Positions 1 through 64,000 of a stretch of DNA of 64,000 bases are shown here, in pieces. A model generated the notes under the pieces. It made no database searches. It was not told where the DNA came from and worked only from the letters and a program-made list of their open reading frames with translations. The position numbers and the translations under genes are program-made. Each line of letters opens with the position of its first letter. Position 1 is the stretch's first letter. Source of the stretch: Loigolactobacillus coryniformis subsp. coryniformis KCTC 3167 = DSM 20001 (GTDB lineage: Bacteria; Bacillota; Bacilli; Lactobacillales; Lactobacillaceae). The stretch is taken from the NCBI RefSeq assembly GCF_002706425.1, contig NZ_CP017713.1, forward strand, positions 806,001 to 870,000, written 5' to 3'.

Positions 1-398
1 AATCCTGGTGTTAGTGAGTACAATAATGTATCAGTGACAAAGTAGCCAGCAATCACGATCAAACCGCCAACTAAAAGCGCGAATAATTGGACCTTGCGCA
101 CTGCTTGGTAGCCGATCCACCCAACAATAAAGCCTTCTAGGCCATGAACCACTAATGAAAAGACCATGTATTGTGAGTAACCGGAAATCAGATCCAGTAA
201 AAAGCCACTTAAACCGCCCACAAGTAAGCCAGTTCGGCGACCATAAAGTAGTGCCGCAATAAAGATCCCAGCGTCACAAAGATTGATATTCCCATGTGTC
301 ATCGGCACCGGAATAATAAAAATACGCGCGATCACAACATTTAATGCGATCAGTAGCGCCGGCAATACCAAGCGCTTAGCTAATTGATTTGTTTGCAT
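1..398 (-). CDS. ECF transporter S component (substrate-binding membrane subunit), 3' part outside the window
   Basis: The first 132 codons, read leftwards from an ATG at 398, give a very hydrophobic protein with several membrane helices. The stretch IPVPMTHGNINLCDAGIF followed by a Gly-rich helix and a second turn (SGFLLDLISGYSQYMVFS) is the pattern of S components of energy-coupling-factor vitamin importers (HmpT/PanT-like group). A strong Shine-Dalgarno (GGGGAGG on the minus strand, about 405-412) supports this start. S components pair with the shared EcfAA'T module, which is not in this window. The substrate cannot be told from sequence. The protein runs off the left edge, so its length is unknown. 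Confidence 0.75.
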   Translation of the reverse strand, partial: MQTNQLAKRLVLPALLIALNVVIARIFIIPVPMTHGNINLCDAGIFIAALLYGRRTGLLVGGLSGFLLDLISGYSQYMVFSLVVHGLEGFIVGWIGYQAVRKVQLFALLVGGLIVIAGYFVTDTLLYSLTPG

Positions 399-450
399 AA
401 AATAACCTCCCCAAGTAAATAAATTTTAGTATTTCTTAATTGCACTTATT

Positions 451-479
451 TTGACAAGTAAAAAAAGTTTAGGTATGCT
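451..479 (+). promoter_or_regulatory. Sigma-A type promoter for the GNAT gene
   Basis: TTGACA (451-456) and TATGCT (474-479) are separated by 17 bp, close to the vegetative consensus. The predicted transcript would have a leader of about 120 nt before the GTG at 609. The leader is AT-rich; I see no riboswitch in it. Confidence 0.6.
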
Positions 480-608
480 TAAACTAGCGTTAAGAAAAAA
501 GCTAAATTGTTTTTTTATATTAATGCTAATTTGCTTAAATAAATTAGATTATTTTTAATAATATGATTCATTTAGGTAACTATAAAAATTTAAGAAAGTA
601 GTGTTACT

Positions 609-1199
609 GTGATAATACGAGAAGCAACACCTGATGATGCGGGCCAGATAGCCCCCTTGATCAACCTGATCTACGATGAAATGCAATTAGACGAACTTGA
701 AGACGTTCCTGAAGGTGACTTACTGAAGGTCATCAGGGCAGCTTACCAGTTACCGACTTATTTGTCGGGGATGGCAACTACCGTGGTGGCCGAAATCAAC
801 CAACGGATCGTGGGTGTGGCTTTCGGCTATCCTGACAAAAATGAGGATCATGTCGACGCCATACTGACGAAGATCTCCCAGCGCGTCAAAAGTTTTCAAA
901 CTCAACCCCTGATTCCTGATTCCGAAGCATTCAATAATGAATGGTATCTTGATTCGATCGCCGTTGACCCTAATTATCAGGGCAAAGGGATCGGTAGTCA
1001 ACTGCTTAAAGCCTTGCCGCGCCTTGTTAAAAATAGCGGCCTGTCTACGATCGGCTTGAACGTTGACTTTGCTAATCCTGGTGCAAAGCGTTTGTATCAG
1101 GGCCATGACTTTGAAACTGTCGGAACGATGATGATCGGGGATCATCATTATTATCACATGCAACTTGACTTAGACGATGCACCGGCAATTGCCAGCTAG
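609..1199 (+). CDS. GNAT family N-acetyltransferase
   Basis: This 196-residue protein carries the acetyl-CoA pyrophosphate-binding loop DPNYQGKGIGSQLLKALP near residues 120-137 and the C-terminal NPGAKRLYQGHDFE strand-helix of GNAT enzymes. It should transfer an acetyl group from acetyl-CoA to an amine of a small molecule or protein; the acceptor is unknown. The start is a GTG with a moderate AAGAAAG upstream. It is a single-gene unit, with its own promoter at 451-479 and a hairpin terminator directly after the stop. Confidence 0.85.
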   Translation: MIIREATPDDAGQIAPLINLIYDEMQLDELEDVPEGDLLKVIRAAYQLPTYLSGMATTVVAEINQRIVGVAFGYPDKNEDHVDAILTKISQRVKSFQTQPLIPDSEAFNNEWYLDSIAVDPNYQGKGIGSQLLKALPRLVKNSGLSTIGLNVDFANPGAKRLYQGHDFETVGTMMIGDHHYYHMQLDLDDAPAIAS

Positions 1200-1208
1200 T
1201 CGTGTCAT

Positions 1209-1244
1209 GGCCAACTATTCGCAACCGAGTAGTTGGCTTTTTTT
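1209..1244 (+). terminator. Rho-independent terminator after the GNAT gene
   Basis: GCCAACTA pairs with TAGTTGGC around a 13-nt loop and is followed by seven T residues. Confidence 0.85.
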
Positions 1245-1349
1245 AATGCGTTTAAGCTTGAGTGGACTTACAACCTAGAAAAATAATTTATACTAAGAAT
1301 AAATAATAGTGATATCATTTTTTTCGGGTAATTTAAAGGGGCGCTGGTA

Positions 1350-2462
1350 ATGGTTCTGCATTTGTTTAATACGTTTTTCTGGTCGTTTTTCTTTGCGATC
1401 GGCTATATTTCAATTTATCGGCGAATTGAAGAGGGCACGATTCGCTGGTACCGTTCAAAACAAGTGATGCTAAGATTTGGTGAATTGGCTTTAGTCGTCT
1501 ATGCGAGTTCAGTTGAAATTAGTTTGCGGATCCTACATCATTTTTTAACGACCAATCTGTGGACGATGGTCAATTTACAAACGGTGGTTGCGTTGTATAC
1601 TTGTTTGACGCTGCGTAACAAAGGTGCCAACCTACTTTTCTTGTTAGTGACACTGGCAACATTTGGCTCCTACGGTACGTTAACTTGGGGGCTATGGTTG
1701 GCCTTGATCGGTTTGTTGATCATTTTATTTGTGGTCAACCTGCAAAGTGCGTGGTTAGTTGGCAGTCTTAGCCGCTACTTGGCATTTGTCCTGCCATTTG
1801 GCACGTTTACTTGGCTGCTATTCAAGGCCTTTTATGCGTTTAGCTGGCAATCACTGTTGGTGCAGTTGTTTTGTTACGTTTGCGTTGAGACAATCGTTTT
1901 TCAATACAGTATCTTGCTAAAGAATCGCGGTGCGGCCAGCGCCAAGTTGATCTACGAAACGATGCATGATCGGTTGACCGGCGTGCCTAATTGGGCGAAG
2001 TTCAATCAGGATTTTCAGCTGTATCATGAACTAATGTTGAGTACCCAGATCAATGAGATCGTTTTGGTGGCGATCGATATCGATCATTTTAAACAGATCA
2101 ACGATACGTATGGGCATTTAGCCGGCAATGCGGTGTTGACCAGCTTTGCCCATAACCTACAAACCTATATTCACCAAGTAAATTCGGAATGGGAAGTTTA
2201 CCGTGCTGGTGGCGAGGAATTTAATGTGATCATGGCCGAGATCGACCAAGCCGCAGCAAAACAGGTGGTTGAAGCTTATCGCCAGCAATTACATGAGCTA
2301 CACGTCATGTATGAAGGAAATAAGATCAACGTTACCGCCTCGGTGGGCATGACTAAGCTGCAAGGCAACGATGTGCAGGCCGAAGATACGATCAAACGGG
2401 CGGACCAGTATTTGTATCAAGCTAAGCAAGCTGGGCGTGACGCGGTCATTGCGGGCTATTGA
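1350..2462 (+). CDS. Membrane-bound diguanylate cyclase (GGDEF domain)
   Basis: The 370-residue protein has six or so hydrophobic helices in residues 1-190 and a GGDEF domain from about 200 to 370. The signature loop reads AGGEEF, a catalytically competent variant, and the metal/substrate motif DIDHFKQINDTYGH is intact. It should make cyclic di-GMP from two GTP. No RxxD inhibitory site lies five residues before GGEEF (the sequence there is EWEVYRA), so product inhibition through the classical I-site is unlikely. SD AAGGGG lies upstream of the ATG. No PilZ or EAL partner is in the window. The sensory N-terminus resembles no family I can name. Confidence 0.9.
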   Translation: MVLHLFNTFFWSFFFAIGYISIYRRIEEGTIRWYRSKQVMLRFGELALVVYASSVEISLRILHHFLTTNLWTMVNLQTVVALYTCLTLRNKGANLLFLLVTLATFGSYGTLTWGLWLALIGLLIILFVVNLQSAWLVGSLSRYLAFVLPFGTFTWLLFKAFYAFSWQSLLVQLFCYVCVETIVFQYSILLKNRGAASAKLIYETMHDRLTGVPNWAKFNQDFQLYHELMLSTQINEIVLVAIDIDHFKQINDTYGHLAGNAVLTSFAHNLQTYIHQVNSEWEVYRAGGEEFNVIMAEIDQAAAKQVVEAYRQQLHELHVMYEGNKINVTASVGMTKLQGNDVQAEDTIKRADQYLYQAKQAGRDAVIAGY

Positions 2463-2467
2463 ATAAG

Positions 2468-2500
2468 AAAACCTCAGGAAAAGATTCCCGAGGTTTTTTA
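2468..2500. terminator. Bidirectional terminator between convergent genes
   Basis: AAACCTC and GAGGTTTTTT form the outer stem, with GGAA/TTCC inside. A runs on one side and T runs on the other allow use from both strands (GGDEF gene ends at 2462, reductase gene at 2502). Confidence 0.8.
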
Positions 2501-2501
2501 G

Positions 2502-3494
2502 TTACGCAATTGAGGTGCTGTGTAAAGGCTGTTTACGTTCTGGATAAAGTGATTCTGCAATGTGGTTGACTGCAGTCGGTGCTTCACCAAAGCCCGCGGC
2601 GATCAGTTTGGTTTTGCCGGAGTAGGTAACACTATCGCCAATGCCATAAATACCCGCGATCGTAGTCGCCATATTCTGGTCAACGGGTAAGGCCCGATGT
2701 TCTAGCGGTAAGCCCCAATCGCGCAGAACGTGATTATCAGCGGTAAAGCCGTAGTTGACCAGTAGGGCGTCAACATTCAATGTTTGTTCAGCAGAACCTT
2801 TAGCTTGTTTCAGTTGTAGCGCCAAACCTGTTGCCTGCTTGGTCAATTGCGTGATGTTGTAAGGTGTGACTAATTCAACACTGGAGGCTTCCAGTCGCTT
2901 CACATTTGCCTCTAAACCGCGAAAACGCGGCCGGCGATGAATCAAATAAACTTTTTGTGCAACGGCTTCTAGGGTCAACGCCCAATCAATCGCCGAATCA
3001 CCGCCACCAGCGATCGCCACCGTTTTGCCGGTAAAATCAGCGACATTTTTAACGAAGTAAAAGACTTCTTTACCGTCTAACTTAGGGTCATAATTAACTG
3101 CCAGCGGTCGTGGGGAAAAGGCACCACCGCCGATGGCAACAATGATCTGTCGAGTATGGGTGATGCGTTTAGTCGTAGTCAAAATAAACTCGTCGTTGTT
3201 TTTTTCTAAGCCAAGCACTTCTTCGTCGCAGAAAACTTGTGGCTTGAAATCGGTGAATTGTAGCATCTGTTCCTGCAAACTATGGACCAATTCGCGACCT
3301 TTAATGTGCGGAAAACCAGCCACATCGCGAATGATCTTTTCCGGATAAAGCGCAGCAACTTGGTCGCCTAACTGGGGTAAACTTTCGATCAGCTGGGTAT
3401 CCAGCTCACGTAATCCGGCGTAGAATGCGGCAAACATACCGATCGGGCCGCCACCGATCACGGTTAAGTCATAAAGATGCGTATCTTGCTGCAT
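2502..3494 (-). CDS. Ferredoxin/flavodoxin--NADP(+) reductase, thioredoxin reductase-like type
   Basis: The 330-residue flavoprotein has an N-terminal FAD-binding GGGPIG motif (about 14-19) and a central NADPH-binding GGGDSAIDWA (about 164-173). It lacks the CxxC redox pair of thioredoxin reductase, which identifies the ferredoxin-NADP reductase type 2 family. It moves electrons between NADPH and ferredoxin or flavodoxin. The flavodoxin (15682) and sulfite reductase (13944) nearby suggest it supplies electrons for sulfite reduction; that link is inference. SD AGGAGG precedes the ATG. The next minus-strand gene upstream is metY, 52 bp away, so the two may be one transcript under the metY T-box. 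Confidence 0.88.
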   Translation of the reverse strand: MQQDTHLYDLTVIGGGPIGMFAAFYAGLRELDTQLIESLPQLGDQVAALYPEKIIRDVAGFPHIKGRELVHSLQEQMLQFTDFKPQVFCDEEVLGLEKNNDEFILTTTKRITHTRQIIVAIGGGAFSPRPLAVNYDPKLDGKEVFYFVKNVADFTGKTVAIAGGGDSAIDWALTLEAVAQKVYLIHRRPRFRGLEANVKRLEASSVELVTPYNITQLTKQATGLALQLKQAKGSAEQTLNVDALLVNYGFTADNHVLRDWGLPLEHRALPVDQNMATTIAGIYGIGDSVTYSGKTKLIAAGFGEAPTAVNHIAESLYPERKQPLHSTSIA

Positions 3495-3546
3495 TGAGCG
3501 TCCTCCTATTGTTCATTAAAGTTAATTTTAGTCGGTGTCGCCAATC

Positions 3547-4821
3547 TTAAATCTGTGCCAGTGCTTGATCCAAATCAGCGATCAAGTCATCAACGTTTTC
3601 GATCCCAATCGATAAACGAATCAAATCTGGCGTGATCCCCGTTTGTTTCAGCTCTTCCGCATTTAATTGGGCATGGGTCGTTGAAGCGGGATGAATGATC
3701 AAAGAATGGGCGTCACCAACGTTAGCCAATAAGGAGAACAGCTCAAGGTGTTCGATCAAGGCTTTACCAGCGGCCTCGCCGCCTTTAAGCCCAATGGTGA
3801 AGATCGAACCCGCACCTTTAGGAAAATATTTTTCGGCCAAGTCATGGTACGGGCTGTCGGCTAATTCGGGATAGTTGACCCAAGCGACCTTGGGATGCTC
3901 GTTTAAGTAGTTGACGATCTTGCGGGCGTTGCTGACATGACGCTCAACCCGTAGCGATAAGCTTTCCAGGCCTTGGATCAACAAGAACGAATTGAAGGGA
4001 CTGATCGTACCACCGAGATCACGCAAGGATTGAGCGCGCACTTTCGTGGTAAATACCGCTGGGGCAACGTCGGTCCAAACTAAGCCATTATATTGTGGAT
4101 CAGGTGTGGTGAAACCAGGGTAACGGCCGCTAGCCGCATAATCAAATTGACCGTTTTCTACGATCACACCGCCCATGGTCGTGCCGTGGCCGCCGATAAA
4201 TTTAGTCGCCGAATGAACGACCACGTCAACACCGTGATCAAGTGGTTGGATCAAGTATGGTGTGCCGAAAGTATTATCGGCGATTAGGATCAAGCCGTGC
4301 TTATGGGCAATTGCGGCCACAGCCTCTAGGTCGATCAAGTTGATGCCCGGGTTACCGATGGTTTCTACATACAAAGCTTTGGTGTGCTCATTGATCGCAG
4401 TTTCAAAGTTAGCCGGATCATCGGGGTCAACGAAATGCGTCGTGATACCCAGCTTTTTCAAAGTGACGCTGAACAGATCGTAAGTGCCACCGTACAAGGT
4501 GCTTGCTGACACAATTTCGTCACCAGCATCAGCCACATTAAGGATCGCCGCGGTAATCGCCGCGGAGCCTGTCGCTAAAGCAACACCGGCAGTCCCATTT
4601 TCCAAAGCCGCTACTCGTTTTTCCAACACATCGGTGGTCGGATTAGTTAAGCGGGTGTAAATATTACCGGCGTCGGTCAAAGCAAAGCGGCCAGCGGCTT
4701 GGGCGGCGTCTTTGAACACGTAAGAAGTGGTTTGGTAAATTGGTACAGCGCGGGCACCAGTTTCATCGACCGTTTGACCAGCAGTAACTTGTAATGTTTC
4801 AAAATTTAATTTTTTACTCAT
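3547..4821 (-). CDS. metY: O-acetylhomoserine sulfhydrylase (homocysteine synthase)
   Basis: This 424-residue protein is a full-length Cys/Met-metabolism PLP enzyme. The PLP lysine lies in [15 protein letters not shown] (about 206-220), and the long form with [17 protein letters not shown] and a C-terminal IHPASTTH is typical of MetY rather than the shorter MetB/MetC enzymes. It condenses O-acetylhomoserine with sulfide to give homocysteine. An AUG-specifier T-box leader precedes it, which agrees with a role in methionine synthesis. SD GGAGG (minus strand) is a few bases from the ATG. Cystathionine gamma-synthase activity cannot be excluded. Confidence 0.92.
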
Positions 4822-4852
4822 GATAAAGCCTCCAGTTTTTTGTTTAGAGTGA

Positions 4853-4891
4853 TTGAAAAAGCGGGTAGATTATGTAATAATCTGCTTTTTC
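4853..4891 (-). other. Nested hairpin in the metY leader
   Basis: An AGATTAT/ATAATCT inner stem is nested in an AAAAAGC/GCTTTTT outer stem, between the T-box terminator and the metY start. It could be a second attenuator, an mRNA-stabilising hairpin or a chance palindrome. It is symmetric, so strand use is unclear. Confidence 0.35.
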
Positions 4892-5005
4892 AACTACGTT
4901 TACGCTAAAGCAGACATAAGCTAACTTTGCGTTTTTTGTCACATATTGTTTATGTAACTTTGGTGCAACGATCCTGGTGCACTCGCCTCCTTCTTCTTGC
5001 GCAAA

Positions 5006-5263
5006 TAAAAACCGCCGCCCCCGTGCTAAATCAGCACAAGGGACGACGGTCATCGCGTTACCACCCAAATTCGTATCGACCTCACGATCAATACCTTAAA
5101 AAGTACAGTTATATACTCGGCAAAGTATCGCTTGCTAACGGTGCGGCTGCACTGGCTCCAAGTTCATCTTCATCAAGCTTGTGCTGTTTCTTTCCACCAA
5201 CTGAAACTCGCTGTAAACACAAACAAGACTACTCTTCTTTTCGTCGCCATGAATATTAACTTG
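5006..5263 (-). promoter_or_regulatory. T-box riboswitch, apparent methionine (AUG) specifier, controlling metY
   Basis: Read on the minus strand, the leader has a stem I apical region with GGTGGAAAG, then the specifier segment GAAGATGAAC (AUG codon at plus positions 5165-5167). The T-box GGGTGGTAACGCGA lies at 5053-5066, and a strong terminator (GACCGTCGTCCC...GGGCGGCGG plus T run) at 5006-5051. Uncharged tRNA-Met would stabilise the antiterminator and let transcription reach metY. The specifier is assigned by position relative to the apical loop and by its match to three other T-boxes in this window; I did not fold it. Confidence 0.88.
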
Positions 5264-5269
5264 TGTCTT

Positions 5270-5298
5270 AAACTAGCATCATCTTTTTTTAATGTCAA
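5270..5298 (-). promoter_or_regulatory. Promoter of the metY T-box leader
   Basis: On the minus strand TTGACA (plus 5293-5298) and TAGTTT (plus 5270-5275) are 17 bp apart. Transcription would start near 5263. The IS1380-like element ends only about 65 bp upstream. Confidence 0.6.
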
Positions 5299-5362
5299 GC
5301 TCATTTTTAAAATTAATTATTTTATCGATCTTATGCTAAAATGACCTATAGCGTTGATATAT

Positions 5363-7049
5363 CCTGAATTATGCATATCTTTTCCTAAACCTTAACGAGA
5401 ATGCTGCTACACCATCGTTTTACCTTTGATTGAGGGTTTCACCAAAATGGTGTACCAAAAAAGCACCTTCCGTGTTATTGTTATAGCGACCAAACAATAA
5501 CGAACACAGGAGATGCCTCATGACTAACTTACACGAAACCCAACTGCGATTCAACCCTAAAATCAAAATTAAGACTGATGATGTTCAACTTTCAAATAAC
5601 GCAGGCCTGTTGTTTTACGCCGAATTTAAGCACGCAGCTGGTCTTGACCAAATTATTGATCAAGCGGCGGCACAATTAAGCGAAAAACGTATTGGCCCTC
5701 ATTATTCTAAAACTAGCTTACTCAATCAAATGCTGGAACTGAATATTGCCGGTTACGGCAATGATGTCGCGGCCGACGCGCTACAACACGACCCAGTCAT
5801 GAAACAGGTCCATGGGACGACTGATTTAGCACCCCAACCGACTATTTCTCGTTTTTTAAGTGCGCTAACTTGTGATGATGTTCTGCACTTGAACCGTTTG
5901 ATTTTAACCTTGGCGCTCGATTATATCAGGACTAACCATATTGACACGGTCATGCTTGATGTTGATTCGACGCATTATGATACCTTTGGTCATCAAGAAG
6001 CTGCTAGTTTCAATGCGCATTATGGGGTTACTGGTTTCCATCCGCTAGTGGCCTATATCGCGCAGCTGAATTTGCTTTTAGGAATCAAGCAACGTCCAGG
6101 CAATCAGTACACCAGCACTGGTGTCAAAGAATTCTTAGCCCCGATCTTTGCGGTTTTTTGCGAATTGCCGTTTGATGTTCAGTTGATTTTACGCGGTGAT
6201 AGTGGTTTTGCGACGCCTGAGCTTTATACGCTCTGCGAATTTTATGATGTAAAATATGTGATCCGCCTGAAGCGAAACGCCGCTTTAGACCAACTAGCTG
6301 ATGAATTCACACCAGTAGTGCCCAAGCATTTTGATCAGAATTCGGTCATCTATGGTGAATTCAACTACGCGGCCAAGAGCTGGTCGATTGATCGGCGCGT
6401 CCTAGTAAAATCGACGCATCAAGTAGGTGAACTATTCTTTGAACGGCAATATGTGGTCACTAATATGACTGAAGCCGGGGTCAAATTATTGTACTTAGCC
6501 TATCAAAAGCGTGGGGCCATGGAAAACCTGATCAAAGAAAGTAAAGCCGGCTTTTTTATGGATAAGACGAATAGCCACACCTTTACTGCCAATGCCGCGC
6601 GGGCAACTATCAGCGGCATTGCCTATAACTTGATTGCCTTGATGAAGTTAATGGCCTTACCAAAAGAGCAGCGCAACACGACCATTAGTACACTACGCTT
6701 TCAAATCTTTCACGTTGCTGGAAAACTAGCCCGTCACGCCGGAAAAATAATCATTCATCTGGCGCAAAGCAACGTCTTTAGCCAGCAGATCGAAGCCTTA
6801 TTAGCTAACATTCACACGTTAAGCCCCTTAGTGACCAACTAAGAAAATAGCGCAGTTACTTTTAAAATTATTGTGTTTGACCAAGGGATTAGTGGCTACT
6901 TTTTTGACGCGATCAAGTATGAAAACTAATCAAACTAACTAAATTAAGTCAAACTTGGCTAGTCATGACTAGCCCAAGTCGTGAATATAGAGAAATTACG
7001 TAAAACTGATAATTTGGCCAATCAATTTGATGCATATGCATAATTCAGG
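5363..7049 (+). mobile_element. IS1380-family insertion sequence, apparently intact
   Basis: Terminal inverted repeats CCTGAATTATGCATAT are identical at 5363-5378 and, inverted, at 7034-7049. TATAT occurs immediately outside both ends (5358-5362 and 7050-7054), a plausible 5-bp target duplication. At 1687 bp with a single 440-codon transposase, size and layout fit IS1380. It lies between the metY leader promoter and a second insertion sequence. Confidence 0.85.
5520..6842 (+). CDS. IS1380-family transposase
   Basis: The 440-residue DDE transposase is full length. It shows acidic catalytic positions in LDVDST (about residue 142) and RGDSGFA (about residue 224). It also has the Y-x2-R-x3-E-x6-K signature as YQKRGAMENLIKESK. 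The N-terminal region LSNNAGLLFYAEF is characteristic of IS1380 members. SD GGAG precedes the ATG. No frameshift or stop is present, so the enzyme is probably active. Confidence 0.92.
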   Translation: MTNLHETQLRFNPKIKIKTDDVQLSNNAGLLFYAEFKHAAGLDQIIDQAAAQLSEKRIGPHYSKTSLLNQMLELNIAGYGNDVAADALQHDPVMKQVHGTTDLAPQPTISRFLSALTCDDVLHLNRLILTLALDYIRTNHIDTVMLDVDSTHYDTFGHQEAASFNAHYGVTGFHPLVAYIAQLNLLLGIKQRPGNQYTSTGVKEFLAPIFAVFCELPFDVQLILRGDSGFATPELYTLCEFYDVKYVIRLKRNAALDQLADEFTPVVPKHFDQNSVIYGEFNYAAKSWSIDRRVLVKSTHQVGELFFERQYVVTNMTEAGVKLLYLAYQKRGAMENLIKESKAGFFMDKTNSHTFTANAARATISGIAYNLIALMKLMALPKEQRNTTISTLRFQIFHVAGKLARHAGKIIIHLAQSNVFSQQIEALLANIHTLSPLVTN

Positions 7050-7122
7050 TATATAACTGTTTCTAAAGAAAATTGGCTAAGGTAACTAAAGACGCTAATT
7101 TAAGGGCCCTTTATGGAAGTTA

Positions 7123-8606
7123 CAGCACTTTACAGCTTTTCACTGACCCCCGACCAACAAGAAGCCAACCACTGAATCACCACTTTGGCCGGTGTTGTTT
7201 TTAACCGCCTTTGCACTTGCCGCGCTAAACTAGCCAAAAACAGCGCCGCTTGAATTTGCCGACTTAACCAGAGTTTGCGTTCACGCAAACTTTTGGTTAC
7301 CAAAAAAGCTAAACTAGGTTGGGTCAATGGCAATACGATCATCAAGGTATACGCCGTATTCAATAAATGATGATCGGCTTCAATCTTGGCTACTGAACGC
7401 ACGGCGTAATCACCGAAGTGCCAGAATGTTTTCATTTCATAAAAATAGGTCTCGATCGCCCAACGTTTTTGATAGTAGGCCAACGCTCGTAGCGCTGGCG
7501 CAGGGGCGCTGGTCTCCGGCGTCCGATAGGTGAGCTGGGTCGGATCAACGGCTAGGGTTTCGGTTGTGATCGCCGCTAATTCTTCGGGCGCGCTCGTCGC
7601 CATGAACAGACGACAAGTCGTCTTGCGTTGTACGCGGATCATGTAAACTGGCTGGGGCATCAAGCGTGTCAGACACCGCACTATACCGATCTGATCTCCG
7701 GCCGAACAAAGATTTAATGCAATATTTCCCAAATGGATCTGGTCACCATATTTCCGCGGCCGACCGCGCTTACCGGTGCGTTTGGGTAAGCCAAACATGG
7801 CGGTATCTTTACGCACATTGGCGATCATAGCTAGATTAGGTTGCGTCATGACCAGTTGGTTGATCTCAGCTTTGGGATACCAACTGTCACACAGTAGGAA
7901 CACTTGTTGGTCGCTGGCGATCGATTTCAAAGTCGTCTTGATCATTTGCGCCGCTTGCTGGTATTTGGTCGCCTGTTCCGCCTGATAAAGGTGCGTGGCT
8001 AACGGCAAGAACGTATAAACTGGCTGGTCATCTTGGTCCCGCTGTGTTGGGATCATCAGACCTAAAGTAACGAAATCATGGGCATTGACGAGCCGCTTAC
8101 CCGTATGTGCGGCGTGATCGAATAGATATTTGACGCCGGTAAATTTGTGGCCGAACTTGGGTTGGACCGTGTCATCCAGAACCAATAATAAGGGCAAGTC
8201 CTGACAAGTAGTGGGAATCAAGGTCAGTAAATACGTCAAGTTGCGCACTTCTAACTGTGGCAAGTGGTCACCGATCACTGCCAAAGCCCGATAAAACGTG
8301 TTCAAAGAATGCTTCGTCACCCGGCCCAGAAATTGTTCAAATAAGTGGCGGATCGAGTGGCGGTCACCGATCACTAACAACGCTAGACACAACCAAAAAT
8401 AGTTAAGGCCCATTGGCTTAGACAAGCCAGCCGCTTTTAAATCAAAAAAATAGGCGTGGAGGGTGGTTAAAAGTGATGATTTTTGATAAAATGAGTTCAA
8501 CACGAATCCTTCTTTCTGAGTGGTTTTTAGACGAACTCATTTTAGCAAAGAATAGGCATTCGTGCCTTTTTATATCCAAATTTTTTTAAAAAGCTGTAAA
8601 GTGCTG
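7123..8606 (-). mobile_element. IS4-superfamily insertion sequence with 7-bp target duplication, apparently intact
   Basis: Perfect 18-bp inverted repeats CAGCACTTTACAGCTTTT end the element (7123-7140 and 8589-8606). GAAGTTA flanks both sides (7116-7122 and 8607-8613). The transposase stop codon lies inside the left repeat. The 1484-bp element stands 73 bp from the IS1380-like element and just upstream of the LysR T-box promoter (8648). Confidence 0.92.
7130..8503 (-). CDS. IS4-superfamily transposase
   Basis: The 457-residue DDE transposase has catalytic acidic residues in LVLDDTVQPKFG and LLCDSWYPK and the YREK box as YQKRWAIETYFYEMK. A basic patch TGKRGRPRKYG sits mid-protein. The reading frame is open throughout and ends in the terminal repeat. 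I do not assign it to IS4 versus IS701 with certainty. Confidence 0.9.
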   Translation of the reverse strand: MLNSFYQKSSLLTTLHAYFFDLKAAGLSKPMGLNYFWLCLALLVIGDRHSIRHLFEQFLGRVTKHSLNTFYRALAVIGDHLPQLEVRNLTYLLTLIPTTCQDLPLLLVLDDTVQPKFGHKFTGVKYLFDHAAHTGKRLVNAHDFVTLGLMIPTQRDQDDQPVYTFLPLATHLYQAEQATKYQQAAQMIKTTLKSIASDQQVFLLCDSWYPKAEINQLVMTQPNLAMIANVRKDTAMFGLPKRTGKRGRPRKYGDQIHLGNIALNLCSAGDQIGIVRCLTRLMPQPVYMIRVQRKTTCRLFMATSAPEELAAITTETLAVDPTQLTYRTPETSAPAPALRALAYYQKRWAIETYFYEMKTFWHFGDYAVRSVAKIEADHHLLNTAYTLMIVLPLTQPSLAFLVTKSLRERKLWLSRQIQAALFLASLARQVQRRLKTTPAKVVIQWLASCWSGVSEKL

Positions 8607-8647
8607 GAAGTTAAAAAAATGACCAAAATATTTTCTAATTTAGCGGC

Positions 8648-8677
8648 TTGACAAATTCAATTAAATTCCCGTATGCT
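8648..8677 (+). promoter_or_regulatory. Promoter of the LysR T-box leader
   Basis: TTGACA (8648-8653) and TATGCT (8672-8677) with an 18-bp spacer; the predicted start is near 8684. It begins 35 bp after the IS target duplication, so the insertion spared it. Confidence 0.6.
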
Positions 8678-8683
8678 AACGCT

Positions 8684-8958
8684 TGATCAGAATTAAATAA
8701 ACCGACATTGAACAGAAGAGTAATTGGTGCTGAAAAGGCAGTGACCCTTGGCAAGTGGAAAAAGGGCTTGGCGGTACTGACGAAGATGAGCTGGGAGTCG
8801 CGGCTAAGTTAACGCTTAGTCGCCGGTAGCAACCGTTATTTTGCTAGGTATCAACTGGTACTGACTGAGATGTGTATTGTGAGATATGCATGAAATAGGG
8901 TGGCAACACGACGAAACGTCCCTTTGCAAATAATTTATTTGCGCCGGGGCGTTTTTTT
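8684..8958 (+). promoter_or_regulatory. T-box riboswitch, apparent AUG specifier, controlling a LysR regulator
   Basis: The leader contains a stem I apical segment with AAGTGGAAAAAGG, a specifier segment CGAAGATGAGC (AUG at 8786-8788), the T-box AGGGTGGCAACACGA (8897-8911) and a terminator with ACGTCCC/GGGGCGT arms and seven T residues (8915-8958). A transcription factor gene under a methionine T-box means the regulator itself rises on methionine starvation. Confidence 0.87.
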
Positions 8959-8990
8959 GTGGCCAAAAAAACATTGAAAGGATGATCGCC

Positions 8991-9905
8991 ATGAATTTAC
9001 AACAAATGCGCTACGTTTTGGCAGTAGCCGCCAATGGCAGTTTTCGTGAAGCTGCCAAGGCGCTATACATTTCACAACCAAGTTTGTCCCATGGTATCAA
9101 GCAATTAGAACAAGAGTTAGACGCGCCACTTTTTGAACGAACGCGCCAAGGAACGATTTTAACGGCTGCAGGGCAGGACTTCGTTGCTAGTGCACAAAAA
9201 ATCGTGCAGCAGGTCGATCATTTACAGCAGCATTTTACGACAACAGAAACCGAGCAACATTATTTTTCAGTTGCGGGACAACACTATGATTTTATCGCGC
9301 TGGCGGTGTGTCAAGTGTTGAAGCAGTACAATGATTATCGCTATATTCGTATTTTTGAAAGTACGGCCTTGGAAGTGATCAAGGATGTGGAACGGTATCA
9401 CAGTGAATTAGGCATCATTTTCTTAAGTGACTACAACCAATCTAGTTTGCTGCGTTTATTTAAGCAGGATGAATTGGTGTACGAAGAATTAGGTATTTTT
9501 CAGACGCATATTTTTATGCGCACCGCCCATCCGTTAGCCAAAAAAGCAACGATCAGTTTGGCTGATTTAGTGCCGTACCCGCAAGTGCGCTTTACGCAAG
9601 AAGCCTCTTACCCTGATTTGGCCGAGGACCCGCTGGAAGCGCCGACGACTGGGGCAGTGATCGCAACAAGTGATCGGGCCACCATGAGCCGCATCGTCGC
9701 CCGCACCGATGCCTACGGTTCTGGTTCCGGTATTTTGGAAGCACCAGAGGCACAAGGCTTGATCATGCGGCCGTTGCAGCATTCGCCGAAAAATAGAATG
9801 ATCATTTTGCGCCGAAAAGGCCACGAACTATCGGAGATCGGCCAATATTTTGTGACTGCGCTGCGGGCTTACTTTGCCAGTCAGCATGGCAGTCTATTTA
9901 AATAG
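8991..9905 (+). CDS. LysR-family transcriptional regulator, probably of sulfur/methionine genes
   Basis: The protein (304 residues from the chosen ATG) has an N-terminal winged HTH (residues 1-60; SFREAAKALYISQPSLSHGI is the recognition region) and a C-terminal effector domain. The ATG at 8991 is preferred because AAAGG lies 8-9 bp upstream; an ATG at 8982 would sit directly on that SD. Known sulfur regulators of Lactobacillales (CmbR, MtaR/MetR) are LysR proteins. Together with the methionine T-box and the sulfur genes on both sides, this suggests control of this locus; the ligand is unknown. Confidence 0.88.
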   Translation: MNLQQMRYVLAVAANGSFREAAKALYISQPSLSHGIKQLEQELDAPLFERTRQGTILTAAGQDFVASAQKIVQQVDHLQQHFTTTETEQHYFSVAGQHYDFIALAVCQVLKQYNDYRYIRIFESTALEVIKDVERYHSELGIIFLSDYNQSSLLRLFKQDELVYEELGIFQTHIFMRTAHPLAKKATISLADLVPYPQVRFTQEASYPDLAEDPLEAPTTGAVIATSDRATMSRIVARTDAYGSGSGILEAPEAQGLIMRPLQHSPKNRMIILRRKGHELSEIGQYFVTALRAYFASQHGSLFK

Positions 9906-9981
9906 TGTGATAGAAAATAACTATCCAGCGCTAAAGCCACTGGCTACAGCGGTTCAGCAGCGACTTTGATCAAATTTTAAC

Positions 9982-10027
9982 GAGCCTGTACCAATGCTAA
10001 ATAAAAATTAACTATTGGGCAGGCTTT
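9982..10027 (+). terminator. Possible terminator after the LysR gene
   Basis: AGCCTG/CAGGCT with CCAAT/ATTGG inside forms a long stem-loop. Only three T residues follow, and they overlap the -35 of the next promoter, so termination would be weak. Confidence 0.4.
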
Positions 10028-10054
10028 GACACTACCAGAAAAAATGACTAGCAT
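10026..10054 (+). promoter_or_regulatory. Promoter of the MetT-sulfite reductase T-box leader
   Basis: TTGACA (10026-10031) and TAGCAT (10049-10054) are 17 bp apart, giving a start near 10061. Confidence 0.6.
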
Positions 10055-10060
10055 AACGGG

Positions 10061-10333
10061 TAATCAAACACCCGTACGATCGCAAGATGAGTACAGCTAA
10101 GTCTATCGCAAAGCGAGTTCCGCTCAGTGTAAGGGAATCGATAGTTAGTTGGAAGATGGTCTTGACGCGGATTTACTTGTGAGCCTTTTGGTAAACAAGT
10201 AACGGCACCAACCGTTAAATTGGGATGCACGCAAAGCGTGCAGCATAAGGTTTTAACTGTAAAGTTAGAATAAATTAAGGTGGTACCACGCGTTGGCGTC
10301 CTTTCCGAATATTTCAGGAGGGGCGCTTTTTTT
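10061..10333 (+). promoter_or_regulatory. T-box riboswitch, apparent AUG specifier, controlling the MetT/sulfite reductase group
   Basis: Stem I apical sequence GCGAGTTCC with CAGTGTAAGG is followed by specifier segment GGAAGATGGTC (AUG at 10156-10158). The T-box AGGTGGTACCACGCG lies at 10278-10292, and the terminator (GCGTCCT...AGGGGCGC plus T run) at 10296-10333. About 130 nt of further leader precede the transporter start. No clear terminator occurs until after the chelatase gene at 16883, so the whole sulfite reductase group may respond to it. Confidence 0.87.
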
Positions 10334-10485
10334 AGTTCAACTGAAGGGGATGAGCGGAATAAGTGGGAATAATGTTCAGGACTAATATATACGATTTTGA
10401 CTTTTATCTAAAAAAGAAATCTAAATTCAGCACTGTGAAGAGTCAGTGATAATACAGATTATATTACATGAAAGAGTTGATGAAT

Positions 10486-11970
10486 ATGGACAAAACCAAA
10501 CGATTAGAATTCTATGGCGGCCCGATCGTCGGGTTGCTGCCGATCGCTATTTTCATTGTTGCCATCGGCTACATTACTTTAGGCCTGAAATTTTATTCAG
10601 TAAGTTCCTTTGCGATCCCCACGCTTGCCGGTTTGATGGTGACCTACTTTCTAGCCAAAAATCGGCAACAGTATTGGCAAACTGCGATCAATGGTCTAGC
10701 CAATAAAGGGATCGCCAAGCTGATTTTTGTTTTCCTGATCATCGGGATCTTTACTCGCCTGTTGGTGGTCGGTAAAACCGGCCAAGGCTTTGTCTGGCTG
10801 GGCACGACTTTAGGACTACATGGTGCCAGTTTTGCCATTTTAGCTTTTCTGGGCACCGCGATCTTTTCCCTAGGTTCCGGCGTGCCCTTTGCCGCCTTGT
10901 TCGCCGCCACCACGGTTTTCTACGTTCCTGGCGTCATGCTGGGCGTCAATCCGGCGATCATGGCTGGTACGATCGTCGGCGGTGTTTTCTTCGGCGATGG
11001 CATTTCGCCTAATTCCCAGTTGACCACCGCAGTTTTACAAATGGAAACTGATTCTAAAACTGGCAAAAGCGCTGACCTGGTTAAAATGCTACGCCAACAG
11101 GTCGGCTGGGTTTGCAGCGTAGCGGCCGTGACGATCGTTTTCCTGATTTTGTTTGCCGGTAAAGGCGGCACGACTCAATCAGCGGCGGCGTTAAGTAAAT
11201 TTGCTGATCCGGCGGGCCTATGGATGTTGATCCCCGTTTTAGTCGTTGCGATCATGTGTATCAAAACCCGTGATGTGCTGGCCTCATTGACAACTGGTAT
11301 TATCATCGGCCTGATCATCGGTTTAGCCACTGGCCTGTTCGGCTTGCAGGACATCATCAGTTTGAACGTTAAAACGGCCACCATCACCGGCATTTTCGAA
11401 GACGGCATCAATAGCATGTTACCGATCTCGCTCTCCACGATCTTTCTCAGCGGCTCGATCGCGGTGATGCAACAAAGCGGCATCATCATGATCTTATGTG
11501 ATCGGCTGACCAAGCATAAATTTGTGCAGACCCCCTTAGGCGCCGAACTCGTCACCGCACTCGGCATGGGGCTAGTCAATATCGTACAATGTGGCGCTTT
11601 ATTGCCGGGCATTTTGCTTTATGGTGACTTTGCCGATCGAATCGGTCACGTGGCTAAGATCTCACCCGAACGGCGCGCCTATATGTTAGTGGCGATCTCG
11701 ATGTCACTTACCGGCATTCTGCCGATCAACAGTATTTTCATCATGGGTATTCTCGGACAAATTCGTAGCTTACACACCGCTTTTCCGTCGGTGGCCGTAC
11801 CCAGCGCCAACGCGATTTTTAGCGGTACCTTCTATTGTTGGATCATCACGGCGCTGTGGTTATGCTGGGTCCTGCTTGGTTGGGGCCGCAGCTTCGAAGC
11901 GAGTGCCAAACCCAACCGTAAGCTTACCGCGACACGCAAAAAAATCACCGTCCTGGAAAGCAACGACTAA
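10486..11970 (+). CDS. NhaC-family Na+/H+ antiporter-like transporter, probable methionine transporter (MetT type)
   Basis: About 494 residues with 11-12 membrane helices and the NhaC-family motifs FFGDGISPNSQ and PINSIFIMG. NhaC-superfamily proteins under methionine control have been proposed as MetT methionine transporters, and this gene sits directly behind a methionine T-box, so methionine (or another sulfur compound) is a better guess than sodium alone. ATGs also occur at 10468 and 10480; the start at 10486 has GAAAGAG at suitable distance, while 10468 has no SD. The arylsulfotransferase gene follows 69 bp later without a terminator. Confidence 0.82.
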   Translation: MDKTKRLEFYGGPIVGLLPIAIFIVAIGYITLGLKFYSVSSFAIPTLAGLMVTYFLAKNRQQYWQTAINGLANKGIAKLIFVFLIIGIFTRLLVVGKTGQGFVWLGTTLGLHGASFAILAFLGTAIFSLGSGVPFAALFAATTVFYVPGVMLGVNPAIMAGTIVGGVFFGDGISPNSQLTTAVLQMETDSKTGKSADLVKMLRQQVGWVCSVAAVTIVFLILFAGKGGTTQSAAALSKFADPAGLWMLIPVLVVAIMCIKTRDVLASLTTGIIIGLIIGLATGLFGLQDIISLNVKTATITGIFEDGINSMLPISLSTIFLSGSIAVMQQSGIIMILCDRLTKHKFVQTPLGAELVTALGMGLVNIVQCGALLPGILLYGDFADRIGHVAKISPERRAYMLVAISMSLTGILPINSIFIMGILGQIRSLHTAFPSVAVPSANAIFSGTFYCWIITALWLCWVLLGWGRSFEASAKPNRKLTATRKKITVLESND

Positions 11971-12039
11971 AACGTATTTTTAAATCAAGTTAACGTAAAA
12001 TCTAAGCGACTTTAAGCATAAGAAATGGAGTGTTGACCT

Positions 12040-13869
12040 ATGGGCGAACCCTTAGTATTTCCAACTGGAACAGTGCGCTACGATCCAACTAAAGCTTGGA
12101 ACGGCTACACCTTAGTTCCAACGATCAATGACGGTATTTTATTATTCGATATGAACGGCAATGAAGTGCGCCGATGGAATTTTCAAGGTTTCCCTCCTAA
12201 AATGCTCCCCGGCGGCCACATCATCGGTAACTCCGGCATGCGCTACCCTGAAAACGGCATGCAAGATGGCGTCAACTTAGCCCAAATCGATTACGACGGC
12301 CAGCTGGAATGGGAATTCGATCATTTTGAAAAAATTGACGATCCCGGCCATGATCATCGGTGGATGGCGCGCCAACATCATGATTTTCAACGGGAAGGCC
12401 AAAGCGTTTATTATTCACCTGACGAACGACCTAAGATCAATTCCGGTAAGACCTTGATCCTCGGTCACCGCACCATCCATAACCCGTTGATCTCTGATAA
12501 AAAGTTATTGGACGATGTAGTCTATGAGGTTGATTGGGCCGGTAAGGTGCTTTGGCAATGGAGTATTGCCGACCATTTTAGCGAGTTTGGCTTTGATGAA
12601 GCCGCTAAAAACGTTTTGGCACGTAATCCCAATATGCGTGCGCCTGATGGTGGGGTTGGTGATTTTATGCACACCAATTGTGTCAGTTATTTAGGCCCTA
12701 ATCATTGGTATGACGCTGGTGACCAACGGTTTAAACCGACTAATTTGATTCTAGATAGTCGCGAGGCCAATGTGCTTTTCATTGTCGATCATGATAGTGG
12801 CCATATCGTTTGGCAATTAGGCCCTGATTACGTGCACGATGCCCAGGCCGCGGCCATCGGCCAGATCATCGGTCAGCACAGTCTGCACATGATCCCGCAA
12901 GGCTTGCCTGGCGCCGGTAACTTATTAGTTTTCGATAACGGCGGCTGGGCAGGCTACGGCACGCCTAATCCCGGTAGTCTCGATGGCGCCAAAAATGCCT
13001 TACGTGATTATAGTCGTATTCTAGAGCTCAACCCAGTCACTATGAAAGTCGTGTGGTCAGTCACGCCGCAGGACCTCGGCTTCAATATGCCGGTTGATAG
13101 CAGTAAATTTTACAGCCCGTACGTTTCTAATGTGCAACGCCTGCCCAACGGCAATACCTTGATCGACGAAGGTTCCGACGGCCACGTTTTTGAGCTCACC
13201 CCCGATTATGAAGTGGTGTGGGAATGGATCTCGCCTTATTTCACCCATAATGAAACTGGCCCTAAAGGCAACATGATCTACCGTGCCTTCCGCTATCCCT
13301 ATAGTTACGTGCCGCAAGAACCAACGCCCACCGAAGTGCCGATTGCCCCGGTAGACAATACCACCTTCCGGCTCCCTGGCGCTGGTCAAAAAGGCGCTAA
13401 AAAAGTGGTCAGTGTGGCTGGCACCTTGCCCTACTACCCAGATGTTGCCCTATGTGTGGCTACACTCGATGAGACCAACGAAGTGCAAGCGCTAAAAAAG
13501 CAACGCCATTTATTTACTCTGGACCGCAAAACTTTTAGTGAACTTGATCAAACTAGTTTTGCCCAACAGATCCAAGCCGCTACCACTGACCAACTACAGA
13601 TCGTCATGTTTGGCGCTGAACGCTGCGCCCACTGTAAAGTTGTCCATCCGCTACTAAAGCGTGCACTGACCACTGAATTCGCCGCTGACTTTACATCCTA
13701 TTACGTCGATGTCGACGCAAACCCTGAGTTAGTCGTCACCTTGGGTATTCTCGGCACTCCCGTAGTGATCGTCTTTAGCGCCGGCAGTGAGCTGACCCGT
13801 TTCCGGGGTGAATTAGATTACGCTGGGATCCGCGCTTTTTTAAGTGATACCTTGGTTAAAGCAGAATAG
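12040..13869 (+). CDS. Arylsulfotransferase (ASST)-like beta-propeller fused to a thioredoxin domain
   Basis: In this 609-residue protein, residues 1 to about 440 form an arylsulfate sulfotransferase-type propeller with the typical HTNCVSYLG, VDHDSGHIVWQLG and QHSLHMIPQG segments; ASST uses a catalytic histidine to move sulfate groups between phenols. Residues about 505-609 are a thioredoxin fold with CAHC at 529-532 and a cis-proline motif GTPVVIVF near 572. There is no signal peptide, so it should act in the cytoplasm, unlike the periplasmic ASST of enterobacteria. It lies between the MetT-like transporter and sulfite reductase. The reaction here is unknown; handling of a sulfur donor linked to thiol redox chemistry is inference. 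Confidence 0.8.
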   Translation: MGEPLVFPTGTVRYDPTKAWNGYTLVPTINDGILLFDMNGNEVRRWNFQGFPPKMLPGGHIIGNSGMRYPENGMQDGVNLAQIDYDGQLEWEFDHFEKIDDPGHDHRWMARQHHDFQREGQSVYYSPDERPKINSGKTLILGHRTIHNPLISDKKLLDDVVYEVDWAGKVLWQWSIADHFSEFGFDEAAKNVLARNPNMRAPDGGVGDFMHTNCVSYLGPNHWYDAGDQRFKPTNLILDSREANVLFIVDHDSGHIVWQLGPDYVHDAQAAAIGQIIGQHSLHMIPQGLPGAGNLLVFDNGGWAGYGTPNPGSLDGAKNALRDYSRILELNPVTMKVVWSVTPQDLGFNMPVDSSKFYSPYVSNVQRLPNGNTLIDEGSDGHVFELTPDYEVVWEWISPYFTHNETGPKGNMIYRAFRYPYSYVPQEPTPTEVPIAPVDNTTFRLPGAGQKGAKKVVSVAGTLPYYPDVALCVATLDETNEVQALKKQRHLFTLDRKTFSELDQTSFAQQIQAATTDQLQIVMFGAERCAHCKVVHPLLKRALTTEFAADFTSYYVDVDANPELVVTLGILGTPVVIVFSAGSELTRFRGELDYAGIRAFLSDTLVKAE

Positions 13870-13943
13870 AGAAGACCGTGAAAATAATTCTACGGTCGCT
13901 GAATGATCTTATTTTTAGAATACAGTAAGGAGGACTTTTACTT

Positions 13944-15557
13944 ATGAGTTATCAAGTGACATGGGCGGACGCTAAACTCAATAAAAATGAGCAAAGTAAA
14001 TTAAACGAAGACGGCTTAGATATTTTTCGAGACTTACCTGAATTGGTCAAGCACCCCTTCGCCGCGATCGATAAAAGCTATTATATGTACTTTAAATTTG
14101 CTGGGTTGACGGTACAAAAGCCGCAGGAACAGGGCAACTTCATGATGCGGGTGAAAATTCCTGGCGGCATCATTAATGTTAAACAAGCGCGACATTTGGC
14201 GGCGATCGCGGCTGAGTATGGTCATGATCAACTAGATTTGACCACGCGGCAAGCGGTGCAGTATCACTGGATCCCCTTTGCCAAGTTACCAGAAGTCTTT
14301 GCCGGTATCAACGCAGTCGGTTTGACTACCCAAGGTGCCGAAGGTGATATTACCCGTAACGTGATCGATAATCCATTATCAGGAATTGATCCGGATGAAT
14401 TATTCGATACGCGGCCAACCGTTCGCCGCGTCCACCGACTATTCCAAGGAAACCGCGACTACTCTAACCTACCGCGTAAATTTAAAATCTCGATCAATAG
14501 CAATATCTATAACGCCGGCAACGCGGAGATCAACGATTTGGCTTTCGTACCAGCAACCAAAAAAATCAACGGCCGCACGGTTAAAGGCTTTAATGTTAAA
14601 GTCGGCGGTGGCCTAGGAATGCGTCCTTACTTAGGCCTTGGTCTGGATATTTTTGTCACGCGTTCGCAAGTGGCGGCAGTAGCCGAAGCGGCGGTGCAAC
14701 TTTACCGTGACAACGGCTACCGGCGCAGTCGCTCCAAAGCACGGTTGAAGTTTTTGATCCAAGATTGGGGCGTTGCCGAGTTCGAAACTAAGCTACGTGA
14801 AAAAGTGCCTGATTTAGCCACTGCTGGCGATAGTGCAGTAGTCGGTTGGTCCAATGGCACTGCCTTAGGGATTCATGAACAACGCCAAGCAGGTTACTAT
14901 TATGTGGGCGTCAGTATTCCTGCCGGTCGGTTACAAACCGCTGATTTTAGCGCCTTTGTCGATCTGGCGGAAAAATATGGCCGGGACGAGATTCGCTTTG
15001 ATCATGGTCAAAACTTGTTGATCCCTTATATTGCAGCTGCCGATCTGCCAGCAGTTAAGGCGGCACCAATTTTCAAAAAGTTTTCTTACCAGCCCCATAG
15101 TTTGGTTGATTTTGGGACAACTTGTACCGGTGCTGAATATTGTAATCTGGCTTACACCCACACTAAGGAGATTTTCGCGCCGCTGTTGAAACGATTAGAT
15201 GCACAGTTTAGCTTTGAGCAGCCGGTACATATCACCTTAACGGGTTGCGGTAATGGCTGCGCGCACCGTAGTGTTGCCGATATTGGTATTGAAGGCCTGA
15301 CTGCTAAAACAAAAGACGGTCAACGAGCAGAAGCCTTTAAAATTGCGGTTGGCGGTAGTTTGTTAGCCGGCGGCCATTTCAATGAAGTTTTGAAAGGTAA
15401 ACTATTTACCGACCAACTTTATGGTGCCTTGGCCGCATTGTTGGCTGATTATCAAACACAGCAATTGGCTGCTGAAACTTACTATGCCTATTTTCAACGC
15501 TTAGGCATTGCGCATTTCCAAGCTATTTTGGATCAATATTTGGCTCAAGCGGCTTAA
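13944..15557 (+). CDS. Siroheme/[4Fe-4S] sulfite (or nitrite) reductase
   Basis: The 537-residue protein is a full-length two-repeat sulfite/nitrite reductase hemoprotein. The cluster/siroheme cysteines are present as C394-x5-C400 (CTGAEYC) and C435-x3-C439 (CGNGC). Siroheme-contacting basic residues occur in NLPRKFKIS. It reduces sulfite to sulfide with six electrons, probably from the flavodoxin encoded next. Sequence alone does not separate sulfite from nitrite. The methionine T-box upstream, metY and the absence of nitrate/nitrite genes favour sulfite. No sulfate activation or APS/PAPS reductase is visible here. SD AAGGAGG lies before the ATG. Confidence 0.9.
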   Translation: MSYQVTWADAKLNKNEQSKLNEDGLDIFRDLPELVKHPFAAIDKSYYMYFKFAGLTVQKPQEQGNFMMRVKIPGGIINVKQARHLAAIAAEYGHDQLDLTTRQAVQYHWIPFAKLPEVFAGINAVGLTTQGAEGDITRNVIDNPLSGIDPDELFDTRPTVRRVHRLFQGNRDYSNLPRKFKISINSNIYNAGNAEINDLAFVPATKKINGRTVKGFNVKVGGGLGMRPYLGLGLDIFVTRSQVAAVAEAAVQLYRDNGYRRSRSKARLKFLIQDWGVAEFETKLREKVPDLATAGDSAVVGWSNGTALGIHEQRQAGYYYVGVSIPAGRLQTADFSAFVDLAEKYGRDEIRFDHGQNLLIPYIAAADLPAVKAAPIFKKFSYQPHSLVDFGTTCTGAEYCNLAYTHTKEIFAPLLKRLDAQFSFEQPVHITLTGCGNGCAHRSVADIGIEGLTAKTKDGQRAEAFKIAVGGSLLAGGHFNEVLKGKLFTDQLYGALAALLADYQTQQLAAETYYAYFQRLGIAHFQAILDQYLAQAA

Positions 15558-15562
15558 GCATT

Positions 15563-15672
15563 GCCATGTTTCAACTTAGCGCCTTTTGCTTTAGTTGAAT
15601 GGACACCGTCCGAAACCTTAAAATTTATTAGCGTCCTTGGCTAATAAATCACCTTAATTGTGAAGTAGGAGC
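15563..15672 (+). repeat. Structured intergenic repeat, short form, ending at the flavodoxin SD
   Basis: The segment starts with GCCATGTTTCAACTTAGC and folds it against GCTTTAGTTGAATGG. After ACACCGTCCG comes a second hairpin, TTTATTAGC/GCTAATAAA (15624-15632 and 15640-15648). It ends TTGTGAAGTAGGAG, which is the SD of the next gene. The same layout with different stem sequences recurs elsewhere in the window. Confidence 0.75.
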
Positions 15673-15681
15673 GATTTGCAT

Positions 15682-16134
15682 ATGAAAATTAAAATAATAT
15701 ACACCAGTTTAACCGGTAACACACAGGAAACGGTTGAAGTTTTAAGTGATGCTTTAACCGCACAGGATATTGATGTAGCAGTTTTTGATAGCGAGGATGG
15801 GGTTGAGGTGGAAGATTTTTTCACGGCGGCCGATGCCTATGTTTTGGCAACCTTTACTGATGGCGATGGTGAGGTGCCCGATAGTATTTTAGACTTTTAT
15901 GATGATATTGCTGAGTTTGACCTAACTGATATACCAGTCGCTGTGTTGGGTACTGGTGACACCAGCTATGACGACTTCTGTCAGGCCGTCGATTTATTAG
16001 CTGGGCAATGTACGACTAGCGGGGCACATTTAGCCGTACCTACATTAAAAATTGAGCTGGCACCTGATGATGAGGCGGTTGCAGCGATTGAACAGTTTGC
16101 CCAACAATTGACACAGCAGGTCGCAGCAGAATAG
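15682..16134 (+). CDS. Flavodoxin
   Basis: The 150-residue acidic protein begins with the FMN phosphate-binding loop YTSLTGNTQET (residues 7-17) and carries FMN-ring contacts in ATFTDGDGEVP and LGTGDTSYDDF, the pattern of short-chain bacterial flavodoxins. It is a one-electron carrier and, between sulfite reductase and chelatase genes, the likely donor to the reductase. ATG 15682 is preferred (AGGAG 10 bp upstream) over an in-frame TTG at 15676. Its SD is supplied by the repeat element upstream. Confidence 0.92.
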   Translation: MKIKIIYTSLTGNTQETVEVLSDALTAQDIDVAVFDSEDGVEVEDFFTAADAYVLATFTDGDGEVPDSILDFYDDIAEFDLTDIPVAVLGTGDTSYDDFCQAVDLLAGQCTTSGAHLAVPTLKIELAPDDEAVAAIEQFAQQLTQQVAAE

Positions 16135-16178
16135 GAACTGATCGTGCTAAATTAGCATGATCGCAGGGGGGCAACATT

Positions 16179-16883
16179 ATGGCGCAAGGTATTTTATATG
16201 TGTTACATGGTCGGCGTAACAAAATTCCGCAAGTAAATTTACGTTTATTACAGGAACTGATGCACGAGTTGTCACAACCGCAAGTGATCAGTTTTTTAGA
16301 AGGTGATCAGCAAACTTTGGCGGCTGGTTTGGTACAGTTGCAACAACAAGTCGAAGATGTGATCGTTGTGCCAGTCCTATTATTCGCGGCGACACATGTG
16401 CGCCAAGATATACCACAGCGGCTAAAAGCGCACCAAAGGCTAGGTGTGACGATCACGGTGCTAGAACCTTTGGCCACCACCACGGCGGTTTTTAACTTTT
16501 TGCAACAACAATTGACTCGGGCTTGTCAGGCTTTGCCACAGCGGCCGATATTATTGATTGCACACGGGACACCACATTTTGTGGAGCCTTACCAGCAATT
16601 GCAAAATTTAGCTGCACAGTTGCAACAACAATTACCAGTACCGGTGATCGCGGCTAATTATATTGGTGCGCATCGATTTACTGAATTATTAGTTGATCAA
16701 ACTGAGCCGGTGATCGTACAACGGCTCTTTTTAACCGATGGTCGTATTGCGGGTAAAATCAAGCGTGCAGTACAGCAACAGGTACCGACCGCGTTATTTT
16801 TACCGACATTGGAAAATCAAATCACGGTCAAGCAAGCAATTTTGGAGCGGCTGACTACAGTAATGGCGCCAATACAAGTTTAA
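16179..16883 (+). CDS. CbiX/SirB-type sirohydrochlorin chelatase
   Basis: This 234-residue protein is built of two similar halves, starting with LYVLHGRRNK (metal-binding His at 10) and LLIAHGTPHF near residue 128, as in long-form CbiX proteins. It would insert Fe2+ (giving siroheme) or Co2+ (B12 branch) into sirohydrochlorin. Its place right behind a siroheme enzyme argues for iron, although the organism also depends on B12. SD AGGGGGG precedes the ATG by seven bases. Confidence 0.83.
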   Translation: MAQGILYVLHGRRNKIPQVNLRLLQELMHELSQPQVISFLEGDQQTLAAGLVQLQQQVEDVIVVPVLLFAATHVRQDIPQRLKAHQRLGVTITVLEPLATTTAVFNFLQQQLTRACQALPQRPILLIAHGTPHFVEPYQQLQNLAAQLQQQLPVPVIAANYIGAHRFTELLVDQTEPVIVQRLFLTDGRIAGKIKRAVQQQVPTALFLPTLENQITVKQAILERLTTVMAPIQV

Positions 16884-16892
16884 TGGCAAATA

Positions 16893-16917
16893 AAAACGAC
16901 CCGCGGGCCGTTTTTTT
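16893..16917 (+). terminator. Terminator of the sulfite reductase operon
   Basis: A GC-rich stem (AACGACCC...GGGCCGTT, one mismatch) is followed by seven T residues. Confidence 0.75.
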
Positions 16918-16920
16918 AGT

Positions 16921-17016
16921 CTAAGTCGTGTTTGGAAAATATTGCTAAGCTGGTTTTTAACACTAATTTAGCTTAAACGTGGCCAAAAAAGCATTGGCAC
17001 TGAAAACACGACTTAG
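16921..17016. repeat. 96-bp element with perfect 13-bp inverted ends
   Basis: CTAAGTCGTGTTT (16921-16933) and its exact reverse complement (17004-17016) bracket an AT-rich core. There is no coding potential. It could be a small non-autonomous mobile element or a long RNA hairpin. It lies between convergent transcription units. Confidence 0.55.
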
Positions 17017-17101
17017 CAAGTATCTGATTTAATGCCCATTTATTTAAGTAGAACTTGTTTCTAACGAGTCACAGACTACGTTGGGCGCTTTTAAACACAC
17101 G

Positions 17102-17752
17102 TTAATCAGCTGCTTTAGCGCCAAAGCGGCTTTTTAGCACACCGATGATCGCTGGAATCAAGGAAACTACGATAATACCGAGAATGATCGCAGAAAAATG
17201 GGCCTTGACTACTGGGATATTGCCGAAGAAATAACCCGCGCCGCAGCATAATGCGACCCACGCGACACAGGCGATCAGATTATAGCGAATGAATTGGCGG
17301 TAGGAAAAACCTGAGCCGGCCGCAACAAACGGGACGAAAGTTCGAATGATCGGCATGAAACGCGCTAAGATGATCGACATCGCACCGTGTTTGTCGAAGA
17401 AGGTTTGTCCCTTGGCTAAGCTTTCTTCATTGATAAAACGACGGAACCAGCGATAACGCGATAAAATTCGTTCAGCATTGTGGCCGATCCAGAAATTACT
17501 GGAGTCACCACCGATACAAGCAACCAAAAAGACCGCAACGAAAAACCAAATATTAAGATGATACTCAGGGTTAGCCGCCAAAGCACTAGCCGCAAAAAGC
17601 AATGAATCGCCAGGTAGAAATGGTAAGATCACCGCACCCGTTTCAATAAAAATGATCGCGAATAAAATAAAATAGGTTGAGTTGCCAAAAGTATTAACGA
17701 TCGTTACCAAATGACTATCGATATGCAAAATAAAATCGATCAGTATACTCAT
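17102..17752 (-). CDS. DedA family membrane protein
   Basis: This 216-residue protein has the two DedA signatures: ETGAVILPFLPGDSLLF (about 37-53) and ARFMPIIRTFVPFVAG-like sequence (about 128-143) with the conserved arginine. DedA proteins are half-transporter-like flippases linked to undecaprenyl phosphate or phospholipid recycling. It has four to five membrane helices and a good SD (GGAGG on the minus strand). It is a single gene, with the 96-bp inverted element at its 3' side. Confidence 0.9.
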   Translation of the reverse strand: MSILIDFILHIDSHLVTIVNTFGNSTYFILFAIIFIETGAVILPFLPGDSLLFAASALAANPEYHLNIWFFVAVFLVACIGGDSSNFWIGHNAERILSRYRWFRRFINEESLAKGQTFFDKHGAMSIILARFMPIIRTFVPFVAAGSGFSYRQFIRYNLIACVAWVALCCGAGYFFGNIPVVKAHFSAIILGIIVVSLIPAIIGVLKSRFGAKAAD

Positions 17753-17857
17753 AACTTAGTTTTCCTCCAATTTTCAGGTCAAATCTGTTATGAGTGTAGC
17801 AGAAAAAGGCTTAGCTGTCTGTAGTTTTTAAATCATTTAAGTTTTTCGCAAAAAAGC

Positions 17858-17886
17858 TTGCATAAATATTTTTTAGGTAAGATAAT
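17858..17886 (+). promoter_or_regulatory. Promoter of the crcB pair
   Basis: TTGCAT (17858-17863) and GATAAT (17881-17886), spacer 17 bp. I looked for a fluoride riboswitch in the 80 nt before the first crcB and did not recognise one. Confidence 0.5.
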
Positions 17887-17969
17887 TAAAAATGAGCTAA
17901 GCGTGTTAATTCAAAACTAATTCTGGATGACACGTTGCACTTGGACAGAAAAATATAGAAGGTGAGCCC

Positions 17970-18350
17970 GTGAATTATGTAGTTGTGGCGTTATTTGCGT
18001 TTTTAGGTGGCGGCTGTCGTTATTTATTAAGTAGTTGGTCAACAACGTTTCCTTGGGGAACGCTGGTCGTTAATTTAATTGGTTGTTTCGTATTAGTTTG
18101 GTTAACACAATATTTAGCGTATATTTTACCATTATCAGAACGCTTTGTTCTCGGTGCGGGGACAGGTTTCGTTGGTGCATTCACGACTTTTTCGACCTTC
18201 AGTTTAGAAACGATCAATTTTGTGCAAACGCAACAATACTGGTCGGCCTTATTGTATGTCACGCTTAGCGTATTTGGTGGCTTAGCTTGTGCCAGTGCAG
18301 GATTATTAGTTGGTCAATTGGCACGTGGAAAGGCAGGCGTACGACCATGA
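17970..18350 (+). CDS. crcB: Fluoride efflux channel subunit CrcB/FluC (first)
   Basis: The 126-residue protein has four membrane helices with the family motifs GGGCRYLLSSW (about 13-23) and GTGFVGAFTTFSTFSLE (about 64-80). Two such subunits form the dual-topology dimer that exports F-. It starts with GTG after AAGGTGAG. Its stop codon overlaps the ATG of the second subunit, so the two are translationally coupled and probably make a heterodimer, as in other firmicutes with paired genes. Confidence 0.92.
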   Translation: MNYVVVALFAFLGGGCRYLLSSWSTTFPWGTLVVNLIGCFVLVWLTQYLAYILPLSERFVLGAGTGFVGAFTTFSTFSLETINFVQTQQYWSALLYVTLSVFGGLACASAGLLVGQLARGKAGVRP

Positions 18351-18706
18351 TCAATTTCGTTTTGGTTGGTAGCGGCGCTGCTTTAGGCGCCTGCGCACGC
18401 TATCATTTAGGTGAATTAGGCAAACGGTATTTAAAAATCGATTTTCCGGCAGTGACTTTATTTTTAAATCTCACCGGCAGTTTTATCTTGGCTTACCTTT
18501 TTGGTCATCATTTAGCAACCCCATTATACTTATTCCTTGGTACGGGGATTTTAGGTGGTTATACGACCTTTTCGACGTTTAATTCTGAGTTGGTCTTATT
18601 ATGGCAACGCCAGCGCTATCAAGCCATGTTGTGGTACGGTGCTAGCAGCTATGTTTGTGGCTTATTGGCGGCAGTTGCTGGTATCTGGTTAGCCACGATT
18701 AAATGA
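18347..18706 (+). CDS. crcB: Fluoride efflux channel subunit CrcB/FluC (second)
   Basis: The 119-residue protein carries GAALGACARYHLGE and GTGILGGYTTFSTFNSE, the same channel motifs as its neighbour. The true start is the ATG at 18347 inside the ATGA overlap with the first subunit; a longer reading frame back to 18287 merely reads through the first gene. A weak hairpin plus T run overlaps its stop codon. Confidence 0.92.
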   Translation: MINFVLVGSGAALGACARYHLGELGKRYLKIDFPAVTLFLNLTGSFILAYLFGHHLATPLYLFLGTGILGGYTTFSTFNSELVLLWQRQRYQAMLWYGASSYVCGLLAAVAGIWLATIK

Positions 18707-18727
18707 GTAAGCTCTCATTATTTTTTT
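18702..18727 (+). terminator. Short terminator overlapping the second crcB stop
   Basis: AATGAG pairs with CTCATT (6 bp, 6-nt loop) before seven T residues. Confidence 0.5.
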
Positions 18728-18791
18728 GCTAGAATATTAGGTTAAATTGTTATGATAACCCTTACAAATGGTTGTTAGGGGGAGAGCAACA

Positions 18792-19235
18792 ATGCTAAAT
18801 CGACATAATGTTCTATTTATTTACTTAGTTTTTCTCGGTTTACAATTCGTGGCGATCGATTCATTTTGTCCAAATACACCAGTCGGCGACAGCTCTATCG
18901 CAATTGTGGGGGAAAGCGATGATGGTGAAGCGGGCAGTGCCGGTAATAAAGGAAAGGCCGGATTTGTTGGACGGCAAGGTAAATCTGGCCATTCTACAGC
19001 GGTGGTTCAAGCAGCAAAGAAAAGAACGAGTGAGTTCAAGCAGCAGGTAGCGTCGTTGGAAAAAAAGGAGCTATCGGTCAAAGGCCTAGCGATGATGATT
19101 TTCGGCTTGGAGGCGATCATGACATTACCGCTTGTTGTGTTTGGCGTGATGAGTCTTAATCTGGAGGCCAAGCAGGCGCGGCAGCGTACGCAAAACAAGA
19201 GCAAACGTACCGCTGTGGTGCGGGCGTATACCTAA
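18792..19235 (+). CDS. Two-helix membrane protein with a short collagen-like Gly-X-Y stretch
   Basis: I do not recognise a family. The 147-residue protein has a hydrophobic N-terminus (residues 7-23), then eight uninterrupted Gly-X-Y triplets at residues 45-68 (GEAGSAGNKGKAGFVGRQGK...), a charged helix-prone part (72-95), a second hydrophobic helix (97-121) and a basic tail. The ATG at 18792 has a strong AGGGGGAG; an in-frame upstream start at 18768 has none. The layout suggests an exposed segment held between two helices. Confidence 0.6.
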   Translation: MLNRHNVLFIYLVFLGLQFVAIDSFCPNTPVGDSSIAIVGESDDGEAGSAGNKGKAGFVGRQGKSGHSTAVVQAAKKRTSEFKQQVASLEKKELSVKGLAMMIFGLEAIMTLPLVVFGVMSLNLEAKQARQRTQNKSKRTAVVRAYT

Positions 19236-19254
19236 ACTATATAGGAACAGAAGT

Positions 19255-19290
19255 GGCAGTTCATCATTAATTTTGATGAGCTGCTTTTTA
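19255..19290 (+). terminator. Terminator after the Gly-X-Y protein gene
   Basis: GCAG-TCATCA pairs with TGATGA-CTGC around a short loop and is followed by five T residues. Confidence 0.8.
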
Positions 19291-19305
19291 TATTACCAAA
19301 ATAGC

Positions 19306-19317
19306 GAACGTACGTTT
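19306..19317. promoter_or_regulatory. Candidate SOS (LexA-type) box upstream of the SAP-domain gene
   Basis: GAACGTACGTTT differs by one base from the GAAC-N4-GTTC consensus of firmicute LexA boxes. A 13-bp core, GCGAACGTACGTT, is shared exactly with the box upstream of addB (29185-29197). Confidence 0.5.
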
Positions 19318-19426
19318 TTATTTTGGCGCGAGTGTGTTATTATTTGTGAGAATAATAGTTCAACAAAGTAGTTCAAGTCATACACTAATTTGGCGTATCG
19401 CGTCTTAACAGGATAAAGGAGGCTGA

Positions 19427-20338
19427 ATGTTGACTGAAGCAGAAATCTTAGCGCTATCTTTGGCGGCAGGTCAGCCGCAAACCTTTAAATTGACCCAGAC
19501 GTTTTGGCGCCATCGCTATCAGGTCGATCCGCAAAGTTGGCTGGTGAATTTTGAACGTGCAGGTCTATTACGACTAACTGTGTCGTCTGAACTTAGTTTG
19601 CAGCAAAAAACGGTCGCAGAACTAAAAAGGTTGTTGCAGGCGCATGATTTAAAAGTAAGTGGTCGTAAAGCAGTATTGATCGCGCGTTTACAAACGGCGC
19701 TAACAGCAGCAGAATTGACAGCGTATTTTCCGCAGACCTTCTATCAGTTAACACCAACCGGCGCCGAACTAGTCGCGCAAAATCATTATGTGCGCTGGAT
19801 CCATGATCATTATGTGGCCGGGATCGTTGATTTTGCTGCCGCTAAACGGGCGAATTTACCGAAAAATTTAGATTTGGTGGCAACTTTAACTTGGTTATTG
19901 GATGCTGCGCAGGTACAGGCCGATTCGGATTGGCCACAATATTATTATATTGAACATTTACGGTTTCAGTTTGCTTGGCAAAATCAGCTGGTCGGCACGG
20001 CGTTAAACGCAGTACTAGACTGTATCCGCTTGAAGCTAGCTGGTTTATCGCAGGCCGAAGAAAAGACAGTGGCGTCACTGGATCTAGCGACAACGGCCTA
20101 TAAGGTAGAGCCGTTTTATACTTATATATTACAGCGGATCATGCAGGACTATTCACTTGAAGTGACGGACATTATGGCAGCCTTTGCCCAGCGTTGCCAG
20201 TTACTTCAGGTGCCACGCCAATTATTCAGCGATCACGAAATGCAACAACTTTTGCACTGGACTTTAACTGATCAAAGGCAACTGATCCAGCAATGCTATC
20301 GGCAGAAACAAAAACAATTGCGCGAAGCGTCGGCGTAA
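19427..20338 (+). CDS. SAP-domain protein of unknown function
   Basis: Residues about 63-97 of this 303-residue protein (KTVAELKRLLQAHDLKVSGR and the following RLQTAL) form a SAP helix-extension-helix, usually a DNA-binding module. The rest (about 100-303) is helical and matches no family I can name. SD AAGGAGG precedes the ATG. The SOS-like box about 110 bp upstream, shared with addBA, hints at a DNA-damage-related role; this is inference. Confidence 0.75.
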   Translation: MLTEAEILALSLAAGQPQTFKLTQTFWRHRYQVDPQSWLVNFERAGLLRLTVSSELSLQQKTVAELKRLLQAHDLKVSGRKAVLIARLQTALTAAELTAYFPQTFYQLTPTGAELVAQNHYVRWIHDHYVAGIVDFAAAKRANLPKNLDLVATLTWLLDAAQVQADSDWPQYYYIEHLRFQFAWQNQLVGTALNAVLDCIRLKLAGLSQAEEKTVASLDLATTAYKVEPFYTYILQRIMQDYSLEVTDIMAAFAQRCQLLQVPRQLFSDHEMQQLLHWTLTDQRQLIQQCYRQKQKQLREASA

Positions 20339-20415
20339 CTGTTAGTTAAGGGCTGAACATGATACAATGTAAGTGTTAAACCGGTCGGTTGAATTTGGTC
20401 AATCATGATATAGAA

Positions 20416-20815
20416 GCCATGTTTCTTGCGGTGACTGTCGCTCGTTTCAGGCAACGTTGTTTGGCAAGTATAGGATATTGAACTTATTTGCTAAACAAAA
20501 CGTGCTTGCCGATGTCGATTGGACTAAACCGAAAAACGGTAAGTCCAAGTCGCACCGAAACGGGTTGAGTTGCGGAAACGCAGTTGCGGACTGTGCAACT
20601 ACGCTCCTTAAAATTGCCACAAGAATGGCCACTATCGCTCGTTTTTAACAACACTTTCAGCAAGTATCGGACATTGAGCTAATTTGCTAAGTAGGACGTG
20701 CTTCACGATGTTGATTGGACTAGTGCCGAAGTGCGGCAAGTCCAAGTCGCATCGGCCGAAACATCAAAAATTTTTGGTACAAAAATTATCCACTATATGT
20801 GGAGTAGAGGAGCGA
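20416..20815 (+). repeat. Composite structured intergenic repeat (long form, two middle modules)
   Basis: The left arm GCCATGTTTCTTGCGG (20416) and right arm TTGCCACAAGAATGG (about 20612) of hairpin 1 are here 180 bp apart. Between and after them lie two copies of a roughly 130-bp module (about 20432-20565 and 20626-20760). The modules contain GGACTAAACCG/CGGTAAGTCC in copy 1 and GGACTAGTGCCG/CGGCAAGTCC in copy 2, with paired positions changed together. The segment ends with the AATTTTT/AAAAATT hairpin and a TGTGGAGTAGAGG tail that is the SD of the next gene. Short open frames inside are not genes. Confidence 0.7.
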
Positions 20816-20820
20816 GTCAT

Positions 20821-21057
20821 ATGTTTAAAGAAAAGTCAGCAAAGTCACAGCACCCAGCTTGTCATGCGATGCATGGTCATCATTATTTAATGGATCATCC
20901 GCAGTTATTGTTGCCACTGGCGGTTATTCATGTGATCCCGTTAGCGTTATTTATTCATGGAGCGTTTAAATATGCGAATTTACATGAAAAACGTAAACTT
21001 GAACAAGAACGAACTAAGCAGATCAAGTATCGTGCGCTGCCTAGTCGGCAAAAGTGA
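20821..21057 (+). CDS. Small single-helix membrane protein, His-rich N-terminus
   Basis: This 78-residue protein begins with basic and His/Cys-rich sequence (HPACHAMHGHHYLMDHP, residues 11-27), followed by one membrane helix (about 29-48) and a basic tail. I do not recognise it. The ATG at 20821 follows GAGGAG by eight bases; the frame stays open further upstream only because it runs through repeat DNA. It is followed 11 bp later by a four-helix membrane protein, so the two are probably co-transcribed. Confidence 0.6.
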   Translation: MFKEKSAKSQHPACHAMHGHHYLMDHPQLLLPLAVIHVIPLALFIHGAFKYANLHEKRKLEQERTKQIKYRALPSRQK

Positions 21058-21068
21058 GGCTGAAGTGA

Positions 21069-21566
21069 GTGAAGACTAAAGCTAATAAGTTTGTTGTCTA
21101 TTTTTTTATGTATTTATTACCATTAGCATTGTTAGATTTCTTTTGGATCGTAATGCTACAAAAAGCGGTGCGGCTGGGTTACCGAAATAATTTATTACAG
21201 ATTCGAATGAACAGCTTTGAAATGTTACTGACAGCTTTGATCGTAGCGGTGGTGTTCAATTATCTTTGGCAATACTTAGTCAAAAGTGTGACCAAAAGTT
21301 TGCACGATCAAACACCTGATCATTTTGGCGGATTGCTTAAGGGGTTTTTAGGGATACCTGGTTGGCTTAACTTAGTGGTTGCAGTTGTTATTGCCTTTGT
21401 TTTGACGATCATCGTGCCGCGGCATCTACTCATCATTGAAATTCGTAGTTGGCTAGTATTGCTCTGTGCTTACGGGGCAATCGGCTCGTTTTATAATGGT
21501 CAGGATGATTTGATCCACATCGTTAACGGAGTCGATCGCTGGGCCGGTGACAATCATAATGTTTAA
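21069..21566 (+). CDS. Four-helix membrane protein of unknown function
   Basis: The 165-residue protein has hydrophobic helices near 8-30, 48-66, 97-120 and 127-143. It starts with GTG. No catalytic motif is visible. It is paired with the small His-rich protein upstream and followed by four tandem copies of the intergenic repeat. Confidence 0.6.
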   Translation: MKTKANKFVVYFFMYLLPLALLDFFWIVMLQKAVRLGYRNNLLQIRMNSFEMLLTALIVAVVFNYLWQYLVKSVTKSLHDQTPDHFGGLLKGFLGIPGWLNLVVAVVIAFVLTIIVPRHLLIIEIRSWLVLLCAYGAIGSFYNGQDDLIHIVNGVDRWAGDNHNV

Positions 21567-21578
21567 TAGCTTAATATT

Positions 21579-22006
21579 GGGACAAAAATTAACCACTATT
21601 GTGGAGTAGAGCCATGTTTCTTGCGGCACGAATTTTGCCACAAGAATGGCCATCGTCCGTAGCATCAGAAATTTTTGGGACAAAAATCGACCACTATTGT
21701 GGAGTAGAGCCATGTTTCTTGCGGTATGATTTTTGCCACAAGAATGGTCATCGTCCGCAGCATCAGAAATTTTTGGGGACAAAAATTAACCACTATTGTG
21801 GAGTAGAGCCATGTTTCTTGCGGCACGATTTTTGCCACAAGAATGGTCATCGTCCGCAGCATCAGAAATTTTTGGGGACAAAAATTAACCACTATTGTGG
21901 AGTAGAGCCATGTTTCTTGCGGCACGATTTTTGCCACAAGAATGGTCATCGTCCGTAGCATTAGAAATTTTTGGGACAAAAATTAACCACTATTGTGGAG
22001 TAGAGG
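21579..22006 (+). repeat. Tandem array of four 98-99 bp intergenic repeat units
   Basis: GCCATG of each unit begins at 21611, 21709, 21808 and 21907. Each unit has hairpin 1 (TTCTTGCGG...CCACAAGAA), GTCATCGTCCG, an AATTTTT/AAAAATT hairpin, and CCACTATTGTGGAGTAGAG. Units are nearly identical, with a few substitutions. The array ends exactly at the GTGGAGTAGAGGGG SD of the 77-residue gene. Because 99 is a multiple of three, long but meaningless open frames run through the array on both strands. Confidence 0.9.
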
Positions 22007-22015
22007 GGAAATATT

Positions 22016-22249
22016 GTGAACAAATACTATCAGATCAGCTTTTATTTTAATGGCGGTGTGCGGGCCAGTTATCATCAACAATACGATTCAGTAGAATTGG
22101 CACAACAAGCAATCAATGCAGCATTTACCAAAAAAGAATTATTGCAGATCGACGGCAGCGTAATCAATACCGGTAAAGCACTCGGTTATGCGGTTACACC
22201 TGCTAATACCGTAACACCGGATCAAACGGTTATCTGGGATATGCTTTAA
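22016..22249 (+). CDS. Small hypothetical protein (77 residues)
   Basis: The protein is soluble and acidic/neutral, with no membrane helix and no motif I recognise. It starts at GTG with GAGGGG upstream, which is the tail of the repeat array. A good terminator follows the stop codon at once, which supports a real gene. Confidence 0.6.
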   Translation: MNKYYQISFYFNGGVRASYHQQYDSVELAQQAINAAFTKKELLQIDGSVINTGKALGYAVTPANTVTPDQTVIWDML

Positions 22250-22253
22250 ACCG

Positions 22254-22281
22254 AAAGCTCAGGTAAAACTGGGCTTTTTTA
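22254..22281 (+). terminator. Terminator after the 77-residue gene
   Basis: AAGCTCAG/CTGGGCTT stem, six-base loop, T run. Confidence 0.8.
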
Positions 22282-22329
22282 TTTGGAGTTAGAAGTTTAG
22301 TAAACGCTTTACAGGTGATTAATTAAGTG

Positions 22330-22346
22330 TTACAGTCATACTGTAA
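22330..22346. promoter_or_regulatory. Palindromic operator candidate upstream of the flavin oxidoreductase
   Basis: TTACAGT-CAT-ACTGTAA is a perfect 7-bp inverted repeat about 50 bp before the TTG start, just ahead of a TACAAT -10-like hexamer (22357-22362). No regulator gene is adjacent. Confidence 0.45.
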
Positions 22347-22392
22347 AATTATTAATTACAATATAAAAGTGCTTTGAAAAGAGGCTACGATT

Positions 22393-23556
22393 TTGGCGAA
22401 TTATCAGTTTTTACAGCCCTATACTTTTCGTTCAGGAGTAACATTAAAAAATCGTATTGTGATTCCACCAATGACGGAAACGATGAGCTTTCATGACGGT
22501 AATGTTACCAGTGATGAATTAAATTATTTTAGCATCCATACCGGTGGTGCCGGAATGTTTGTAACACCAGTGGCAAATGTAAATGCGCTCGGCAAAGGTT
22601 TTGAAGGGCAGCTTAGTGTGGCTGCTGATGAGTTTATTCCCAGTTTGAGCCGGGTCGCACACACGATACAGCAAAACGGAACCAAAGCAATTTTGCAGAT
22701 TTTTTCGGCTGGACGGATGAGTAATAGTCGTATTCTACGGGGGGAACAGCCAGTGAGTGCGAGTGAGATTCCTGCACCGCGGCCACATTCAGAAACGCCC
22801 CATGCATTGACCGAGACGGAAATCGAGCAAACAATCAGTGATTTTGGTAACGCTGTTCGTCGGGCAATCATTGCCGGGTTTGATGGCGTTGAATTACATG
22901 GTGCGAATACTTATTTGTTACAACAGTTTTTCTCACCGCACTCTAACCAACGGACTGATCGTTGGGGTGGTAGTTTAGCAAAGCGGATGCTCTTTCCGCT
23001 CGCAGTTATCCAATGTTCACAACAAGTGATTGCGAAATATGCAACTAAACCATTTTTGTTAGGTTATCGCATTTCGCCAGAAGAAGTTGAGCAGCCAGGC
23101 ATCCGTATTGCTGATACACTTGCCTTTATTCGGGTTTTACGTGAACAAAAATTGGACTACTTACATGTTTCAATGGGGGACGCGTGGCGAACGTCATTAA
23201 ATGATAAAAATGATCCGCAGCCATTGATCGAAAAAATTAAGGCTGCTGCTGGAACCAATTTACCATTGATCTCAGTCGGTAATTTGCGGACGCCAGCTGA
23301 AGTTGAAAAGGTTATGGCCGCTGGAATTCCATTGGCGGCTTTAGGTCGTGAAAGTTTAGCTGAGCCGCATTGGGTACAGAAGGTACAAGCGGGTGAAGCG
23401 GCACAATTACGTTATCAAATCAGTGCGGCAGATTGCGCTGAGTTGGGAATTCAACCCCCATTTTGGGCATTTTTATCTAAATTAATGGGTCATCACGGCA
23501 ATCCAGATAATCAACGGCAACGTGATGCACAGCATTTAGATAAATTGTTTAGTTGA
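22393..23556 (+). CDS. NADH:flavin oxidoreductase, Old Yellow Enzyme family
   Basis: The 387-residue TIM barrel has the FMN-binding signatures NRIVIPPMTE (about 21-30), the FDGVELHGANTYLLQQFFSP active-site stretch (about 163-182), HSNQRTDRWGGS and a C-terminal LISVGNLRTP...ALGRESLAEP phosphate-binding end. It reduces activated C=C bonds with NAD(P)H. The start is TTG with AAAAGAGG upstream. A palindromic operator candidate suggests induction by an electrophile or stress signal, but the regulator is unknown. Confidence 0.88.
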   Translation: MANYQFLQPYTFRSGVTLKNRIVIPPMTETMSFHDGNVTSDELNYFSIHTGGAGMFVTPVANVNALGKGFEGQLSVAADEFIPSLSRVAHTIQQNGTKAILQIFSAGRMSNSRILRGEQPVSASEIPAPRPHSETPHALTETEIEQTISDFGNAVRRAIIAGFDGVELHGANTYLLQQFFSPHSNQRTDRWGGSLAKRMLFPLAVIQCSQQVIAKYATKPFLLGYRISPEEVEQPGIRIADTLAFIRVLREQKLDYLHVSMGDAWRTSLNDKNDPQPLIEKIKAAAGTNLPLISVGNLRTPAEVEKVMAAGIPLAALGRESLAEPHWVQKVQAGEAAQLRYQISAADCAELGIQPPFWAFLSKLMGHHGNPDNQRQRDAQHLDKLFS

Positions 23557-23617
23557 TGATTTCACTGGCTTTTACCGTAGCTTTCTTGTATGATAATACA
23601 CATAAGGTGGCGATGAA

Positions 23618-23887
23618 ATGCTTAGAAAAACAAAGAATTTTCTTAAAGCAAATGGGTTCCATTATAAGAAAAAATATCTTTCACCCTTAGTCGCGCCGGA
23701 AAACTATTACGTTTTGAAGTTCGGTAAGAATCATTTGAATAATCGTTATATCGTTCAATATAGCTATACTTGGACCGGACGAATGAAAGTAACTCAGATC
23801 GATTTGCGATTACACGGGCAAAAAAGACCAAGAGTTTTCGCAAATGAGGCGCAGCTATTAAGTTATCTAAAAAAGCATTTGAAATGA
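23618..23887 (+). CDS. Small basic hypothetical protein (89 residues)
   Basis: The protein is rich in Lys/Arg and aromatic residues (FLKANGFHYKKKY, RYIVQYSYTW), with no recognised domain. SD AAGGTGG lies in front of the ATG, and a strong terminator follows. A GATAAT -10-like hexamer is 20-30 bp upstream of the SD. Nothing around it reveals a role. Confidence 0.6.
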   Translation: MLRKTKNFLKANGFHYKKKYLSPLVAPENYYVLKFGKNHLNNRYIVQYSYTWTGRMKVTQIDLRLHGQKRPRVFANEAQLLSYLKKHLK

Positions 23888-23913
23888 CGACTGAGGGCAA
23901 CCTAAACTTTAGA

Positions 23914-23947
23914 AAAAGTCAGCGTTAAAATAGTCGCTGACTTTTTT
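23914..23947 (+). terminator. Terminator after the 89-residue gene
   Basis: AAAAAGTCAGCG pairs with CGCTGACTTTTTT around a 10-nt loop. Confidence 0.88.
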
Positions 23948-24099
23948 GTTATTTTTGGATGAAATTTGGCTTTTTTTGAAAGTAGGTCGCTGGATTTAAA
24001 ACAAAAGAGTTTATTTGATTATAGCAGCTATTAATGCCTGTGTTATAAGGAATTTTATTAGTTTGTGCAGATTGTAATAAAGTTGTCATACGCGAGTAA

Positions 24100-24127
24100 T
24101 TGCGCTGTAATTTCAATGTTCTATGAT
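24100..24127 (+). promoter_or_regulatory. Promoter of the NlpC/P60 gene
   Basis: TTGCGC (24100-24105) and TATGAT (24122-24127), spacer 16 bp. The 5' leader is about 40 nt. Confidence 0.45.
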
Positions 24128-24171
24128 AGAGACTGGTGAAAGTGATAAAAAACTATTGAGGGGTTACACAT

Positions 24172-24957
24172 ATGACAACAATCAGTAAACGGAATTTAGT
24201 TAAGGGTGTCACTGCAGGGGTCATCGGTATCGCTGGTGCGACTCTCCTTAGCGTTGCAACAACTTCAGATGTTCAAGCCGCTACTACGGGAACAGTTACA
24301 TATGAACCTGGCGCAACGACTGTTTGGAATAATTCAGATACACCATCACCAATTCGTTATCTAGTTAAAGATCAAACAGTTAATATTGAAGGTCAGAAAC
24401 AACATGCTGGCGAAACTTGGTACAATATCGGCAATGACGAATGGGTACCAGGCAAGTACTTAAATGTCACTGAAGATGGCAATACAGCCCAAGCACAAGC
24501 TTCACAGGCACAAGCACAACAAGCTGCTGCACAGACACAAACAGCGGCAACAACCACCGCTACTGCCGCAGCAACAACTGCAACAACGTCTAGCACAGGT
24601 GCAGTACAAACTGCAATCAATGCGGCTAAGTCACAAATTGGCGTGCCGTATGTTTGGGGTGGCGCCACTCCAGGTGTTGGGTTAGATTGTTCTGGCTTGA
24701 CGCAATATGCCTTAGCACAAGCTGGTGTTCAAGTAGGCCATAATACAGTTGCACAAGAAAGTGCTGGCCAAAAAGTAGCTGTTAGTCAGTTACAAGCTGG
24801 CGACCTTGTATTCTGGGGTAGTGCTGGTGCAACTTATCATGTTGCGCTATACATTGGTAACAACCAATATATTGCAGCACCACAACCAGGTCAAAGTGTT
24901 GAAGTTGAAAGTATCAGTAGCTACTTCATGCCATCATTCGGTGTGCGTGCACTCTAA
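24172..24957 (+). CDS. Secreted NlpC/P60 peptidoglycan endopeptidase
   Basis: In this 261-residue exoprotein, residues 1-36 are a Sec signal peptide ending DVQA-ATT. Residues 37-100 form a small domain resembling bacterial SH3/SLAP cell-wall modules. Residues 100-145 are an Ala/Gln/Thr-rich linker. Residues 148-261 are the NlpC/P60 domain with catalytic Cys in GLDCSGL and His in YHVALYIG. It would cut gamma-D-glutamyl-diamino acid bonds in peptidoglycan. SD GAGGGG and a good terminator frame a single-gene unit. Confidence 0.9.
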   Translation: MTTISKRNLVKGVTAGVIGIAGATLLSVATTSDVQAATTGTVTYEPGATTVWNNSDTPSPIRYLVKDQTVNIEGQKQHAGETWYNIGNDEWVPGKYLNVTEDGNTAQAQASQAQAQQAAAQTQTAATTTATAAATTATTSSTGAVQTAINAAKSQIGVPYVWGGATPGVGLDCSGLTQYALAQAGVQVGHNTVAQESAGQKVAVSQLQAGDLVFWGSAGATYHVALYIGNNQYIAAPQPGQSVEVESISSYFMPSFGVRAL

Positions 24958-24969
24958 GCTATTAGTTAA

Positions 24970-24998
24970 GAGCCTAAGTTTCGACTTAGGCTTTTTTT
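24970..24998 (+). terminator. Terminator after the NlpC/P60 gene
   Basis: AGCCTAAGT/ACTTAGGCT stem with a TTCG-type loop and seven T residues. Confidence 0.9.
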
Positions 24999-25292
24999 GT
25001 TGCGCTTATATTTCAAAGTCACCGTTATTTTGTTATTTTTGTAATATTTTTGTAACGTAAACGTCATTTTTGTGGCATAATAGAGCTGAGCCAAGTTAAG
25101 CAGCTATTTTTTATCTATCGTTAGACTCTTTGTATTTTATTTTTAATGGTGGATGATAGGCTACCAGAATAGCCTGATTAATGAGTTTGTTCCGAGCGTC
25201 GTTTGGTAATTTAGGGCGTATTGGTAAGAAAAATTAATTGGTGACTATATTAATGGCGTATACCAATCATGAAGTAAAGCGGGGGAATTTTA
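24999..25292 (+). other. Non-coding leader region before the 173-residue gene
   Basis: The region is AT-rich with no gene. TGGCATAAT near 25073-25081 looks like an extended -10. A small hairpin AGGCTA/TAGCCT lies near 25158-25175. This would give a transcript with a leader of about 200 nt. I recognise no riboswitch class. Confidence 0.4.
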
Positions 25293-25814
25293 ATGCAGGC
25301 GCAACGGCGTGAATTAAAAAATAAACAACATAAATTATTGGTTTATCTAGCAGATCTTTATACACAACACCGAAATAGTGGTGCTGATAAAATGCATCAA
25401 GCGGGGACTACAGCAGCAACCTGCCAGATCTGTCATGAAATAAAAGTGATCCACGAAATTATTGACGAAATTAGTGCAGAGTTAAAAAAGACTGCGGCGC
25501 CGGCACCACGACGTAGACGGCGACGTAAAGCAAGCGTGACGAATGAACAGCTTTCGGTTTTTTGTCTGTCAGCGCAAAATGGTGCGAATTATTTTATTCG
25601 GGCTGCTAATTTGACTGCTGCAATTGACTTATTAGGACAGCAAAACAAAAATGTGGTTGCTTATACAACTGTTGCACCAAGTCTTTATGCGGCGATTCCA
25701 TTGACTGATCATGCCGCAATAAAAAATATTGCTCAATTATTAGGAGCAGAGCCCGATTTCACAGGTATTATCACAGTTCGATCATTACGTGAAACCCCGG
25801 CAATGTCTTATTGA
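25293..25814 (+). CDS. Hypothetical protein with a CxxC and a poly-Arg segment
   Basis: The 173-residue protein divides into a helical N-terminus with CQIC (residues 44-47), a strongly basic hinge PRRRRRRKAS (about 73-82) and a C-terminal domain (about 85-173). The basic hinge suggests nucleic acid binding and the CxxC a metal or redox site, but no family is recognised. SD GGGGGA precedes the ATG. It lies alone between a terminator and the metQ T-box. Confidence 0.6.
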   Translation: MQAQRRELKNKQHKLLVYLADLYTQHRNSGADKMHQAGTTAATCQICHEIKVIHEIIDEISAELKKTAAPAPRRRRRRKASVTNEQLSVFCLSAQNGANYFIRAANLTAAIDLLGQQNKNVVAYTTVAPSLYAAIPLTDHAAIKNIAQLLGAEPDFTGIITVRSLRETPAMSY

Positions 25815-25859
25815 AACTTGACAAGTTAAAAATTATAAGTAAACTTAAGCTAATATTCC

Positions 25860-26143
25860 AAAAGATATGAGAAGATGAGTAATCCGTTAACCAATCTTTT
25901 TTAGCGAGTCTCAGATAGTGTAAGGAGATAGATTTGGCCGGGTGAAGATGGTCTTTTTAAGTAAGCATTATCGAGTGGTTACACAAGGTAGTGATGGGAG
26001 CGCCCATTATAGCGCTAAGGTATTGAGTGAATTCTGTACCTGATGAGGCTACTATTGTGAAGTAGTAGCAAAAATAGGTGGTAACACGAATGCAATAGCG
26101 TCCGTCCTAGAACTGAAAATAGTTCGGGATGGGCGTTTTTTTA
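25860..26143 (+). promoter_or_regulatory. T-box riboswitch, apparent AUG specifier, controlling metQNI
   Basis: Apical segment GCGAGTCTCAGATAGTGTAAGG is followed by specifier segment GTGAAGATGGTC (AUG at 25948-25950). The T-box AGGTGGTAACACGA lies at 26076-26089, and a terminator with GTCC/GGAT arms and seven T residues at about 26098-26143. TTGACA at 25818-25823 may be the -35, but no convincing -10 at standard spacing was found, so the leader start is approximate. Confidence 0.87.
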
Positions 26144-26197
26144 TTGGCCAATTTTTATAATGAACTAATGATTAGTGGAATATGAAGGAGTGGTGAA

Positions 26198-27040
26198 ATG
26201 TTGAAGAAGAAATACATAGTTGGTTTACTTTGCCTAGCTTGGGTGACAGCTATATTATTACCAGCGCCAGTCGAAGCAGCCAGTTCAATCACGGTTGGTT
26301 CCTTAACTTCAGATGCGGTGATTTGGCGGCACATTGCTAAATCACCGCAAGCTAAAAAAGCCGGCTTGAAAATCAAAGTTCGTGAAGTGAGTGATCCAGT
26401 TGGTTTAAATACGGCGACGGCTCGTGGTGAGATCGATGTTAATGCTTTTCAATCAGTTAGTTATTTGAAAGCCTATAATCATGAGAATAAAGGTAAAGCA
26501 CAACTGGCAATGCTGGGGACAACTTATTTGGAACCGATGGGCATCTATTCGAAGAAATTAAAAAGTTTAAAACAGTTAAAAGATGGTGCTACGGTGGCAT
26601 TGGCTAATAACCCAGCCAATACATCACGTGGATTGGCACTATTACAAACGGCGGGCTTGATCAAATTAAAGGCTAACTTCAATGCTAACAGCAATGAAAC
26701 GGCGATCAGCCAAAACCCGCATCATTTGAAGTTTAAAGAGATCGATGATAATACTGGGCCACGTGTTTTAGGCGATGTTGATATTGCTTTAATCTCTAAT
26801 TCAGTAGCTTTGGCCGGACATTTGAATGTTTTAAAAGATTCACTTTTCCATGAAAAAGTGAATCAGTCAACTAAACAAGACATTAATGTAATTGCGACGA
26901 GCACCAAGAATAAGCACCAAGCTGAATATAAAAAATTAGTCAAACTTTATCACGATCCAACGATTCAAAAATGGATCGATCATAAATTTGCTGGCACCAA
27001 AGTTGAAGTTCAAAAACCACTAAGTTACTTAACTAAATGA
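26198..27040 (+). CDS. metQ: Methionine ABC transporter substrate-binding protein (NlpA/MetQ family)
   Basis: The 280-residue protein is a full-length MetQ: an N-terminal signal, then SITVGSLTSDAVIWRHIA, DVNAFQSVSYLKAYN and NNPANTSRGLALLQTAGLI. It captures methionine outside the membrane for the MetNI importer encoded next and is controlled by the methionine T-box. It has no usable lipobox: the only early cysteine (residue 12) falls inside the hydrophobic core, and the signal ends like a type I site (PVEA-AS). Most Gram-positive MetQ proteins are lipoproteins. Confidence 0.9.
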   Translation: MLKKKYIVGLLCLAWVTAILLPAPVEAASSITVGSLTSDAVIWRHIAKSPQAKKAGLKIKVREVSDPVGLNTATARGEIDVNAFQSVSYLKAYNHENKGKAQLAMLGTTYLEPMGIYSKKLKSLKQLKDGATVALANNPANTSRGLALLQTAGLIKLKANFNANSNETAISQNPHHLKFKEIDDNTGPRVLGDVDIALISNSVALAGHLNVLKDSLFHEKVNQSTKQDINVIATSTKNKHQAEYKKLVKLYHDPTIQKWIDHKFAGTKVEVQKPLSYLTK

Positions 27041-27060
27041 TTTTTGAGTGAGTCAAGGTG

Positions 27061-27160
27061 AGCCGTGCTTTTGCGGTAAACTTGGCCACAAGAATGGCCA
27101 GCGCCATGAACAGCATAAGCTGCTGCTAAGTAACATCCTATTTGAGTGAGATGATAGAGG
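27061..27160 (+). repeat. Decayed copy of the structured intergenic repeat between metQ and metN
   Basis: GCCGTGCTTTTGCGGTAAAC with TTGGCCACAAGAATGG matches the hairpin 1 arms. The distal part is degenerate, but it ends in a GATAGAGGAGG SD before metN. Confidence 0.5.
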
Positions 27161-27170
27161 AGGAAATTTT

Positions 27171-28250
27171 ATGAGTGCAGTGATCAAATTAGAACATATT
27201 GATGTCACTTTTAAAAGTAAAGCACGGACGGTACAGGCAGTTCACGATGTATCGCTAGAAGTTGAAAAAGGGGAAATCTACGGTATTGTTGGTTATTCCG
27301 GTGCTGGTAAAAGTACCCTAGTTCGGGTGATCAATTTATTACAGCGACCAACTAAGGGTCAGGTTGAAGTTAATCAACAAGATCTGCTGTCCTTAAAAGC
27401 CAAACCATTGCGGCAAGCGCGTAAAAAGATTGGGATGATCTTTCAGCATTTCAATCTGATGAATGCACGGACAATCGCTGATAATGTTGATTATCCTTTA
27501 AAAAGCTCTAACTTAACAAAAGCGCAACGCCGAGCTAAGGTGGCTGATCTATTAGACCTAGTTGGTTTAGCGGATAAGAAGAATGCTTATCCAGCTCAAC
27601 TTTCTGGTGGGCAAAAGCAGCGGGTTGCCATTGCCCGAGCACTAGCTAATGACCCAGAAATTTTAATTTCTGATGAAGCAACCAGTGCGCTTGATCCTAA
27701 AACGACGCTTTCCATTCTAGAATTATTACGCAGTCTGAATCAGCGACTAGGTCTGACAATCGTATTGATCACCCATGAAATGCAAGCAGTCAAAGAAATC
27801 TGTCAAAAAGTTGCGGTAATGGAAAATGGTCAAATCATTGAACGCGGTGATTTGTTACAAGTTTTCAGTCAACCACAAAAACAATTGACCAAAGATTTTA
27901 TTAATACGGCTACACAAGTCGAACAAGCGTTAGCTAAAGTGTTACAACAACCGGCTATTCAGCATTTACGGGCCAATGAACGTTTAGTTGAATTATCTTA
28001 TATTGGCGATAGCACTGATCAACCGTTGATCACTGAATTATACAAACGTTATTTGGTAACGGCCAATATTCTATTTGGTAACGTGGAGATTTTGCAGGGA
28101 ACGCCAGTGGGAAATTTGATTGTGACCCTAAGCGGTGCTGAAAAGAATCTTAACGCAGCTACTGAGTATTTGCGTCAGGCGCAAGTAAACATTCGGGAGA
28201 TCAAGGTAGGTCGCGATGTGATTCCTCTGGTTAAACAGGAACATGCCTAA
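27171..28250 (+). CDS. metN: Methionine ABC transporter ATP-binding protein
   Basis: The 359-residue protein has Walker [10 protein letters not shown] (about 42-50), Q-loop FQHFN, signature [15 protein letters not shown] (about 143-157), Walker [14 protein letters not shown] and a C-terminal NIL (ACT-like) domain from about 270, which in MetN binds methionine and inhibits transport. SD GAGGAGG precedes the ATG. It is co-transcribed with metQ and metI, but the gaps hold repeat remnants. Confidence 0.95.
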
Positions 28251-28264
28251 AAAATTATAGTATA

Positions 28265-28402
28265 AAAATTAACCATTATTGTTGAGAAGCAGGTTTCAAC
28301 TGGGCAGTTTTTGCCTTGATTGAATAGATATTGCCACAACTATTAGAAGCTTATTGGTAGTTTGGGCTAATAAATTAACCTATTTTAGTGAGAAAAAGGA
28401 GT
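28265..28402 (+). repeat. Decayed copy of the structured intergenic repeat between metN and metI
   Basis: AAAAATTAACCATTATTGTTGAG, then TTTCAACTGGGC...GCCTTGATTGAA, and later TTATTGG...GGCTAATAA follow the element order, with several mismatches. It ends just before the metI SD. Confidence 0.5.
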
Positions 28403-28409
28403 GCTAAGT

Positions 28410-29090
28410 ATGGCAACTATTTTTGCGCATTATTTTCCTAATGTTGTAGGTATCAGTGATCAATTTATACAGAGTACATGGGAAACCATTTATATGGTAG
28501 TAGCAACAGCTATCATTGCGGGTATTCTCGGTTTGGTTTTGGGGGTAGCGTTAACGGTGACTGAGCCAGGTCATATTTTAGCGCAACGGACCGTTTATAG
28601 TGTTTTGGATAAACTAGTTAATTTATTTCGTTCAATTCCGTTCATTATTTTGTTAGCAGTTATCGTTCCTTTCACCCGTCTATTAGTAGGGACTTCAATT
28701 GGGACAACAGCAGCAATTGTGCCCTTAGTATTAGGTTCAGCACCATTTTATGCACGGCAAATTCAGAACGCACTGGTGGAAGTTGACCCTGGCATCATTG
28801 AGGCCGCCGAGTCAGTTGGTTCCAGCCCACTAGAAATCATTTTCCGGGTCTACTTAAAAGAGGGCTTATCAGAAATCATTCGAGTATCTGTGGTTACTTT
28901 GATCAGTGTGATCGGTTTAACTGCGATGGCTGGCGCTGTTGGTGGTGGCGGTTTAGGTAACTTGGCGATCAGTGTCGGTTACAATCGTTTCCAAAATGAC
29001 GTTACCTTCGTTGCGATGATTATTATTTTATTAATGGTTTTCTTCGTTCAGATCATTGGCGATTTCTTTGCGCGTAAAACGGCGCATTAA
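28410..29090 (+). CDS. metI: Methionine ABC transporter permease
   Basis: The 226-residue protein has five membrane helices and the permease EAA loop as IEAAESVGSSPLEIIFRVYL (about 131-150). The ATG at 28410 has AAAGGAG seven bases upstream; an in-frame GTG at 28401 overlaps that SD. It completes a MetQNI importer. Confidence 0.93.
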   Translation: MATIFAHYFPNVVGISDQFIQSTWETIYMVVATAIIAGILGLVLGVALTVTEPGHILAQRTVYSVLDKLVNLFRSIPFIILLAVIVPFTRLLVGTSIGTTAAIVPLVLGSAPFYARQIQNALVEVDPGIIEAAESVGSSPLEIIFRVYLKEGLSEIIRVSVVTLISVIGLTAMAGAVGGGGLGNLAISVGYNRFQNDVTFVAMIIILLMVFFVQIIGDFFARKTAH

Positions 29091-29145
29091 AAGAAGTGAC
29101 TCTTGCTAACATTGAGCACTTAATAAGTATATTTCAAAATGAACT

Positions 29146-29172
29146 AAGAAGCGTTACCGCTTCTTTTTATTT
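29146..29172 (+). terminator. Terminator after metI
   Basis: AAGAAGCG/CGCTTCTT stem, TTAC loop, T-rich tail. Confidence 0.85.
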
Positions 29173-29186
29173 TGCTAATTTCAAGC

Positions 29187-29198
29187 GAACGTACGTTC
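29187..29198. promoter_or_regulatory. Perfect SOS (LexA-type) palindrome upstream of addB
   Basis: GAACGTACGTTC is a self-complementary 12-mer that fits GAAC-N4-GTTC exactly. A TAAAATATAAT -10 region follows 20-30 bp later, so a bound repressor would cover the promoter. Confidence 0.6.
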
Positions 29199-29254
29199 AA
29201 ATGTGCTGATGTGTGGTAAAATATAATTACTAATTAGCGATGGGAGCGTTTCTT

Positions 29255-32200
29255 TTGAGCCTAAAATTTATTTTTGGACCTGCAAGCACCGAGCGCCGTG
29301 GTGCTTTAGTTGATCAATTAGCACAACAAATGCAAGCTGATCCTAATGGGCAGTTCTTTTATATTGTGCCCAATCACATTAAATTCAGTTCTGAAGTTGA
29401 TATATTGACGGCTTTAAAGCAGCGCCGCCACAGTAAAGACAAGGTCTTTGCGGCTAGCCGAATTCAAGTTTTTTCGTTTTCACGTTTGGCTTGGTATTTT
29501 ATGAAAAATACACCTTATTACCAGATTCCACGGATTGGGACTGCTGGATTAAATATGGTCGTTTATCAAATCATGGCTGATTTAGCTGATCAGCTAACGA
29601 TTTATCGTGGTGAATTAACGCAACCTGGTTTTGTTGCGCAATTGGTCAAACAATTGCTAGCTTTAAAGGTGGGCTGCGTCACGGCGGCTGATCTACAACA
29701 GATCGCTGATGAATTGGATTCTGATACCGATTTGGCCGCTAAAACACATGATTTGGCGTTGATCTATACTGCCTTTGAGCAGACAATGCAAGGACGTTAT
29801 ATTGAAAATACCGATCTACTAAATGCGTTAAGTGATTATTTATTACAGCAGGATCTAAGTCATACTTATTTTTATATTGATGGTTTCTCCCAATTATCAG
29901 CTCAAGAAAATCGTTTGCTGTTGACTTTGATTCAAAAAGCAACGCAGGTGACACTGGGGTTGATGTTGGATCGACCTTATCGACAACAACTGCCGGAAAA
30001 ACAGGCGCTATTCTTTCATCCGGGCCAGTTGTATCATCAACTTTATCAAACAGCCCGTAGCTTACATGTGCCGATTTTAGCTGATTTACAGGTGACCGAA
30101 CAACGGGTGACACCTGATTTACAACGATTAGAGGCTTATTGGCAACATTCGACTAGTGGTAGTCGTCAATTACGGCCAGAAGCTTTGCAAAATGCAAAAA
30201 GTATCCAAATTGTTCAAGCGGATACCCGCCAAACTGAAATTCGGCAGGTAGCGACCAAAATTCGGCAGATGGTTGCGCTACAGGGCTATCGTTATCAGGA
30301 TTTTTTAGTGTTGACCCGCCATCTGGATGCGTACGAAACTATTTTGGAACCAACATTTCGTGAGTTTGGTATCCCAGCATTTGATGATCTACAACATCAC
30401 ATGACGGATCATCCGCTGGTTGAGTTGATCAATGCGTTGTTTGCCGTCAAACAACATTATTATCGCTATCAGGACATGATGCGTTTATTGAAAACTGAAT
30501 TGCTGTTGCCACAGGTCAATGGCCAGCCGATGGCTAATCAAGCGTATCGCCAGGCAGTTGATTTAACCGAAAATATGGTACTAAAATATGGGTTTAGCGG
30601 CAAACAATGGCTGCGTAAAGATGATTGGCAATTTTATCGTTTTGATGATCAGGACTTTGGTACGCAGTCAACCAAGGATGATGATAGTTCAGCGCAAGTG
30701 AATTTGATTCGGCACTTTGTTCGCGATACCTTGCCACCATTTTTTAAAAAACTGGATCAGGCCAAAAATGGACAAGCCGCCGCGCAAGTGCTTTATAACT
30801 TTTTAGTTGAGCATGGTGTGGTGACACAATTACAGGCCTGGCGGGATCAAGCACTAGACCAAGGTAATTTGGCTCAAGCTGCAGAACCGGAGCAAACTTG
30901 GCAAATCTTTTGCACCATGTTGGATGAATATGTAACGATTTTAGGTTCAGTCTCATTTCAAGCAACGGACCTACTCGCTTTATTTCAGGTTGGGTTTGAA
31001 GGTGCCAGCTACTCACAAATTCCCTCGACGTTAGATCAAGTTTTGATTTCAGAAACGGGGATGGTACAAACCGCGATGCGTAAAGTGGTGTTTATGATCG
31101 GTAGTACTGACCAGGTCATGCCCGACCGTATTGTCAATAATCAGTTGTTATCGGATGTTGATCAAGAACAATTGACCCCGCATTTGGCGGAGGGCGCTTA
31201 TTTGATGGATGATGCGCTGACGCAGATGGCTAGTGAACCTTTTTTGAATTACACTGCTTTTTTAACTGCGCGTGAACAGTTGATTTTTACGTATCCGTTG
31301 GCTGATGATGGGAGTTCCTTGAAGTTATCACCTTATGTTGAAAGAATCATGAATCATTTCCAACTGGTGCCACAAGTTGCGCAAACTAGGCCGGATATTA
31401 CGGCTAATAAAATTGCGCCGTTTGTTGGTTCAAAGCGCAGTACTTTATCACATTTGATTCAAGTTAGCCGTGACGCAATGGCCCAGAAAACACAGTTACC
31501 ACCGATCTGGTTGTACGTCTATCGTTTGTTGCGGCAAGATGGTGGCTACAGTGCGCTAACTGAGCGTTTATTGGCAAGTTTGAACTACCGCAATGTACCC
31601 CAAAAATTGCGACCGGAGATTGTTGAAGCCTTGTACGGTAAAACAATCAATACTTCAATTTCAAAATTAGAAGAATTTTATCAAAATCAGTATGCGTATT
31701 TCTTGAAATATGGCTTGAAATTACGCGAGCGTGATATTTTTGAACTATCACCAGCTAGTGCCGGTGAATTTTATCATATGGCTTTAGATCAGTTATTTAA
31801 GCGAGTGCAGGCTGAAGGACAACAATTGGCTGAATTATCTACCACCGATGTTGATCGCTTGATCGATAGTATCCTGCTGAAAATGTCGACGTTACCGCAA
31901 TTTCAGATTTTGGCCAGTTCTAATCGGATGGCTTATTTAGCTCGCCAATTGACCGCGACGATCAAGCAAGTTGCCCATGCATTGCAGCATCAAGGTCAAC
32001 AGACTAAAATGACGCCTTTGCGCACCGAAGTTTTATTCGGGCACGTCGGTAGTACAGACGGTTTAGCGCCGTTGCAATTTAAGTTGCCTCACGGTCGCCA
32101 AGTTAAAGTCCGTGGTAAAATCGATCGGATCGATCAAATGGTACTCGGTAATACACGCTATTTAGGAATTGTTGACTATAAATCTGGTGTCCGTGATTTT

Positions 32201-32809
32201 GATTTTCGGGATGCCTATTATGGCTTATCCTTGCAGATGTTAACCTATCTAGATGCGATGATGCGCAATGCAACTGATTTAACAGCGGACACACAACTAC
32301 AAACCAAGCCGGCTGGTGCTTTATACCTGCATTTACAAAATCCTAAGCTTAAGTTAACGGAAGTTTTGACCAAAGGATTCGATGACGCTTTGTTGACCAA
32401 AAATAAATATCAAGGTTTCTTATTAAATGACGAACCACTGCTAGAGAATTTAGATCACGAATTGGCCGAACGAACTGGCAGTTCTAAGGTTTATCCGTTG
32501 ACTAAAACTAATTCTGGCTACTCCCTTAAACAGAGTCGATTGGTGACCGAATCAGAGTTAGCGTTACTGTTAACCCATGATGAGGAGTTGATCCAGGCAG
32601 CAGCTTTAGCGATTTTTGCTGGTGAACTTAAACTAAACCCAGTTAAATGGCCAAATAATCAAACGGCATTGCAATATTCACCGTTTAAGTCAATCATGCA
32701 GTTTGATGCGATGTTGCCGGAAAATAACTATCGACAATTGACTGCATTAGATCGTGCGACCGTGTTAGCCATGCTAAAAGCAGAGCAACAGCAGAAGGAG
32801 GATAAATAG
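29255..32809 (+). CDS. addB: AddB (RexB) subunit of the AddAB helicase-nuclease
   Basis: This protein of about 1184 residues belongs to the lactic-acid-bacterial AddB/RexB group. The C-terminal nuclease motif is present as GKIDRID...GIVDYKSG (about 955-980). The N-terminus has FGPASTERRG where other AddB proteins keep a Walker A. The segment before LKLRERD (EEFYQNQYAYFLKYG) has no cysteine where Fe-S-containing AddB has one. With AddA it resects double-strand breaks. TTG 29255 (Met-Ser-Leu-Lys, GGGAG eight bases upstream) is preferred over ATG 29240. It is probably SOS-regulated through the palindrome upstream. Confidence 0.92.
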   Translation: MSLKFIFGPASTERRGALVDQLAQQMQADPNGQFFYIVPNHIKFSSEVDILTALKQRRHSKDKVFAASRIQVFSFSRLAWYFMKNTPYYQIPRIGTAGLNMVVYQIMADLADQLTIYRGELTQPGFVAQLVKQLLALKVGCVTAADLQQIADELDSDTDLAAKTHDLALIYTAFEQTMQGRYIENTDLLNALSDYLLQQDLSHTYFYIDGFSQLSAQENRLLLTLIQKATQVTLGLMLDRPYRQQLPEKQALFFHPGQLYHQLYQTARSLHVPILADLQVTEQRVTPDLQRLEAYWQHSTSGSRQLRPEALQNAKSIQIVQADTRQTEIRQVATKIRQMVALQGYRYQDFLVLTRHLDAYETILEPTFREFGIPAFDDLQHHMTDHPLVELINALFAVKQHYYRYQDMMRLLKTELLLPQVNGQPMANQAYRQAVDLTENMVLKYGFSGKQWLRKDDWQFYRFDDQDFGTQSTKDDDSSAQVNLIRHFVRDTLPPFFKKLDQAKNGQAAAQVLYNFLVEHGVVTQLQAWRDQALDQGNLAQAAEPEQTWQIFCTMLDEYVTILGSVSFQATDLLALFQVGFEGASYSQIPSTLDQVLISETGMVQTAMRKVVFMIGSTDQVMPDRIVNNQLLSDVDQEQLTPHLAEGAYLMDDALTQMASEPFLNYTAFLTAREQLIFTYPLADDGSSLKLSPYVERIMNHFQLVPQVAQTRPDITANKIAPFVGSKRSTLSHLIQVSRDAMAQKTQLPPIWLYVYRLLRQDGGYSALTERLLASLNYRNVPQKLRPEIVEALYGKTINTSISKLEEFYQNQYAYFLKYGLKLRERDIFELSPASAGEFYHMALDQLFKRVQAEGQQLAELSTTDVDRLIDSILLKMSTLPQFQILASSNRMAYLARQLTATIKQVAHALQHQGQQTKMTPLRTEVLFGHVGSTDGLAPLQFKLPHGRQVKVRGKIDRIDQMVLGNTRYLGIVDYKSGVRDFDFRDAYYGLSLQMLTYLDAMMRNATDLTADTQLQTKPAGALYLHLQNPKLKLTEVLTKGFDDALLTKNKYQGFLLNDEPLLENLDHELAERTGSSKVYPLTKTNSGYSLKQSRLVTESELALLLTHDEELIQAAALAIFAGELKLNPVKWPNNQTALQYSPFKSIMQFDAMLPENNYRQLTALDRATVLAMLKAEQQQKEDK

Positions 32810-35800
32810 TGAGCGCAAAAACAAACTTTACTGCAAGTCAGCAACACGCAGTTACAGATGCTGGACGTAATATCCTAGTTTCTGCTTCAGCCGGTTCGGG
32901 GAAGACAACTGTGCTGGTTGAACGCGTGATTCAAAAAATTTTACATGGCACCAATGTTGATGAGCTTTTAGTCGTGACTTTTACTGAAGCGGCCGCCAGT
33001 GAAATGCGAGACCGCATCCAAACGGCTTTGCAAAAGGCATTAGCTGCTAGTGAAGAGCCTAAGCAACGGCAGCATTTAAGTCAGCAGCTTAGTCGGTTAG
33101 CGGTGGCACACATCAGTACATTGCACGCTTTTTGTTTGCAATTGATCGAACGTTACTATTATGTGATTGATCTAGACCCGGTTTTTCGTTTATTGACTGA
33201 TGACACGGAAGTCATTTTATTGCGGGAAGATGTCTGGTCAGATCTGCGGGAGACTTTGTATGGTGATAGCCCGGCTTTTGCGCAATTGACCGCTAATTTT
33301 TCCAACGATCGTAGCGATGATGGGCTGACTGATTTAGTGATGCGATTATATGATTTTGCTAACGCCAATCCGGAGCCGACAAAGTGGTTGGCGCAACTGG
33401 CTGCCGCTTATCACATTACGGTAGCGGAGCCAACGGCTAGTACGTTTTATCAGCAACAGTTGTTACCGCTGTTGCAGGAAGAATTGACGCAGGCGAGTCA
33501 AGATCTTAGTAGTGCGCAAGCAATTGCAGCAGAGCAACAATTGGATAAGTTGGTTGCCTGTTTAATAGCGGATCAGCAACAAGTAACCGCTTTGCAAGCA
33601 CAATTGACTAGCGCAACCTGGGATGAATTGCGGCAGCAGTTTTTGACTTTTAAACTAAAACGAGCGCCCTCACTGCGTAATTTGGACGATGAGGCTAAAG
33701 TAGCTAAAACGACGGCAACAGATTTTCGGAAACAAGCAAAGCAACGCGTGAGTGCTATTGGTGATGCTTACTTTGGCTTATCGGCTGATCGATTGATCGA
33801 GGTGATGGGGCAAACAGAACAATTAGTGACTCAGTTGGTGGCCGTAGTGGAACAATTTGGTCAAGCCTTTCGTGCCGAAAAACAGCGGCGGCATTTATTG
33901 GACTTTAGTGATTTAGAACATTTTACCTTGGCAATCTTAACTGCAGATAACGCCAGTGGGGTGCAAACCCGAACTGCGTTGCAGCGACAATTTAGCGAAG
34001 TCTTAGTCGATGAGTATCAAGATACTAATCGCTTGCAGGAGACGATCTTGACCACCGTGGCGCAATCTGATCCTGGCAATATGTTTATGGTCGGGGATGT
34101 TAAACAGTCGATCTATGCCTTTCGCTTGGCCGATCCTAGTTTGTTCTTGGATAAATACCATCAGTTTGCCCAAGCTGATAGTGCCGATCAACGGATCATT
34201 TTGGCGGAAAATTTCCGCTCGGTGGCGAACATTGATGATTTTACCAACTTAATTTTCAGTCAGTTAATGGATCAAACTGTGGGTGAAATGGCCTATGATG
34301 ACAGTGCCAAGTTAGTGGCCGGTGCTAAATATCCGGCTGACTTGCCGGCGACAACTGAATTATTGGTGTATGAGGCCGATACCGATACCGCTACCGCAGA
34401 GGATGGTATCCCAGAGCAATTTGCATTGGATGATAAGGCTCAGGGACAGGTAGCACTGGTGGCGCAACGAATCAAGCAGTTGGTGGATCACGGTCAAGTT
34501 TATGACCGTAAAAATGAGCAACTGCGACCAATTCGGTATCAAGATATTGTTTTACTAACACCAACGCGCAAGAATAATTTGATCATTGTTGATTGGTTTA
34601 AGCGGTTAGGTATTCCAGTTGTCGTTAATGGGGCACAAAGTTATTTTCAGACCACTGAAATTCAAATTATGATGGCGTTATTAAGTGTCATTGATAATCC
34701 TTATCAAGATATTCCTTTGGTTAGTGTGTTACGCTCACCAATCGTTGGGCTTAACGAAAACGAATTAGCATTCTTACGAATTAATCGCCGCACTGGTGAC
34801 TATTATCAAGCGGTACTTGATTTTCAACAAAATTTTGTGCCAATGGGTGCGCCAGAATTCCAACAGCAATTGTATGCTAAAATCGACCGTTTTCTAGGCC
34901 AGCTTGACCAATTCCGGGAATTAGCACGGCAGAATCAATTGGTTACTTTGATTTGGACGATTTATAATGAAACTGGCTTTCTAGACTATGTAGGTGGGAT
35001 GCCAGCCGGTGCGCAACGGCAGGCTAATTTACATGCGCTGTACGAACGTGCACATGCGTATGAAGCCAGCAGTTTCAAAGGCTTGTTTCAATTTGTGCGG
35101 TTTATCAAGCAAATGCAGGAAAAAGATAAAGATCTAGGTGAAGCACCAGCACAAACAGTTGAAGATGCCGTTTCCGTTATGACAATCCATGGTAGTAAAG
35201 GGCTGGAATTTCCAGTGGTCTTTTTGATGGATGCTACGCACCAGTTCAACCAAGATAATTTACGTGGTCAGTATATCTTGGATGATCGTTTTGGAATTGG
35301 CGTTACTTATTTAGATCCAGATAAACGGATCGAGATCAATTTACCGCAAAAACAGATTGCTTATACGCTAGCACGGCGACGGCAAGCGGCTGAAGAAATG
35401 CGTTTATTATATGTTGCTTTGACTCGAGCAGAGCAGCAATTATTTATCGTCGGTAGTTATCCGAATCGAGAAAAGGCATTGGCCAATTGGCAGAAAGCTT
35501 TTCAGAGTCAGCATTTAGTGCTAAATGCTGGGCTACGCAGCGGTATCAACAATTTTATGGATTGGTTGGGTATGTGTCTAGTTCGCCATCCACAATTTGA
35601 TCAAAGCTTATTAACTCAAGTAAATTCATTTAGCGGTTTAGCACAGGACCAAACTCAATTTAAAGTTCATTTCTATACAGCTAATGACGTTTTACCAGCA
35701 GAAATGACTACTGAAATTGATCAAACTAATTGGCCGGATAAATTTGCGGCAGCAGCGCGTACGACTGATTTTACCAGTTTAAATGTTGATCAGTTAGATC

Positions 35801-36540
35801 AAGTATTGAATCTGCGTTACCCATTTCAAGCGGCGACGCAAACAACGGCTTATCAGGCAGTTTCAGAAGTGAAACGTTTATTTGATGATCCAACGAATAG
35901 TGAAATGAATCCCTTGCTTGTTGATACTGGTGAAAAAGCACCGGGCGTTCATCGCTATGTAGCCCAGGACTTTGCAGTACCACAATTTATGCAGACGACC
36001 ACACAGGTACCGCCGACTGCAGTCGGGACGGCGACGCATCTTGTTTTACAAGAAGTTGATTTGCATACAGCACCAACTGCGGCTAGCATTGCTCAGTTGA
36101 TCAAGGAGCTTGTGGCTCAAAATATTATTGCGGCACCAGTGGCCAAGCAAATTAAACCAGCTCATATTCTGCGTTTCTTTGCCAGTGATCTGGGACAGCA
36201 GTTGTTGGCACAGCCGGATAATGTGGTTCGCGAAGCACCATTTTCGTTGTTATTACCGGCGACTCAATTGTTTACTGATTTTGCTCCCGACGATCCCGCA
36301 CAGATTCTGATTCATGGGATCATGGACGGTTATTTAGTGACCTCTGATCAGGTGATCTTATTTGATTACAAAACGGATTATGTCCCACAAACCAACGCTG
36401 CACCTAAAATTAATCAGTTGAAGCAGCGTTATGCAGGGCAATTGAACCTATATGCGGCAGCATTGGCCCGTATTCTACAACGTCCGGTAACGCACAAATA
36501 CCTTTATCTACTGGCTAGTGGCGATTCATTGGCCGTTTGA
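32809..36540 (+). CDS. addA: AddA (RexA) subunit, UvrD-type helicase and nuclease
   Basis: The 1243-residue protein is full length. It has Walker A SASAGSGKTT (about 24-33), motif II LVDEYQDTN, motif III GDVKQSIYAFR, motif V MTIHGSKGLEF, motif VI LLYVALTRA and the C-terminal nuclease HGIMDGYL...LFDYKTDY. It unwinds and degrades DNA ends 3'-5' and feeds RecA. The GTG start shares one base with the addB stop codon, so translation is coupled. Confidence 0.96.
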   Translation: MSAKTNFTASQQHAVTDAGRNILVSASAGSGKTTVLVERVIQKILHGTNVDELLVVTFTEAAASEMRDRIQTALQKALAASEEPKQRQHLSQQLSRLAVAHISTLHAFCLQLIERYYYVIDLDPVFRLLTDDTEVILLREDVWSDLRETLYGDSPAFAQLTANFSNDRSDDGLTDLVMRLYDFANANPEPTKWLAQLAAAYHITVAEPTASTFYQQQLLPLLQEELTQASQDLSSAQAIAAEQQLDKLVACLIADQQQVTALQAQLTSATWDELRQQFLTFKLKRAPSLRNLDDEAKVAKTTATDFRKQAKQRVSAIGDAYFGLSADRLIEVMGQTEQLVTQLVAVVEQFGQAFRAEKQRRHLLDFSDLEHFTLAILTADNASGVQTRTALQRQFSEVLVDEYQDTNRLQETILTTVAQSDPGNMFMVGDVKQSIYAFRLADPSLFLDKYHQFAQADSADQRIILAENFRSVANIDDFTNLIFSQLMDQTVGEMAYDDSAKLVAGAKYPADLPATTELLVYEADTDTATAEDGIPEQFALDDKAQGQVALVAQRIKQLVDHGQVYDRKNEQLRPIRYQDIVLLTPTRKNNLIIVDWFKRLGIPVVVNGAQSYFQTTEIQIMMALLSVIDNPYQDIPLVSVLRSPIVGLNENELAFLRINRRTGDYYQAVLDFQQNFVPMGAPEFQQQLYAKIDRFLGQLDQFRELARQNQLVTLIWTIYNETGFLDYVGGMPAGAQRQANLHALYERAHAYEASSFKGLFQFVRFIKQMQEKDKDLGEAPAQTVEDAVSVMTIHGSKGLEFPVVFLMDATHQFNQDNLRGQYILDDRFGIGVTYLDPDKRIEINLPQKQIAYTLARRRQAAEEMRLLYVALTRAEQQLFIVGSYPNREKALANWQKAFQSQHLVLNAGLRSGINNFMDWLGMCLVRHPQFDQSLLTQVNSFSGLAQDQTQFKVHFYTANDVLPAEMTTEIDQTNWPDKFAAAARTTDFTSLNVDQLDQVLNLRYPFQAATQTTAYQAVSEVKRLFDDPTNSEMNPLLVDTGEKAPGVHRYVAQDFAVPQFMQTTTQVPPTAVGTATHLVLQEVDLHTAPTAASIAQLIKELVAQNIIAAPVAKQIKPAHILRFFASDLGQQLLAQPDNVVREAPFSLLLPATQLFTDFAPDDPAQILIHGIMDGYLVTSDQVILFDYKTDYVPQTNAAPKINQLKQRYAGQLNLYAAALARILQRPVTHKYLYLLASGDSLAV

Positions 36541-36594
36541 TTAAAAAGCTATCTTATGGAACATGCTTTGACTATCTTGTTCGGAAGTACAAAG

Positions 36595-36634
36595 AAAGAG
36601 TTGCGGTATAAATGATTTATGCCGCAACTCTTTT
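36595..36634. terminator. Bidirectional terminator after addA
   Basis: AAAGAGTTGCGG pairs with CCGCAACTCTTT with T runs on both strands; it lies between addA and the convergent lipoprotein remnant. Confidence 0.88.
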
Positions 36635-36640
36635 TAGGTT

Positions 36641-37204
36641 CTATTTATTTTGTTGTAGTTGAATACTGATTGTTCCAATCGACTCTTTGTTGGTGGGATT
36701 GCTGGCAACATATTCAACAGTACTTGTATCATTCTGTAACGCTAAACCGACAACAGCGGTGACGGTCTGGCCAGCAGCTACGGCTGTTTTAGCTTGATTG
36801 CTATTTGTGGCGTAGCTGGTCTCACTTTGCTGATAGCTAGTAGCGGGAATACCTTCATTTAATTTGGTGCCATCTTGCTGGAATTCACCATATTGTTGTA
36901 ATATCGTTGCTGGCGTTAAGTCAGCGTTGCTTTTATTTTTAAAGGTATAAGTAAAGAGGATCACTTTACCGTTATTATCGTCGCTGACTATCTGAATCTT
37001 ACTGAATTCGAGCTGAAAATTTTTAGTGTTAAGTGTGTTACCAGAAGCGTAGGTATTATTTTCAGCTTGATAGCTTAAAACGTTTTTCAATGAGTCCGGT
37101 TGCTCGCCATTAAAATATTTTTTTGCGATTTGCTGTGCTTCCGTGTTTAGAGCAATAAAATTACGGGAGTAGGCGCTATTATTGGCGTTTTTAAGCGTTG
37201 TTAG
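36641..37204 (-). pseudogene. 3' part of an IS-disrupted lipoprotein gene (DUF5067-like C-terminal domain)
   Basis: This fragment encodes the last 187 residues of the reconstructed protein: LTTLKNANNSAYSRNF, then a beta-rich domain with ILFTYTFKNKSNADLTP and AAGQTVTAVVGLAL. This is the immunoglobulin-like pattern of DUF5067 exoproteins of lactobacilli. The frame joins that of the 5' part exactly when the IS element and one 7-bp duplicate are removed. The part after the element could be translated from an internal TTG (37090), but would lack any export signal. Confidence 0.85.
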
Positions 37205-37211
37205 TAAACTG

Positions 37212-38778
37212 CTAAAGGTTGAAAGTTAATATTCCCAATTGAGTCCCAATCTGTTGGGGCTTTTTTGTTATAAAAATAGACACGAAACACTCCGTATCTG
37301 TATAATTGAGTCGTCTAAAAAACAAACATACAGAGGAGTTTTCGTGCCATGTCTACTATACAACATTCTACCCCTAATATTCACCTAGCAATGCAACATT
37401 TTTCTAAATTGGTCCAGTTACCTGACGTTTTACGTCGCGCTAATATCCATAAAACTCGTGGTATTCAGGTGCCAGTCCTGTTTGAATGGCTGATCACCAC
37501 TATTTTTACGCGCTATTCCATCTTTCGTGCCGAATCTGATCCACATTTTACTAAGAAAACCGCCCGCAACTGTCTCAATAATCGCCATACAAATTGGCAA
37601 CGTCTAGTTATTTTACTCGCAGTGCGGCTAATTCAATATGTTAAACACTTTACGGATACCCGCCGTGCACAAGCGCTCATCCTAGATGATTCCTTATTCA
37701 AGCGTGAGTTCTCGCGTAAAACTGAGTTATTAGCTCGGGTTTTTGATCATAATCACCAGCGCTATTATCATGGCTTTCGTACGTTAACTTTAGGTTGGAG
37801 TGATGGGAATACTTTCTTGCCCGTTGATTTTGCGCTGATGTCATCTGGCAAAGCCAAAAATCAATTAGGTCCGATCAACCAATTTGATCCGCGTACATTA
37901 GCCGCACAGCGACGAGCACAAGCCAAACGAAAAATGAATGAGGTTGCCTTAGAGCTAGTTGATTCGGCTTTAAGTGCTGGCATTAAAACTAAATACGTTC
38001 TGTTTGATAGCTGGTTTGCTTCACCAAGACTATTTTTTGAGTTACTGCAACGCGGTCAGTTTGGTGTAGGTATGCTCAAACGCAGTGAGAAAGTTTATTT
38101 TCGTTATCGTGGTCGCCAAATGGATGTTAAATCGTTGTACGAGCGCCTTCGGCGGAGTAAATGGCCTCAGCATCAGAATTATCATTATAGTCCCATTGTC
38201 ACTTTCGAAGTTGGAGGTCAGCCCATGAAAGTTAAATTAGTTTTCGTTCCTAACCGAACAGATCACAGTCAGTATCTGGTTTTAGGTACAACAAAAACGA
38301 CCCTAGAACCTGACCAAATCATTCAACTTTATGGTCGTCGCTGGCAGATCGAGGGCTACTTCAAAGTAGCCAAACAATACCTGCGTTTTGATCAAACCCA
38401 AGTCCAAAGTTACGATGGACTGTGCGGCCATATGGCCATGGTCATGATGAGTTACGATATTTTAGCGCTGCATCAACGCGAACAAGTTGATGAACGAACG
38501 CTTGGCGATTTATTTTATAATTTTGGCCGCCCGTTGCCGGATATTGAGATCGCAGTCGCTTTAGCTTGGTTGATGTGCCAATTAACTGGTCTAGGTGAAA
38601 AGTTAGGGCTCACAACAACCATCATTGATGAACTCTTCGATCAATTTATCCGAACACTGCCCAATAATCTGGCCCAATTATTGGGCAATGGCGTGTAATA
38701 ACTGAATTAACTAATTTTTAGTCTTCAAACTCAGGACTAGCAGGAGTTTGAAGTTATTTGGGTACTTTCAACCTTTAG
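37212..38778 (+). mobile_element. IS4-family insertion sequence with 7-bp target duplication inside a lipoprotein gene
   Basis: Inverted ends CTAAAGGTTGAAAGT match at both termini (37212-37226 and 38764-38778). TAAACTG is duplicated directly outside (37205-37211 and 38779-38785). The 1567-bp element carries one intact transposase gene, with a T-rich hairpin near its left end (CCCAATTGAGTCCCAATCTG region) that may block read-in transcription. Confidence 0.92.
37349..38698 (+). CDS. IS4-family transposase
   Basis: The 449-residue DDE enzyme has acidic residues in LILDDSLFKR and LFDSWFASP and the YREK signature YGRRWQIEGYFKVAK. The reading frame is intact. The ATG follows CAGAGGAG. The terminal repeats and the duplication imply recent movement. 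Confidence 0.93.
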   Translation: MSTIQHSTPNIHLAMQHFSKLVQLPDVLRRANIHKTRGIQVPVLFEWLITTIFTRYSIFRAESDPHFTKKTARNCLNNRHTNWQRLVILLAVRLIQYVKHFTDTRRAQALILDDSLFKREFSRKTELLARVFDHNHQRYYHGFRTLTLGWSDGNTFLPVDFALMSSGKAKNQLGPINQFDPRTLAAQRRAQAKRKMNEVALELVDSALSAGIKTKYVLFDSWFASPRLFFELLQRGQFGVGMLKRSEKVYFRYRGRQMDVKSLYERLRRSKWPQHQNYHYSPIVTFEVGGQPMKVKLVFVPNRTDHSQYLVLGTTKTTLEPDQIIQLYGRRWQIEGYFKVAKQYLRFDQTQVQSYDGLCGHMAMVMMSYDILALHQREQVDERTLGDLFYNFGRPLPDIEIAVALAWLMCQLTGLGEKLGLTTTIIDELFDQFIRTLPNNLAQLLGNGV

Positions 38779-39126
38779 TAAACTGGTAATTGTTTGGCTG
38801 TAGTGTAGTAATGCCTTGGTCAACTTAACGTGGGTCCGATTGTGTTTTAATTCAGTGTTTAACTGATCAATACTTTGCGTTGCCGTATTTAGCGAATCGC
38901 TTAATTGATTGTTGGCACTTTTTGACTGTTGATTGACCAGTGTAACGGGCTTCATGGCGGCATCAGTTAATGCAACGTATTTTTGCTGTAATTCATAGGT
39001 TGACTGGTTATGATCGACACTAGATGATCGTGCAGCACTGTCACTAGCTGAACTCTGTGAATGGCAAGCCGTTAATAACATTGTAGCGCTTAGTAAAGCG
39101 ATGATTGAAATAATTAATTTACGCAT
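38779..39126 (-). pseudogene. 5' part of the IS-disrupted lipoprotein gene
   Basis: The first 116 codons encode a lipoprotein signal with lipobox LLTAC (cysteine about residue 21), a Ser-rich linker and a helical region ending TKALLHYSQTITSL. As it stands, the frame runs a few residues into the IS element and stops (38737). Joined to 36641-37204, the original protein would have 303 residues: signal, coiled region, DUF5067-like domain. Confidence 0.85.
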
Positions 39127-39256
39127 GAAAAAATTCCTCCAACAAGCATCTTTAGTCCTATTTTAGCATCAATTGGTCAGCAAGTAGGGTAAATTTTTGC
39201 CTTTCACCTGCTAAGCAGGTATTCTGAAATAAAGAAGATCTAGGTGAGGTGATCAA

Positions 39257-39850
39257 ATGCAAGCTAAGCAAAAATTTACGTTGCTGACATTAGCGACAGG
39301 TATTTTATTAGCAGCACCGGTAGTGACCTATCCGCAAGCTGCGCGGCAAAAGCGTAAGCGTGCCGATGTGATCATTATTCCGGGACATCCAGCAACTGCT
39401 ACTGGAAAAGAAACACCGTTATTAAAAGCCGTCCTGGATCAGGCAGTTAAGTTATACCGTCGTGGTTTGGCATCATATATTTTAGTTTCTGGTGGTGCGA
39501 TCCATACACCTGCGGTCGAGGCTGACGTAATGGCACAGGGTTTGATCAAACGCGGAATCCCACGAGCGGCAATTATTCGTGAGCGGCGAGCCCGGCATAC
39601 TGGTGAAAATTTTGCCTTGGCGCAACCGTTGTTAGCTAATTTGCAATTAACGCGTGCAATTGTGGTCACCAGTGCGTGGCATATGCGCAAGGCGAGTTTT
39701 TATGCGCGCAAATACGGTATTCGCCACACGACTAGTGTCGCACCAACACCACAGCAAATCACTGAGTGGCAAGTAGTCAAAAACTTTACGTTGACCTATA
39801 GTAAAATGCTTTGTCAACTACCCTTAGCTTATCAGCGTGTACAAAAATAG
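39257..39850 (+). CDS. YdcF/DUF218 family protein
   Basis: The 197-residue protein has one N-terminal membrane segment (residues 8-25) and a DUF218 fold: ADVIIIPGHPA (about 36-46), YILVSGG, GIPRAAIIRE and AIVVTSAWHMRKASFYAR (about 135-152). Members include ElyC/SanA-like envelope proteins that bind nucleotides; the exact role is unknown. A hairpin without a T run (39850-39877) follows the stop. Confidence 0.85.
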   Translation: MQAKQKFTLLTLATGILLAAPVVTYPQAARQKRKRADVIIIPGHPATATGKETPLLKAVLDQAVKLYRRGLASYILVSGGAIHTPAVEADVMAQGLIKRGIPRAAIIRERRARHTGENFALAQPLLANLQLTRAIVVTSAWHMRKASFYARKYGIRHTTSVAPTPQQITEWQVVKNFTLTYSKMLCQLPLAYQRVQK

Positions 39851-39890
39851 ACCGCGAGCAGCAGTAGTTCGCGGTCTTGCGGTATTATTC

Positions 39891-40070
39891 TTAGAATTGT
39901 AAGGTTAAGTGTTGGCGGCCCTTAGCAGTTAATTCACCATTTTTGATCAAGCCAAGGTTTTGTGCGCTGCGGTGAAGGCAAGCGCGGAAAGAATTGTGCT
40001 TGAGGATGATAGGATTGAAGGTACGGTCTTGAATTGCTTGCAAGTGTTTTTGTAAGTCAGTTTTTTGCAT
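39891..40070 (-). CDS. Small basic hypothetical protein (59 residues)
   Basis: Read leftwards from ATG 40070, the protein is MQKTDLQKHLQAIQDRTFNP and so on to LTLQF, soluble and basic. A strong SD (AAAGGAAG on the minus strand) is placed about ten bases upstream, and the codon use resembles the neighbours. It lies between YdcF and fumC. The helix-rich C-terminal part (SAQNLGLIKNGELTAKGRQH) has the look of a small DNA-associated protein, but no family is recognised. Confidence 0.6.
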   Translation of the reverse strand: MQKTDLQKHLQAIQDRTFNPIILKHNSFRACLHRSAQNLGLIKNGELTAKGRQHLTLQF

Positions 40071-40197
40071 TTTACCAACGCTTCCTTTCTTTTAATTCTA
40101 TGAATAATTGTGTGGTTAACAATACGCCACAAATAAAAATATAATTTGTGGTTAGTGTTAGTATAGCGAGCAGAAAGCGTAACCGTCAAATAATACG

Positions 40198-41571
40198 CTA
40201 GGGGGCTGGATGTGTCATTGCTGCTGGTTTAACCCATTGATCAAATTCAGTTGCGGTGACTGCACCAGAGGCCAAGGCTGCTTCACGTAAAGTCGTACCT
40301 TGCTTTTGCGCGCTTTGTGCGATCTGTGCACTTTTTTCATAACCAATGTGTGGTGTCAGTGCAGTAACTAACATCAAGGAATTCTCAACTAATGCCTGCA
40401 TTCGTGGTGCGTTAACTTGCAAGCCCTTGACCAACTTTTCGGTCAATGAATGGATACTTGAAGTTAATAACTCAGTTGATTCTAGAAAAGTGGCAATAAT
40501 GATCGGTTTATAGACGTTCATTTCAAAGTTGCCTTGACTAGCGGCAAAATTCAAAGTGGTGTCATTACCCATAATACGCGCAACAACCATTGTCAGTGCT
40601 TCGACTTGTGTTGGATTGACCTTGCCGGGCATGATTGATGAACCTGGTTCGTTAGCCGGGATGATCAATTCGCCATAGCCAGCACGCGGGCCACTCGCTA
40701 AGAAGCGAATGTCATTACCAATTTTCAAAAGATCACTGGCTAATGTACGTAAACAGCCATGGATCATATTGAGGCCGCTGTGATTAGCTAAGCCTTGGAA
40801 TTTATTAGGCGCGACAATGAATGGAATCTGGTAGGTTGCGGCTAAGTCAGCAACAATTTTTTGATCAAAGTTAGCCGGTGTGTTCAAGCCGGTGCCAACA
40901 GCAGTTCCACCTAAAGGTAATTCTAATAATGTGGCCATATTTTGTTTGAGATATTGTTGATCGTGTTCCAAAGCGCTGATCCAGCCGCTGATTTCCTGAC
41001 CAACAGTTAGGGGCGTTGCGTCTTGTAAATGCGTACGGCCGATTTTAACGATCGTTGCGAACTCGGTTTGTTTTTGCTGAAATGCAGTGATCAGTTGAGT
41101 CAATACTGGCAATAGGTCCACACAGGCTTGATAAGCGGCGATCATCATTGCCGCTGGAAAAGTATCATTTGAACTTTGCGCATGATTAACATCATCATTC
41201 GGCGATAATGGTAAATCAGGGGCAATTTGTGCCGCATAATGAACGATAACTTCGTTAACATTCATATTCGTTTGGGTGCCACTACCAGTTTGATAGACAA
41301 CCAGTGGAAAGTCTTTACGGTGATCCTGTTTTAATAATTGATCAACCGTTTCTTCGATCAAAGTTGCTTTAGCAGGATCGATTTCACTCAAGGAAGAATT
41401 GACTTTTGCAGCTGCTTTTTTGATTTGTAATAGCGCTTTGATCACTGGATAGGGCATGGGACCACCGGTTTGAAAATTTTGCCGGCTGCGTTCCGTTTGG
41501 GCACCCCATAGTACGCTTTGTGGAACTTTTACGGATCCCAAGGAATCATGTTCAAGACGAAAGTCACTCAT
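40198..41571 (-). CDS. fumC: Class II fumarate hydratase
   Basis: The 457-residue protein is full length. The superfamily signature GSSIMPGKVNPTQ (about 314-326), the substrate loop SSNDTFP (about 136-142) and GRTHLQDATPLTVGQE (about 185-200) are all present. It interconverts fumarate and malate, in lactobacilli part of a partial citric acid branch. SD GGAGG (minus strand) lies before the ATG. It is a single gene, divergent from queG. Confidence 0.95.
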   Translation of the reverse strand: MSDFRLEHDSLGSVKVPQSVLWGAQTERSRQNFQTGGPMPYPVIKALLQIKKAAAKVNSSLSEIDPAKATLIEETVDQLLKQDHRKDFPLVVYQTGSGTQTNMNVNEVIVHYAAQIAPDLPLSPNDDVNHAQSSNDTFPAAMMIAAYQACVDLLPVLTQLITAFQQKQTEFATIVKIGRTHLQDATPLTVGQEISGWISALEHDQQYLKQNMATLLELPLGGTAVGTGLNTPANFDQKIVADLAATYQIPFIVAPNKFQGLANHSGLNMIHGCLRTLASDLLKIGNDIRFLASGPRAGYGELIIPANEPGSSIMPGKVNPTQVEALTMVVARIMGNDTTLNFAASQGNFEMNVYKPIIIATFLESTELLTSSIHSLTEKLVKGLQVNAPRMQALVENSLMLVTALTPHIGYEKSAQIAQSAQKQGTTLREAALASGAVTATEFDQWVKPAAMTHPAP

Positions 41572-41725
41572 TTTTTACCTCCATTTATTCGTAATAAATC
41601 TATCATGGCTGCTTTAATCGCTGGCGTCAAGCGCTAGTCGTTTAATTCGCGGGAAAACCCTGCTATTATTTTGTCTGCAAAATCGCTAAAATTAAGATGA
41701 ATCCATTCAAGTGAGGAATTTGCTA

Positions 41726-42877
41726 ATGTATGACGACTTAAAACAAAAGATTATTGCCGCTAGCGCGGACTTAGGCATTGATAAAATTGGTTTCACTACA
41801 GCAGCGCCATTTGCAGAAATGGCGGCCAGTTTGAAGGCACAAAAAGCAGCAGGGCACACCAGCGGTTTTGAACATCAAGTTTTGGCGGAACGCTTGTATC
41901 CGGAGCAGATTTTTGAGCAACCACAATCAATTATTGCAATTGCCTTAGCCTATCCGAGTAAGATGCGCCAAAAAGCGCCACGTGATCGCCAGCAGCGACG
42001 TGGTAGTTTTGCGCGTGCTTCTTGGGGTGAAGATTATCATTTTATTTTACGCGATAAAATGCAGCAATTGGTTGAATTTATTGAGGCCAATGCTGCGGCG
42101 GAAGTACGCTTCAAACCGATGGTCGATACTGGCGAGTTAAGTGATGTTGCAGTCGCACAGCGGGCAGGTTTAGGTTTTATTGGTCGCAACGGCTTATTGA
42201 TCACTGAAGAGTTTGGTTCATTTGTTTACATTGGTGAAATTATTACGAATATTCCATTTACGCCTGATCCGCCGGTAGAAAATCAGTGTGGCACTTGTAC
42301 TCGTTGTATTGATTATTGTCCACCTAGCGCCTTAATGGGTGACGGTCGTTTGAACGCCCAGCGCTGCTTGTCCTATCAAACACAAACCAAGGGGATGATG
42401 GCCGCAGAATTTCGACCACAAATTCGTAGTGTGATCTATGGTTGTGATATTTGCCAGTTAGTTTGTCCGTTTAATCGGGGCAAGGACTTTCATCGCCATT
42501 CACGGATGGAGCCAGAAGTGGAGGAAGTAACTCCTGTATTGCAGTCAATGCTGACAATTTCGAATAAAGAATTCAAACAACGCTTTGGCCGTCTGGCAGG
42601 TTCTTGGCGCGGGAAAAAGCCGTTACAGCGTAATGCGATTATTGCTTTGGCCAACGTTAAGGACCGTAGTGCGGTACCTTTATTACTGGAAGTGATCGAT
42701 AATGATCCGCGACCTGTTATTCGAGCAACCGCGATTTGGGCAGTCGCCGAGTTGGCGCAACATAATGAAGCGGAATTATTAGAATTCCTTCAAAATCAGC
42801 AAGTTTCGGAAAACGAAACTGAAGTGCAAGCGGCAATTACTGCGGCTACCGCTAAGTTAAAAAGTCAACAGGACTAA
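41726..42877 (+). CDS. queG: Epoxyqueuosine reductase
   Basis: The 383-residue enzyme has two ferredoxin-type [4Fe-4S] motifs, [12 protein letters not shown] (about 190-201) and [11 protein letters not shown] (about 240-250), and C-terminal HEAT-like repeats (about 300-380). It makes the last step to queuosine in tRNA and needs cobalamin, so the neighbouring B12 economy is relevant. ATG 41726 with GAGG upstream is preferred over an in-frame GTG at 41711. Confidence 0.95.
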
Positions 42878-42929
42878 ATAGTACTAAATTTAGTCAAGAA
42901 AGCATATTCTGAGTTTGATAGAATAATAG

Positions 42930-42944
42930 TTGGAAGCGGAAACA
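42930..42944. promoter_or_regulatory. cre site (CcpA) upstream of the glycerate kinase-like/pduU unit
   Basis: TTGGAAGCGGAAACA matches the catabolite-response consensus WTGNAANCGNWNNCW at every position. It begins next to a GATAGAATAAT -10-like sequence (42918-42928), so CcpA binding would block transcription. Confidence 0.65.
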
Positions 42945-42995
42945 CTTTAATGACTTTAGCTACCTTAAAAGAAGTGGCGTAGAGGAGGGCAGATT

Positions 42996-44078
42996 GTGAC
43001 TAATAATGATCGTTATGCTTTTGCACAGATATCTACTGACCAAGTCGTCAATGATCAGTTAGCACAATTGCTCGAACAAGCGTTACATCAGCAGGCGCCT
43101 GCCGCGACTTTACAACGATTACCGTATTTAGATGATGATTATTTAACTGCGATCATGGCATTTTATCAGCAAAAAGTTCAAACGATGACGGTCACTGGAC
43201 CATTGGAAATGCCGGTTACGGCACGTTATGGCGTTTTAGCTGCTGGTAAAATTGTGGTCATTGATATTCGCAGTTTGCTAGGGCCCCAATTGATTCCAGA
43301 AATTGCCCGCAGTCCGCTGACGGCTACTAGTTTTGGTCTAGGCGAATTGATGCGCAAAACGCGGACGACCCAAACCACTGATTTTATTTTTATTAATTTA
43401 GTTAATATCACCAATGATTTAGGTGTAGGGGCGTTAGAGGCCTTAGGTGCTAAGTTTACGGATAGCGCCGGCCAGCAAATTCATGGTGGTGGTAAATTAG
43501 GGCGTTTGCAGCAGGTTGATGTTACTGCATTGGCGACGTGGCAATCCTTACATTATCATTTTTATACCAATAAGCAGGTACGGGGCCCATTATTAGGTGC
43601 TGATGGTGTGACTTACCGGAATATTGGTCTGACCGGTGCTAGTCCAGAAATTGCTAAGGTCTTAGAAACGCAATTACAAAAATTTAGTGCTCAAGTAGTT
43701 GCAGTCAACTTTACTGACTGTCGGGCTGATGCTAAGGCCGAATTAGCAACTGGCCTAGGTTATTGTTTCCAAACCTTTTTTGGCCAGGTCACGGTAACGG
43801 ATATGGCAACGGCTTTTGTTAAGGATACAGAAATGTCTGCGTTAGTGCAGCAGACGCCTTATTATTTTGTGGCCGCACATAGTTTGAGTTATCGGACACT
43901 TTTGGCGCAATACAACAAGCGCGTGATCGTTTTAGCTGATACAATTAAGGTCGAACCCACGGATAATGAAGTTGTGTTGTTTGATTATCCTAATGATATG
44001 AGTGACGCTGATCAATTGGCGCGTTTCACAATGACGCTTAATAATGCGTTACGTTTGATTTATTTCCGCCAAGTTTAA
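42996..44078 (+). CDS. Divergent glycerate kinase (GLYK)-like protein, probably without the usual activity
   Basis: Family-wide landmarks of glycerate 2-kinase are visible: VTGPLEMPVTARYGVLAAG (about 69-87), SFGLGELM, and GVGALEALGAKFTD...GGGKLGRL (about 145-175). The usual N-terminal DSFKG is replaced by QISTDQ, the DGGEGT loop by YLDDDYL, and the Asp-rich VACDVDNPL by YTNKQVRGPL. Loss at several conserved sites suggests a changed or non-catalytic role. It starts with GTG after AGGAGGG and is followed 65 bp later by pduU, behind a cre site. Related kinases act on glycerate; here the pdu context suggests a microcompartment-linked function, which is inference. Confidence 0.7.
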   Translation: MTNNDRYAFAQISTDQVVNDQLAQLLEQALHQQAPAATLQRLPYLDDDYLTAIMAFYQQKVQTMTVTGPLEMPVTARYGVLAAGKIVVIDIRSLLGPQLIPEIARSPLTATSFGLGELMRKTRTTQTTDFIFINLVNITNDLGVGALEALGAKFTDSAGQQIHGGGKLGRLQQVDVTALATWQSLHYHFYTNKQVRGPLLGADGVTYRNIGLTGASPEIAKVLETQLQKFSAQVVAVNFTDCRADAKAELATGLGYCFQTFFGQVTVTDMATAFVKDTEMSALVQQTPYYFVAAHSLSYRTLLAQYNKRVIVLADTIKVEPTDNEVVLFDYPNDMSDADQLARFTMTLNNALRLIYFRQV

Positions 44079-44143
44079 GGACTGATTGCAAGTGTCCGTA
44101 ACAGCAAAAAATAATTATATTATGAAGTAGAGAGGTGTCGTTG

Positions 44144-44503
44144 ATGGTAGTAAATGGATCAACTAAAAAACCTGAGCGCATGATTCAAGAATATGTTCCG
44201 GGTAAGCAAGTTACTTTAGCGCATATTATTGCGAGTCCGGATGAAGATATTTATACGAAATTAGGCTTAGATGATGACCATAATGCATTGGGGATATTAA
44301 CGATCACCCCTAGTGAAGCGTCGATCATTGCCAGTGATATTGCGACTAAAGCGGGTAATGTTAAGCTTGGTTTCATTGATCGGTTTAGTGGCTCAGTTGT
44401 GATCTGCGGCGACGTTTCTGATGTGGAGTCAGCGCTGAACCAAGTAATCACCAAGTTACAAACGATCCTCGATTTCTCTGTACCGGTGATTACCCGAACC
44501 TAA
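44144..44503 (+). CDS. pduU: Microcompartment shell protein PduU (circularly permuted BMC domain)
   Basis: The 119-residue protein closely follows PduU/Eut[20 protein letters not shown] at the N-terminus (six-stranded barrel segment), then [20 protein letters not shown] and [17 protein letters not shown]. PduU hexamers sit in the shell facets. ATG 44144 is chosen because GAGAGG lies eight bases upstream; an in-frame GTG at 44135 overlaps the SD. It is apart from the main pdu operon, with pocR in between. Confidence 0.93.
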
Positions 44504-44539
44504 GTTTGACGAGTAAGTAGCCACTTTAATTAAATAATG

Positions 44540-44678
44540 ACCATTCAAGTGATCCAAAGGAAACTAGTGTAAATCTAGTGCTGTACCCGCAACTGTGAGA
44601 TGGACAATGCATATAACCACGTTAGTTTGGAAGGATATGCGGCGATTGAGATCAAGTCAGGATATTTTGGTGAATGGT
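44540..44678 (+). promoter_or_regulatory. Cobalamin riboswitch oriented toward the 3' end of pocR
   Basis: P1 is ACCATTCA (44540-44547) with TGAATGGT (44671-44678). The conserved core reads AAAGGAAACTAGTGTAAATC, then GTGCTGTACCCGCAACTGTG (about 44578-44597), and the B12 box GATCAAGTCAGGATATTTTG. It lies on the plus strand after pduU. No plus-strand gene starts for 1.4 kb; instead pocR is encoded on the minus strand from 45854 down to 44880. Transcription passing the terminator at 44728-44766 would be antisense to pocR. Confidence 0.9.
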
Positions 44679-44727
44679 ATACAGGCTTTTTCGGGAGTAG
44701 AGAAGCGCGGTGCTTTATTTAGCTAAC

Positions 44728-44766
44728 AAAAAAAGGCGCAGCGGGAAAAGCCGTTGCGTCTTTTTA
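44728..44766. terminator. Terminator downstream of the cobalamin riboswitch, also suited to end pocR
   Basis: AAAAAGGCGCAGCGG pairs with CCGTTGCGTCTTTTT around GAAAAG. The T run on the plus strand makes it the likely expression platform of the riboswitch; the A run preceding it gives a T run on the minus strand for pocR. Confidence 0.85.
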
Positions 44767-44879
44767 GCGTCTAATTTGGGAAAGCATTGAGAGGTTGCGG
44801 TTCGGCCTGAACCTGGTTGAAAAAGGGTGGTCCATTGTCGACTAGCTGTGCCATAACCTGAGTGCCTTTTCAATACATG

Positions 44880-45854
44880 CTAGTGGGTCTGGATTTGCTT
44901 ACGGTATTGGCTAGGTGACGCGCCAACCGATTTTTTGAACGTTTTACTGAAGTAGCTGGTCTGCGAAAAGCCTAAACTGTGGGCAATACTGTCAACTGAC
45001 CAAGTTGAATCTTGTAGCAGGATCTTAGCCCGTTCGATTTTTTTATTGTTAACGTAGTCGACAAAGTTGATCTGCATTTCCTTCTTAAACAGCTTACTTA
45101 AGTAGTAGCTAGATAAAAAGACATGTTCGGCGACTTCATCGAGACTGATCACTTCGTTCAAATGTTTATTGATGTAATCCAATGCTTTTTTGATCTCAGG
45201 CTTTTGCGGCTGGACGGGATGGTGCGGTTTCGTGATCGAAAAATTGATTTTAGCGGCCTGTTGTTGGTTATCTGCCGGATCTGGGCCCATTTTAGCTTTG
45301 ATCTGTGCAGGTACTGGTCCCGGTGCATCGACATCAAAGGTACCATTAACAATATTAGATAGGTAATTATTGATGATGATCTTCAATAATTCGGCCCCAG
45401 ATTTGATTTTACTCGGTTTAACTGTTGGTAAATTTGCGTAGGCCTCGCTGAGGATCGGATCTTTATGCCAATCGGTTTTTTCATTTAAAATAGGTTCAAA
45501 TTCAGCGTCATCTGAGACCTTGGCTTGACCGCAAAGAATATAGCCGACTACTTGTTCACCTAACTTGATTGGATAGGAAAAATCGATCAACCCGGCATGA
45601 CAGATATATGGCTGCGATTGTTTTGCTTGAACGGCGCGGCGGCCACCAAACATATCACAGTTTTGACAGAGCTGGCGCGTTTTCTCATTATTACGCATTA
45701 ACTGACAAAAGGGAGTAAAGCCATAGCCGTAAGTTAGTTCGTCCCCGCGGGTATCAACTAGAATAGTGGGTAAGCCTGTTGCCTCAGCAAATTCACGTAG
45801 AATTTTATCGAGAACTTTCTGATTGTTACCAAAGTAATTTTCCGGAACAAGCAT
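44880..45854 (-). CDS. pocR: PocR, AraC-type activator of pdu/cob genes
   Basis: This 324-residue regulator has an N-terminal PocR ligand-sensing domain (about 8-170, with the Cys-rich RQLCQNCDMFGGRRAVQ and YICHAGLIDFSYPI) and a C-terminal AraC pair of HTH motifs (about 225-320; SYYLSKLFKKE and GFSQTSYFSKTFKK). It senses 1,2-propanediol or glycerol and activates the diverging pduA operon. SD GGAGG (minus strand) is close to the ATG. Its 3' end faces the B12 riboswitch on the other strand. Confidence 0.93.
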   Translation of the reverse strand: MLVPENYFGNNQKVLDKILREFAEATGLPTILVDTRGDELTYGYGFTPFCQLMRNNEKTRQLCQNCDMFGGRRAVQAKQSQPYICHAGLIDFSYPIKLGEQVVGYILCGQAKVSDDAEFEPILNEKTDWHKDPILSEAYANLPTVKPSKIKSGAELLKIIINNYLSNIVNGTFDVDAPGPVPAQIKAKMGPDPADNQQQAAKINFSITKPHHPVQPQKPEIKKALDYINKHLNEVISLDEVAEHVFLSSYYLSKLFKKEMQINFVDYVNNKKIERAKILLQDSTWSVDSIAHSLGFSQTSYFSKTFKKSVGASPSQYRKQIQTH

Positions 45855-45957
45855 CTAATTACCTCCATGGTATTTGTAAAATTTAGATTTACAATTAACA
45901 AGAATTCATAAATATACTTTTCAGTATAAGCGGAAATTTAAAGTTAGTAAACCCTAC

Positions 45958-45972
45958 TTGCAAGCGCTTAGC
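45958..45972. promoter_or_regulatory. cre-like site between pocR and pduA
   Basis: TTGCAAGCGCTTAGC matches the CcpA consensus except at one of the last positions. The 272-bp gap should also contain PocR sites, which I cannot delimit. Confidence 0.4.
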
Positions 45973-46075
45973 CAAAATGTAAGCATTTTTTTGTGGTGCA
46001 AGATATTGTCATTTTAACGTTAGTAATTTTTGGACAACTATCAGAATTCGGCAAGAATGTCGCATTCTTTTTTTT

Positions 46076-46081
46076 TATACT
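46076..46081 (+). promoter_or_regulatory. -10 element of the pduA operon promoter
   Basis: TATACT lies 46 bp before the pduA ATG. No good -35 is found 16-18 bp upstream (AAGAAT there), as expected for a promoter that depends on an activator such as PocR. Confidence 0.45.
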
Positions 46082-46126
46082 GGAGTTTGTAAACAGTTAC
46101 ATAATCCAATTTGAGGAGGAATCATT

Positions 46127-46441
46127 ATGCAACAAGAAGCTTTAGGTTTGATCGAAACACGTGGCTTAGTCGCATCAATTGAAGCGGCTGATGCAATGGT
46201 CAAGGCGGCCAATGTCGAATTGACTGGCCAAGAAAAGATTGGGCAAGGACTCATTACGGTTATGGTCCGTGGTGACGTTGGTGCCGTAAAGGCTGCCGTT
46301 GATGCCGGTGTTGCTGCCGCAGAAAACGTTGGCGAAGTTGTTTCTAATTATGTCATTCCACGTCCACACACAGATGTTGAAAAGATCTTACCAACACCAG
46401 GTGCAGTTGGTGATGGCGATGTCAACGTTGAAAACGATTAG
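46127..46441 (+). CDS. pduA: Microcompartment shell protein PduA (hexameric BMC)
   Basis: The 104-residue single BMC domain has [20 protein letters not shown] at the N-terminus and [17 protein letters not shown], with the PRPH motif before a 20-residue tail. Hexamers tile the shell facets and their pores admit substrates. It is the first gene of the main operon, with SD GAGGAGG. It differs from the PduJ paralogue (54394) mainly in the tail and a few surface positions. Confidence 0.95.
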
Positions 46442-46450
46442 TGAGCTATT

Positions 46451-47245
46451 ATGAAAGATGAATCGGAAATTATTGACCGCGTGATGGCGCGAATCTTGGC
46501 TAACAAGCCAACCGCTGAAGCGGAAAGTGAGGTCAACAGTTTGGCAACAGAAGGTAAGGCACTAACTGAGTTTGTTGGTACTGCACCGATCGGCGATACG
46601 ATCGGTTTGGTGATTGCAAATGTTGATGCTGATCTAGCTGCAAAAATGGGCTTAGATCAAAAGTATCGTTCAATTGGCGTTGTTTCTGCGCGGACCGGTG
46701 CTAGTCCCCAAGTGATGGCAGTTGATGAAGCTGTTAAGGCAACGAACACGGAAGTTGTTTCCGTGGAAATGCCACGTGATACGAAGACAGGTGCTGGTCA
46801 TGGTTCCTTGATCACGATCGGCGGCGAAGACGTCTCGGATGTACGGCGGGCCGTTGAAGTCGCTTTAGCAGCAACACCAAAAATGTTTGGCGATATTTAC
46901 GCTAACGATGCTGGTGACATTGAAATGCAATATACTGCACGGGCAAGTTACGCTTGTAACAAAGCTTTCGGTGCACCGATCGGCCGTGCTTACGGCTTGG
47001 TCTGCGGCGCACCTGCAGGTATTGGCGTTATTATGGCCGACACCGCGGTAAAAGCGGCCAATGTTGATATTATTTCTTATGCCTCACCAAGCAAAGGAAC
47101 TAGCCTTTCCAATGAAGCGATGATCCACATTAGTGGTGATTCTGGTGCTGTTCGTCAAGCAGTGATCGCGGCACGTGAAATTGGCATCAAATTGTTGAGC
47201 ACAATGGGTGCTGAACCTAAAAATCAGCATCCCTCATATATTTAA
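46451..47245 (+). CDS. pduB: Microcompartment shell protein PduB, long form (tandem BMC trimer)
   Basis: In this 264-residue protein an N-terminal amphipathic extension (MKDESEIIDRVMARIL, residues 1-16, plus linker to about 37) precedes two BMC repeats (VGTAPIGDTIGLVIANVD; FGAPIGRAYGLVCGAP). In Salmonella PduB the N-terminal extension ties the shell to the enzyme core. The gene starts 9 bp after pduA. A shorter paralogue follows. Confidence 0.95.
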   Translation: MKDESEIIDRVMARILANKPTAEAESEVNSLATEGKALTEFVGTAPIGDTIGLVIANVDADLAAKMGLDQKYRSIGVVSARTGASPQVMAVDEAVKATNTEVVSVEMPRDTKTGAGHGSLITIGGEDVSDVRRAVEVALAATPKMFGDIYANDAGDIEMQYTARASYACNKAFGAPIGRAYGLVCGAPAGIGVIMADTAVKAANVDIISYASPSKGTSLSNEAMIHISGDSGAVRQAVIAAREIGIKLLSTMGAEPKNQHPSYI

Positions 47246-47276
47246 CTGAATTAGGCGTTTAAAAGGGCATTATTTT

Positions 47277-47389
47277 AGGACCATATTTCTTGCGGTACAA
47301 ACTTTACCACAAGAATAGATACCGTCCGTAACATCAAAGTTGATTAACATTTTTGGTTGATCAACTACCCTAATCGTGAAGTAGGAGGT
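47277..47389 (+). repeat. Structured intergenic repeat between the two pduB genes
   Basis: TTTCTTGCGGTA pairs with TACCACAAGAA, followed by ACCGTCCGTAACATCAA, a second hairpin AGTTGAT/ATCAACT and a tail CGTGAAGTAGGAGG that is the SD of the second pduB. Stem bases differ from other copies but stay paired. Confidence 0.7.
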
Positions 47390-47395
47390 GGCAAT

Positions 47396-48115
47396 TTGAA
47401 TAATCTTGATCAATTAGCGGATAACAAGTTAACTGAGTATGTTGGTAAAGCACCGATCGGTGACACAATCGGCTTAGTCATTGCCAACGTAGATCAACAG
47501 ATTCTGGATAATTTGCATTTAGATAAGAAATATCATTCATTAGGTATTTTAGGCGCACGGACTGGTGCTGGTCCCCATATTATGGCGGCTGATACTGCGG
47601 TCAAAGCGACTAATACTGAAGTTGTCGATATTGAATTACCTCGTGATACTAAAGGTGGCGGTGGTCATGGTTCCTTGATCATCTTCGGTGGTGACGATGT
47701 TTCAGATGTCCGTCAGGCGGTTAGTATCGCTTTAGAAGACGTTAAACGGACTTTCGGCGATGTTTATAGCACCGATGCTGGTCATTTGGAATTCCAATAC
47801 ACGGCGCGGGCAAGCCAAGCGGTGCATAAAGCTTTTGGTGCACCATTAGGCAAGGCCTATGGCTTAGTTTGTGGCACGCCAGCTGCGATCGGTGTTGTGA
47901 TGGCTGATGTTGCAGTCAAAACAGCAGCAGTTGAAGTTTTGTCTGTTGCTTCACCAGCGCATGGCACTAGTGTTTCTAACGAAGCAATGGTCCACATTAC
48001 CGGTGATTCTGGTGCCGTTCGTCAGGCTGTTATCTCAGCCCGTGAAGTCGGTAAAGTATTATTAGGTAATTTAAGTGGTACTGAACCTAAAAATGAATTT
48101 CCATCATATATTTAA
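47396..48115 (+). CDS. Second PduB-type shell protein, short form lacking the N-terminal extension
   Basis: The 239-residue protein aligns with PduB throughout both BMC repeats (KLTEYVGKAPIGDTIGLVIA; FGAPLGKAYGLVCGTPA; EPKNEFPSYI at the end) but begins near residue 28 of the long form. It therefore resembles the Salmonella PduB' product made from an internal start. The TTG at 47396 has AGGAGG seven bases upstream. Many substitutions separate the two genes, so the duplication is not recent. Confidence 0.88.
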   Translation: MNNLDQLADNKLTEYVGKAPIGDTIGLVIANVDQQILDNLHLDKKYHSLGILGARTGAGPHIMAADTAVKATNTEVVDIELPRDTKGGGGHGSLIIFGGDDVSDVRQAVSIALEDVKRTFGDVYSTDAGHLEFQYTARASQAVHKAFGAPLGKAYGLVCGTPAAIGVVMADVAVKTAAVEVLSVASPAHGTSVSNEAMVHITGDSGAVRQAVISAREVGKVLLGNLSGTEPKNEFPSYI

Positions 48116-48239
48116 GCGTTGGACAACAAGCCGGGTTGAGTTTCTTGTTGCATGGGGTGTCGCAAGGGAATTAACTAGCTTGTAAATACGATTTTGCCCA
48201 AGCAAAATCTATCCTAGTTATTAGAAGGAGGAAGCATAC

Positions 48240-49916
48240 TTGAAACGTCAAAAAAGATTTGAGGAATTAGAGAAGCGGCCAATTCATCTTGACGGATTTG
48301 TAAAGGAATGGCCTGAAGAAGGTTTCATCGCGATGATGGGGCCTAATGATCCTAAGCCATCGATCAAAATTGAAAACGGTGTTGTCACTGAATTAGATGG
48401 CAAGAAACGCGCTGATTTTGATTTGATCGATTCATATATTGCGGAATATGGGATCAATTTGGATCGTGCCGAAGAAGTTATTCAAATGGATTCCGTTAAG
48501 ATCGCCAACATGCTTTGTGATCCGAATGTTAGCCGTCAAGAAGTCATTGATATTACAACTGCCTGCACACCATCTAAATTGGAAGAGATCATCAGTAAAT
48601 TGAACTTTGCTGAAATGATCATGGCAGCTCAGAAGATGCGTCCACGGCGGACACCAGCAACGCAAGGCCATGTTACCAATATTCGTGATAACCCAGCCCA
48701 GATCGCTGCCGATGCTGCTGATGCCGCATTGCGTGGGTTCCCTGAAGAAGAAACAACCACTGCGATCGCACGTTATGCACCATTAAATGCGATCGCGATC
48801 ACAACTGGTGCCCAATCAGCACGGCCAGGTGTTTTGACGCAATGCTCAGTTGAAGAAGCAGCCGAATTAAGTCTAGGTATGCGTGGTTTTACTGCCTATG
48901 CCGAAACGATCTCTGTTTATGGGACTGAACCAGTCTTTACCGATGGTGACGATACACCTTGGTCTAAAGGATTTTTAGCTTCTTGCTACGCGTCACGTGG
49001 ATTGAAGATGCGCTTTACTTCTGGCTCTGGTTCTGAAGTTATGATGGGCTACGCCGAAGGTAAATCAATGTTGTACCTTGAATGCCGTTGTATCTTGATC
49101 ACCAAAGCATCTGGTGTCCAAGGTTTACAAAATGGTGGTGTTAGCTGTATCGGTATCCCTGGTGCCGTACCATCAGGTATTCGTTCAGTACTTGGTGAAA
49201 ACTTGATCTGTATGATGGTCGATCTAGAATGTGCTTCGGCTAACGATCAGGCCTTCAGTCATTCCGATATGCGGCGGACTGAACGGATGATCGGTCAGTT
49301 TATCGCTGGGACAGATTATATTTCTTCCGGTTATTCATCGACACCTAACTACGATAACGTTTTTGCCGGTTCTAACGCTGATGCGCATGATTATGATGAT
49401 TATTATGTTTGGGAACGTGATCTAGCTGTCAATGGTGGCTTACATCCGGTTCAAGAAGATGACATCATCAAGGCACGTAATTATGCTGCTAAGTCTGTTC
49501 AAGCAGTCTTTGAAGATCTTGGCTTACCAGCGATCAAGGATGAAGAAGTTGAAGCAGCAACTTATGCCGATACTTCCAAAGACATGCCTGATCGTGATAT
49601 GGTCGCCGATATGAAAGGCGCACAAGATATTCTTGATCGTGGCGTTACCGGTGTTGATATTGTTAAAGCATTAAACAATCATGGCTTTACTGACGTTGCT
49701 AATGCCTATTTGAACTTACTGCGTCAACGTTTAGCTGGTGATTTCTTGCAGACTTCTGCTATTTTTGATGAGAACTGGAACGTTATTTCCGCCATCAACA
49801 ATGCTAATGATTACAAAGGTCCTGGCACTGGCTACCGTCTCTGGGAAGATAAGAAAGAATGGGATCGGATCAAGGATCTACCATTCGCTATCGATGGCAA
49901 AAATGCTAAATTGTAA
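48240..49916 (+). CDS. pduC: B12-dependent propanediol/glycerol dehydratase, large subunit
   Basis: The 558-residue protein is full length. It follows diol dehydratase alpha subunits from KRFEELEKRPIHLDGFVKEW at the start through TQCSVEEAAELSLGMRGFT and SGSGSEVMMGYAEGKSMLYL. With PduD and PduE and adenosylcobalamin it turns 1,2-propanediol into propanal and glycerol into 3-hydroxypropanal. It starts with TTG after AAGGAGGAAG. Confidence 0.97.
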   Translation: MKRQKRFEELEKRPIHLDGFVKEWPEEGFIAMMGPNDPKPSIKIENGVVTELDGKKRADFDLIDSYIAEYGINLDRAEEVIQMDSVKIANMLCDPNVSRQEVIDITTACTPSKLEEIISKLNFAEMIMAAQKMRPRRTPATQGHVTNIRDNPAQIAADAADAALRGFPEEETTTAIARYAPLNAIAITTGAQSARPGVLTQCSVEEAAELSLGMRGFTAYAETISVYGTEPVFTDGDDTPWSKGFLASCYASRGLKMRFTSGSGSEVMMGYAEGKSMLYLECRCILITKASGVQGLQNGGVSCIGIPGAVPSGIRSVLGENLICMMVDLECASANDQAFSHSDMRRTERMIGQFIAGTDYISSGYSSTPNYDNVFAGSNADAHDYDDYYVWERDLAVNGGLHPVQEDDIIKARNYAAKSVQAVFEDLGLPAIKDEEVEAATYADTSKDMPDRDMVADMKGAQDILDRGVTGVDIVKALNNHGFTDVANAYLNLLRQRLAGDFLQTSAIFDENWNVISAINNANDYKGPGTGYRLWEDKKEWDRIKDLPFAIDGKNAKL

Positions 49917-50009
49917 TCACTTATTGCGTGTTGCGTAATTAAGTATTGTTAACGAAAACAGACCGCTATTGGTCTTAAATCTAACCTACTTTTTAAAGGA
50001 GGAAATAAC

Positions 50010-50714
50010 ATGGCAGAAATTGATGAGTCATTACTGCGTGCCATCGTCAAAGAAGTTTTGCAGGAAGTAAATACAAACGAAACTAAAATTGATTTCAGCG
50101 ATAAAAATGCTAGTGGCGCAGCGACAGCTGTTGCCGCAAAGCCTGAAGCAACTGATGCACCTAAACAACTTTCTTGGTTTAAACATATTGGCGTTGCTAA
50201 ACCAGGGACTTCTAAGGACGAAGTTGTCATTGGGGTCGAACCTGGTTTTGCCGAACATTTGACCCATACATTGACTGGTTTGGATCACAAAGAAGTGCTC
50301 CGCCAAGTCATTGCTGGGATCGAAGAAGAAGGATTGCATGCACGGGTCGTTAAAGTTTATCGGACAGCCGATGTTTCATTCGGTGGGGTTGAAGCCGATC
50401 ATTTATCTGGCTCTGGAATTGGGATCTCGATTCAGTCTAAAGGGACAACAATCATTCACCAAGTTGATCAAGAACCATTATCTAACTTGGAATTGTTCCC
50501 TCAGGCACCAGTTATTGATCTACCAACTTACCGGGCCATCGGTAAGAATGCTGCTAAGTATGCTAAGGGTGAATCACCAGTACCAGTACCAACGGTCAAC
50601 GACCAAATGGCACGGGTGCAATACCAAGCACTTTCCGCATTAATGCATATTCGGGAAACCAAGTATGTTGTAATTGGTAAACCAGCTGATGAAATTCAAG
50701 TAACGTTTGATTAG
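50010..50714 (+). CDS. pduD: Propanediol/glycerol dehydratase, medium subunit
   Basis: The N-terminal helix [20 protein letters not shown] (residues 1-20) of this 234-residue protein has the form of a microcompartment encapsulation peptide. The core begins near residue 60 ([20 protein letters not shown]) and includes [19 protein letters not shown]. PduD brings the dehydratase into the shell. SD AAAGGAGG. Confidence 0.96.
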
Positions 50715-50726
50715 GAGGCGTTAAAA

Positions 50727-51254
50727 GTGGCAGAAATGGATGAATTAGTCAAAAAAATCATGGCTCAAATGCAGCAGCAAAATGATGCGCCAACTGCGCA
50801 ATCAACGACTACTGCAAGTGCCCCAACCGCACCTACAAAAGAATTAGATGCATCAGATTATCCATTATTTTCCAAACATCCCGATTTGATCAAATCACCA
50901 AGTGGTAAAGGCTTAGATGAAATCACTTTGGATAACGTCATGAAGGACAACGTTAAGGCTGATGATCTGCGAATCACAAAAGAAACCTTGCAGTATCAAG
51001 GTGAAATTGCTAAAAACGCTGGTCGCCCAGCCATTCAGAAAAACTTTGCTCGGGCTGCAGAATTAACGGCTATTCCCGATGAAAAAATTTTAGCAATGTA
51101 TGGTGCATTACGGCCATATCGTTCTTCTAAACAAGATCTGGAAGATATTGCTAAAGAATTGGAAACTAAGTATAACGCACCAATTTGCGCAGCTTGGTTC
51201 CGTGAAGCAGCCACTAATTATGAAGGTCGTAAGAAGTTAAAAGGCGACAACTAG
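50727..51254 (+). CDS. pduE: Propanediol/glycerol dehydratase, small subunit
   Basis: The 175-residue protein has N-terminal MAEMDELVKKIMAQMQ followed by a flexible Ala/Thr linker (about 20-45), then the conserved DYPLFSKHPDLIKSPSGK and ITKETLQYQGEIAKNAGRPA. GTG start after GGAGGCG, 12 bp behind pduD. Confidence 0.96.
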   Translation: MAEMDELVKKIMAQMQQQNDAPTAQSTTTASAPTAPTKELDASDYPLFSKHPDLIKSPSGKGLDEITLDNVMKDNVKADDLRITKETLQYQGEIAKNAGRPAIQKNFARAAELTAIPDEKILAMYGALRPYRSSKQDLEDIAKELETKYNAPICAAWFREAATNYEGRKKLKGDN

Positions 51255-51407
51255 TTGTTGCCAGAATAAGATTTCTGTATGGTGTTTTGTTTTTGCGCTA
51301 GGAGCGTTCACCGCTAATTTAGTGAAGGATCTTGGTTATAAAACCAAGCAGATCAGTATAGAAATTGAATTCAAATTCTGAATAACTATTGGTAGGGAGG
51401 AGCTCTC

Positions 51408-53240
51408 ATGGAAAAAGTAATTGGTGTCGATATCGGGAACTCATCAACTGAAGTTGCTTTAGCCAACGTTGATACAGATGGTTCAGTTGACTTCATTGCT
51501 TCCGATATTGCTGAAACGACTGGGATCAAAGGCACATTGCGTAATCTGATCGGTATTCGCAAGGCGTTAAATGGCGTTTTGCATAAAGCTGATCTAGATA
51601 TTGCCGATGTGGATCTAATTCGGGTCAATGAGGCGACGCCGGTAATTGGTGATGTGGCGATGGAAACCATCACAGAAACAATTATTACTGAATCAACCAT
51701 GATTGGACATAATCCGCGGACACCTGGTGGTCTAGGTCTAGGTATTGGGTATACGGTCAACATCGTTGATTTGATCAAACAAACGGATAAAGAACGCAGT
51801 TACATTGTCTTGATCCCACGTAGTGTTGATTTTGCTGACGCTGCTAAATTGATCAATATGTATATCGGTTGCGGTTATAAAGTTACCGCAGCGGTCATGC
51901 AAGGCGATGATGGCGTTTTAGTCGATAATCGTTTGGATACTAAGATTCCAATTGTTGATGAAGTTGCTTTTCTGGATAAGGTACCAGTCGATATGTTGGC
52001 AGCTGTCGAAGTTGCTGAGCAAGGACGGGTGATTTCTGAGTTATCGAATCCTTACGGGATCGCCACTGTTTTTGGATTGAATTCTGAGGAAACGAAGAAT
52101 ATCGTACCTGTTGCCCGGGCCTTGATCGGCAACCGTTCAGCGGTTGTGATCAAGACGCCTAAAGGTGACGTCAAGGCACGAGTCATTCCGGCAGGCACAT
52201 TAACGATCCATGGTGATAATGGCCGGACGGAAAAGGTTGGCATCTCTGATGGTGCCGATAAGATCATGAAGGTCATCTCCAGCTTTAAGACGATCGATGA
52301 TGTGACCGGTGAACCTGGAACCAATATTGGCGGTATGCTGGAACGTGTTCGCCAAACGATGGCCGAACTTACTGGCAAGCAGCTTAATGAGATCGCCATT
52401 CAAGATCTGTTAGGGGTCAATACCTCAGTACCGATCAATGTCAAAGGCGGTCTAGCAGGTGAGTTCTCGATGGAACAGGCCGTGGGGATCGCTTCTATGG
52501 TCAAGTCTGACCGGCTGCAAATGTCGCGGATCGCTAAGGAAATCGAGAAGGAACTCAACGTCAAGGTTGATATTGGTGGTGCCGAAGCCGAGGCCGCAAT
52601 TCTCGGTGCGCTGACCACACCAGGGACAACAAAACCGATTGCTATTTTAGATCTAGGGGCCGGCTCGACCGATGCCTCGATCATCAATAAGGAGAATAAA
52701 ATCGTTGCGATCCATTTAGCCGGTGCTGGCGACATGGTTAGCATGATCATTAATTCTGAACTCGGTTTAGATGATCCTTATTTGGCTGAAGATATCAAAC
52801 GCTATCCGTTAGCCAAGGTTGAAAATTTATTCCAGCTGCGGCATGAGGATGGTTCGGTACAGTTCTTTGAAAAGGCATTACCGGCTGATATTTTTGCTAA
52901 AACGGTGGTGGTTAAGCCAACCGGTTATGAACCAATTCCAGGTGAGCTTTCGATCGAAAAGATTCGTATCGTTCGGCGTACTGCGAAGAAACGGGTTTTT
53001 GTTGCCAATGCGATCCGTGCCTTACAGCATGTTAGTCCTACTGGCAACATTCGTGATATTCCATTTGTGGTTATTGTTGGTGGCTCGGCACTTGACTTCG
53101 AGATTCCACAATTAGTCACAGATGAATTGTCTCATTATAATTTAGTTGCTGGTCGCGGTAATGTACGTTCGGTTGAAGGGCCACGGAATGCCGTTGCCAC
53201 TGGATTGATCTTACGTTATGCCAATGAGGTAAGGAGGTAA
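51408..53240 (+). CDS. pduG: Diol dehydratase reactivase, large (ATPase) subunit
   Basis: The 610-residue actin-like ATPase has the phosphate loop VIGVDIGNSSTEVALA (about 4-19), a second AILDLGAGSTDASII (about 406-420) and the C-terminal VIVGGSALDFEIP. It exchanges damaged cobalamin out of the dehydratase using ATP. SD GGGAGGAG. A 150-bp gap with a CTTGGTTAT/AACCAAG hairpin separates it from pduE. Confidence 0.96.
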   Translation: MEKVIGVDIGNSSTEVALANVDTDGSVDFIASDIAETTGIKGTLRNLIGIRKALNGVLHKADLDIADVDLIRVNEATPVIGDVAMETITETIITESTMIGHNPRTPGGLGLGIGYTVNIVDLIKQTDKERSYIVLIPRSVDFADAAKLINMYIGCGYKVTAAVMQGDDGVLVDNRLDTKIPIVDEVAFLDKVPVDMLAAVEVAEQGRVISELSNPYGIATVFGLNSEETKNIVPVARALIGNRSAVVIKTPKGDVKARVIPAGTLTIHGDNGRTEKVGISDGADKIMKVISSFKTIDDVTGEPGTNIGGMLERVRQTMAELTGKQLNEIAIQDLLGVNTSVPINVKGGLAGEFSMEQAVGIASMVKSDRLQMSRIAKEIEKELNVKVDIGGAEAEAAILGALTTPGTTKPIAILDLGAGSTDASIINKENKIVAIHLAGAGDMVSMIINSELGLDDPYLAEDIKRYPLAKVENLFQLRHEDGSVQFFEKALPADIFAKTVVVKPTGYEPIPGELSIEKIRIVRRTAKKRVFVANAIRALQHVSPTGNIRDIPFVVIVGGSALDFEIPQLVTDELSHYNLVAGRGNVRSVEGPRNAVATGLILRYANEVRR

Positions 53241-53244
53241 GCGG

Positions 53245-53583
53245 ATGGCAGTTAAACCTGTGATCGTAATCGCGAGTGGTACTGATGATCAACGCTTGCA
53301 GCCGCTACTTTATGGGATCGAGGAAGAACAAATTCCGTATGTATTGCGACCTATGGATGTTAGTGGGTCGTTAGCCCATATCGCCCATGAAGCAGCGATC
53401 GCCTCACCATTGTCGGTAGGCATTGCCTATGATCGGCAACAGATCGTTGTTCACTACAAGAATTTACCAGAGGCTGAACCGTTGTTTACAGAAACTTGGG
53501 GCAACGATCATAAGCTACGTGCGCTCGGTGCTGACGCTGCACGTCTGGTCAAAGGTGTGCCATTTAAGAAAATTGAGTTATGA
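53245..53583 (+). CDS. pduH: Diol dehydratase reactivase, small subunit
   Basis: The 112-residue protein with PVIVIASGTDDQRLQPLLYG and a C-terminal LRALGADAARLVKGVPF fits PduH/DdrB. It resembles the beta subunit of the dehydratase and swaps with it during reactivation. It begins 4 bp after pduG, whose end carries the AAGGAGG SD. Confidence 0.93.
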   Translation: MAVKPVIVIASGTDDQRLQPLLYGIEEEQIPYVLRPMDVSGSLAHIAHEAAIASPLSVGIAYDRQQIVVHYKNLPEAEPLFTETWGNDHKLRALGADAARLVKGVPFKKIEL

Positions 53584-53745
53584 TTTTCAACTAAAGTGGT
53601 ACAGCATCCGTAACATTAAATGCGGACAAACGTATTTTAGTGTTAGTTAGTTTAGCGAAAACGTGGTTGAAACAGCAGGTTACGGAATATACGCAATCTG
53701 GGCGCTTTTTCAACCCGCACTATTTTGTGAAGGGGGGAACCGGAA

Positions 53746-54324
53746 ATGAATGATGCACTTGGCATGGTCGAGGTTATTGGATATGCCTGTGCCGTTAGCG
53801 TGGCCGATACGATGGTCAAAACTGCTGCCGTTGATATTCAAGGTTTGCAGCGTGCTAAAGGTTCCGGCTGGCTCACCATCAAAGTTACTGGTTCAGTTGC
53901 AGCGGTCGAAGCCAGTGTTAATGCTGGTAAGGCACAAGCACAACGAGATCACCTCTATGTAACTTCGAAGGTGATTCCACGCTTAGGCACTGGTTTAGGC
54001 CCAACCTTTTTACCGCAACCTAAACCAAAGCCCCAACCGCCAGTAACGCCGGAACCAAAGACTACAAGCAAGGTGGCGCCAGTGAGTGCTGCGGCTAGTG
54101 CAGCTGACTCAGCAGCGACTTCGGTCTCAGCTTCTGCGATAAGCGAAGCTGCAGCGGTTAGTCATGCGTCTAAGCCGACGACCGAGCCAACACCGGCGAC
54201 TCATTACACTTGTAATTTATGTAAAGATCCTGCTTGTCCACGTAAAAAAGGCGAGCCGCGCGCTTCTTGTATTCATTTTAATGAAGTTGAAGCTGAGCAA
54301 AATAAATCATCACACAAAAAATAA
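53746..54324 (+). CDS. pduK: Microcompartment shell protein PduK with Cys-rich tail
   Basis: In this 192-residue protein a BMC domain (residues 1-88; ALGMVEVIGYACAVSVADTM) is followed by a Pro- and Ala/Ser-rich linker (about 89-155) and a tail with C-x2-C-x4-C-x10-C (CNLCKDPACP...SC), suited to a metal or Fe-S cluster. SD AGGGGGG. The intergenic gap before it (53584-53745) shows only faint traces of the repeat family. Confidence 0.92.
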   Translation: MNDALGMVEVIGYACAVSVADTMVKTAAVDIQGLQRAKGSGWLTIKVTGSVAAVEASVNAGKAQAQRDHLYVTSKVIPRLGTGLGPTFLPQPKPKPQPPVTPEPKTTSKVAPVSAAASAADSAATSVSASAISEAAAVSHASKPTTEPTPATHYTCNLCKDPACPRKKGEPRASCIHFNEVEAEQNKSSHKK

Positions 54325-54393
54325 TCTGTTTATAAAGCTGCCGTTAAAGGCTTGATAACAGGTATTTAAACAATAATCAGGAGGTTGTTATTT

Positions 54394-54675
54394 ATGAACA
54401 ACGCATTAGGTATGGTAGAAACAAAAGGTTTAGTCGCAGCAATCGAAGCAGCAGATGCTATGGTCAAAGCAGCTAATGTTAGCTTAACTGGTTACGAACG
54501 TATCGGTTCAGGTTTAGTTACAGTTATGGTTCGTGGTGATGTTGGTGCCGTTAAAGCTGCTGTTGATGCCGGTACTTCTTCCGCTGAACAAGTTGGCGAT
54601 GTTTACGCTTCATACGTCATTCCTCGTCCACACAGCGATGTTGAAAAGATTTTACCAAACGGCACAGAAAAATAA
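54394..54675 (+). CDS. pduJ: Microcompartment shell protein PduJ
   Basis: The 93-residue single BMC domain [20 protein letters not shown]...[12 protein letters not shown] is a PduA paralogue. ATG 54394 has AGGAGG nine bases upstream; an in-frame TTG at 54385 touches the SD. The codon usage is strongly biased, as expected for an abundant shell protein. Confidence 0.95.
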
Positions 54676-54701
54676 TTTTAGATAAAGCGGTGTATTGAAT
54701 T

Positions 54702-55340
54702 ATGAATGAAGAAGAATTACGTAAAGTTATTCGCAGAATTATTAAAGAAGAGTCAGAACCAGGGATTCCGGTGGCGGTTTCTAACCGCCATGTCCACTTA
54801 ACTGAAGCGGATTACAAAGTCCTCTTTCCCCATGAAGAGATTTCACCGCGGAAATGGCTGACCCAACCTAAGGAATATGCAGCTAACCAAGTGGTTACGA
54901 TTGTTGGACCTAATGGTAGCGAGATTCAGCATGTCCGGGTCATGGGGCCTTGCCGCAAGCATTCGCAGGTTGAATTAGCTCGTTCGGATGCACGCAGTCT
55001 CGGCATTACAGTTCCAGTTCGTTTGTCTGGTGAATTAGATGGTACACCATCGATTAAAGTAAAAACTGCCGATGGTGAAGTCACAATTCAAGGTGTGATT
55101 GCTGCAAAACGCCACATTCATATGAGCGATAAAGATGCGGAACGTTTCGGCGTTAAGTATGGTGAAACCGTTGAAGTGGCCATTGAAACTAATGGTCGGC
55201 GGACGATCTATGATGATGTCATTGCGCGGCCTAATCCAGATTTTGTTTTGGAAATGCATATTGACGTTGACGAAGCTAACGCAGCTTGCGTTGGTCCTGA
55301 TACGGTTGGTCACATTATTCCTAAAGACAAACGAATCTAA
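54702..55340 (+). CDS. pduL: Phosphate propanoyltransferase PduL
   Basis: The 212-residue protein has an N-terminal encapsulation-type helix (MNEEELRKVIRRIIKEE) and two PduL domains with zinc-binding histidines in AVSNRHVHLTEAD and AAKRHIHMSDKDA plus EMHIDVDEANA. It converts propionyl-CoA and phosphate to propionyl phosphate, recycling CoA in the compartment and feeding PduW. Confidence 0.96.
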   Translation: MNEEELRKVIRRIIKEESEPGIPVAVSNRHVHLTEADYKVLFPHEEISPRKWLTQPKEYAANQVVTIVGPNGSEIQHVRVMGPCRKHSQVELARSDARSLGITVPVRLSGELDGTPSIKVKTADGEVTIQGVIAAKRHIHMSDKDAERFGVKYGETVEVAIETNGRRTIYDDVIARPNPDFVLEMHIDVDEANAACVGPDTVGHIIPKDKRI

Positions 55341-55387
55341 TTATCAGCAACTTGTGCTACAAAATTAACCACTAGAGGTGTATTCAA

Positions 55388-56236
55388 ATGCAGACAGCAA
55401 AAAAGCAATGGACGTTAGATACCGCTAATCAAACGTTGAGGAAGTTCGCAAAGTTGGTCAACGGTGATAAAGCCGCCCGTAAATTGCATAAGGATGAGAC
55501 GTTGAAGGTTGGTGTGGATCTCGGTACGTCATCAATTGTTTTAACTGTTTTAGATCAAAATGATCAACCCTTATATGGGGCGTTTGAATACGCCAAAGTT
55601 GTTCGTGATGGCATTGTCGTGGATTACATTGGGTCAATTCAGATTTTGAAACGATTAAAAGCGCAGGCCGAAACTGTGTTAGGCCAGACGTTGACCAGTG
55701 CTTGTGGGGCCATCCCCCCGGGTACTGGGGAAAATAGCGCTAAGGTGGTGGCAAACGTCATTGAGGCTGCTGAAATGGAAGCTAAGGAAATTGTTGACGA
55801 ACCGACCGCAGCCGCTAAGTTTCTTCATTTAGCGACGGGGACGGTAGTTGATATTGGCGGTGGGACAACGGGAATTAGTGTTTTTAAGCAGAAACGGTTG
55901 GTCAAAGTAATTGATGAGCCAACTGGTGGTTCGCATATGACACTTGTTTTAGCTGGCTATCACCATATTCCGGCTGACGATGCAGAATTAATGAAACGTG
56001 ACCCCAAGAAAGATAGCGCTAATTTTCCGATTATTCGGCCAGTTGTAGAAAAGATGGCGACGATCACCAAAAATGTGATGGCCACACAATTAGCTGAGCC
56101 AGTGATCGTGGTTGGCGGGGCGACTAATTTTAAAGATTTTGTTGCAACTTTCAGTCATACCCTAGGTCGTGCCGCACAAAAACCTGAATTTCCGCAATTT
56201 GTAACACCATTAGGCATTGCCATGTACGATAAATAA
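55388..56236 (+). CDS. EutJ-type actin-like ATPase (chaperone-like)
   Basis: The 282-residue protein has the ASKHA phosphate motif KVGVDLGTSSIVLTVLD (about 37-53), GTVVDIGGGTTGISVF (about 152-167) and VIVVGGATNFKDF. It matches EutJ of ethanolamine operons, placed between pduL and pduM as in other Lactobacillus pdu clusters. The role in assembly or cofactor care is unproven. The gap before it ends in AAAATTAACCACTAGAGGTG, a repeat remnant that supplies the SD. Confidence 0.85.
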   Translation: MQTAKKQWTLDTANQTLRKFAKLVNGDKAARKLHKDETLKVGVDLGTSSIVLTVLDQNDQPLYGAFEYAKVVRDGIVVDYIGSIQILKRLKAQAETVLGQTLTSACGAIPPGTGENSAKVVANVIEAAEMEAKEIVDEPTAAAKFLHLATGTVVDIGGGTTGISVFKQKRLVKVIDEPTGGSHMTLVLAGYHHIPADDAELMKRDPKKDSANFPIIRPVVEKMATITKNVMATQLAEPVIVVGGATNFKDFVATFSHTLGRAAQKPEFPQFVTPLGIAMYDK

Positions 56237-56303
56237 AATAGAACAGCTTGTTGATCGGTTTAATAAGCCGTTCTTAATTGTGAAGTAAGTAGAGGTGGTT
56301 GCG

Positions 56304-56810
56304 ATGAATGAAGAACTCATCCAACAAGTGTTGGCACGCTTGCAGAAAAGACAGCAACAAAAGATCGATTTTTTCTACCAATCTGATCAGCCAGCACCCA
56401 GCGCAACGATCTATTATGATTATGCTAGCGTCACCGTTCAAAATGTTTCGATTCCCTTGATCCGTGATCTCTATCGAATGGATGTGTCTGATCCATGGGT
56501 GCAATGGTTAATGACTGGTATCGGCTACCGAGTCCATTTAACATTAGCGGTCAGCTTTAAGCAACTTGACTTTATTCCGTTGCCGATGTTAACTGCATGG
56601 GCATTAAAGTTCAAGACTTATCAGCAACAACCAATTGCTGCTTTCGAACAGACCCAGATCACACGGCGCGATTTAGTTAAATTGCCGCCAAAAAGTGTGG
56701 TGCTAAAAACACACGCACAAAAAATAACAATGTTGGGGCAAGAAGAATTGGTCAAGCGCCAGCTCGTCCTCCAAGAAAGGTCGAATCGCACATGTATATG
56801 GGAAAAGTAG
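56304..56810 (+). CDS. pduM: Microcompartment assembly protein PduM
   Basis: The 168-residue protein has MNEELIQQVLARLQKRQQQK as an N-terminal helix that may target it to the compartment, and the conserved VQNVSIPLIRDLYRMD (about 52-67). PduM is needed for proper microcompartment structure in Salmonella; its molecular function is unknown. ATG 56304 is preferred to GTG 56295, which overlaps the TAGAGG SD. It overlaps pduN by 19 nt. Confidence 0.85.
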   Translation: MNEELIQQVLARLQKRQQQKIDFFYQSDQPAPSATIYYDYASVTVQNVSIPLIRDLYRMDVSDPWVQWLMTGIGYRVHLTLAVSFKQLDFIPLPMLTAWALKFKTYQQQPIAAFEQTQITRRDLVKLPPKSVVLKTHAQKITMLGQEELVKRQLVLQERSNRTCIWEK

Positions 56811-57064
56811 TCGGCAGCGTGGTTTCTTCACAAAAGGATACGTCATTGATTGGACGTAAATTAATGATCGTACGCCAAGTTGATAGTAATGGCGACCCTA
56901 TGAATCGTGAGGAAGTTGCTGCAGATACGGTAGGTGCTGGCATTGGTGAATATGTCTTAATGGTTCGTGGTGCTGGTGCACGTCATAGTCTTGATGGCGA
57001 CAGTTCGCGTCGAGATGTCATGGATGCAGCAATTGTCGGCATTATCGATCGTTTCGATAAATAG
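56792..57064 (+). CDS. pduN: Microcompartment vertex protein PduN (EutN/CcmL family)
   Basis: The 90-residue protein with GKVVGSVVSSQKDTSLIGRK at the start and DTVGAGIGEYVLMVRGAGAR belongs to the pentameric vertex family that closes the shell. It starts inside pduM, implying translational coupling. Confidence 0.95.
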   Translation: MYMGKVVGSVVSSQKDTSLIGRKLMIVRQVDSNGDPMNREEVAADTVGAGIGEYVLMVRGAGARHSLDGDSSRRDVMDAAIVGIIDRFDK

Positions 57065-57296
57065 GGCCATGCTTCAACTAGGCGTATTTTGCCTAAGTTG
57101 AATGGACACTGTCGCTGGTTTTCGACAACACTAGTAAGCAAGTATTGATTAGTTGAACTTTTTGGCTAAGCAGAACCTGCTTCCCGTTGTCGATTGGACT
57201 AGTGTCGAAGTACGGCAAGTCCAAGTCGCACCGTCAGGAACATCAAAGAATTATTAGTGCATTTGGCTAATAAATCAACCTTGATCGTGGAATAGG
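57061..57296 (+). repeat. Structured intergenic repeat, long form, between pduN and pduO
   Basis: GCCATGCTTCAACTAGGC pairs with GCCTAAGTTGAATGG. ACACTGTCGCTGG then leads into the middle module with GGACTAGTGTCG/CGGCAAGTCC (57196-57222), then TTATTAG/CTAATAA, ending TGATCGTGGAATAGGG at the pduO SD. The middle module matches those at 20432 and 20626. Confidence 0.75.
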
Positions 57297-57306
57297 GATG
57301 TGAATA

Positions 57307-57885
57307 ATGGCAATTTATACTAAGACTGGTGATAAAGGTAATACAAGTTTATTTGATGGCGGCCGCGTTAAAAAGTATGATCTGCGGGTCGAAACTTACG
57401 GCACTTTTGACGAGTGCAACGCCCAAATCAGTGTTGCTGAAAAGTATTGCCAAATTTCAGAAAATAAAGAATTGCTGAAACAAATTGAATATAAAATGTT
57501 CTTCTTGCAAGGTGAGATCGCTACGCAAGATACCGACAAATTTTACGGTAAAAGTCAGCGGATCGAAGCTGAAGATATTCATTTATTAGAGCGTACGATC
57601 GATAAGTACACGGATGAATTGCCAGCAGTAGATAGTTTTATTTTACCGGGAATGAGTTTGGCCGGCGCGCAACTGCATGTTTGTCGAACGTTATGTCGGC
57701 GTGCAGAGCGTCGATTAGTCCAGCTGAGTGAGACGATCAAGTTTCGTCCAGAAGTTGAGCAATACGCCAATCGGTTATCGGACTTCATGTATATCTTGGC
57801 CCGGGCAGAAGATCATTATGCGCAACAGCAGAAATTAGTTGATGAAGTTGTTAAACGCTACTGTAAAGCAATTGAATCAAAATAG
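57307..57885 (+). CDS. pduO: ATP:cob(I)alamin adenosyltransferase, PduO N-terminal type
   Basis: The 192-residue protein has the ATP loop YTKTGDKGNTSLFDGGRVKK (residues 4-23), the R-rich CRRAERRLVQL (about 135-145) and YANRLSDFMYILAR (about 156-169). It makes adenosylcobalamin, the dehydratase cofactor. The C-terminal HbpS/GlcG-like half that is fused in Salmonella PduO is a separate gene here, directly downstream. A second adenosyltransferase gene begins at 63847. Confidence 0.95.
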   Translation: MAIYTKTGDKGNTSLFDGGRVKKYDLRVETYGTFDECNAQISVAEKYCQISENKELLKQIEYKMFFLQGEIATQDTDKFYGKSQRIEAEDIHLLERTIDKYTDELPAVDSFILPGMSLAGAQLHVCRTLCRRAERRLVQLSETIKFRPEVEQYANRLSDFMYILARAEDHYAQQQKLVDEVVKRYCKAIESK

Positions 57886-57902
57886 AAACGAAGTGAGTCA
57901 GA

Positions 57903-58385
57903 GTGAATACAGAAGAAATTCGTCGAGTCGTTAAGGCTGTTTTAGCGGAAACGAATGCAGAACGTTTCTTTACTCGGCAAAATATGCAACGTGTATTTGA
58001 TGTTGCTGAAGCTAAGGCTAATGAGCTTAAAGTTGGCGTTACAATGTGTGTTGCTGATGAAGCAGGCAATGTGCGGATGCTTTATCACATGCCCAACGCC
58101 AATATGGTATCACGGACTTTAGCACCTAAAAAGGCTTGGTCGGCGATCGCAATGAAAGAACCAACGATGCAGATCGGACCTGATATTCAACCAGGAGGAC
58201 CACTTTATGAAATGAGTGGGAATCTTGATGGCCGCTTGGTTTCATTTTCGGGCGGTATCCCGTTGGTTTGGCATGATAAAATCGTGGGGGCTGTCGGTGT
58301 GAGCGGCGGTCTGGTCGAAGAAGATCAACTGATCTGCGAAACCGCAGTCAACGCATTTTTCAAAGGAGACAAAGATAATGGCTAG
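57903..58385 (+). CDS. GlcG/HbpS-like protein (PduO C-terminal domain as a separate gene) with a targeting helix
   Basis: The 160-residue protein begins with MNTEEIRRVVKAVLAETN, which looks like a microcompartment encapsulation peptide. It continues with the GlcG/HbpS fold (VTMCVADEAGNVRMLYHMPN; FSGGIPLVWHDKIVGAVGVSGG). This domain in PduO binds heme or cobalamin-related tetrapyrroles. GTG start; it overlaps pduP by 8 nt. Confidence 0.88.
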   Translation: MNTEEIRRVVKAVLAETNAERFFTRQNMQRVFDVAEAKANELKVGVTMCVADEAGNVRMLYHMPNANMVSRTLAPKKAWSAIAMKEPTMQIGPDIQPGGPLYEMSGNLDGRLVSFSGGIPLVWHDKIVGAVGVSGGLVEEDQLICETAVNAFFKGDKDNG

Positions 58386-59793
58386 TTTAGAAGAACAAAT
58401 TAGAAAAATTTTAGCAGAAGAATTACAAAGTGGGGCAGCAAGTACAACAACTGTTGCTGCAACTAATGGTGATCACGGTGTATTTAAGACCGTTGATGAA
58501 GCAGTTGCTGCCGCCAAAGCAGCACAAGAAAAATTTGTTGATTGCTCGATCGACACTCGTGAAAAAGTGATTGATGCGATCAAGGAAGGCTTCCGGCCAC
58601 ATATCCAAAAAATTGCTGAAGATATTTTAGCTGAAACTGGTATGGGTACTGTCGAAGCCAAAGTGGCTAAATTAAACAACGCTTTGTATAACACACCTGG
58701 TCCAGAAATTCTCCAACCAGAAGCTGAAACTGGTGATGGTGGTCTAGTAATGTACGAATATGCACCATTTGGTGTTATTGGCGCTGTTGGTCCATCAACG
58801 AACCCTGCTGAAACCGTTATTGCCAATGCGATCATGATGTTAGCTGGCGGCAATACCTTGTTCTTCGGTGCGCATCCTGGTGCTAAAAACATCACTAAAT
58901 GGACGATTCAAAAATTGAATGAGTTTGTTGAAAATGCCACTGGTTTAACTAACTTAGTTGTGACATTAGACGAACCATCGATCGAATCCGTACAACAAAT
59001 GATGAAACATCCTGACATTGCCATGTTAGCCGTTACTGGCGGCCCTGGCGTGGTCCATCAAGCCATGATCAGTGGCAAGAAGACGATCGGTGCCGGTGCT
59101 GGTAACCCACCTGCAATGGTTGATGCAACGGCTAATATTGATTTGGCTGCACATAACATCATTGATTCAGCTTCATTTGATAATGATATTTTATGTACTG
59201 CTGAAAAAGAAGTTGTCGTTGAAGCTTCGGTTAAGGATGAATTAGTTCGTAAAATGCAGGCTGAAGGTGGCTATTTAGTTACTGACCCAGCAGCAATTCA
59301 GAAGTTAGTCGATATGACGATCACTGATAAAGGTACACCTGATCGTAAATACGTTGGTAAAGATGCCACTTATATCATGGACGCTGCTGGCATCAGCTAT
59401 ACCGGCAAGCCAAAAGAAATTTTGCTTGAAGCTAAAGCTGATCATCCATTGGTTACAACTGAAATGTTGATGCCAATTCTACCAGTTGTGACTTGCCCTG
59501 ATTTTGATAGTGTCTTGAAGACAGCCGTCATTGTTGAAGGCGGCAATCATCATACGGCTTCGATCCATTCAGAAAACTTACCACACATCAACCAAGCAGC
59601 ACATCGGATGAATACATCGATCTTCGTTGTAAATGGTCCTACGTACTCTGGTACTGGTGTTGGTCATACTGGTGCCTCGGCCTTAACAATTGCAACACCA
59701 ACTGGTGAAGGTACGACTACAGCTAAGTCATTCACTCGTCGTCGTCGTTTGAATTCACCGGAAGGATTTTCATTGAGAAGCTGGAGGGATTAG
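58378..59793 (+). CDS. pduP: CoA-acylating propionaldehyde dehydrogenase
   Basis: The 471-residue protein opens with an encapsulation peptide (MASLEEQIRKILAEELQ, 1-17). The aldehyde dehydrogenase fold follows, with GAVGPSTNPAETVIANAIMM, GAGAGNPPAMVD and the catalytic cysteine in FDNDILCTAEKEVV (about 280). It oxidises propanal or 3-hydroxypropanal to the acyl-CoA with NAD+. Confidence 0.97.
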   Translation: MASLEEQIRKILAEELQSGAASTTTVAATNGDHGVFKTVDEAVAAAKAAQEKFVDCSIDTREKVIDAIKEGFRPHIQKIAEDILAETGMGTVEAKVAKLNNALYNTPGPEILQPEAETGDGGLVMYEYAPFGVIGAVGPSTNPAETVIANAIMMLAGGNTLFFGAHPGAKNITKWTIQKLNEFVENATGLTNLVVTLDEPSIESVQQMMKHPDIAMLAVTGGPGVVHQAMISGKKTIGAGAGNPPAMVDATANIDLAAHNIIDSASFDNDILCTAEKEVVVEASVKDELVRKMQAEGGYLVTDPAAIQKLVDMTITDKGTPDRKYVGKDATYIMDAAGISYTGKPKEILLEAKADHPLVTTEMLMPILPVVTCPDFDSVLKTAVIVEGGNHHTASIHSENLPHINQAAHRMNTSIFVVNGPTYSGTGVGHTGASALTIATPTGEGTTTAKSFTRRRRLNSPEGFSLRSWRD

Positions 59794-59794
59794 T

Positions 59795-60919
59795 ATGGAA
59801 AAAATTTCAATTCCAACAACGATCTACTCTGGTGACGATAGCCTAAACGTTTTAGAAACAATCAAGCAAACTGCAGTTTTGTTGGTTTGTGATCCATTTC
59901 TACCAGGGACACCTGGTTTGAAATCGATTGAAAGCAAATTGGACAGCAGCAACCAAGTCACGATCTTTTCTGACGTTAAACCAAATCCGCCATTAACGAA
60001 TATTATGGCTGGCGTTGAAGTCTTCAATCAAGTCAAACCACAAGTTATGATCGGTGTTGGCGGCGGTTCTGCGATCGATACTGCTAAAGCGATTCGTTTC
60101 TTTGGTGAAAAGCTAAATAAATGTGAAGTTAAGTGCTTTATTGCCATTCCAACGACTAGTGGGACTGGTTCTGAAGTGACGAATACAGCCGTGGTTTCTG
60201 ATGAAAAGAATGCGACTAAGATGCCGATCATCAAGGATCACCTGACACCAGATATCGCGTTACTTGATCCACGATTGGTCATGAGTGCACCGGCTAGCGT
60301 CACTGCTTTTTCTGGCTTGGACGTTTTGACCCACGCACTAGAGTCCTTAGTTGCGGTTGATCCAGGTGCTAATGTTATTTCAACTGCGCTTTCTGAAGAA
60401 GCAGTGGATATCATTGTGCATAACTTGGTTCAGTGTTATCAACATCCAGATGATTATGCAGCTCGTAAAATCGTTCATGAAGCTTCTAATGCAGCTGGGA
60501 TCGCCTTTAACACAGCCGGTTTAGGGATTGCCCATTCGATCGCCCATCAATTAGGTGCGCAATTCCATATGCCGCATGGCTTAGCTTGTGCCATGATGTT
60601 GCCATTAGTGATCGAATTTAATGCACAAGATCCTAAGGTGCGGGCGAAGTACTGTAAAGCTGCCGTTAAAGCTGGTATTGGTAATGCTAACTTAAGTCCA
60701 CGCTTAGAAGTAAAACGGCTACAAAACACGATCTACAAAATGATGGATCAAATGAAGTGCCCGCATAATTTACGTGCCTTCGGTGTTGATCCAGCAGAAG
60801 CCAAAGCAAAGACAGATGTCGTTGTTAAGGCTGCACGTGCGGATGGCACCTTCCCAGGTAATCCAATCGTGCCAACTGATGAACAGTTAGCGGCCGTTTA
60901 TCAAGCGGTGATCGGCTAG
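59795..60919 (+). CDS. pduQ: Iron-containing 1-propanol/1,3-propanediol dehydrogenase
   Basis: The 374-residue Fe-dependent alcohol dehydrogenase has GVGGGSAIDTAKAIRF (about 87-102), IPTTSGTGSEVTNTAVV and the metal ligands in GIAHSIAHQLGAQFHMPHG (about 246-264). It reduces the aldehyde and regenerates NAD+ for PduP. It starts one base after pduP. Confidence 0.96.
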   Translation: MEKISIPTTIYSGDDSLNVLETIKQTAVLLVCDPFLPGTPGLKSIESKLDSSNQVTIFSDVKPNPPLTNIMAGVEVFNQVKPQVMIGVGGGSAIDTAKAIRFFGEKLNKCEVKCFIAIPTTSGTGSEVTNTAVVSDEKNATKMPIIKDHLTPDIALLDPRLVMSAPASVTAFSGLDVLTHALESLVAVDPGANVISTALSEEAVDIIVHNLVQCYQHPDDYAARKIVHEASNAAGIAFNTAGLGIAHSIAHQLGAQFHMPHGLACAMMLPLVIEFNAQDPKVRAKYCKAAVKAGIGNANLSPRLEVKRLQNTIYKMMDQMKCPHNLRAFGVDPAEAKAKTDVVVKAARADGTFPGNPIVPTDEQLAAVYQAVIG

Positions 60920-60937
60920 CAAGAGGAGGGTAATGTT

Positions 60938-61642
60938 ATGGATGCTTACCTAGGTGAGTTTGTCGGCACGATGATCTTGATCATTTTAGGTGCCGGTGCT
61001 GGTGCAAGTATCAACTTGAATAAAGCTTATGCTAAAGGGCAAGGTTGGTTGTATGTGGCCTTTGCCTGGGGTATGGCGGTGGCATTTGGTGTCTATGTGG
61101 CTGCATCGTTTGGTGCGCCTGGGCATTTGAACCCAGCCTTTACCATTGCTGCAGCAATTTCAGGTATGATAAAATGGTCGCAAGTTGTTGGTTTTATTAT
61201 TGCGCAAATGTTGGGGGCTTTTGTGGGTGCAGCGATCGTTGTCATTCACTTCTATCCTCATTTCAAAGCAAGTAAAAGCGAAGCAGAAGGCAATACAGTT
61301 GGAATCTTCGCAACAAAACCGGCGATCAACAGTCCAGTATTTAACTTTCTAAGTGAAGTCATTGCGACATTCACATTTACTTACATTACGTTTAATTTAG
61401 GTAACTTTACTGAGGGTCTAAAACCATTTATCGTTGGTTTCGTTATCTTTGCGATCGGTGCCAGTTTAGGATCGACAACTGGGTATGCACTAAACCCAGC
61501 GCGTGATTGGGGTCCGCGGTTTGCTTACACGGTATTGCCAATTCCACACAAAACAGCGGCCCATTGGGAATATGCATGGGTACCAATGTGTGGTCCAATC
61601 GTTGGTGCAGCTATTGCAGCATTATTATTCAATCTACAGTAA
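60938..61642 (+). CDS. pduF: Glycerol/propanediol facilitator (aquaglyceroporin, PduF/GlpF type)
   Basis: The 234-residue MIP channel has two NPA motifs (GHLNPAFTIAA about residue 66; YALNPARDWGPR about 186) and six membrane helices. The Asp after the second NPA (NPARD) is typical of glycerol-permeable members. It brings the substrate into the cell. SD AGAGGAGGG. Confidence 0.93.
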   Translation: MDAYLGEFVGTMILIILGAGAGASINLNKAYAKGQGWLYVAFAWGMAVAFGVYVAASFGAPGHLNPAFTIAAAISGMIKWSQVVGFIIAQMLGAFVGAAIVVIHFYPHFKASKSEAEGNTVGIFATKPAINSPVFNFLSEVIATFTFTYITFNLGNFTEGLKPFIVGFVIFAIGASLGSTTGYALNPARDWGPRFAYTVLPIPHKTAAHWEYAWVPMCGPIVGAAIAALLFNLQ

Positions 61643-61649
61643 TTAAAAT

Positions 61650-61738
61650 GTGGGGTACCAGGGAATCACAGCTCAAATCTAGTCTAGATTGGTAGCAACC
61701 AATCCTCGCTTAATGGGCAGCCTGGGCCCCACTTTTTT
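61650..61738 (+). terminator. Branched terminator-like RNA structure after the facilitator gene
   Basis: GTGGGG (61650-61655) pairs with CCCCAC (61727-61732), and CCAGG (61658-61662) with CCTGG (61721-61725), before six T residues. The 58-nt interior holds AATCTA/TAGATT and GGT/ACC hairpins. This is far larger than a standard terminator and may be regulatory. Confidence 0.6.
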
Positions 61739-61784
61739 GTTTGGCGCAGTCATGCGTCACGTGATTAAAATTTGAGGTGATTCG

Positions 61785-62978
61785 ATGTCAAAAAAAGTTA
61801 TGGCAATCAATTGTGGTAGCTCATCATTAAAGTTTAAATTATATGAAATGCCTGCAGAGACCGTAATGATCGAAGGCGCGGTTGAACGTGTCGGTAAGGA
61901 TGATGCTATTTTTAGTTATGATTATCAGGGAAAAAAGCACCAAACCGTACAGCCAGTTGCTGATCATGATGTGGCAGTGCACTTAGTGTTAGATACATTA
62001 TTGGCAGAGCAGATCATTGCTGATTATAGTGAGATCGCTGGTGTCGGCCATCGAGTTTCTAATGGTGGTCGTTATTATAGTGATGCGACGTTGATCAATG
62101 CCGATGTTGAAAAAAGGATCGATCAATTAAGCGTATTATCACCATTGCATAATCCGGTTAATTTAACTGGGATCCAGGCAGTATCAGCGGCGTTGCCAGA
62201 TGCAAAAGAAGTGGCAGTATTTGATACCGCCTACCATCACACCATGCCAGTCGTTGATAAGATCTATGGCATTCCGTATAAGTATTATGAAAAAGATGGC
62301 ATTCGGCGGTACGGTTTTCATGGACCTAGCCACCAATATATTGCCTTGAAAACCGCGGAGTTATTTCCGAACAACAGTCAACGAATCATTTCGTGTCACA
62401 TTGGTAATGGCGCTAGTATCACGGCGATCAAGGATGGTAAGTCAGTGGTCAATTCCATGGGCTTTACTCCCTTGGCTGGGTTAGTGATGGGTACCCGCAG
62501 TGGGGATGTTGATCCGCAGATCATTCCTTACTTAGAACAACAAGAAGGCATGTCGGCACAAGATGTCAAAGATATGTTGAACAAAAAATCCGGCTTACTT
62601 GGCTTGTCAGGCATTTCTAATGATGTCCGTGACTTAGCCAAAATTGCCGGCGACCAATCTGATGAACGGCATGAGCGGGCGGACCTAGCGTTAAAAGTCT
62701 TTGCTCATCAAATTCAGTTTTACATTGGGGCTTACGCTGCTGAGCTAAACGGCGTGGACAGCATTGTCTTTACAGCTGGGGTCGGCGAGCATTCAGCATT
62801 AGTCCGGCAACTGGCTTGCCAAAACTTAGGCTATTTAGGTGTTAAAATCGATACGGCCAAGAATGCGGCTAATGCTTTGTCGATCGAAACCGCCGACAGC
62901 ACGACCAAAGTTTTAGTCATTCCAACGGATGAAGAATTAATGATCGCTCGCGATGTTGTACGGGTGGCACAACTTTAA
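61785..62978 (+). CDS. pduW: Acetate/propionate kinase
   Basis: The 397-residue acetokinase-family enzyme has AINCGSSSLKFKLYE (about 6-20), VFDTAYHHTMP, RRYGFHGPSHQYIA, SCHIGNGASITAI and MGTRSGDVDPQI. It turns propionyl phosphate into propionate with ATP gain, the energy-yielding end of the Pdu route. As it is an ordinary AckA homologue, it may also serve acetate. Confidence 0.93.
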   Translation: MSKKVMAINCGSSSLKFKLYEMPAETVMIEGAVERVGKDDAIFSYDYQGKKHQTVQPVADHDVAVHLVLDTLLAEQIIADYSEIAGVGHRVSNGGRYYSDATLINADVEKRIDQLSVLSPLHNPVNLTGIQAVSAALPDAKEVAVFDTAYHHTMPVVDKIYGIPYKYYEKDGIRRYGFHGPSHQYIALKTAELFPNNSQRIISCHIGNGASITAIKDGKSVVNSMGFTPLAGLVMGTRSGDVDPQIIPYLEQQEGMSAQDVKDMLNKKSGLLGLSGISNDVRDLAKIAGDQSDERHERADLALKVFAHQIQFYIGAYAAELNGVDSIVFTAGVGEHSALVRQLACQNLGYLGVKIDTAKNAANALSIETADSTTKVLVIPTDEELMIARDVVRVAQL

Positions 62979-62990
62979 TTTGATTTAAAA

Positions 62991-63026
62991 GATCCTGCAC
63001 GGTGAAATAGTGCAGGATCTTTTTGT
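62991..63026 (+). terminator. Terminator after pduW
   Basis: GATCCTGCAC pairs with GTGCAGGATC, nine-base loop, five T residues. Confidence 0.92.
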
Positions 63027-63177
63027 ATTATTTTGTGATTAACACTATTTTGTGCTTTTAGATACTAGATGGAAGCGCTATAAAATGGCGTGTTTTTTCT
63101 AAGCGAGATAGTGTATGATAAATGTGTCCGCTAATTATGAAAGTGAGGTGGGCGATCGAATCAATGATCGCCAAACG

Positions 63178-63627
63178 ATGAAAAAACCAATTTTTGTTGG
63201 GGCAATTGGCTGCGGTAAAACAACACTTTGCCAACGTCTGCAAGGAGCGGCCCTTGATTATCGGAAGACACAAGCGGTAGAATTCTATCAGGACATGATC
63301 GATACGCCCGGTGAATTTGTTGAACACCACCAGCTCTATAATGCGTTGACGGTCACGGCTGCAGAAGCTGATGTGATCGTCTTATTGCAAAGTGTTAGTG
63401 ACCGCCGGCAAACCTTTTCGCCTGGCTTTGGCAGCATGTTTCCTAAACCAAAGATCGGCATTGTGACCAAGATCGACTTAGCCAGGGATCAGAAGGATAT
63501 TGATTGGGCAGCAACGCAACTTGAATTAGCTGGTGCCAAGAAGATTTTTTCGATTTCTGCAGAAGATGACGAGGGTATTCAAGCTATCGTCGATTATCTA
63601 GGTATAAGTCAATCACAAACGGCATAA
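63178..63627 (+). CDS. pduV: PduV/EutP small GTPase-like protein
   Basis: The 149-residue protein, from the start MKKPIFVGAIGCGKTTLCQR, has a P-loop GAIGCGKTT (8-16) and the guanine-specificity-like TKID. EutP/PduV proteins are Ras-like and, for PduV, bind the compartment exterior. The frame is open back to an ATG at 63115, but family members begin at the MKK; no strong SD is seen at 63178, so the start is uncertain. Confidence 0.85.
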   Translation: MKKPIFVGAIGCGKTTLCQRLQGAALDYRKTQAVEFYQDMIDTPGEFVEHHQLYNALTVTAAEADVIVLLQSVSDRRQTFSPGFGSMFPKPKIGIVTKIDLARDQKDIDWAATQLELAGAKKIFSISAEDDEGIQAIVDYLGISQSQTA

Positions 63628-63639
63628 TGCATTATATAA

Positions 63640-63836
63640 ACCATATTTCTTGTGGTATGATTTTTGCCACAAGCATGGTTATTGTTCGTAGCATCGGAAG
63701 CTTTTGATGCAAAAATTATCCACTATTGTGGAGTAGGGCCATGTTTCTTGCGGTACGGTCTTGGCCACAAGAATGGTCATCGACCGAAACATCAGAAATT
63801 TTTGATGCAAAAATTATCCACTATTGTGGAGTAGGA
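63640..63836 (+). repeat. Two tandem copies of the structured intergenic repeat before the second adenosyltransferase gene
   Basis: Copy one has CTTGTGG/CCACAAG arms (perfect pairing), and copy two CTTGCGG/CCACAAG. Each is followed by an AATTTTTGATGCAAAAATT hairpin in copy two (degenerate in copy one) and CCACTATTGTGGAGTAG. The second ends in GTAGGAGG, the SD of the next gene. Confidence 0.85.
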
Positions 63837-63846
63837 GGTACCCTTT

Positions 63847-64000
63847 ATGGTACGAATTTATACAAAAACAGGTGACAAAGGGCAGACGCGGATCATTGGC
63901 AAGCAAGTTGTTGATAAGGATAATGTTCGGGTCAATGCTTATGGCTCAGTTGATGAGCTAAATTCCTGGGTCGGTTATGCAGACAGTCAATTGACTGAGA
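63847..64000 (+). CDS. Second PduO-type cob(I)alamin adenosyltransferase (cut by the window end)
   Basis: The first 51 residues contain RIYTKTGDKGQTRIIGKQVV and AYGSVDELNSWVGYA, the ATP-binding end of the PduO family. They clearly differ from the copy at 57307 (about half of the aligned residues). SD AGGAGG precedes the ATG. It probably opens the next part of the cluster, perhaps cobalamin synthesis, which lies outside the window. Confidence 0.9.
   Translation, partial: MVRIYTKTGDKGQTRIIGKQVVDKDNVRVNAYGSVDELNSWVGYADSQLTE

Follow-up and report, generated by a model that had tools for sequence, protein, structure and literature searches.

In Loigolactobacillus coryniformis, a cobalamin riboswitch on the plus strand faces the 3′ end of pocR, the gene of a propanediol regulator encoded on the opposite strand, and there is no well-supported sense gene between the two. 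What does such a switch control? The window analyzed here is the whole 64-kb stretch of DNA presented above, which is part of a 2.95-Mb genome in a single contig. The Rfam cobalamin model RF00174 matches the plus strand with 50 bits (gathering score, 31.5) and an E value of 1.7e-9 over all 64 kb. No other Rfam match in the window exceeds its gathering score, and the genome contains just one further RF00174 match. The P1 helix, as read from the sequence, is formed by ACCATTCA paired with TGAATGGT. The covariance model match confirms that the element is a cobalamin riboswitch, cobalamin binding being predicted.

Upstream of the switch, the plus strand carries queG, a glycerate kinase gene, and a pduU-like shell gene that ends 24 nt before the start of the RF00174 match (Table 1); pdu gene names beyond the Pfam matches are our reading. 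Downstream, the PocR sensor domain is encoded beside the pdu operon, and we infer that PocR controls this adjacent operon. Among named records, the protein is closest to PocR of Loigolactobacillus jiayinensis (91%). The 113 nt between the terminator and the pocR stop have one match in their own genome and none in the seven congeners searched.

Table 1. Features of the pocR locus (window positions).
Feature	Position	Strand	Evidence or remark
pduU-like BMC shell gene	44135-44503	+	Pfam BMC PF00936 1.6e-13; ORF; the name pduU is our reading
Cobalamin riboswitch aptamer	44527-44683	+	RF00174; P1 44540-44547 with 44671-44678
P13 regulatory hairpin, GCTTTTT-CGGGAGTA-GAGAAGC	44685-44706	+	−5.9 kcal/mol; pairing kept over 10 loci
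Antiterminator 5′ strand (proposed)	44706-44714 (44706-44708 + 44710-44714)	+	duplex −11.6 kcal/mol; position kept in 10/10 loci
Two-way intrinsic terminator	44730-44765	both	−17.5 kcal/mol core + T-run
113-nt insert, terminator to pocR stop	44767-44879		sequence search of genome and congeners
pocR, AraC-type propanediol regulator, proposed antisense target	44880-45854	−	PF10114 2.2e-38; HTH_18 2.2e-21
Hairpin + U-run before pduA, proposed 3′ end of full-length antisense RNA	46043-46076	+	−8.0 kcal/mol
Box GRCWARAAWGTC + T-run + TATACT, candidate PocR operator and pduA −10	46050-46081	+	overlaps/inside pduA-side hairpin
pduA-like first gene of pdu operon	46127-46441	+	Pfam BMC 1.3e-30

Small proteins were considered as a sense product of the switch in six plus-strand frames of at least 25 amino acids between the aptamer and position 46120, a scope that leaves outside a 50-aa frame (45993-46145) running into pduA. 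The longest frame, of 79 aa, is broken in L. jiayinensis into pieces of 41 and 32 aa. A 35-aa frame has a 33-aa counterpart there, but it starts with TTG and has no Shine-Dalgarno sequence; the strand across from it carries the pocR start, a region that one would expect to be conserved. A 26-aa frame has GGGAG 12 nt before its GTG, yet it has no match in L. jiayinensis. A plus-strand small protein between the aptamer and pduA therefore appears unlikely. The layout is the one drawn in the initial annotation, made from the sequence alone. It had placed a riboswitch at 44540-44678, which is exactly the P1-to-P1 span of the 50-bit RF00174 match, aimed it at the 3′ end of a minus-strand pocR that Pfam now confirms, and seen no plus-strand gene before pduA at 46127, where the present analysis likewise has no well-supported one. 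Its terminator (44728-44766), which it also took to work in reverse for pocR, corresponds to the hairpin described next.

This terminator consists of GGCGCAGCGG and CCGTTGCGTC around a 6-nt loop, is followed by five T, and is entered through an A-tract (44730-44734) that supplies a U-run to the same hairpin on the minus strand; a mechanical terminator scan of the window left it unlisted. Between the aptamer and the terminator lies a hairpin whose loop, CGGG, is complementary to CCCG in the L5 loop of the aptamer. The names P13 and L5 and the kissing contact between these loops follow cobalamin riboswitch structures, and the kissing role is predicted here. In an alignment of 10 loci, all outside the Listeria-like genus considered below, 97.5% of the cells of the P13 stem are paired, with changes on both sides in four of its eight pairs. 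The covariation score over the same loci is 0.531, whereas shuffles give 0.339 and sliding the stem never yields more than 0.211, and two of the five covariation measures were not above shuffles (both-side-changed pairs, 48/500; further pair types, 485/500).

The 5′ arm of the terminator (44735-44739 and 44741-44743) doubles as the 3′ strand of a proposed antiterminator, the 5′ strand of which has one base in common with P13. To assess this pairing, the region between the P13 loop and the terminator was searched for its best pairing with the terminator 5′ arm, and the outcome was compared with 2000 shuffles. In all 10 loci, the pairing begins at the last 1 to 3 nt of P13 (shuffle mean of 2.0 loci, maximum of 7), and its summed energy is −122.6 compared to −73.7 (SD 6.3) in shuffles, none of the 2000 being as low. 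The same result (0/2000) was obtained with one locus per group (six loci). Individually, the L. jiayinensis antiterminator reaches p 0.009, that of the window (−11.6 kcal/mol) is not significant when taken alone (p 0.09), and those of the Vagococcus fluvialis group are weak in all three loci (p 0.06-0.11). For G756 and G872, both outside this set of 10, the script found no antiterminator (p about 0.52), its hairpin choice leaving 7 nt to test. Among 15 Listeria-like loci, which are near-copies of each other, p was 0.002-0.036 in 12, with the pairing starting 11 or 14 nt past CGGG; of the remaining three, one gave p 0.062, and two for which the script chose another hairpin gave p 0.80 and 0.95. 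The whole leader of the window folds no better than shuffles (z −0.89). The competition would thus run from P13 through the antiterminator to the terminator, which is the logic of a transcription switch that is off with B12. The comparison over 10 loci thus supports a predicted expression platform with a terminator and a competing antiterminator, and a platform whose sequence varies across Lactobacillales while its apparent logic is kept.

With the aptamer, P13, the terminator, and the layout all in place and conserved, the pocR-side element is in our estimation quite probably an antisense-acting cobalamin riboswitch that would silence pocR at low B12, the ligand response, the transcript, and the silencing being predictions from sequence. 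A plus-strand transcript, started at its own promoter or by read-through from pduU, would carry the aptamer. With B12 bound, P13 would be held, presumably through the L5-L13 contact, the antiterminator could not form, and the terminator would end the RNA after some 240 nt. At low B12, pairing of 44706-44714 with 44735-44743 would form the antiterminator, and polymerase would cross pocR. The resulting RNA of about 1.5 kb would be antisense to the entire pocR coding region and its ribosome-binding site, since the Shine-Dalgarno sequence (45860-45866, by eye) falls within the antisense span, and would stop before pduA. It would lower PocR, so that the B12-dependent propanediol pathway would not be made without its cofactor.

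How the antisense effect would be exerted is a separate matter. In a variant that overlaps this explanation, the effect is mainly transcriptional interference, i.e., collision of polymerases over pocR and its promoter, rather than pairing of the two RNAs. The convergent layout spans the full pocR gene; collision is listed among the possible routes in passages of a riboswitch survey (PMC9943018), and part of a review of the Listeria system (PMC8079631) says that it cannot be excluded. The same review text, however, describes Listeria AspocR as working in trans without promoting decay of the pocR mRNA, and proposes that it interferes with the initiation of translation. We therefore regard interference as the less likely main route, with perhaps a minority share of the probability.

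The origin of the transcript bears on a second alternative. No promoter-like plus-strand match was found between 44116 and the aptamer, the nearest one (44086-44115) lying before pduU. The switch could instead be a conditional 3′ end of the glycerate kinase-pduU mRNA, the antisense effect being incidental. The 24-nt distance from pduU to the aptamer is in line with this, as is an Enterococcus sp. locus where the upstream stop lies inside the Rfam match (L038, 9206 compared to 9233-9064), and an early reading of the Listeria switch was similar, as told in part of PMC8079631. Several facts argue the other way. The upstream gene varies by lineage (pduU-like, glycerate kinase-like, or pduV-like), whereas the downstream pocR is constant; promoter-like sequences are visible by eye just 5′ of the aptamer in Vagococcus humatus (TTGACT-17-TATAAT) and V. 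fluvialis (TTGTTA-17-TATAAT); and the Listeria switch controls an antisense RNA (reviewed in the same pages of PMC8079631). A mere 3′ end for the upstream mRNA is thus improbable, and control of an antisense RNA remains our preferred reading.

The initial annotation had proposed a search of relatives for the same tail-to-tail arrangement, and such a search finds it repeatedly. In a sample of 397 Lactobacillaceae genomes, RF00174 was detected in 23 (E 0.001, the filters used being ones that miss some weak matches). The PocR sensor domain PF10114 was detected in 9, a number that leaves PocR-like regulators beyond the reach of PF10114 uncounted. The switch and pocR are arranged tail to tail in two of these nine, the genome of the window and L. 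jiayinensis. In an order-level sample of 395 genomes, 80 match PocR at E ≤1e-20, many of them in the HTH domain only, and 33 of the 80 were scanned for RF00174. A switch opposite pocR was present in 25 of the 33, the gap between it and the end of the PocR match being 79 to about 165 nt: 10 in families f2 and f4, and 15 in the Listeria-like genus, which, judging by its PocR and layout, is probably Listeria. Named cases are L. jiayinensis and, among the 25, Enterococcus sp. CSURQ0835, V. humatus, and V. fluvialis. CRISPR repeats (RF01335) were also seen near the V. humatus pocR locus (L039, 10897-11658).

The layout was absent from eight of the 33 genomes (G919, G812, G667, G866, G727, G774, G941, and G887). 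In G812, pocR is at a contig end; the match in G667 is confined to the HTH domain; and in the last five, the PocR-like protein is only about 30% identical. Switch-less pocR also occurs closer to the window. The congener G006 has pocR and pdu, with the pduU stop almost abutting pocR, and a search of 11 kb with E up to 1 gave no cobalamin match. Two further species, L. backii and L. iwatensis, have pocR without the switch in the 11 kb examined, which makes three pocR-bearing congeners lacking it. In the latter two species, pocR lies beside queG, with no pdu genes within 11 kb. Furfurilactobacillus rossiae and F. siliginis have a PocR of 33% identity and no cobalamin match at the gathering score. 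Their diol dehydratase large subunit is 79% identical to that of the window while PocR is only 33% identical, which suggests separate histories for the operon and its regulator.

A further alternative is a functionless relic, left behind by a lost cobalamin transport gene. While the missing sense gene downstream and the missing switch in some congeners would agree with decay, even distant genera retain the pairing of P13 and the position of the antiterminator, and we give a relic very little credence compared to a working switch. The PocR tree requires four changes of the switch label, with G812 (contig end) and the second pocR of G797 labeled as switch-less; by our reading, the switch may have been lost in G006 and L. 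backii. That second pocR of G797 is about 1.1 kb from a switch located before pduU- and pduV-like genes. In this second pdu cluster (L177, 2723-4860), the cobalamin switch is in the sense orientation, and the pduU-/pduV-like genes are convergent with the second pocR, 43 nt away. A switch turned off by B12 before these pdu genes makes little sense unless it acts on pocR too.

Similarity of the aptamers was rejected as proof of common descent. Compared with the aptamer of the window, the Enterococcus and Vagococcus pocR switches outscore most other cobalamin switches, but not cleanly: one switch that is not at pocR (L161) ranks with the pocR switches, and three of four Listeria-like ones rank among the others. 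The common L5 core is partly a matter of selection, because the pocR set was picked by the core pattern, which G756 lacks.

An antisense RNA crossing pocR would run toward pduA, and a hairpin followed by a U-run stands between the pocR start and pduA in all 27 switch-bearing genomes, i.e., those of the window, L. jiayinensis, and the 25 order-level cases. In a test of 14 genomes with 60 shuffles, for which p 0.016 is the floor, the L. jiayinensis hairpin (−8.0 kcal/mol) and those of 12 other loci (−14.7 to −18.0 kcal/mol) reached p 0.016, and that of the window, at the same −8.0 kcal/mol, is not significant alone (p 0.148). The further 13 switch loci have energies, taken without shuffle comparison, of −11.2 to −19.1. 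At switch-less loci, the corresponding values are −0.2 in G006 and −3.0 in F. rossiae, with no hairpin in F. siliginis. G006 retains much of the inner hairpin motif; the outer stem and the unbroken T-run are gone. The hairpin and its parallel loss in G006, a single case, fit an antisense RNA that would need a stop before pduA, and the hairpin may have another use, e.g., as a regulator site at pduA. Its presence in 27/27 genomes argues against the switch being an ordinary long pduA leader read through past pocR, a notion for which the shared strand speaks and which we can hardly credit given the gap of about 1.4 kb and the wrong sign of the response, by which B12 would switch off B12-dependent enzymes. 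Together, the recurrence of the tail-to-tail layout (25/33 and 2/9 genomes), the kept platform logic, and this hairpin lend support to the antisense control of pocR predicted in the initial annotation.

The pduA-side hairpin overlaps the box GRCWARAAWGTC, which had 1 match in the window at ≤3 mismatches compared to 0 in 100 shuffles. Inspection by eye shows similar sequences at the loci of Loigolactobacillus, Enterococcus, and Vagococcus but none at the Listeria-like ones. As a regulon-wide PocR box, GRCWARAAWGTC was rejected: there is one exact site in the window, and at ≤1 mismatch there are 8 sites compared to 5.0 expected, 13 of 100 shuffles having as many. Since the matches are not clearly above chance, it is only a motif common to pduA loci. 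A speculative extension, to which we assign a low probability, is that the final hairpin of the antisense RNA is built on the activator box of pduA, the GRCWARAAWGTC-like motif lying inside the terminator stem in Loigolactobacillus, Enterococcus, and Vagococcus. If so, read-through at low B12 would carry polymerase across the promoter of pocR and bring it to a halt at the pduA operator bound by PocR; a single transcript under B12 control would then silence the regulator by antisense and the promoter of its chief target, pduA, by interference. Also upstream of pduA, at 45958-45973, is TTGCAAGCGCTTAGCC, which resembles a cre site of carbon catabolite control.

The aspocR RNA (Rli39) of Listeria monocytogenes was reportedly described by Mellin et al. 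in 2013. Passages of three reviews present the Listeria system (PMC8079631, PMC7154746, and PMC7677406), and in two of them (PMC8079631 and PMC7154746), it has the same elements as the window: a cobalamin riboswitch 3′ of and opposing pocR, a terminator between them, an antisense span over pocR, and a PocR-pdu context. The hairpin and U-run before pduA are likewise found in 15/15 Listeria-like loci. The differences are that Listeria-like loci have two hairpins between the switch and pocR where Loigolactobacillus has one shared two-way terminator, that the upstream gene is pduU-like in the window and lmo1149 in Listeria, and that PocR is about 43% identical, the antisense transcript being predicted from sequence here. 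The parallel with aspocR drawn in the initial annotation thus stands, as layout and logic are alike in the reviewed passages (PMC8079631 and PMC7154746), and aspocR is supported as the right model for the window locus.

Other antisense-acting riboswitches place the finding in a small class. According to the survey by Serrano-Gutierrez and Merino in 2023 (PMC9943018), only two had been described before that survey, aspocR being one, and cobalamin switches of the antisense-acting kind predicted for the window occur at pocR of other Listeria and of Vagococcus carniphilus. The words Lactobacillus, Loigolactobacillus, and coryniformis have no occurrence in its main text, although the supplementary tables may list lactobacilli. 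The SAM riboswitch opposing ubiG-mccBA in Clostridium acetobutylicum likewise terminates an antisense transcript, as outlined in parts of PMC7154746 and PMC9943018, but it differs in ligand and in its target, which is an enzyme operon and not a regulator. As for lactobacilli, the accessible text of two papers on L. coryniformis propanediol and B12 genes has "riboswitch" only in a reference title (PMC5064896) or not at all (PMC11784251). A Lactobacillus reuteri paper (PMC4122935) cites the 2013 Listeria paper once in the text that was available, in a general remark on regulation, and the PocR and L. coryniformis passages of a B12 review (PMC8123684) are without mention of a pocR riboswitch. The literature searches, which did not extend to the PMC9943018 supplements, thus gave no lactobacillus case, as the initial annotation had held.

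What is new, as far as sequence can tell, is that a pocR-opposing switch occurs in the lactobacillus family and has kept its switching parts there; its range is wider, and its platform clearer, than in the descriptions we found. The aspocR element was worked out in a pathogen; food lactobacilli, along with several species of Enterococcus and Vagococcus, have a conserved copy and so offer a safe organism for its study. Lactobacillales that carry pdu may thus generally use antisense RNA to make the propanediol regulator depend on the cofactor.

The second cobalamin riboswitch of the genome (78 bits; L176, 3458-3645; G000:C1:872957-873144) is located 3 kb past the end of the window, where it overlaps the end of a PduX-like gene just before cbiA. 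Here, within the same gene island, the riboswitch is used in the ordinary way, in cis. The role of the pocR switch would be the opposite of that of the cbiA switch, turning a B12-dependent pathway off when the cofactor is missing. The genes past the window encode proteins of 188, 166, 360, and 288 aa, the same lengths as CobA, CblT, CobD, and PduX of L. coryniformis CRL 1001 in the portion of PMC5064896 that treats them. Among eight Loigolactobacillus genomes, cbiA is present in those of the window and L. jiayinensis, and the other six have only a 26% match in G007 (E 4e-4). B12 synthesis was rejected as a general determinant of switch retention: it fits Loigolactobacillus, but outside the Listeria-like genus, cbiA is missing from 5 of the 10 order-level genomes that have the switch, and G919 has cbiA and no switch at pocR. 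Within Loigolactobacillus, G006, with pocR and pdu but without the switch, the pduA-side hairpin, and cbiA, provides a natural contrast to the window.
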